From positions 1 through 23,170 of IMG/VR virus record IMGVR_UViG_3300042991_000128: a DNA stretch of 23,170 bases; one strand, written 5' to 3'. This document shows positions 1 through 23,170 of this stretch, in pieces. The DNA comes from a virus. The notes beneath the pieces are model-generated. The model was not told the origin of the DNA, ran no database searches, and saw only the letters and a program-made list of their open reading frames with translations. Each line of letters opens with the position of its first letter. The stretch's first letter is position 1. Both the position numbers and the translations under genes were made by a program.

Positions 1-540
1 GTAGCGTGCCCTCAAGCCCTCGGCCATGACCCGCGCCATGAACGGGGAGCCCTTAAGCGCGGCATTGACGGCCTCAAGCTCCTGGTCATCGGCATTGTCC
101 GCGACCCAGGCCTTGATTGTGGACCAGCTCTCCTGGCCACCAACTGCCTCGTGCACAGCAGCCTGCACCTGAGCCTGCTTGGCCTTTGCTCCCTCGATAG
201 CCTTGGCTGCCTTGTCCTCTAGGATGGCCACGTACTCAGCACCACCCTTGACGCCCTTCTCAGCCAGCGCGGCCTTTACGATGGCGAACTCACCCTTCTG
301 GGCTGCGTCCCACGCGGTCGTGCCCGGGGCGATTCCGTTCGACGCCAGGAACTTGAAGACCAGATCGGTCGCGGGATCACCCGAGGGTGACAGTACGTAC
401 TCGGTCTGGACCTTTACCTGCAGGTCACCCGCAGCGGGGTTTGCGGAGGCCTTGGATGCAGCCTCTGCCGCAGCCTGGGCTGCAGCGGCAGCCGCTTGGG
501 CTGCTGCGTCATCGGCAGGGGTATTGGTGGGGTCAGCCAT
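1..540 (-). CDS. Capsid assembly scaffolding protein (partial, C-terminus outside window)
   Basis: The frame opens with ATG at 540 and stays open for 180 codons to the window edge, so the C-terminus is missing. It starts MADPTNTPADD and then has an alanine/glutamine-rich, low-complexity acidic segment (about residues 10-35), followed by a mixed helical region. T7 gp9-type scaffolds are acidic, helical, and encoded directly after the portal. The start overlaps the portal stop by 8 nt. The call rests mainly on composition and position after the portal; a scaffold forms the internal core around which the procapsid assembles and is then lost. The major capsid gene would be expected just beyond the window edge. 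Confidence 0.75.
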   Translation of the reverse strand, partial: MADPTNTPADDAAAQAAAAAAQAAAEAASKASANPAAGDLQVKVQTEYVLSPSGDPATDLVFKFLASNGIAPGTTAWDAAQKGEFAIVKAALAEKGVKGGAEYVAILEDKAAKAIEGAKAKQAQVQAAVHEAVGGQESWSTIKAWVADNADDQELEAVNAALKGSPFMARVMAEGLRARY

Positions 541-2065
541 TGGTGTTGGGTCCTTGTTGCGGTTGGGGCAGTGCCGAATCGGCACCTCTAGCCAGCGCTG
601 TACGCTTGGCTTCTGCGTCGTCCTGGGCGGCAACTTCCTCGTCCGAGTACAGGTACTTGTCCGCTTGGATGCCAAGAGGCGTCGCCAAGTCAGAGGCCAA
701 GTCCTTGAACTTAAGGCGCTTCAGCGCTTGCTCCGGGATGGTAGCGGCACCCGCGAGGGATGCCAGCCACTCCTTCAGGTTTGACAGGTCCCCGCTGCGG
801 CTCAGCGCATCCAGGCCTGTCACGATGGTCAACTCGATGTCCTTGGGCTTGAACTGCACGTCCATCAAGTCCAGCAGGAAGTAGCTCATGGGGGCCTGCA
901 CGTCCACGGCAATGCGGCTATAGCCACCCCCGAGGCCCGTATCCAGCTCTTGCGCAAGCTGGCGAATCTCAATCCCCGTGGTGCGCTCGCTGTCCCGCAC
1001 TACTGCGGAGGCTAGGACGAACGCCCGACCAAGGCGCTGCTCCAGCGGTTTGCGGGCGATGTCCTGGGCCTGCATCGCGGAGGCCATCTCGACCGCCACG
1101 TTGACAATACTCAGCGAACCCTTCTCGCCGGATATTACCTCACCATTCTCGCTGTCCTCGAACTCCTTGCCGTCCATGGTAGCGGCCGGGTCCTTCAGCC
1201 AGCGGTACTCTGACGCCAGCACCCCGGCAGTAGTCATAGCGGAGCACAGTTGGGCGAAGGCGGTGAAGTCTCCCGCGTACTCAGCAACGAGGCTGTTTCC
1301 GTAGTTGGCAGAGTCCGGTAGAGTCCAGGTGATCGCCTGGTACGGCAACTTGTGTTTGGGGTAGGCCTTGTCCCATGCAGCGAGGTGCACGTCCTCTACG
1401 TAGTGCTTGACGGTGTACTCATCCTTCTTGTTGTAGTTGCGCTGCACCAGGATGAAGTAGTCCACCTTACCCGTCTTGCTCGGGGGTAGTATGTCCCGCA
1501 ACTCCTGCGGAAGCTCGTCGGCCTCGACGCTCTCCTTGATGACGTGGGTGTGAACCCTACCGTAGATGTCGCGCTTCACTCGGAAGTGCCGCAGGCTGAT
1601 GACCCTAAGTTGCTCGTTCTCTCGGTCCAGCACCAGGGTAGTAGGTCCGACCACCAGAAGTTGCTTCAACAGTTCAAACAGCTTGGGACGCATGGCTCTG
1701 CGGTCCACCTCCTTGGTCATCTCCTTCTCGGCCAGCCCAAGGATGCTGCGCAGGTCAGCCTCACTAAGGCGGGCCTCAGCGGCAGCCTGTGTAAACCCCA
1801 CAGTTGGGTCCATCCTGGTGAACGGGCGCGAGGGTGCGAACAGTGCCAGCATCAAGCGGGTAGCCAGGTGGTTGACTAGCTGTGCGCCGTAGCTCTGCCA
1901 CTCTGGTGGCACTATCTCATCATCCGCTACCTCCACCCCCTCCTCAAAGTACAGGCTCGGTAGCGTCAACTTGGCGCAGCGCTCGGCCCTGGCGAGTACG
2001 GCCTGCACGCCAGGCTCGGCGTCCAGCCTGTCCCACCACTCCCGACCGCTGGATGGGCGGATCAT
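533..2065 (-). CDS. Head-tail connector (portal) protein, T7 gp8-like
   Basis: A 510-residue protein, close to the roughly 535 residues of T7 gp8. It shows the usual podovirus portal pattern: an N-terminal helical part (WWDRLDAEPGVQAVLARAER), a segment describing insertion into the connector (PPEWQSYGAQLVNHLATRLMLALFAP, around residues 53-78), and a hydrophilic C-terminus rich in D, E, Q and P. Twelve copies would form the vertex through which DNA is packaged and ejected. The start ATG overlaps the stop of the upstream small gene by ATGA, and the stop overlaps the scaffold start. It therefore lies in a tightly coupled late operon. Confidence 0.9.
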   Translation of the reverse strand: MIRPSSGREWWDRLDAEPGVQAVLARAERCAKLTLPSLYFEEGVEVADDEIVPPEWQSYGAQLVNHLATRLMLALFAPSRPFTRMDPTVGFTQAAAEARLSEADLRSILGLAEKEMTKEVDRRAMRPKLFELLKQLLVVGPTTLVLDRENEQLRVISLRHFRVKRDIYGRVHTHVIKESVEADELPQELRDILPPSKTGKVDYFILVQRNYNKKDEYTVKHYVEDVHLAAWDKAYPKHKLPYQAITWTLPDSANYGNSLVAEYAGDFTAFAQLCSAMTTAGVLASEYRWLKDPAATMDGKEFEDSENGEVISGEKGSLSIVNVAVEMASAMQAQDIARKPLEQRLGRAFVLASAVVRDSERTTGIEIRQLAQELDTGLGGGYSRIAVDVQAPMSYFLLDLMDVQFKPKDIELTIVTGLDALSRSGDLSNLKEWLASLAGAATIPEQALKRLKFKDLASDLATPLGIQADKYLYSDEEVAAQDDAEAKRTALARGADSALPQPQQGPNTNG

Positions 2066-2403
2066 ACCGCGTTCCCTTCCTGGAAGGCACGGCGCCGGCG
2101 GTTGCGCTCGGTAGCGTCCACAGTGGCGATTGTAACGTCGGTCTCAACCGACGCCAATCGCGCCTGCCTAATAGCCTCGCTCTCAGCCTGATCGGACAGG
2201 ACCTCTCGCTCAGCCGCGAGTAGGCGGGCGGCGTTGGCGGCTTCCACCTGACCAGCAAAGTCGGCCGCCTGACGCCTCGCAGCGTCTTGCTCAGCGATCT
2301 GCTGGCCCATCAGGGCTTTCTGCTGCTGTTTCCTGGCGCGGGAACCCCCGACGATGCTCGTCACCAGGGATGCACCCGCTACTCCTACTGCTACCCACGT
2401 CAT
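2062..2403 (-). CDS. Small membrane-type protein, possible internal virion protein
   Basis: 113 residues. The N-terminus (MTWVAVGVAGASLVTSIVGG) is a hydrophobic, glycine- and alanine-rich segment that could span a membrane. The rest (residues 22-113) is a long charged, alanine/glutamine/arginine-rich helix, probably coiled coil (QQQKALMGQQIAEQDAARRQ). This two-part design resembles T7 gp14-type internal virion proteins, but this one is shorter and lies upstream of the portal rather than after the tail genes, so the assignment is only by resemblance. It overlaps the cupin gene upstream and the portal gene downstream by ATGA, which suggests translational coupling within the late operon. Confidence 0.6.
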   Translation of the reverse strand: MTWVAVGVAGASLVTSIVGGSRARKQQQKALMGQQIAEQDAARRQAADFAGQVEAANAARLLAAEREVLSDQAESEAIRQARLASVETDVTIATVDATERNRRRRAFQEGNAV

Positions 2404-2837
2404 GTAAGCACTCCTTGTTTGTACAACGCTGTCAACTCCAGTGTAATAGCGTCTTCGGGGATGATGTGTTGCGCCTCAATGACCGATAGGTCCCGCGTGT
2501 CTGAGGGGTTCTTGTGCACTGTGAGGAATGTTGTTTCCTCGTAGCAGTGAATGGCACGCTTAGCTCCCGCTGGCGCCACTTCCTGGTAGCCCTCTGCCAC
2601 GTCAAACCGGCTGAAGCCGTCAACAACCTCAGCGTGACCCTTGAGCACGCACAGGTAGTGGTCGTACCTTTGAATGCCACCCACCACGGTGCACCCGGCT
2701 GGCAAGGTCAGCACTCGGAGGTACAGCCCAGGAAGCCAATAGTGCGACGGCTCGGGCATTGGATCAGCGATTGGCAGCATCGCTCTGTGTAGGGCCACGA
2801 TGGCGGCTCGGTCTGGGACAGAAGTCACGGCGTTCAT
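2400..2837 (-). CDS. Cupin-domain protein
   Basis: 145 residues. From about residue 40 to 110 the protein reads as a small beta barrel of the RmlC-like cupin type: a turn LPAGCTVVGG, a strand with HYLCVLKGHAEVVDG, then FDVAEGYQEVAPAGAKRAIH. The last part matches the glycine-containing second cupin motif followed by a histidine. A full set of metal ligands is not obvious (H in RYDHYL, H in RAIHCY), so enzymatic activity is uncertain. Its place between a PA14-like protein and the portal suggests a virion or assembly role, but that is inference. The start follows directly on the stop of the PA14-like gene (TGA then ATG, no gap). Confidence 0.6.
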   Translation of the reverse strand: MNAVTSVPDRAAIVALHRAMLPIADPMPEPSHYWLPGLYLRVLTLPAGCTVVGGIQRYDHYLCVLKGHAEVVDGFSRFDVAEGYQEVAPAGAKRAIHCYEETTFLTVHKNPSDTRDLSVIEAQHIIPEDAITLELTALYKQGVLT

Positions 2838-3791
2838 TCAGAAGTACCTCTGCACGTAGTCCACGCCAAAGGCTGTCTGCACCGGCCGCGGTGCCACAGC
2901 TACGGGGGCCTCCCACCCGATGGGGTACATCACGTTCGTTGGGATTAGGACGGCGGGCGCTCCTGCAACTTCCCAACTGAGCTGGAAGGAGTAGCGATTG
3001 CGCCCGCGATTCGGGGAGAAGTTTTCTACCCGTATATTGATGATCTGTCCTGCCGTCCACTCAAAGAGACCACTACTACGAATCGCAGCGTGATTCACCC
3101 AGTCGTCAATGATCGGAACACCATTGGCGAAGAACCGGCACCCGTCATCGGAATTGAAAATTATGCGGTAGGTCGCAGTCAGCGGAATCTTGAAGGACCC
3201 GCGTGCCAGTACGGAGATGTCCTGCTCATTGGTGTGCCAGTTGGGGAGCAGGTCCGGGCTGGCAACATCCGCACCAAGCACACTAAGGTTACGCACATCC
3301 TGCCGCACGGCGCTCCCAGACAATGAGAGGTTGGTGTACACCCCGACAGCTAACCCAGTGCCTGGTAGGGCGTAATCTGCGGGCACTTCACCACCCGCTG
3401 GCTCGGTCGTGCCAGTGAATACGCTACCTAGCGTAGCCCAGCCTAGCCACCTAGTAGCGTGGTCGGCCCCAGGTGGCGTGGTGTTGATGGCAATGTAGCG
3501 CCTGCCCGTGGCTACATTGTCTTGGGTTACGGGGCCAATCTCTAAGGTCAGCGCTGCCGGCGGGTTTGGCAGGGCTACTGCGGTGCCATCCAGGCCGTTA
3601 ACGCGGTCCCAACTCACGGCGGCTACACCGATAAGCGTGGTGGCTGCACCCTTCGCCGCATCGGTGACGGCCTGATTTGCGTCGGAGATGTTAACGAGCA
3701 TGCGGTAGGCAGCTCTCCCACCCAGCGTATAGGCGACATCCGCCTCGTCAATGAAGGCTGCGGTGTGCAGCGTAACTGGAACAATCGCCAT
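2838..3791 (-). CDS. PA14-like domain protein, possible virion surface or receptor-binding protein
   Basis: 317 residues. The first 180 residues are rich in A, T, G and V with no recognised domain and include short stretches typical of phage fibre or decoration proteins. From about 195 to 275 the sequence follows the PA14 fold: TATYRIIFNSDDG, CRFFANGVPIIDDW, then TAGQIINIRVENF and YSFQLSWEV. PA14 domains bind glycans or proteins in toxins, adhesins and glycosidases, so attachment to the host surface or to the capsid exterior is plausible. A structural role is inferred from its position just upstream of the portal. The start ATG is one base after the stop of the 62-residue gene upstream. Confidence 0.65.
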   Translation of the reverse strand: MAIVPVTLHTAAFIDEADVAYTLGGRAAYRMLVNISDANQAVTDAAKGAATTLIGVAAVSWDRVNGLDGTAVALPNPPAALTLEIGPVTQDNVATGRRYIAINTTPPGADHATRWLGWATLGSVFTGTTEPAGGEVPADYALPGTGLAVGVYTNLSLSGSAVRQDVRNLSVLGADVASPDLLPNWHTNEQDISVLARGSFKIPLTATYRIIFNSDDGCRFFANGVPIIDDWVNHAAIRSSGLFEWTAGQIINIRVENFSPNRGRNRYSFQLSWEVAGAPAVLIPTNVMYPIGWEAPVAVAPRPVQTAFGVDYVQRYF

Positions 3792-3792
3792 G

Positions 3793-3981
3793 TCAAGTCA
3801 CCATGAAGTTGTCGCGGATGTACTGGAGTACTAGCTGAACGCCCAGCTTCTGTGCCACAACCTCTGGGGTGTCCTCTCGGGACACTCTGGCGTTGGGTAG
3901 GTCCCTCTCCATCTTACGGTAGTCCTGCCCGTTCATGCGGAATGTGGGGGTCACTACCTGAAGCGTTGTCTTAGTAGTCAT
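3793..3981 (-). CDS. Small hypothetical protein, first gene of the late cluster
   Basis: 62 residues (MTTKTTLQVVTPTFRMNGQD at the N-terminus), mixed charge, no membrane segment. Not recognised. It is the first gene after the 80-nt gap behind the RNA polymerase, so it is probably the promoter-proximal gene of the structural operon. A Shine-Dalgarno-like AGGAAG lies 10 nt before the ATG and sits inside a perfect 5-bp palindrome (TAGGA/TCCTA, 3985-3998) that could hide it. It ends one base before the PA14-like gene. Confidence 0.6.
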   Translation of the reverse strand: MTTKTTLQVVTPTFRMNGQDYRKMERDLPNARVSREDTPEVVAQKLGVQLVLQYIRDNFMVT

Positions 3982-3984
3982 ACT

Positions 3985-4042
3985 TAGGAGTCTTCCTAAC
4001 CTTCGGTAAGGTAGAGAGGCCTACAGAGAGCCTTCCTAACCT
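3985..4042 (-). promoter_or_regulatory. Candidate late promoter/leader with two 15-nt direct repeats
   Basis: The gap 3982-4061 is the only sizeable non-coding stretch between RNA polymerase and late genes. On the minus strand it carries AGGTTAGGAAGGCTC (4042-4028) and AGGTTAGGAAGACTC (4002-3988), 14 of 15 identical, exactly 40 nt apart. The downstream copy overlaps a TAGGA-AGAC-TCCTA palindrome next to the first late start codon. A weaker hairpin, ACCTT-ACCG-AAGGT, lies between the copies. Phage RNA polymerases of this family use short conserved promoters in such gaps. The repeats could be promoters, ribosome-entry signals or processing sites; the sequence alone does not decide. Confidence 0.45.
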
Positions 4043-4061
4043 GGTTGCAATATAGGCACGT

Positions 4062-6467
4062 TCATATAAAGGCGTAAAGCGAGTCCTTTACATGAGATAT
4101 GTCCAGATTACCCTGCTCTGGCGGCGGTTCCAGTCCGCCAAGGGCTTCTTGCAGTTGTGACAGTACATCGTTCTCTGCGTAGAGCTTTACGAACTGCTCA
4201 CGTACTATCTCACCCAGGCGACCCGCGTCTGCCGGGTGGGTGCTGAAGCTGTCGTGTACAAACCCTAAGCTGTTAATGCCTTCCTGCTGGCAGGCTACTG
4301 TCACCATGTGCAGGTGCGCAGCATCCAGGCTGTGCACGAAGTTCGGGGCTAAGGCTGTAGCGTGCTGACGCTTGTCCGTTTCGCTACTCTCAACGGCCAC
4401 ACGAATATGCGCTGCTCCATGCAGCCAAGTCCTCACGCGAATGATGTCTGCTTTGTAGTAGGCTTGCGTGGCTATAAAGCCACTAGGCGTGGTCCACGTC
4501 AGTACGCGCTGCTTCAGTGAAGCAGCCCTACCTAGCCTACGCAGGAACTCTCGAACCTGCATCGCCGCCGGTAGCGCTTTCGCCAGGGCTGGCCAGCCCG
4601 CATCCATTAGAACGCGGGCGCGGCCCAGGCGCTCTCCCGGGCGACTGTCCGGCATCTCGCCAGCTAGGTAGTCTGCGGCTACGTAGCGCACGGCGCTATC
4701 CTTTGTCACACCGTAAGGCAGCGTCATAGTGGCGCGCTTCATGGCTAGGCGCTCTACGCCCTTCTCCATCCACCACTCCTTGTCCGGTCCATCAGGCAGC
4801 CCGGGCAGAAGGGTCTGCGTGACTTCGGCTACTCCCCTGTAAACATCCTCTTGCTGGGGGCCCGGTATGAGGTTGACCTTGCGCCCGCCAACCTCGTCAC
4901 GCAGCATGGCTGCGAAGTGCTGCAGGCCGTTGCATGACCCGTCGAGGGCCACGCGGATGCGGCTGCGGTAGCCGCTGGGGTCTCGCTTCCAGTCTGCTAC
5001 CTCGAAGCACCATGCTAGGAACTGCAGGGGCTCTTCCGCGTCTCTCCAGAAGCCTACCGTGCCAACAGGGTCATCCGCCACTACAGCCGCGCGGGGGAGG
5101 TAGGCGCGCGCCCAGCTCAGGCGCTCGGGTAGCGTAGCTTTTTCTACTCCGTTGCCCCAGGTGTTAGCGCCCTGCAGTAGTAGCCACTTCTCTCCGTGCT
5201 CCCCTAGGGGCTTTGCTTCGGAGAACTCCAGTAGTGCCTTCTGTAGGTCGCTACCCTGCGGGCTTAGACCAGAGCTGAGCGCGTAGTCTCTCCCCCGGCT
5301 ATCCAGGAAGTGCACGAAGTACAGGTTTGCGTAGTCCTGTAGCTGTAGTGCCTGTCGAGTGGCCCGGTAGAAGCGCCCATGCTCTACAGTGCCTAGCCGC
5401 TGCGATTCGTAGAATGCCCGGCAAGCCCCCTTCCAGGCTGCCAGAGCTGTTTCCTCGTCGTGCCCTAGGGGTGTACCCTCCGGGCCTGTAAGGGGCGGCC
5501 TGGGGGGCTTCTCGTGGCTTGTAGGCGCATAGGCCCCCGGCACTCCTCCTGCACTCTTGCTTAGTTCCAGCGCGGTCTGCAGAACGCGGCGGTTCACTCG
5601 CCATTGCGTAGCCTGAAGATGGTTTACGGCCCCCAGGACTATAGGCATGGGGCTGTCCCTCAGCAGCGGACGTGCAGAGGCAGCGGTCTTCACCAGGTAG
5701 CGGTGTGCACGGCGCATCTCCGCCGTGTGATAGCCGCCACCTACCATACCAGTCCATGGCAACGGCGGCTCAACGCACGGCCCGTAGTCTGGTCTAGTCT
5801 CCGCGAGGAACTCAAAGCTAGCGTCCAGGATGCCTCTGGCCGCGGCGCTCAGGGCCACCTCGCGGTAGGCCTGGCGTCCTCGGCCGGAGGTGAATGGCTG
5901 GGACACCTCGATCAGGCCACACGTCTCCAGGCGCCCCAGCAGGAACACACCCACTACGTCACGACTACCCTTGTCCCACTCCGCCCATGAGGCCCCGGCC
6001 TCAGCGGCCTTGACCTTGTACACCGCCATTCGGTGCTCCTCGTCCTCGGACATGCGGCGCTGGAAGTCACGCGCAAGTGTGTAGTGTAGGTCCGGCAGGG
6101 CCTCAGCGATCTGGCTTAGCACCAACTCATAGTGAATGGAGCGTCCTATGGCGTAGGACAAGGCGCGGTGGTTGTGCGCCTTTCCACCGAGGATGGCGTT
6201 TAAGCACGAGCGCACGGCTAGGAAGGCCACGCTCGTGGCCTCCAGCTTGCGAAGTAGTGTCAAGGCGTTGCCACCCCGCAGTGGAGTAGGGTGAGCGTAT
6301 AGGTCCACTAGCATCTCAGCCAGTGGGGCGGTGTAGTTGCGGTGTATGGACTGCGCGTAGGGGTTGCGGTGGGCCTTGCCCTTGCTCTCGGCTTCACCTA
6401 CTGCCGCCTCCAGCCGGTTGCGACCGGCGAGTAGCATCCTGCGCTCCAGCTCGGCCTGAGAGTGCAT
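4062..6467 (-). CDS. DNA-directed RNA polymerase, single-subunit phage type
   Basis: 801 residues from ATG at 6467 (MHSQAELERR). This start is chosen because it overlaps the upstream stop as TAATG and because the longer open frame before it has shadow-type, arginine-rich composition. Family hallmarks are present: motif A VALDGSCNGLQHF with catalytic Asp509, motif B KRATMTLPYG with Lys577 and Tyr585, motif C FVHDSFSTHPAD with His738-Asp739, and FVHSLDAAHLHMV before it. T7 RNA polymerase has 883 residues, so this one is about 80 shorter, mostly in the N-terminal promoter-recognition half. It ends YAFI, compared with FAFA in T7. It would transcribe the late genes that follow; its promoters are expected in the adjacent gap. 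Confidence 0.97.
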   Translation of the reverse strand: MHSQAELERRMLLAGRNRLEAAVGEAESKGKAHRNPYAQSIHRNYTAPLAEMLVDLYAHPTPLRGGNALTLLRKLEATSVAFLAVRSCLNAILGGKAHNHRALSYAIGRSIHYELVLSQIAEALPDLHYTLARDFQRRMSEDEEHRMAVYKVKAAEAGASWAEWDKGSRDVVGVFLLGRLETCGLIEVSQPFTSGRGRQAYREVALSAAARGILDASFEFLAETRPDYGPCVEPPLPWTGMVGGGYHTAEMRRAHRYLVKTAASARPLLRDSPMPIVLGAVNHLQATQWRVNRRVLQTALELSKSAGGVPGAYAPTSHEKPPRPPLTGPEGTPLGHDEETALAAWKGACRAFYESQRLGTVEHGRFYRATRQALQLQDYANLYFVHFLDSRGRDYALSSGLSPQGSDLQKALLEFSEAKPLGEHGEKWLLLQGANTWGNGVEKATLPERLSWARAYLPRAAVVADDPVGTVGFWRDAEEPLQFLAWCFEVADWKRDPSGYRSRIRVALDGSCNGLQHFAAMLRDEVGGRKVNLIPGPQQEDVYRGVAEVTQTLLPGLPDGPDKEWWMEKGVERLAMKRATMTLPYGVTKDSAVRYVAADYLAGEMPDSRPGERLGRARVLMDAGWPALAKALPAAMQVREFLRRLGRAASLKQRVLTWTTPSGFIATQAYYKADIIRVRTWLHGAAHIRVAVESSETDKRQHATALAPNFVHSLDAAHLHMVTVACQQEGINSLGFVHDSFSTHPADAGRLGEIVREQFVKLYAENDVLSQLQEALGGLEPPPEQGNLDISHVKDSLYAFI

Positions 6468-6703
6468 TAGCCCCGACCGCCCTGCTCCTGTGTCTCTCCC
6501 TGCATGTGCAGAAGGATTTCCCTGGAGAGCCAGCCGAGTCCCATGAAGCCTGGCCACGCTCGTGTCACCTCTACAGGAACCAGCTCGTTCAGTGCGCGTG
6601 CAAGGGCAGGGGTGAGCAGTGTGATGTCGTCCTGGGCCGACTGTCGGCGCATATCCAGGGTGCTGTAGAGGCTCTCGTCCTCGTTGGTCCACGGCGTCAG
6701 CAT
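6467..6703 (-). CDS. Small hypothetical protein between ligase and RNA polymerase
   Basis: 78 residues, acidic N-terminus (MLTPWTNEDESLYSTLDMRR), a helical middle and a short glycine/glutamine-rich tail (QGETQEQGGRG). Not recognised. It is accepted because it exactly bridges ligase and RNA polymerase: its ATG overlaps the ligase stop as TGATG, and its stop overlaps the polymerase start as TAATG. One hydrophobic stretch (PGFMGLGWLSREILL) is too short and interrupted for a clear membrane segment. Confidence 0.7.
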   Translation of the reverse strand: MLTPWTNEDESLYSTLDMRRQSAQDDITLLTPALARALNELVPVEVTRAWPGFMGLGWLSREILLHMQGETQEQGGRG

Positions 6704-7650
6704 CAATCGCTCTCCTTCTTGTCGTATCTCCAGCCCTTAAAGCGGGGCTCGCGTAGATTCCCATCCGGCGTGAAGCCCATGGCCTCCACCTCGAAGATGA
6801 GTCCCACGGGGCTGCGCACAGTAGGGTCATTTAGGCAACGCCAAAGGCTCTCGCGTTGCTTGTCGGAGAACCCGGTGCCGACGGTGCCAGTCTTGCCGTC
6901 CTTGGTTGCGTAGCTTAGATACCCTAGCCGCGAGGAATGCTTGCCCTCCTGGCCCAGGCCGCCGCCCGTGCACCGCACGTCTAGAGTGATCTCGTTCTTG
7001 AACTTTACGGCCTCACCCCCTGTGGCCCGCTTGTCCAGTAAAGGCAGGCCGTGTAGGTCCCACAAGACAATGCCATCGTATCCAGGCCCCATGGTACGGG
7101 CCACCTGCTCTGGGGTGTCGTTGGGCCCAAGCACTAGAGTGTTAGCCCAAGCAATGTGCGTGCGGTCATTGCCTTCTGGCCCCCGTGAGTAATACGCCAG
7201 CTCCCGATAGCGGTCAAGCCGTTGGTAGTACGGCTGCTCGGCGAGATCACGCTCTAAGTATACCATGTCAAACAGCCGGAACTGAAAGTCCCAAATGGTC
7301 GCCCGCTGCTGCCTGAAGTCGCCGCTTATCCTGGATTGCGCGCAGTCATGCCGCCACACTTCACCAGCCAGCATTAGCGGGGTGCCATCCCACCCGTAGT
7401 CCCCCAGGGCGACACTCAGCTTGTTAAGAATGCCCTGGCACGAGATGCTGTAGTCCTCTCCGGTGCGGCTAAGCATTCGTGCCTCTGTGCCCCTCTCGAA
7501 CACCGCTAGGCCGCAGACGCCATCGTACTTGGCAAGAGCGATGCGGTCAGGCCTCAGAGCGAGGGTGGTTGTGCTCGGGTGAGCCTTCTGGAAGGCCTTG
7601 CTGGTGGCATCGTACTCACAGGGGCGTGTCAGTGGGAGGGTATGGCTCAC
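6703..7650 (-). CDS. ATP-dependent DNA ligase
   Basis: 315 residues, similar to the 359 of T7 ligase. The nucleotidyltransferase motifs are visible in order: motif I AKYDGVCG with the adenylated Lys41, motif III LFDMVYL near residue 128, motif IV YDGIVLWD, and motif V EAVKFKNE. An OB-fold-like C-terminal part follows and ends in a tryptophan/lysine-rich tail (FKGWRYDKKESD). The enzyme seals nicks during phage replication and recombination. The start is GTG and overlaps the upstream stop as GTGA; the stop overlaps the next ATG by one base. The motif IV pattern YDGIV replaces the common EG(V/I)V form. Confidence 0.93.
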   Translation of the reverse strand: MSHTLPLTRPCEYDATSKAFQKAHPSTTTLALRPDRIALAKYDGVCGLAVFERGTEARMLSRTGEDYSISCQGILNKLSVALGDYGWDGTPLMLAGEVWRHDCAQSRISGDFRQQRATIWDFQFRLFDMVYLERDLAEQPYYQRLDRYRELAYYSRGPEGNDRTHIAWANTLVLGPNDTPEQVARTMGPGYDGIVLWDLHGLPLLDKRATGGEAVKFKNEITLDVRCTGGGLGQEGKHSSRLGYLSYATKDGKTGTVGTGFSDKQRESLWRCLNDPTVRSPVGLIFEVEAMGFTPDGNLREPRFKGWRYDKKESD

Positions 7651-7844
7651 AGGTGCAGTCCTCTGGTCACCGCATCAGACAAGAGCTCAGTGATAGTCAT
7701 TCCTACTTGGAAGGCTCGGGGTCCTTGCAACTGAGCACTGGGCACCGAGAGTACCACGGTACGATGCTGCCCCATGGAGATAGTGATGTCCTCGTTTACG
7801 CCCCCGGGCGCGGGGCTGGGGTCACTGATCCTGATGGTGAGCAT
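7647..7844 (-). CDS. Small hypothetical protein upstream of ligase
   Basis: 65 residues (MLTIRISDPSPAPGGVNEDI), beta-rich N-terminal half and a helix near the end (MTITELLSDAVTRGLHL). Not recognised. Its ATG has a good ribosome site, AAGGGG five bases upstream, and it starts inside the end of the DUF4406 gene (23-nt overlap). Its stop overlaps the GTG start of ligase. A protein of this size and fold could bind a partner enzyme, but nothing shows which. Confidence 0.6.
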   Translation of the reverse strand: MLTIRISDPSPAPGGVNEDITISMGQHRTVVLSVPSAQLQGPRAFQVGMTITELLSDAVTRGLHL

Positions 7845-8151
7845 GGAGACCCCTTAGGAATACGCTGATGGGCAGTACAGGTATGAGAGCCGCCTGAGCT
7901 ACGGCCACCTCCAGGGCTGCCCCGCGGGATAGCCGCCAGTCTGGAAGTAAGGCCACCGCCTCGCAGGTGAGCAGGCGTTGTAGCCTCTGTTTGGGGCAGG
8001 TCCCCTGCCCTGCAGGGGAATCCGGGTTGCTGTCAGGGGGGTTCACCACTGTGAATCCGCAGCTCGCCAGAGCTTCCGCAGCGGAGTGGAAGGCTGCGGC
8101 GTTGTGCCCGAAGGCCTGTGGCATAGGTCCAGCGATGTACACCCTGTTCAC
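7822..8151 (-). CDS. DUF4406 / nucleoside 2-deoxyribosyltransferase-like protein
   Basis: 109 residues. It begins VYIAGPMPQAFGHNAAAFHSA, then FTVVNPPDSN, and later CEAVALLPDWRLSRGAALEVAVA. These are the hallmarks of the small Rossmann-like DUF4406 family common in phages: a YIAGPM phosphate-binding loop, the VVNP segment, and a LLPxWxxSRGAxxE motif with the candidate catalytic glutamate. The family is related to nucleoside 2-deoxyribosyltransferases, which cleave or transfer the base of a nucleoside, but the substrate of most phage members is not known. It uses a GTG start overlapping the upstream stop as GTGA. Confidence 0.75.
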   Translation of the reverse strand: MNRVYIAGPMPQAFGHNAAAFHSAAEALASCGFTVVNPPDSNPDSPAGQGTCPKQRLQRLLTCEAVALLPDWRLSRGAALEVAVAQAALIPVLPISVFLRGLHAHHQDQ

Positions 8152-8690
8152 TCAGCTACCTCACTCTCCAGTAATGTCTCCAGCAGCGCCAGGGCCCGCC
8201 ATGCCAGCTTGGCTGCGTGCCTGATACCATCGGAGTCAACTGCATTGCGGTCGATGAGGTGACGAGCGATGCAGTCGGCGTGATCCGTGGACTTCTCCCG
8301 AGCCCAGTGCAGGGGCTGCCCGAGATTGTGCTGGTCATTGCCCGCCTTCGAGCACTGCGCCACGGCCGCCAGCGCACGAGGGAAGTAGTCTAGCACTCCG
8401 GTGGTGATGGGCGTGGCCTTGCGCACGGCGGGGTCCCTGGACAGGAGCATGCCCGAATTACGGCAAGCCCCCGAGTCCGTTCTACCACCGAGAACATCTG
8501 TGACGCATTCGCTTTTTGGCACGAATACGCCACCTGTACACTCTGGTGACGTAGAGCAGCGGTTGCCAACGTCATTGGCAAAGAAGAACGAGCAGCCTTC
8601 GCAACTGCCCTGACCCTCATTAGGCTCTGGGACTAATACGAATGTCTCTCCGTCGAAGGTCACGCTAGTACTTACGAAGTCTGCGTCCAT
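8148..8690 (-). CDS. dATP/dGTP diphosphohydrolase-like protein (DUF5664 type)
   Basis: 180 residues in two parts. Residues 1-60 carry a cysteine-rich pattern (CEGCSFFFAN, then RCSTSPECTGG) likely to bind zinc. Residues 85-178 match the DUF5664 family: TPITTGVLDYFPRALAAVA, NDQHNLGQPLHWAREKSTDH, ADCIARHLIDR, and a final AWRALALLETLLE helix. Members have been linked to dATP/dGTP pyrophosphohydrolase activity, including the MazZ enzyme of phages that replace adenine with 2-aminoadenine. No PurZ-like partner is in this window, so a general dNTP-pool function is just as likely. The start overlaps the upstream gene by 19 nt. Confidence 0.72.
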   Translation of the reverse strand: MDADFVSTSVTFDGETFVLVPEPNEGQGSCEGCSFFFANDVGNRCSTSPECTGGVFVPKSECVTDVLGGRTDSGACRNSGMLLSRDPAVRKATPITTGVLDYFPRALAAVAQCSKAGNDQHNLGQPLHWAREKSTDHADCIARHLIDRNAVDSDGIRHAAKLAWRALALLETLLESEVAE

Positions 8691-8950
8691 GTGCGGTTGT
8701 GCTCCAGTATGCAGTGTGTAACTGCTGCTTGAAGGTCGATGAATTGCATATGCGTGCTGTCCGGGGCGCGCTCCACTATTCGGGCATACAGGTCCGCCCT
8801 GCGTTCCTCGCTCCAGCCCTCCAGGTCCGCTGCCCTGTCAAGGACATGGTAGGTTGCATATTCCAGGCCCCCATGGGGGCGCAAGCGCTCGGCGTAAATC
8901 AGCAGGGATAGAACGAGAGCGAGTGGGGCGTAAGTGGGTTGTTTGCTCAT
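8672..8950 (-). CDS. Hypothetical protein
   Basis: 92 residues (MSKQPTYAPLALVLSLLIYA), predominantly helical, ending in a polar tail (HNRTWTQTS). A weakly hydrophobic segment at residues 9-20 is the only notable feature. Not recognised. It starts at ATG inside the end of the DnaQ-type exonuclease gene's partner region (ATGA overlap at 8947-8950) and overlaps the DUF5664 gene by 19 nt, which supports it as a real gene of the same operon. Confidence 0.6.
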   Translation of the reverse strand: MSKQPTYAPLALVLSLLIYAERLRPHGGLEYATYHVLDRAADLEGWSEERRADLYARIVERAPDSTHMQFIDLQAAVTHCILEHNRTWTQTS

Positions 8951-9741
8951 TGGACTAGCAGGGCGCGGGGTGATGGGAGGCAGCGCGCCCCCCTGCTGAA
9001 TCCGCCACAGTGCCCACAGCGGTACAGATTATACACCCGCGTCTTCGCTGGGACTGTACCGGCGCTCTTCAGGTCCGCGCTCCCACACCGCGGGCAGCCC
9101 TCTCCGTTGTCGTACAGCGGCAGGCTGGGATGTCCAATCATGAACGGGCGGAGCTTAAGGTACACCTTCTCGGTAGTGGTTACGTCAATAGGGTTGTACT
9201 TGCGCATGGCTGCCCAGGCCTTGGGGTTCCCAGCCAGCGCCTCGGCCCACAGGGAGAAGCCGGGGAAGGCCTTGTGCACGTCCTTCCGGGAGTCGGTTAG
9301 TACTTGCGCAACCCACGCCAGAGAGTTTGACTCAAAGGCCCCAATTGAGCGGGCGTGCAGGTAGGTGTCGATCACCTTGTACGGCGATGGTGGCGGCATG
9401 TCATGTGCCAGGAAACGCGCGTTGATCTTGCGCACGTCAAAGCGCTGTGCGTTGTGCCCGATCACGATGTCCGCAGCATCCAGCTCGTGCCACAAGCCCT
9501 CAACAATACGCCGGTCGTCATAGAAGTCGTAGTTCTGACTGTTGTCGTCGTAGCGAACCTTGCGATCACCCAGGTCCTTGCTGGCGTAGCTTATGATCGC
9601 CCCCGCGCGCAGTACCTGTGGTACACCGATGTTAGCCTTCCACCAGGACCATGCGTATACAATGCTGGGCGCCGTCTCGATGTCAATGGTCTTGATGTTC
9701 GCGCCGCGGTACAGCGGGGTGAGCTTCTGTTCTGTGGTCAT
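8947..9741 (-). CDS. DnaQ-like 3'-5' exonuclease with C-terminal zinc ribbon
   Basis: 264 residues. The ribonuclease H-like exonuclease motifs are in order: Exo I KTIDIETAPS (Asp20, Glu22), Exo II IVIGHNAQRFDVRKINARF, and Exo III KYNPIDVTTTEKVYLKL with a tyrosine and an aspartate. The C-terminal 50 residues hold two CxxC pairs (CPRCGSADL and YRCGHCGGFSRG), a zinc ribbon likely to contact DNA. The DNA polymerase in this window already carries its own exonuclease domain, so this is a second, free-standing one. It may trim recombination or repair intermediates. The start overlaps the endonuclease VII stop as TAATG. Confidence 0.85.
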   Translation of the reverse strand: MTTEQKLTPLYRGANIKTIDIETAPSIVYAWSWWKANIGVPQVLRAGAIISYASKDLGDRKVRYDDNSQNYDFYDDRRIVEGLWHELDAADIVIGHNAQRFDVRKINARFLAHDMPPPSPYKVIDTYLHARSIGAFESNSLAWVAQVLTDSRKDVHKAFPGFSLWAEALAGNPKAWAAMRKYNPIDVTTTEKVYLKLRPFMIGHPSLPLYDNGEGCPRCGSADLKSAGTVPAKTRVYNLYRCGHCGGFSRGARCLPSPRALLVQ

Positions 9742-10106
9742 TAAGTGGCTTTCCGGCGCTTGGCCGCTAGCTTGTTGCGGCGGACGCGCTTCTCGTCAGC
9801 GTCTCGGTGTGTTGGGTAGCGCACGCCCAGGCGGGCTTGGCTCAGGTACTTAACTACGCCTACCAGTACGCGATGCAGGTCTGCGTCGTTGGTAAGCTGG
9901 GCTAGCTTTCGGTGGTTCTCAATCTTGCCTAGCATCGAGTTGACACCCCGGTGAAGGACCCCTCTGCACTCCCCCGTAGTGTGACAGTGGTCTAGCACGG
10001 CATCCTGCAGGGCTAGCTTGCGCCCTGATATGGCACACCGCCCACCCTGCTCCTCCAAGACACGCAGGCGGAATGCCTGAACGTCTGCGGCCTTCAGCTT
10101 CTCCAT
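9741..10106 (-). CDS. Endonuclease VII-like Holliday junction resolvase
   Basis: 121 residues from ATG at 10106 (MEKLKAADVQ). That start is chosen because it overlaps the preceding stop as TGATG. The core AVLDHCHTTGECRGVLHRGVN (residues 36-56) carries the D-H-x-H nuclease signature and the asparagine of the beta-beta-alpha-metal fold, followed by SMLGKIEN. T4 endonuclease VII needs four zinc cysteines; here only Cys24 remains, with Ser27, His52 and Val55 at the other positions, as in some podophage relatives. It would resolve branched DNA before packaging. The C-terminus is strongly basic (EKRVRRNKLAAKRRKAT). Confidence 0.88.
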   Translation of the reverse strand: MEKLKAADVQAFRLRVLEEQGGRCAISGRKLALQDAVLDHCHTTGECRGVLHRGVNSMLGKIENHRKLAQLTNDADLHRVLVGVVKYLSQARLGVRYPTHRDADEKRVRRNKLAAKRRKAT

Positions 10107-10549
10107 CAGCGCAGCCCCTCTACAGTGCCATTGGTGAGCCAATCCGTCAGTTCACCGACGTTGCTAGTCACTAGGTCCGCGAATGCGTACATCACGTCAT
10201 AGCGCTCTGGTTCCTTGTCCAGCAGGATGGCAGTACGCTTGCCCAGCCCACAGGCGAATCCAAGTTCCAGATGCCCACTCTTGCCGGCGGGCATCACCAG
10301 AACAACACACCTGGAAGATTCTATGTGCTCGCGGTCAAACTTGAACACATGCTGCGCTGCGTGACCTTGCAGGGCCTCTGCCAGGGTATGACCGCGGGCC
10401 TTCTCGTACTCCATCCACTTGTCATCCGCCTCAGGCCCGGCTGCCATCCAGTCATCGAATACCGCAAGCCCTCCCTGCCGTAAGCGATTTGCCAACTTTG
10501 ATACCGCGGGATTGCGGAGACTTCCCACTAGGTAGCAGTCATGTGTCAA
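10106..10549 (-). CDS. Nucleoside 2-deoxyribosyltransferase-like protein
   Basis: 147 residues. It starts with a YLVGSLRNP phosphate-loop strand, has AVFDDWMAAGPEADDKWMEYE in the middle, and CVVLVMPAGKSGHLELGFACGLGKRTAILL near residues 82-110. The last segment contains the conserved glutamate and the GxGK-like turn of the nucleoside deoxyribosyltransferase superfamily. Its exact substrate is unknown. The start is TTG at 10549, supported by GGAG seven bases upstream and by a 4-nt TTGA overlap with the exonuclease stop. It is the second deoxyribosyltransferase-like protein in the window, after the DUF4406 gene. Confidence 0.75.
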   Translation of the reverse strand: MTHDCYLVGSLRNPAVSKLANRLRQGGLAVFDDWMAAGPEADDKWMEYEKARGHTLAEALQGHAAQHVFKFDREHIESSRCVVLVMPAGKSGHLELGFACGLGKRTAILLDKEPERYDVMYAFADLVTSNVGELTDWLTNGTVEGLR

Positions 10550-11409
10550 TCAGTCTCTCCAGTTGCGCGCTTACGCAAGCGCTCCAGTGCTACAACGTTG
10601 TCGAAGTGCTCCAGTGGGCCGCCGGGGCGCACCATGTCTAGTGGGTCAACAGGTCGCCGGCGCATCCACAGTAGGCAGGCTTGCTCAAGGAAGCGGTCAT
10701 CGCCATCTCCCTGGTACAGGCTGGCGTAGGCCGCGCGTATGGGTCCCAAGGCACCCATACCGTCATAGCACCCATCTACGAACTTCTTAGCGCTCACCTC
10801 CCCGCACTTCTTGCCATATAGCAGGGGTAGTCCTGGGATGTTGTCCGCCGCGTCGCCCTGAAGCATCTGCTCCCAGAACCAGCGCTGACCGTACTGCTTG
10901 CCCAGGTGCATCGGGCTCTCACCGACTGGCACGTAGAACAGTCTGGTGCGGTCCCACAGAACGTGCAAGCCAGGTACCTGTCTCATGTCCTTGTCCTGGC
11001 TGGCGATGGCGATTGTGCAGCCCTGGCTAGCATGGTAGGCGAACAGGTCGTCAGCCTCAGCGTTAGCGCTGATGTGCACCTCCCCTGCGCGGCCGGCCTC
11101 TAGGTAGCGGCGCAGGCCTGCCCAGTTAGTAGGGCGGCGGCTAGACTTCCTCTGGCCCTGGTAGGGTCTAACAGTGGCTACGGCGTAGCGCCCACCCTTG
11201 GGGCTGTTCTCCGCCGTAAGCAGGATGCGCGTTTCCCTGGCCCCCGTCATGGTGGCGAATGTCTCCACCATCTCGTTGACCCAGGAATACGCCTTCTCAG
11301 GCTCTGTGCCGTCAGCCCCCGCGCAGTAGTAGGCGAGACCGTCTCCGTCCACTAGGAGAAGGTCCACGCCCGGCGGTCGTTGTGGCTGCAGCCGGGCGAA
11401 GTTTATCAC
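10546..11409 (-). CDS. 5'-3' exonuclease (T7 gp6-like, FEN family)
   Basis: 287 residues, compared with 300 in T7 gp6. Family features are clear: VDLLLVDGDGLAYYCA near the N-terminus, NAEADDLFAYHAS with clustered acidic metal ligands, ASQDKDMRQVPG, and the helix-turn segment QGDAADNIPGLPLLYGKKCG. Such enzymes remove RNA primers and degrade host DNA from 5' ends to supply nucleotides. Start is GTG, overlapping the upstream stop as GTGA. It follows the single-stranded DNA-binding protein directly, in the replication operon. Confidence 0.93.
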   Translation of the reverse strand: MINFARLQPQRPPGVDLLLVDGDGLAYYCAGADGTEPEKAYSWVNEMVETFATMTGARETRILLTAENSPKGGRYAVATVRPYQGQRKSSRRPTNWAGLRRYLEAGRAGEVHISANAEADDLFAYHASQGCTIAIASQDKDMRQVPGLHVLWDRTRLFYVPVGESPMHLGKQYGQRWFWEQMLQGDAADNIPGLPLLYGKKCGEVSAKKFVDGCYDGMGALGPIRAAYASLYQGDGDDRFLEQACLLWMRRRPVDPLDMVRPGGPLEHFDNVVALERLRKRATGETD

Positions 11410-12335
11410 CAGGGGATGTCGTCGTCCAGGGGGTCGGTCTGCTTGCTGCCAGCCTTGACCTTACCGGCAGCGTTCGGAGCCGCCGCTGTGATGCTCTCCA
11501 CACCAGCAGCATCGGGCTCTCCAGGGCCGCCTTCCTCCTCACCGGTCGGGGGTGGGGCGAGGTCCAGGTTTACTCCGGCCTTCACGAGCAGTGCGTAGAT
11601 CGGGCTACCCTTGAAGTTGACGGCGTGCGTGATGCGCTCCTGGGTGATGTTCTTAGACTGAGCCGCGGCCGTCACCACGCCCGCATCGTTCTTGCGCTCG
11701 GGGAATTCGCCGGGAACGAAGATGCTGTCCCACTGCTCCTGGCTCGGGGCATCCCAAAGGAACCCAGCCAGGGGGGTCAGGGCTGGGCCTACCGTAACCG
11801 GGAGCAGCTCCCCGGTGTCAATGTCCTCCTTGAACGGGGCGCGAATGGTGTAGCCCGTCTCGTCGCGCAGCTTGTAATCCAACCCGGTCCACTTCTCCGG
11901 GTCCACGGGATCATCCCGACGCTTAAACCTGCGGTGCACCAGCTTGCCCAGGTAGGCCTCGCCCAGCAAGTAGATGCAGTGCTCTGCGGAGCGGGCGTGG
12001 TTGAGCAGGCTGAACAACTTTACAAAGTTGGCCTTCGGGTCCTGGCTGAGTGTCTCCTCGATGTACACGACCAACGGCCTCGGGATGCTGTCGTTTCCAA
12101 TGATCGGGGCGTGGCGTGGGCCACTAACCTCGAAGCCAAGTCGGACTACGTTGGGCACTTTGGTCACGCCCTTGAAGGTCTTCTCGTGCTTGCCCAGTTC
12201 TACGTAACTGACGAATCGAAGGCGGACAACACCCTCGGGGTAGATCGTCTTCTCGAAGTCCCCGGACTTGACTTCGGATTGGTTGACGCCGGTGGAATCA
12301 GCGGCAGCCTTGAGGTTCTTGAGGAAGTCGGACAT
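11406..12335 (-). CDS. Single-stranded DNA-binding protein
   Basis: 309 residues. The N-terminus (MSDFLKNLKAAADSTGVNQ) and the beta-rich middle resemble phage single-stranded DNA-binding proteins. The C-terminal 60 residues are a flexible, proline/glycine/alanine-rich linker ending in the acidic tip DPLDDDIPW, a typical interaction tail of such proteins. A clean OB-fold cannot be proven by eye. It is encoded between DNA polymerase and the 5'-3' exonuclease, as expected for a replisome component. A good AGGAG site precedes the ATG, in the 7-nt gap after the polymerase stop. Confidence 0.78.
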   Translation of the reverse strand: MSDFLKNLKAAADSTGVNQSEVKSGDFEKTIYPEGVVRLRFVSYVELGKHEKTFKGVTKVPNVVRLGFEVSGPRHAPIIGNDSIPRPLVVYIEETLSQDPKANFVKLFSLLNHARSAEHCIYLLGEAYLGKLVHRRFKRRDDPVDPEKWTGLDYKLRDETGYTIRAPFKEDIDTGELLPVTVGPALTPLAGFLWDAPSQEQWDSIFVPGEFPERKNDAGVVTAAAQSKNITQERITHAVNFKGSPIYALLVKAGVNLDLAPPPTGEEEGGPGEPDAAGVESITAAAPNAAGKVKAGSKQTDPLDDDIPW

Positions 12336-12342
12336 GGTTCTC

Positions 12343-13328
12343 CTAGATGGTCGCGCTAATGCGCTCGCGGATTGCAGGTACTCGGGAGAGCACAGAGGCA
12401 GGCACGTCGGATTCGTCGGCCATGCTGGGGCCCCACTTTATCTCAGCGGGGTAGTCGATCTCGATGTTCCATCCCAGCTTCTTCTTGATGACAGTGCTGG
12501 CTTCGAGGACACTGGCGTGCAGTACGCACGCAGCGCGCTCCTTCACATCGGGGTGTGCGTCCACGTAGAATGCGTCGTGGACTTGGTTGATGATAGGGGC
12601 CTTGTACCACAGGTCTGGCACCCTAGCCCACTCGTATACGATGACAGCCATTGCAGCCTTCGCCACCTCAGCTCCTCCGCCCTGCGCTACGTAGTTGCGG
12701 ATTTCCGTCGGGCTGAAGCTGGTGTACATGGGGTTCTTGGGACGGGTAGCCAGCCACTTTGGGCTCGGGTGCTCGCTGTACACGTACATCTTTCCGTCCG
12801 GCGTCCTGGTGTGCGACGTGCCGAGCTGGCACATCACGGTAGGCTTGTCCGGGTGCGGTAGGAAGCGGCCACCTGGTACGCGGTTGTGTTTGATGTCCTG
12901 CGTCAGGGCCTCGATGTAGGGCTCGATGCCCGGCCAGCGCTTCTGCTCGGCCGCGATCAGCTCCTCGACCGTCTCTACGGGCATTCCCGTGCCATCGGCG
13001 ATGGTCTGCGCACCGGCCCCATAGGCCCGGCGGAAGCTGAACACCTTGGCTAGAGTGCGCAACTCCTCACCCTCGTGGGTCTTGTCCGGGCCCTTCGCCA
13101 TTGCGTAGGCCTCGTCGTAGGTGATCTCCTTCCACGCGCTTAGGCGAACGCAGTGCAGGTCCAGGCCGGAGCGCAAGTCAGCCAGCAGCGCTTCGCAGCG
13201 CGATAGGTTGGCCTGCACGTAGACCTCCAGTGAGCTGAAGTCGTCCTGCAAGATGGCCCCATCGGGACCCCACCTGCTGGTGAACATCTGCTTGACCCGG
13301 CTCGTGCCTTCACGAGGTAGGTTCTGTA
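12343..13328 (-). CDS. DNA polymerase, family A, 3' exon
   Basis: Downstream exon, beginning at about 13328 and ending with TAG at 12343. It carries QNLPREGTSRVKQMF, the natural continuation of the 5' exon, then motif A (GAILQDDFSSLEVYVQANLS), the O-helix motif B RTLAKVFSFRRAYGAG (RxxxKxxxFxxxYG), and motif C INQVHDAFYVD with the catalytic aspartate. The open frame continues upstream to 13389, but that part is intron sequence and has no polymerase resemblance. Spliced to the 5' exon it gives about 817 residues, larger than the 704 of T7 polymerase. The O-helix phenylalanine is the wild-type, dideoxy-discriminating type. Confidence 0.93.
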
Positions 13329-14032
13329 CTTGTGTTCGGTAGCAGTCGTTAGGTGCTACCCGCCCTTGTGGGCTGCTGCATGTTCCCATGCAGGTCAGAC
13401 TATATCTTCACGCCTAAATGGCGTGCCGTGCGCTTCCACCCACTTGAGTGTACTCTCTTTCGAGATAGTCGTTGCGCCTTCAAGGAAATGATGCAACCGC
13501 ATGTGGTCACTCATTGTCAGCAAAACCAAGTTGTCGAACGCGTTGTTGTGTGTGTCACAGTCGCAATGGTGCACGTGCCACCCCGGGGGAATTGACTGCA
13601 GGCTCAGGTTCTCCGCCACGACATAGTGGTGGATGAAGATGTGCTTGCTGCCCTTCCTTCCTGTGAACCACACTGGCTTCAGGGTCACTAGGTAGCCCTT
13701 CCCGTCTTCCACTATGTAGCGGAAGTTAGGGTGTGCCTCACCTATCTTTCCAAACATCGGATTCAGCCCTCCCAGCTTGCTGTTTCTGTAGCTGGTACGC
13801 TTCCTCGTCAGGCGGAATTGCCTGGAGTAGTTCGACTTTACGTAGTTGAACACACGCTTGTATGGTGCCCCTACCTGGGCCGCAATAGCTCCCATAGTAA
13901 GCTCGGTGTTCTCATACAGGTACTTGATCTTGTCCACATGCACCTCCAAAGGTGGATTGGCTTGCTTGGCTCAGGATTGGCCGGTCGGGCTATCCCCTGA
14001 GTTCACACGGTTTTAGAACCCCCAGAATTAAA
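13329..14032 (-). ncRNA. Group I self-splicing intron in the DNA polymerase gene
   Basis: The intron is placed from a split conserved motif (TGRLTSSRPNL ends one exon; QNLPREG begins the next) and from RNA elements on the minus strand. P1: exon end GAACC(UU) pairs with GGGGUUC in the guide. P3: CCGTGTG (14010-14004) with CGCACGG (13432-13426). P4: CTCAGG (14001-13996) with CCTGAG (13975-13970), within AATCCTGAGCCAAG, a well-known group I Q-type segment. P8: CACGCC-ATTTA-GGCGTG (13425-13409). Then the hallmark AAGATATAGTCT (13408-13397). P9 hairpins follow: CTGCAT/ATGCAG and GGTAGCA/TGCTACC. I could not assign the 5' strand of P7. The ends are uncertain by up to 3 nt; all options give the same protein. 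Confidence 0.9.
13395..13937 (-). CDS. Intron-encoded HNH homing endonuclease
   Basis: 180 residues from GTG at 13937. This start is chosen because GGAGG (13947-13943) lies five bases upstream; the in-frame TTG at 13949 overlaps that site. Residues 1-45 form a helix-turn-helix-like segment (MGAIAAQVGAPYKRVFNYVK). The middle holds NPMFGKIGEAHPNFR, an NUMOD-like DNA-binding repeat. The HNH core is HIFIHHYVVAENL, then GWHVHHCDCDTHNN, then NLVLLTMSDHMRLHH. Such enzymes cut intronless copies of the target gene and spread the intron. The frame starts in the P6 region and its last codons cover P3', P8, J8/7 and the 3' strand of P7; the TGA stop lies within the core. Confidence 0.9.
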   Translation of the reverse strand: MDKIKYLYENTELTMGAIAAQVGAPYKRVFNYVKSNYSRQFRLTRKRTSYRNSKLGGLNPMFGKIGEAHPNFRYIVEDGKGYLVTLKPVWFTGRKGSKHIFIHHYVVAENLSLQSIPPGWHVHHCDCDTHNNAFDNLVLLTMSDHMRLHHFLEGATTISKESTLKWVEAHGTPFRREDIV

Positions 14033-15500
14033 GGTTCGGTCTCGACGAGGTGAGGCGGCCCGTGATGGCCGTCACCATGTTCAGCTCGCCGTGGATTAGC
14101 TGCGTGGCCTGGGCAACCAGTGTCAGCATGCCCTTGTATGTGCCAGGCTTCTTCGGGTCCTCGCTGATGTAGTAGGTGCCCAGGTCCTTCTGCTGCTTCT
14201 GCCATGTGGCAAACAGCTTGAGGAATTCTACCCCACTATGCTCCAGGGCCGCGACCACCTCGCTAGACGTGCTCCATACGCCCGGCACTTCGCCAGCCCA
14301 CTCGTCGCGGGGCTGCACCATGCGGGGCATCTTGTGCTCTACCGTAGTAGCCCGCTTCTTAGGCTTGTCCAAGTCGGGCACCTTGACCTTGGTAGTCTTG
14401 GGCTGGCCAGCGTTCTTGCCCCCGGTGTTGAGTAGCAGGGCCTTGCCCTCGGGAGGCTCTCCGTTCCACTCGGTATTGAGGCAGTGCTCCCACCACAGCA
14501 CGTCCACTGCGGTGCCATCCACCAGCTTGTAGGCAGGTAGCTCCTTAGGGGTGTACTTCTGCTCCCAGCCAGCGGGCTTCTCTCCGTCACGCTCGGGGCA
14601 CCACCAAGCCTCGACGGACGACAGGGGGTCCCGCGGTTCGTCTTGCACGGTGCCAAGGTACTCGGTGGCCGCGTAGGGGATGATCCCACCGAACAGCAGG
14701 GCGGAGCGCTGCTTTGGCGAGCCCCAATTGAACTCGAATGGTAGGCCCTCTACGTGCTTGCTCAGCTTGGCTGTCAGCTCAGCGATTTCCACCTCCAGCT
14801 CAGCGGCGTGAGCCTTGCCGATGGTGGCGTCGCAGTGGATGCCCCACAGCTTGCACATGACGGCGTAGGCGTAGGCCCTCATGTTCATGATGAGCAGGGG
14901 TAGCATGCTCATCTGCTTGGCCTTAACCCACTGACCGCGGAACACGGTCAGGGTGTTCTGCACGTCTCCCGGTTCGAACAGCCCGGTGGATGGGTTGACG
15001 GCCCCCTTCAGGTATCGCGCCAGCAGCGGCTCGGGAATCTCCGAGGTGTTGACACCCTGCTCCCAGAGGGCCTTCACCTCATCATGCTTGAGCTGGCCGC
15101 CGTATCGAACGCTCACCTCGTCCAGGCTCAGCATGGCGTGCTCCTGACCCTGACCGTTGAGCAGGAACTCAGCGAGCTGGCAGTCCCACAGCATGCCGCC
15201 ACCGGATAGGAACAGCCGGAAAGCCTCTTGGTTGCCCGGTTGTCCAACCATGGCGTGCATGAGGTCGAACTTGATGTTGAAGCCCGCGACGAAGCGAACG
15301 TTGTCCAGCACCGGGCTCAGCCAGCCGTCGTGTGGGCGCGTGGCGTTATAGCGGTAGGCCGCAGCACTCTCTGGGGCCCCAGTGTCCAACCATGCGTCGC
15401 ACACCACGTAGTTATCAGGGTGCCACGGGTTGGCCTTCTGGCCCCACAGTTCCGCGGTTTGCGTCTCGCAATCCCACGCTCTGCACAGTACCGCCGTCAC
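14033..15500 (-). CDS. DNA polymerase, family A, 5' exon (3'-5' exonuclease and thumb)
   Basis: Encodes residues 1 to about 490. The exonuclease domain is intact at its first motifs: RAWDCETQ (Asp10, Glu12) and FVAGFNIKFDLMHAM. The exon ends at VTAITGRLTSSRPNL, the conserved family A segment just before the palm; without splicing the frame meets TAA at 14030. The start is GTG at 15500. It is weak in Shine-Dalgarno terms but overlaps the stop of a 47-residue gene as GTGA, and an in-frame TGA at 15530 excludes any start further upstream. The polymerase copies the phage genome together with the nearby helicase and primase; it may recruit host thioredoxin as T7 does, but I see no proof of that. 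Confidence 0.93.
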
Positions 15501-15640
15501 GGGTGGAACACGGACATCGCCGCCCGATCATGGGTGAACATCGAACCAACTAGGGCAACCTTCAGGACCCTTGTGGAAAACGCGCTTGATTCGTAGATGC
15601 CGCGTATGTTGCTGGCGTTCTCGCCTTTATCGAACTTCAT
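15497..15640 (-). CDS. 47-residue hypothetical protein between helicase cluster and DNA polymerase
   Basis: ATG at 15640 (MKFDKGENASNIRGIYESSA) to TGA at 15497. It is short but well supported by coupling: its start overlaps the stop of the 69-residue gene as ATGA, and its own stop overlaps the GTG start of DNA polymerase as GTGA. Composition is balanced, with a charged N-terminal half and a hydrophobic middle (RVLKVALVGSMF). Function unknown. Its translation probably delivers ribosomes to the poorly marked polymerase start. Confidence 0.6.
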   Translation of the reverse strand: MKFDKGENASNIRGIYESSAFSTRVLKVALVGSMFTHDRAAMSVFHP

Positions 15641-15846
15641 TCTTCCTTCTCCACTAAGATGATGGACGGGTTGAGTCGGTAGTCCAGCATCGCGGCTTCC
15701 CGCTGAGCATCCACCAGCAGGTCATGCCGCAGCCTGCTATGCAGGATCGCTTTGGCGGTTGGTCCAGCCACGTGGGTGAGCCTGGTCACTGCGTACTGGC
15801 GCCCGCGGGGGGCTTTACCACTGTAACCCTCTGTATGCTTGTTCAT
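15637..15846 (-). CDS. Small basic hypothetical protein downstream of helicase
   Basis: 69 residues (MNKHTEGYSGKAPRGRQYAV), basic in the first half, then a helix (GPTAKAILHSRLRHDLLVDA) and an acidic tip EKEE. Not recognised. Its ATG follows the helicase TGA without a gap, and its stop overlaps the next ATG, so it belongs to the replication operon. Confidence 0.6.
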   Translation of the reverse strand: MNKHTEGYSGKAPRGRQYAVTRLTHVAGPTAKAILHSRLRHDLLVDAQREAAMLDYRLNPSIILVEKEE

Positions 15847-17172
15847 TCAACCCCCTGAGTGGTCACGGAAACGGGAACGGTCGAAGTCAAAGCTGACCTC
15901 AACGCGCGGCGACTTGGGGCGCCCGGTGCGCGCTCGCTTGTTCTTGCTGGTGCCCACATAGCGGGACTTCTCCAGATCGGGGTCAGCTACGCGCCCCAGC
16001 GTGATAATCACATCAGCAGCGCCCTGCTTACCCACTCTACTGTCCTTGAGCTGAGTCTGGGCTGGATACGGCTCATAGCTGGCATCTCCGTTCACCTGGG
16101 AGGTGGCGATGACTGGGAACCCACTGCCAGTACCACCCCCCGTAACAGCTAGCTGCCGGGCCCATTGGTACTGGGCTTCCAGGGCCTGATCGGTGCGTTC
16201 TCCCTTGGCGTGTCCACTGAAGGTCACGTTGTCGATCATGTCGAACACAACGAGTCCAGGGCGGTGCTTGCGAACCAGCCGCTCCACTTGGCCTGAGTCC
16301 CAGCCGTGTACGCTCATGACGCGCAGCACACCCATACGCCCGCCCATGGCCAGCTTGTACATCTGGCGCAGCATGGTCTTGCACTCAGCATGCTCGGGGT
16401 CGGCCGGCTGCTGACTCAGTGGGATCATCTGTTCCAGCGTGAGGTTCAGCGAGGCCTGCCACGTGCGCTCCACGATGCGGTCAGAGTCTCCCTCGTTGTT
16501 CAACCATAGTACGTCCCGGGGCTCTCTGTAGAACACGGAGAGCTGCGGAGCGATGTATGTCACATTGTCAGCCAGTGCTGAGGTCTTGCCAGCATCCACA
16601 CCAGCAGCGAAGATGTAGAAGTCCCCGGGGCGCATGGGCTTGAGGTTGTTGTGGATGCAGGGCCAGCGCCACTGTAGTCCCTCGTCGTTTGCACTGGCAG
16701 TGAGGATGTCTGTTATATCCGTCAAGCACTGCGCGTCCTGCTGACCAGCCTGGGCCCACTGATCTACGCGCTCGTTGGCTGCCCGCGTCTCTGCTAGTAC
16801 GTCGATGTCCTCCCCAGCGGCGTAGCGGTCCCCTATGGTTTGGAGATCAAGCGCTAGGCGAGCCTCTGCCAACCTAGGGATCAGGGCATCGTGGGAGTTC
16901 GGCACCGGAGTAGAGAATGCCGTAGTCAGCGCACTTGTGAGCAGGCTACGCCGGTCGTCGTCCAGCCTCGGGTGCAGCATTTGGAAGTACGGTATGAACA
17001 CCTCGGCAGTGAGTTGCTGCATACCAGGGTGTTCCTTGAAAATCCTCCCGTAGGCTGTAAGGATGGTCTTGGTAGTTTCCTGGAGTGCCCCGCGTGGCAC
17101 TCCTTTTCCAAGGGTGCTGTACGCGGCGCGACTGCGTAGAATCTGGAGCAGCGCTACGTCAAGATGTGCCAT
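15847..17172 (-). CDS. Replicative DNA helicase, DnaB / T7 gp4 C-terminal type
   Basis: 441 residues. An N-terminal helical region (1-160) is followed by the RecA-like core. Walker A is AGVDAGKTSAL (around 190-200), Walker B LVVFDMIDN (Asp311), and a sensor-like segment PVIATSQVNGDAS lies further on, followed by GAADVIITLGR and basic loops for DNA contact. In T7 the helicase is fused to primase; here it is a separate gene 21 nt after primase, as in phiKMV-like phages. The ATG has a GGAG site seven bases upstream. It would unwind the fork as a ring hexamer on the lagging strand. Confidence 0.92.
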   Translation of the reverse strand: MAHLDVALLQILRSRAAYSTLGKGVPRGALQETTKTILTAYGRIFKEHPGMQQLTAEVFIPYFQMLHPRLDDDRRSLLTSALTTAFSTPVPNSHDALIPRLAEARLALDLQTIGDRYAAGEDIDVLAETRAANERVDQWAQAGQQDAQCLTDITDILTASANDEGLQWRWPCIHNNLKPMRPGDFYIFAAGVDAGKTSALADNVTYIAPQLSVFYREPRDVLWLNNEGDSDRIVERTWQASLNLTLEQMIPLSQQPADPEHAECKTMLRQMYKLAMGGRMGVLRVMSVHGWDSGQVERLVRKHRPGLVVFDMIDNVTFSGHAKGERTDQALEAQYQWARQLAVTGGGTGSGFPVIATSQVNGDASYEPYPAQTQLKDSRVGKQGAADVIITLGRVADPDLEKSRYVGTSKNKRARTGRPKSPRVEVSFDFDRSRFRDHSGG

Positions 17173-17193
17173 AGGGGTCTCCGTGCGCGCACT

Positions 17194-17967
17194 TCAGTGC
17201 CTGGTAAGCGATGATACCCTCCTTCGTATGGTCGCGGCATCCAGGTACTTTGGGTCCTGGTCGCTGGGGTGCGTTAACATGATGCGGCTGTCTAAGCCTA
17301 TGGCGGCCAGACGACTGTTGCCCTTCAGGGCCATGCGCTGGCCGGCCGCGTCCGGGTCAAGCCACCATATAACCAGGGGGGACTCAGCCGCCCGTGCCAG
17401 TACGGCTGGACTGGGTAGGGTGCCGAGGCACGGTATAGCTGCTACCGGGGCGCCGCTGAGGCCGATCTTGGCAGCACTGAGAATGTCCTCTGTGAGCACA
17501 CACGGCAGCTCGCCATTATCTAGCGACCCCAGGGTTGGGTGGATGTACTCTTGAACACAGTGCTGCCTCCCGTACAGCCCGGATAGCCACTTAGGGCGTG
17601 TGTCGGCCGCTCGTTGCATAGGGTGAGATACAGCTCGCGCAGTCCAAAAGCCCCCATTGAGTGGGAAGATGATGCGCTGATGGCGCTCGTTCCAGTAGCA
17701 GCGGAAAAGTTGCTCGCGCTCATAGCGGCCAAATCCTAGGGCCGCAAGCCACGCTACCGCATGCCCAGGCCAGGGGTCTCCAACATCCGGCGGGCAAGCG
17801 CAGTCTTGTCTTGGTTCCTGCGCTGGCGGGCGTAGCGTAGGCTCAGTGGGCTCCCACAGTGAAGCCCCGCAGCGAAAGCAATAAGTGCTAATGCCATTGT
17901 ACTTAACCTCCCTAATGGCAGACCTATCCGCCCCGCAGTGACTAACGCGGGTTTTTACAGTGCCCAC
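17194..17967 (-). CDS. DNA primase with Toprim domain, N-terminus possibly incomplete
   Basis: 257 residues from GTG at 17967; an in-frame TAG at 17973 forbids an earlier start. A zinc-binding part (SHCGADRSAIREV, STYCFRCGAS) is followed by the Toprim fold: CVLTEDILSAAKIG with the catalytic glutamate (around 157) and WWLDPDAAGQ with the DxD pair (around 202). It would make lagging-strand primers. T7-type primases use four cysteines (CxxC...CxxC); here only three are in this frame, with Val8 where the first cysteine should be. A second frame just upstream encodes VVCGHCKNPR, so a frameshift or damage next to the cassette array is possible. The Shine-Dalgarno signal is weak. Confidence 0.85.
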   Translation of the reverse strand: MGTVKTRVSHCGADRSAIREVKYNGISTYCFRCGASLWEPTEPTLRPPAQEPRQDCACPPDVGDPWPGHAVAWLAALGFGRYEREQLFRCYWNERHQRIIFPLNGGFWTARAVSHPMQRAADTRPKWLSGLYGRQHCVQEYIHPTLGSLDNGELPCVLTEDILSAAKIGLSGAPVAAIPCLGTLPSPAVLARAAESPLVIWWLDPDAAGQRMALKGNSRLAAIGLDSRIMLTHPSDQDPKYLDAATIRRRVSSLTRH

Positions 17968-17992
17968 AGACTACACCGCGTTTGCCCACACT

Positions 17993-18076
17993 TCACAGCT
18001 CGCATCGGGCCGCTGAAAGCCAGTCGTACGCGCGGGCAAACATCATTGCTTGGTAGGCGCTGCGTTCCATCTTCAT
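17993..18076 (-). CDS. Possible 27-residue peptide between attC-like site and primase
   Basis: ATG at 18076 or, better placed behind GGAG, at 18070 (MERSAYQAMMFARAYDWLSA) to TGA at 17993. It is the only start-plus-ribosome-site combination in the 17968-18093 interval, starts 18 nt after the attC-like site, and has natural composition. It could be a tiny gene, or the remnant of a cassette. The rest of this interval holds a short second-frame run discussed under primase. Low certainty. Confidence 0.35.
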   Translation of the reverse strand: MKMERSAYQAMMFARAYDWLSAARCEL

Positions 18077-18093
18077 GCTCCGGCAGCAGTGCT

Positions 18094-18148
18094 GCATAAC
18101 TAACGGTTCGAGCCGACCGAGTACGGCGGCTCAACTCGAACGTTAGGC
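18094..18148 (-). mobile_element. attC-like recombination site A
   Basis: On the plus strand it runs from GCATAAC through an imperfect palindrome to GTTAGGC, a perfect GTTRRRY box. On the minus strand this reads GCCTAAC, a perfect RYYYAAC box, and the TAA in it is the stop of the 88-residue gene. Inner arms GAGCCG and CGGCTC pair; the outer arms TAACG and CGTTA pair. The CGGCTCAACTCGAACGTTAG arm (18128-18147) is close to the L'/R' arm of class 1 aadA-type attC sites. That likeness suggests plus orientation, whereas the genes suggest minus, so orientation is unresolved. Confidence 0.82.
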
Positions 18149-18409
18149 CTGCTCAAACACATGGAACACCGACGAGCCGGCATGCATCTGGTACGTGTCC
18201 ACGAATCGACCGCCATACGTAACCTCGGGCATCGGGTTGCCGGTGCCGTAGGTGGCAAAGGTTCGCGGCGTGGTGGGCGCATTATCATCCACCAACGCCC
18301 ACAGTTGCGGCGCACCGCCCTGCATCTGCACGCTCAGCACCTGGGCGCCTCGCGGCATCTGCACTTGTTGCAGGTCGGTCACTTGTAGGGTCCATTTCCA
18401 AATTCGCAT
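18143..18409 (-). CDS. DUF7352-like hypothetical protein
   Basis: 88 residues. The sequence follows a small family often seen in phages and prophages: IWKWTLQVTDLQQVQMPRGA, VLSVQMQGGAPQLWALVDDN, RTFATYGTGNPMP, and a final VFHVFE. Its function is unknown. ATG at 18409 has AGGAG six bases upstream. It overlaps the gene before it by 31 nt, so both form one cassette-like unit. Its TAA stop lies in the GCCTAAC box of attC-like site A, the pattern seen in integron cassettes. Confidence 0.75.
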   Translation of the reverse strand: MRIWKWTLQVTDLQQVQMPRGAQVLSVQMQGGAPQLWALVDDNAPTTPRTFATYGTGNPMPEVTYGGRFVDTYQMHAGSSVFHVFEQA

Positions 18410-18711
18410 GTTGTGCTCCTGGCCTCGCTATGCTCCAAACCGTTCAGGTGCTCCAGCACTTCTGTGTAAAGCGCATGCCGCGCCTTAATCACGTCGTCAT
18501 CAGCACCCCAGTGCGCGGGATGCGAAAGCATGTTCCGGCACCGCATCAGCAACGTGCGCGAATCCTTGGCGCCCTGCGCATACGCTGCACGAATCTGCTG
18601 CACCGTGTACAGCTTGCGCCCCGTGGCAGTCTCGTATCCGGGCTCAGGCAACGCCTGCCCTGGCTTGTAAACGGCGCCCTTGTGCGGTTTGAATCTGTCC
18701 AACCAACTCAT
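18379..18711 (-). CDS. Hypothetical protein
   Basis: 110 residues from ATG at 18711 (MSWLDRFKPHKGAVYKPGQA). This start has GGGGAG six bases upstream; the longer open frame would begin inside attC-like site B. The protein has a segment RKLYTVQQIRAAYAQGAKDS and a helical C-terminal half with HPAHWGADDDVIKARHALY. Not recognised. It begins 19 nt after the GTTAGGC box, so it is the first gene of its cassette and is followed by the DUF7352-like gene in the same unit. Confidence 0.65.
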   Translation of the reverse strand: MSWLDRFKPHKGAVYKPGQALPEPGYETATGRKLYTVQQIRAAYAQGAKDSRTLLMRCRNMLSHPAHWGADDDVIKARHALYTEVLEHLNGLEHSEARSTTCEFGNGPYK

Positions 18712-18729
18712 GTGGTACTCCCCAGTGAT

Positions 18730-18802
18730 GCCTAACTGGTCGCTCAAGGCGACCTCCTACGGGCCTGCGGCCATACGTCGGCGCCTTGGCCCGGCGTTAT
18801 GC
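18730..18802 (-). mobile_element. attC-like recombination site B
   Basis: 73 nt bounded by GCATAAC (minus strand 18802-18796) and GTTAGGC (18736-18730). Arms GGGCCAAGGCGCC and GGTCGCCTTGAGCGACC are mutually complementary with mismatches, as attC stems are. The TAA of the left box is the stop codon of the gene starting at 19123 (codons GCT GCA TAA). This site is longer and less like sites A and C, so it is not a simple duplicate. Confidence 0.75.
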
Positions 18803-19123
18803 AGCACCGGAAGCTGCCTGCCGCTGCCGGCGCACTTCTCCGATACTGATGCCGCGCCTTTTTGCCTCATTGCGTACCGTTTCAACCGTAGCAGGTGGCG
18901 GACTGTTGATGTGAAGAGGCGCATTGGCGAGCCTAGCGTATGCAATACATCGGCTCCTGAACCGCGGGCATCCGGTACACATCAGACCACCCGTGGCGCT
19001 GTGGATACCGAGCGCGATCAAATCGACAGCGCCTTCTTTGAACTGTCCGCAGCCGGCGCGCAAGTAATCTGTTACCGTGTACGGTTTGGTTTGCTTCGGC
19101 TGCAATTTGTCGTTGTGATGCAT
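18797..19123 (-). CDS. Hypothetical cassette protein with cysteine cluster
   Basis: 108 residues from ATG at 19123 (MHHNDKLQPKQTKPYTVTDY), with AAGGG seven bases upstream. An ATG eight codons earlier lies inside attC-like site C and has no ribosome site. The middle holds GLMCTGCPRFRSRCIAYARL, a CxxCx6C pattern that may bind metal, and the end has a possible helix-turn-helix (VRNEAKRRGISIGEVRRQRQ). Not recognised. It stands alone between attC-like sites C and B, and its stop is in site B, so it is the cleanest single-gene cassette in the array. Confidence 0.65.
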   Translation of the reverse strand: MHHNDKLQPKQTKPYTVTDYLRAGCGQFKEGAVDLIALGIHSATGGLMCTGCPRFRSRCIAYARLANAPLHINSPPPATVETVRNEAKRRGISIGEVRRQRQAASGAA

Positions 19124-19143
19124 TTCTTTTCCCTTGTGGTGCC

Positions 19144-19201
19144 ACATAACTAGCGGGTCGAGCCGACCGAGTACGGCGGCAGTTCAGCTCACACGTTAGG
19201 G
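19144..19201 (-). mobile_element. attC-like recombination site C
   Basis: 58 nt. The plus strand runs from ACATAAC to GTTAGGG, the second with one mismatch to GTTRRRY. It shares an identical 23-nt core with site A (19158-19180 here, 18108-18130 there), while the flanks and the second arm differ. Arms GAGCCG and CGGC pair in the same way. The shared core suggests common origin of the sites; the diverged arms argue against a recent tandem copy. Confidence 0.7.
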
Positions 19202-19348
19202 CGCTCGCACTTGCCCACGGCCGCAAAGCACAGGCGGAAGTCGCCCAGTCCCAGCGCGCCACGCATCGCGCCACGCCTCGAACGGCTTGGGCTCCGGTCA
19301 AGTATCTGACAGGCGCCGCAGGGCGTTGAGTAGATCGCTGCTGTTCAT
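19189..19348 (-). pseudogene. Possible broken small cassette gene
   Basis: ATG at 19348 overlaps the stop of the gene before it (TAATG) and encodes MNSSDLLNALRRLSDT before TGA at 19298. The same frame goes on with natural composition (PEPKPFEAWRDAWRAG), then another frame takes over with LGLGDFRLCFAAVGKCERPN and stops at 19189, inside attC-like site C. One stop plus one frameshift would explain this as a decayed gene of about 50 codons. Alternatively it is a 16-residue peptide followed by spacer. Confidence 0.35.
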
Positions 19349-19563
19349 TAGCCTTCCCTCCACGCAAACAACGTGCAGTGTGCGGTAGATTGAACGGCGA
19401 ATTCGCCAATGGCGCACCATTTGTTTTTCTCTTTCATGTACGTTTCGCCATGGTTCCACCCAGGCAATTCGACAAACTTACTGCTGTAGTGCTTGCACGC
19501 ACGACAGCATGCCGGCTCTTGGCGGTAGCCTTGTGCTACCTTCGCTTCGTCTTGTTTGCTCAT
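19348..19563 (-). CDS. Cysteine-rich small hypothetical protein
   Basis: 71 residues from ATG at 19563 (MSKQDEAKVAQGYRQEPACC). The start is chosen because it overlaps the preceding stop as ATGA; the longer open frame upstream is a shadow of that gene. Cysteines are arranged as CCRACKHY, WCAIG and HCTLF, a likely zinc-binding arrangement, with the segment NKWCAIGEFAVQ between. Not recognised. It shares a cassette-like unit with the gene before it. Confidence 0.62.
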   Translation of the reverse strand: MSKQDEAKVAQGYRQEPACCRACKHYSSKFVELPGWNHGETYMKEKNKWCAIGEFAVQSTAHCTLFAWREG

Positions 19564-19934
19564 ACTGCTTGATCCTTCTTGCATGTGCTCGACATCGGCA
19601 GCATCTGGGCCGCAATCGCGCTGCTCTCGCAATTGTGCAGAGTGAGCACAGCGCCGTTCCGGCCTTCGACGCAGAGCACAAACGCGCGACCCTCGGCCAG
19701 CGCCTCGCGCAGTGCCGCGTCGATGTCCTCAAGCGCTTTCGGCACGGCTGGCAGAGCGTCGGGCTCAGTCAGCGCATAAAGCGGCTGCCATCCTGGCGCT
19801 GCCCGGGATGCCATAACCCCGTACCCGCCGGAGAATTCGTAGTCTTGCACCAAATACCGGTAGTTCGTGTAATCGCCGATGGCATAACCTGTTGGGATGC
19901 GCTTACTCATCCACGCGACAAGTTGCAGTTTCAT
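19560..19934 (-). CDS. Hypothetical cassette protein
   Basis: 124 residues (MKLQLVAWMSKRIPTGYAIG). AGGGG lies six bases before the ATG. The N-terminal half is rich in tyrosine and glycine (YTNYRYLVQDYEFSGGYGVM), the middle has an acidic helix (KALEDIDAALREALAEG), then FVLCVEGRNGAVLTLHN. Not recognised. It is the first gene after the degenerate site D and is coupled to the cysteine-rich gene by ATGA. Confidence 0.62.
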   Translation of the reverse strand: MKLQLVAWMSKRIPTGYAIGDYTNYRYLVQDYEFSGGYGVMASRAAPGWQPLYALTEPDALPAVPKALEDIDAALREALAEGRAFVLCVEGRNGAVLTLHNCESSAIAAQMLPMSSTCKKDQAV

Positions 19935-19940
19935 TCAAAC

Positions 19941-20024
19941 CCCTAATTTCCGCGGAGCCTCAACCCAGAAGCCACCAACGGGGCTGTAGGTTCTTTCTGG
20001 CGGTTACTTTGGCTAGCGTAAGAC
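19941..20024 (-). mobile_element. Degenerate attC-like site D
   Basis: Plus strand boundaries CCCTAAT and GTAAGAC each differ by one or two bases from the attC boxes. Complementary arm pieces AGCC/GGCT, AACC/GGTT and CAGAA/TTCTG lie in matching order. It stands where a cassette junction would be expected, between two gene groups. It could be a decayed attC or only a hairpin. Confidence 0.42.
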
Positions 20025-20041
20025 ATTCTGCGGCAGTACGG

Positions 20042-20224
20042 CTAAGCCCGCTGCCTATCGAAGTACCCCGTAGGCGTAGTACGCCTGCTCTTCCGTTCTA
20101 CGAGTAGGCCGTTGAAGAACTGCCTGGGCGGGTTCGCATCCAGGCAGTTGTGCTTGCACAGCGCCGGCCAGGCGCTGTTGACCACCCGCCCGCAGTTCAG
20201 GCACGTGTTGCGACCGTTCTTCAT
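20042..20224 (-). CDS. Small zinc-finger-like hypothetical protein
   Basis: 60 residues (MKNGRNTCLNCGRVVNSAWP). Cysteines in CLNCG and CKHNC make a compact four-cysteine zinc knuckle within the first 30 residues; the remainder is basic and polar. Not recognised. Its ATG overlaps the stop of the 46-residue gene as ATGA, and GGTGG lies three bases before the ATG. Confidence 0.55.
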   Translation of the reverse strand: MKNGRNTCLNCGRVVNSAWPALCKHNCLDANPPRQFFNGLLVERKSRRTTPTGYFDRQRA

Positions 20225-20361
20225 TCTCCACCACCGAAGGTCCCCGCAAATAGCTTTGGCCCAAGCGTCTGCCTACGGCGTCGCGGATTCCGCCTCGATG
20301 TCCACCTTCCCTGGCACACCAGCCAATGCTTGACGGTAGCCGCTTTGTGCCCCTTGCTCAT
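20221..20361 (-). CDS. Small basic hypothetical protein
   Basis: 46 residues (MSKGHKAATVKHWLVCQGRW, then TSRRNPRRRRQTLGPKLF). Strongly basic in the middle. Its start overlaps the stop of the gene before it, and its stop overlaps the start of the gene after it, both as ATGA. This double coupling is the main reason to accept it. An alternative frame over the same bases is open too but lacks these contacts. Function unknown. Confidence 0.42.
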   Translation of the reverse strand: MSKGHKAATVKHWLVCQGRWTSRRNPRRRRQTLGPKLFAGTFGGGE

Positions 20362-20534
20362 GCTCGCCGCCAGCACTGCGTGGACACGATCTTCAATCCC
20401 GCGCTTGTCGCGTTAATCGCTTGGGATATAGCACTGCCATACTCCAGGCAGTGCGAGTACTTCTGCTGCGCTTCTACAGGGAGGTCGAGCGCAACGGCCG
20501 CCCCATTTGAGAGCACGAATATGACGGCCCACAC
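20358..20534 (-). CDS. Small secreted or membrane-type hypothetical protein
   Basis: 58 residues from GTG at 20534, with GGAGGG six bases upstream. The N-terminus (MWAVIFVLSNGAAVALDLPV) reads as a signal peptide with a possible cleavage after AVA. The mature part has two cysteines (SHCLEYG and TQCWRRA) that could form a disulphide. A periplasmic role, for example a superinfection or lysis modulator, is conceivable but unproven. The longer ATG-started open frame would overlap the gene before it by 70 nt and lacks a ribosome site. Confidence 0.5.
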   Translation of the reverse strand: MWAVIFVLSNGAAVALDLPVEAQQKYSHCLEYGSAISQAINATSAGLKIVSTQCWRRA

Positions 20535-20536
20535 GG

Positions 20537-20776
20537 CTAGCCCTCCAGCAGCGCGAGGGCTGCCTTCTCGGATGCAAGGCCAGGCTCGCAGTTGCGGAAC
20601 GTCCACCGGTCGAAGATAGTCCAGACGCCGTTGACGAACTTCACCGTATAGCGCGGAGTGGGTCGAGTAACCGGCCGCAAGGCCTCAACGCTGAGCCGTT
20701 CGGCCTCGCGCAGGATGTTTTCGAGGATTTTGTTGTTGCTCAGGGCGAGCTGGGCAAAGGCGGTCTGAATTTGCAT
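20537..20776 (-). CDS. Hypothetical protein, first gene of the cassette-like block
   Basis: 79 residues from ATG at 20776 (MQIQTAFAQLALSNNKILEN), chosen for GGAG six bases upstream. A helical first half (ILREAERLSVEALRP) is followed by a beta segment RYTVKFVNGVWTIFDRW. Not recognised. It stops two bases before the GTG of the next gene, and with the next three genes forms one continuous set of overlapping small genes without an attC site between them. Confidence 0.58.
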   Translation of the reverse strand: MQIQTAFAQLALSNNKILENILREAERLSVEALRPVTRPTPRYTVKFVNGVWTIFDRWTFRNCEPGLASEKAALALLEG

Positions 20777-20846
20777 GGAATTCTCCATTACGGCACATGC
20801 CGAGCATGCCCTCGGTTGGGAGGGCAAGGGCTGCGTGTGTCAGAAT

Positions 20847-20866
20847 GCCCAGGAAGGGCCCTGGGC
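20847..20866. terminator. Strong hairpin, possible terminator or processing site
   Basis: GCCCAGG (20847-20853) pairs with CCTGGGC (20860-20866) around a 6-nt loop, seven G/C-rich pairs. No U-run follows on the minus strand, so it would not be a standard intrinsic terminator. It lies in the 178-nt gap 20777-20954, between phage early genes and the cassette-like block. Confidence 0.4.
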
Positions 20867-20885
20867 GGCGCAAGGTGAGGTTTAC

Positions 20886-20929
20886 GGCGCCTAGGGGCTA
20901 GGGTGGTAGCTTGAGGCTAGCCCGGCGCC
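20886..20929. repeat. Long inverted repeat at the array's upstream border
   Basis: GGCGCC (20886-20891) pairs with GGCGCC (20924-20929), and GGGCTAG (20895-20901) with CTAGCCC (20917-20923): 13 pairs with a 3-nt bulge and a 15-nt loop. An alternative 8-bp pairing CTAGGGGC/GCCCCTAG competes with it. The element lies 25 nt after the stop of the 79-residue early gene. It may be a terminator, RNase site, protein-binding site or scar. The rest of the gap shows nothing else convincing. Confidence 0.5.
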
Positions 20930-20954
20930 CCTAGAGGCTCTGCTGGGCTACCTG

Positions 20955-21194
20955 TCATGCCCCCCATGCTGTAAGGTGGGTTCCCATGGTGTCGTGGTAC
21001 TCCCTTGCGTAGTACCCTAGTATCAGATCAGCCAGGTAGTCTGGGATCAGCAAGGGGTCCCCATCTCTGTGGGCGTTCACCGCTTGAAGCACTATGGCTG
21101 CGGCGTCCCGCTCGTTTATAGTGGCCCTGCTGTACGGCTTGATTATCTCATGCAGCAGGTCCAGAACGATTGGACTGTGGGTGTGGAGTTCCAT
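20955..21194 (-). CDS. Hypothetical early protein
   Basis: 79 residues (MELHTHSPIVLDLLHEIIKP), entirely helical in appearance, with ERDAAAIVLQAVNAHRDGD in the middle. Not recognised. Its ATG overlaps the previous stop as TGATG. It is the last early gene before the structured gap that precedes the cassette-like block. Confidence 0.62.
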   Translation of the reverse strand: MELHTHSPIVLDLLHEIIKPYSRATINERDAAAIVLQAVNAHRDGDPLLIPDYLADLILGYYAREYHDTMGTHLTAWGA

Positions 21195-21712
21195 CAGTCC
21201 ACCACTAGGTCAACGAATTGCCCTACTGCCCAGTGGGGTTCCCGCAGGGCATCCGCTGCGCAGGCTGCACGCAGGTCATACCCGCTGGCTAAGCGCCCAG
21301 TTTTGCTATCGGGGCAGTTTGTAAAGCGCAGCCTGCCGTCCGTGAGACGGCACCTCGCGTTCCAGCGCTCTTTCACGGGCAGCCGAGGTTTCTCGGTTGA
21401 CGCAGGGTTGTCCTTGATGGCCTGCGCATGGGCGCTCAGTGGGGCTGGCCCACATGCAAATCCTGAGCCCCACAGCGACCCGTCCACGGCCATGTCGGCC
21501 ACAGCGCAAGCCCCAACAGCGCTACCTTGCCACACGGCGCCCCGGTGGGTTACTACGGTACCCTCTTGCAGGTTGTGCACCTCGAACAGGCCTTGCAACC
21601 CGCGGCCTACTATGGCCCAGGGATACAGCGCCCCGATGCTGTGTTTCTGGATGCCACCAAGTTCTGCATGCGCCTGGGCTGCACTGTGGCCCTGCGTGCT
21701 GTTGCTATTCAT
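21194..21712 (-). CDS. Hypothetical early protein
   Basis: 172 residues (MNSNSTQGHSAAQAHAELGG). GGGAG lies seven bases before the ATG, and the start overlaps the previous stop as ATGA. The middle is rich in glycine, alanine and valine in beta-like pattern (EGTVVTHRGAVWQGSAVGAC), and the C-terminal part carries KERWNARCRLTDGRLRFTNC. No known domain seen. Confidence 0.62.
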   Translation of the reverse strand: MNSNSTQGHSAAQAHAELGGIQKHSIGALYPWAIVGRGLQGLFEVHNLQEGTVVTHRGAVWQGSAVGACAVADMAVDGSLWGSGFACGPAPLSAHAQAIKDNPASTEKPRLPVKERWNARCRLTDGRLRFTNCPDSKTGRLASGYDLRAACAADALREPHWAVGQFVDLVVD

Positions 21713-22077
21713 GGCTTATCTCCCTTCGGGTAAATGAACTTGGATTCGTCAAAGGGCCACCACGTGGCCGGGTGGGGGCCCACGAGTATGCCACCACTGA
21801 TGCCTTCTATCACGGCCGCGATGCAGTCCTGCTGCGTTTCCAAGGCAAGAGAGAACAGCTTAGCTCGTAGCTCTCCAACCTCACCGCCATAGTCTCCTGA
21901 GACAACTACGCAGCCCTCTTCGGGGCCGGAGTGTAACTCAATCAGCACCACCCCGTTGATGGTGTACCGGGCCCACTCAGCCACGCACAGGATGCGATTC
22001 CACTCAGTGATACCTCGTTGATACGCCTGTCGGGCGTGGAAGCCCGGCGACAGACCCACGTTAATGGTGATGCGCAT
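21709..22077 (-). CDS. Hypothetical early protein
   Basis: 122 residues from ATG at 22077 (MRITINVGLSPGFHARQAYQ), with AGGAGG five bases upstream, a very strong ribosome site. The middle is beta-rich (YTINGVVLIELHSGPEEGCVV), the C-terminus ends HPATWWPFDESKFIYPKGDK. Not recognised. It follows a 107-nt structured leader, so its translation may be controlled by RNA structure. Confidence 0.65.
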   Translation of the reverse strand: MRITINVGLSPGFHARQAYQRGITEWNRILCVAEWARYTINGVVLIELHSGPEEGCVVVSGDYGGEVGELRAKLFSLALETQQDCIAAVIEGISGGILVGPHPATWWPFDESKFIYPKGDKP

Positions 22078-22100
22078 GTGCACCTCCTTGATTGCCCAAA

Positions 22101-22183
22101 GGGCGGGGCCTTGAGCCCTATGCAGCCTGCCTCTAGTGCAGGGCGCTACCTAGGCTCAAAGCACCACCCTCATGGTGCCGCCC
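22101..22183 (-). ncRNA. Structured leader RNA, predicted three-way junction
   Basis: Read on the minus strand, GGGCGG (22183-22178) closes with CCGCCC (22106-22101). Inside are hairpin GCACCA/TGGTGC (22178-22161) and a longer arm TTGAGCC/GGCTCAA (22159-22153 with 22117-22111), itself topped by CCTGC/GCAGG. The closing stem ends about ten bases before the AGGAGG site of the 122-residue gene. This matches no riboswitch class I know. It may control translation, be a processing signal or an origin element. Confidence 0.5.
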
Positions 22184-22184
22184 G

Positions 22185-22397
22185 TTAGGGCTCGGAACTA
22201 AATCTGTACGTGTGCCCAGTCACCTGCCTGCCGTGGTCCCCGATTACGGTCACGTAGGGCGGGAATGTGAAGTCAGGCAACACTACGGGAGCTATGCATC
22301 CGACAACCGTGTACACATGGCCCTTGGTGAGCAGGCGGTTGTAGTCTCCGGTGGCTACAACGCGCTGACCTACCCTGAATGGCGTATCAGTGCTCAT
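22185..22397 (-). CDS. Small SH3-like hypothetical protein
   Basis: 70 residues from ATG at 22397 (MSTDTPFRVGQRVVATGDYN). The pattern FRVGQRVVATGDYNRLLTKG, HVYTVVG, YVTVIGDHGRQ and YRF is that of small SH3-type barrels found often in phages. Its role is not known. The start overlaps the upstream stop as ATGA. Confidence 0.65.
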   Translation of the reverse strand: MSTDTPFRVGQRVVATGDYNRLLTKGHVYTVVGCIAPVVLPDFTFPPYVTVIGDHGRQVTGHTYRFSSEP

Positions 22398-22951
22398 TGA
22401 ACACCGTGCACAAGGTAAGCCTGCACCAACGCTGCCAGTTTCTTGGTTTGCTTGCGGTCGTAGGAGGGATTCCACTGTTCCGCCCGGCGGGTGCACGGCT
22501 TGAATTCCTTCACCGTGAGGCCCTGTCCTATCGGGTAAGACACGCTCACGAGTGCTGCCCCGTTACGCAGTAGCTGTTTGCTCACTCGCTGCGATGAGGC
22601 ACAATTCCTCCTCCCAAATTGCGTGGCACCCACCCTGATGCGCGTGCTGTCCATACAGTAGGCCTTTCCACCGAGGACGTATCGAACACCTACGTGTGAT
22701 CGAGTCATGTCATCTGTACTCACTCCACGCTCTAAGCACGTGCGTGGGCTAGCACTATACTCGAAGGTGTCGTTATTCCATTGGTTTGGAAGAAGCACCT
22801 CCACGCTCTTTAAGCCAAGCTGTTGCAAGGCCTCAGCCACGAGAACAGCGAATACCCCACAACCACCGTGGTTAAGCCCGGTGATGTTCCGGTTTACGGC
22901 CGCACGCAGCCGCACGGCCCTACTAGCTAACTCCCGTTGGAAGATGCTCAT
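22394..22951 (-). CDS. Early protein with possible papain-like cysteine protease pattern
   Basis: 185 residues from ATG at 22951 (MSIFQRELASRAVRLRAAVN), chosen because it overlaps the stop of the upstream 53-residue gene as ATGA. NHGGCGVFAVLVAEALQQLG (Cys31), then SHVGVRYVLGG (His86) and AYCMDSTRIR (Asp101) follow the order of Cys-His-Asp in papain-like and transglutaminase-like folds, where a glycine-rich turn with Cys starts a helix. The basic C-terminus has PSYDRKQTKKLAALVQA. An early cysteine protease could modify host proteins. This is a pattern reading, not a family match. Confidence 0.5.
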   Translation of the reverse strand: MSIFQRELASRAVRLRAAVNRNITGLNHGGCGVFAVLVAEALQQLGLKSVEVLLPNQWNNDTFEYSASPRTCLERGVSTDDMTRSHVGVRYVLGGKAYCMDSTRIRVGATQFGRRNCASSQRVSKQLLRNGAALVSVSYPIGQGLTVKEFKPCTRRAEQWNPSYDRKQTKKLAALVQAYLVHGVQ

Positions 22952-23109
22952 GGCAGGCAGGGCCAGTTCAGCGTGTGCGTGGCGGGCTGAACGGCCCAGC
23001 GCCAGTAACCCACTCGCACAACAATGCCCCCACAGCGCTGTGCGTGCAGGTGAGCACCGAGAAAGGTGGTGAATTCTACAGGTTCCCTCGGGGACGATGC
23101 CAGCTTCAT
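22948..23109 (-). CDS. 53-residue hypothetical early protein
   Basis: ATG at 23109 (MKLASSPREPVEFTTFLGAH) to TGA at 22948, with AGGAG five bases upstream. The stop overlaps the next ATG as ATGA. Its end (YWRWAVQPATHTLNWPCLP) is aromatic-rich. Not recognised. It fills the space that a longer open frame in another phase would assign, less convincingly, to an N-terminal extension of the protease-like gene. Confidence 0.58.
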   Translation of the reverse strand: MKLASSPREPVEFTTFLGAHLHAQRCGGIVVRVGYWRWAVQPATHTLNWPCLP

Positions 23110-23138
23110 AGCTGCTCCTGGTGACGTGCAAAGCGCAC
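23106..23138 (-). CDS. Possible 10-residue leader peptide
   Basis: GTG at 23138 follows a perfect AGGAGG by seven bases and encodes MRFARHQEQL before TGA, which overlaps the next ATG as ATGA. The start lies in a GTGC-GCTTT-GCAC hairpin. It may be a coupling peptide, or the ribosome site may serve the 53-residue gene by reinitiation. A TAG at 23150-23152 ends some frame that enters from the window edge; too little of it is present to describe. Confidence 0.38.
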   Translation of the reverse strand: MRFARHQEQL

Positions 23139-23170
23139 GGGGCTACCTCCTACGGCCCACCATCATGGCC

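Follow-up and report, generated by a model that had tools for sequence, protein, structure and literature searches.

A small cassette array with no integrase of its own lies immediately upstream of the primase gene of an autographivirid-like podophage, and we put at roughly 0.75 the probability that it belongs to a mobile phage pool whose genes run opposite to their attC sites and whose cassettes carry their own translation starts. The DNA analysed, referred to here as the window, is an entire IMG/VR record of 23,170 bases. An earlier note on this DNA had proposed integron cassettes in a lytic-type podophage, which the present analysis supports, although cassette clusters in virulent phages have already been published (Qi et al., 2023; PMC9892861). 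The note overlooked the inversion of the genes relative to attC, the wide viral pool with site-exact exchange, and the starts within the hairpin. A more ambitious reading, which we hold to be a little better than an even bet, is that phages have a pool of inverted integron-type cassettes of their own, distinct from the bacterial one, in which the attC hairpin is also a mobile translation-start module supplying ribosome-binding site, start codon and N-terminal leader, and that they use host IntI to move accessory and perhaps counter-defence genes from phage to phage.

The podophage and its cassette array

All genes of the record are co-directional, on the minus strand. They include genes for a single-subunit RNA polymerase, ligase, exonucleases, family A DNA polymerase, DnaB-like helicase, primase and head-tail connector, and their order (primase, helicase, polymerase, exonuclease, ligase, RNA polymerase, head-tail connector) is shared with KSC, Ptah and P26059B, which are autographivirids. 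The RNA polymerase (4062..6830, minus strand; phrog_414, E 1e-227) marks the record as autographivirid-type, and is closest in the annotated phage set to that of Curvibacter phage P26059B (41% identity); both features of the Autographiviridae type, this enzyme and a T7-like gene order, are thus present. The primase (17194..17967, minus strand; PF13155, E 2e-4), which matches phage primases, is directly downstream of the array and is its insertion neighbour, with the early genes upstream of it at 18-23 kb. Elsewhere in the record, the coding sequence of the family A DNA polymerase is spread over two ORFs (14028-15500 and 12343-13389, within 12343-15500); the interval holds an ORF for an HNH endonuclease (13395-13949; PF13392) and probably represents the insertion of an intron or homing endonuclease. 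A PA14 domain protein (2838-3791; E 1e-12) adjoins the RNA polymerase gene.

Sites were sought with a covariance model, R1, trained on 30 attC sites beside intI, in gene orientation, from 80 fetched bacterial intI loci. When checked on 184 sites in 52 bacterial loci, the 30 training sites included, it placed 183/184 on the expected strand. The orientation of attC was set by R1 throughout, as the sites are nearly palindromic and sequence likeness judged by eye is unsafe. Scanning the window with filters off yielded three attCs, each of which has its canonical orientation on the plus strand; the next best match was noise at 10.8 bits. The first, attC1 (18094-18148; 35.7 bits, E 3e-7; crossover between G18142 and T18143), forms the end of the array beside the primase, and the second, attC2, is at 18730-18802 (26.6 bits, E 5.6e-5; crossover between G18796 and T18797). 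The third, attC3 (about 19141-19202; 14.4 bits, E 0.058), is marginal alone; it is 90% identical to attC1 over 42 nt, and it is this likeness that makes it a candidate site. The fold of attC1 far surpasses those of its shuffled versions (z -3.8), while the folding energies of attC2 and attC3 alone are not outstanding against shuffles. A 23-nt core of attC1 recurs exactly in 8 other viral contigs, and attC2 matches an attC of another viral contig, L005, at 85% identity over 74 nt.

The covariance-model check suggested in the earlier note has therefore recovered three of the sites it described, one of them marginally. It had counted three good sites and one degenerate one, in an array spanning 18094-20776; the degenerate site has no R1 match, and support for the span extends to 19202, as nothing in 19203-20776 rose above noise with filters off. 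No Rfam family matched the window. Four other phage stretches, 188 kb together, gave R1 sites only in two phages that have published clusters.

Two cassettes are delimited by these sites. Cassette A extends from 18143 to attC2 and its boxes, GTTAGGC (18142) and GCCTAAC (18730), match perfectly; those of cassette B, from 18797 to attC3, are GTTATGC and ACATAAC, with one mismatch. The RYYYAAC and GTTRRRY boxes reported previously are thus borne out. Cassette A holds two genes, casA1 (18379..18747, minus strand) and a gene for an 88-aa DUF7352 family protein (18143..18409, minus strand; PF24043, E 2.6e-27; phrog_3848, E 9e-22), and cassette B holds one, encoding 108 aa with no Pfam or PHROG match (18797..19123, minus strand). 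Gene and attC lie on opposite strands here, minus and plus respectively, so the array departs from the usual, non-defining property that gene and attC share a strand with attC 3' of the gene. The last base of the TAA stop codon is the crossover base both for the DUF7352 gene (at attC1) and for the cassette B gene (at attC2). On the minus strand attC2 contains AGGAGG followed by TTG, in frame into casA1, which starts either at this TTG inside the site or at a downstream ATG (residue 13).

Relatives of casA1 occur as a cassette gene in the viral contigs L009-L014. It shares 87% nucleotide identity with L009, and in L009 and L010 the similarity runs from the R box onward with other DNA upstream, which indicates that the R box is a real cassette boundary. 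The 3' end of casA1 is unlike that of its relatives, so the gene has probably been truncated and joined to the DUF7352 gene. With a two-gene cassette and a truncated-looking casA1, the array in the window may be a decaying copy.

Neither TIGR02249 nor PF00589 has a match in the record, which is a fragment; the intI that defines a complete integron is thus absent from this fragment, in agreement with the earlier observation that no integrase is present. With attC1 and attC2 clear, attC3 marginal and all within 1.1 kb, the region contains the at least two sites (within ~3-4 kb) by which a CALIN, an integron-type cassette cluster without an integrase, is recognised, and its classification as a CALIN in an autographivirid-like podophage is supported. 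Any movement at these sites would presumably depend on the IntI of a host or co-resident element. An apparent IntI in L005 was rejected, the recombinase there being a phage-type integrase below the IntI cut-off.

The same locus in related podophages

Relatives of the phage were found by alignment of the DnaB-like helicase (15847..17172, minus strand; phrog_19, E 1e-49), which gave 80 related phage contigs. In 1.18 Mb around their helicases R1 detected no attC (best 16.5 bits, E 0.92), and the attCs of the window are therefore beyond what chance would supply. A search of viral_contigs with the primase peptide gave no close relatives, and a DNA-level search of the region against 50,697 phage records gave no match. 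Whether related phages lack the block, as the earlier note had asked, can thus be answered: the 80 loci are without an attC by R1, and one has half an attC.

That one is a 45-kb podophage contig (L126, identical to L142) with early genes resembling those of the window. At 7010-7511 it carries half an attC with a ribosome-binding site, an ATG and the leader MTEEPQGNAAVAGQLERGVR, which continues in frame into a gene of 160 aa. The half attC and this gene are directly upstream of the podophage primase, the same place as the array in the window, which indicates that attC-derived DNA has reached this place in two related podophages. The start of this leader also occurs in L005, L114, L116 and L119.

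These results bear on whether the palindromes could be ordinary phage hairpins, such as terminators or processing sites, that mimic attC. Inter-gene hairpins are common in phages, yet a model built from bacterial attCs fits the pattern of boxes, arms and bulges, with scores reaching 61 bits among viral contigs, and the related phage DNA yields none; we give this explanation practically no weight.

A viral pool of inverted cassettes

Viral contigs were gathered by the attC1 core, by casA1 and by a canonical half-site motif independent of genes. R1 matches 41/42 of the records, with sites on one strand per array and few exceptions. Orientation was scored from codon-usage gene calls between consecutive attCs after removal of duplicates. 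Confidently called viral cassettes (n=95, from 28 contigs including the window) carry their gene opposite to attC in 94 cases and on the same strand in 1, against 46 same and 7 opposite (7/53 inverted) in intI-linked bacterial arrays (Fisher p 1.4e-29, with the caveat that cassettes within one array are non-independent). Counted by contig, 28/28 with confident calls are majority-opposite. Protein families, an independent check, give the same picture, with matches to 15 Pfam and 76 PHROG families among opposite-strand ORFs and to 1 of each among same-strand ORFs. Lysobacterales chromosomal arrays chosen by the same attC motif have 11 same-strand cassettes to 1 opposite (with a loose cut); the motif is present in 5/398 Lysobacterales genomes, an occurrence that is no more than suggestive of a host in this order. 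One stretch scored as same-orientation (L007:1158-2453) was rejected as a clipping artefact, its gene being a minus-strand C5 methyltransferase.

Only one viral record, G037, has a true IntI (489 bits), and its cassettes are same-orientation. In this record, classed as viral, the stretch 37564-48222 (L123) has the IntI and 17 attCs beside phage genes, probably because the boundary of a prophage was drawn into a neighbouring bacterial integron. The record shows how the viral contigs at large might be misbinned bacterial integron fragments, or the window a chimeric assembly, the records being metagenomic and mostly fragments. We consider this very improbable. In the window, array and autographivirid replication genes form one continuous stretch, with all genes co-directional; terminase is found in 13/41 of the viral records and portal in 2 more, while IntI exceeds the cut-off only in G037; the orientation is unlike that of bacterial arrays; and the relative L126 has attC-derived sequence at the same site. 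As many records are fragments, the lack of terminase or portal in the others carries little weight.

Start signals within the hairpin were examined in the distinct viral attCs of at least 80 nt. A ribosome-binding site with an ATG, usually in frame with the gene of the cassette, is present in the loop on the gene strand in 42/72, and on the other strand in 1/72; shuffled loops gave a mean of 4.4 and a maximum of 9. Among Lysobacterales attCs of at least 80 nt, 0/19 have this combination on the corresponding strand. From the in-loop ATGs, 34/42 frames are open for at least 55 codons (0 and 4 for the other two frames). One leader peptide, MKHEDAQVP(P/L)ADAGRLETPVRP, heads different proteins in L103, L117 and L127. 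When three examples were folded, 2/3 were far better than their shuffles. Downstream, 35/97 genes in the viral set end at the crossover base, by far the commonest end position. If these signals function as they appear to, attC would have a new role, as a hairpin that serves both for recombination and for starting translation.

The inversion could also be functionless: a founder array may have entered one phage lineage backwards and spread, with only inverted cassettes expressed there. Bacterial arrays do contain an inverted minority, and since early operons are transcribed in one direction, only genes in that sense would be useful. We think this possible but doubtful, as the phages with arrays are dissimilar (podophage, RecE/RecT phage, SbcC-type and temperate) and the in-hairpin start signals show adaptation to the inverted orientation.

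Cassette exchange, proposed mechanism and known systems

Comparison of 141 viral cassette bodies showed exchange of whole units. The segment L006:3034-3390 is 100% identical to L119:172-528, including its own attC; the flanks are unrelated and the identity stops between G and TTRRRY. L125 is without exactly one cassette that L005 and L115 have, and L117 and L120 have common cassettes with sharp ends at the cut. Ends of shared blocks within arrays fall most often at the cut, usually no more than 1-2 bases off. Mobility as units bounded by the boxes is thus observed for L005, L006, L117, L119 and L125, and for casA1 at one boundary, the R box. Some shared blocks have their end at the opposite side of attC, where a plain IntI crossover would not place it, and the viral set has 77 pairs of near-identical attCs between unrelated bodies. 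Near-identical attCs likewise flank unrelated genes in bacterial arrays.

Homeologous or annealing recombination by phage RecT/Red-type proteins may therefore add to IntI. Taken further, such recombinases would do most of the shuffling, using the conserved attC arms as short homologies, with the role of IntI confined to the origin of the sites. Array flanks in L001, L005, L006 and L007 include helicase, RecE/RecT, exonuclease and SbcC-like genes, the array of L005 being beside RecE/RecT and those of L006 and L007 beside exonuclease genes; together with the near-identical attC pairs and some breakpoints in the R''/L'' arm, this would suit annealing. However, many breakpoints lie between G and TT within 1-2 bases, a cassette moves whole with its own attC, and across many phages the sites retain the boxes and the strand asymmetry that functional attCs have. 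We regard annealing as the main agent as unlikely.

The mechanism that we propose instead is IntI-based. An array would have been inserted in the early-gene block of an autographivirid-like podophage, just upstream of primase. IntI from the infected host or a co-resident element would fold and cut the attC strand and join it between G and TTRRRY. Comparison shows that phage cassettes, unlike bacterial ones, carry the gene inverted, such that attC is upstream of its gene and the gene strand would be the recombinogenic 'bottom' strand of attC. With the gene often ending exactly at the crossover base, and a ribosome-binding site and start codon in the loop of long attCs, each cassette could be a compact self-starting translation unit that may be dropped into a phage early operon. 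Inversion might be favoured because the site becomes part of the 5' leader. It might also be favoured, should replication proceed along transcription, by placing the recombinogenic strand on the lagging-strand template. Experiments on a Vibrio cholerae superintegron that had been inverted showed more excision when the bottom strands of attC were on the lagging-strand template (PMC11023631). There the whole array is flipped relative to replication, whereas in the phage cassettes each gene is flipped relative to its own attC.

The architecture of the attCs, their fit to the model, the unit running from TTRRRY through attC to G, and the similarity of attCs within an array are all shared with sedentary chromosomal integrons (Gamma- and Betaproteobacteria, 80 intI loci). 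The phage arrays differ from these in that no intI was found and gene orientation is reversed, and viral cassette bodies are shorter (median 354 versus 476 nt).

The closest known systems are the CALINs that Qi et al. (2023; PMC9892861) described in virulent phages, namely Tetrasphaera phage TJE1, Pseudoalteromonas phage PH101/H101 and Polaribacter phage P12002L; in that work IntI1 acted on 5/6 phage attC sites assayed. These too are attC clusters without an integrase. The suggestion that phages can take up and spread cassettes was thus anticipated in part, carriage having been shown there along with recognition by IntI1. The window array differs in residing in an autographivirid-like podophage and in its inverted genes; the cassettes of TJE1 are same-orientation, so inversion is common in phages and not universal. 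Qi et al. do not describe a common cassette pool with exact exchanges, nor attC-loop starts. Open papers searched, an incomplete coverage of the literature, describe no inverted phage cassettes or attC-loop start codons, and judged from sequence the inversion would appear to be new relative to the published phage clusters.

Virulent phages swap accessory genes rapidly without long homology. A site-specific cassette system with its own gene orientation, if confirmed, would provide a direct route for this and would link phage genomes to host integrons. Among the products encoded by viral cassettes are several DNA methyltransferases, a nucleotidase, RNA ligases, a primase-like protein and an Acb2/Tad1 hairpin domain; given the methyltransferases, RNA ligases, nucleotidase and Acb2/Tad1-type domain, counter-defence genes may travel by cassette. 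In phage H101 (PH101; L097, 31529-32987), weak attC matches lie on the strand opposite its genes, and this array may be an inverted one with sites already assayed by other workers.
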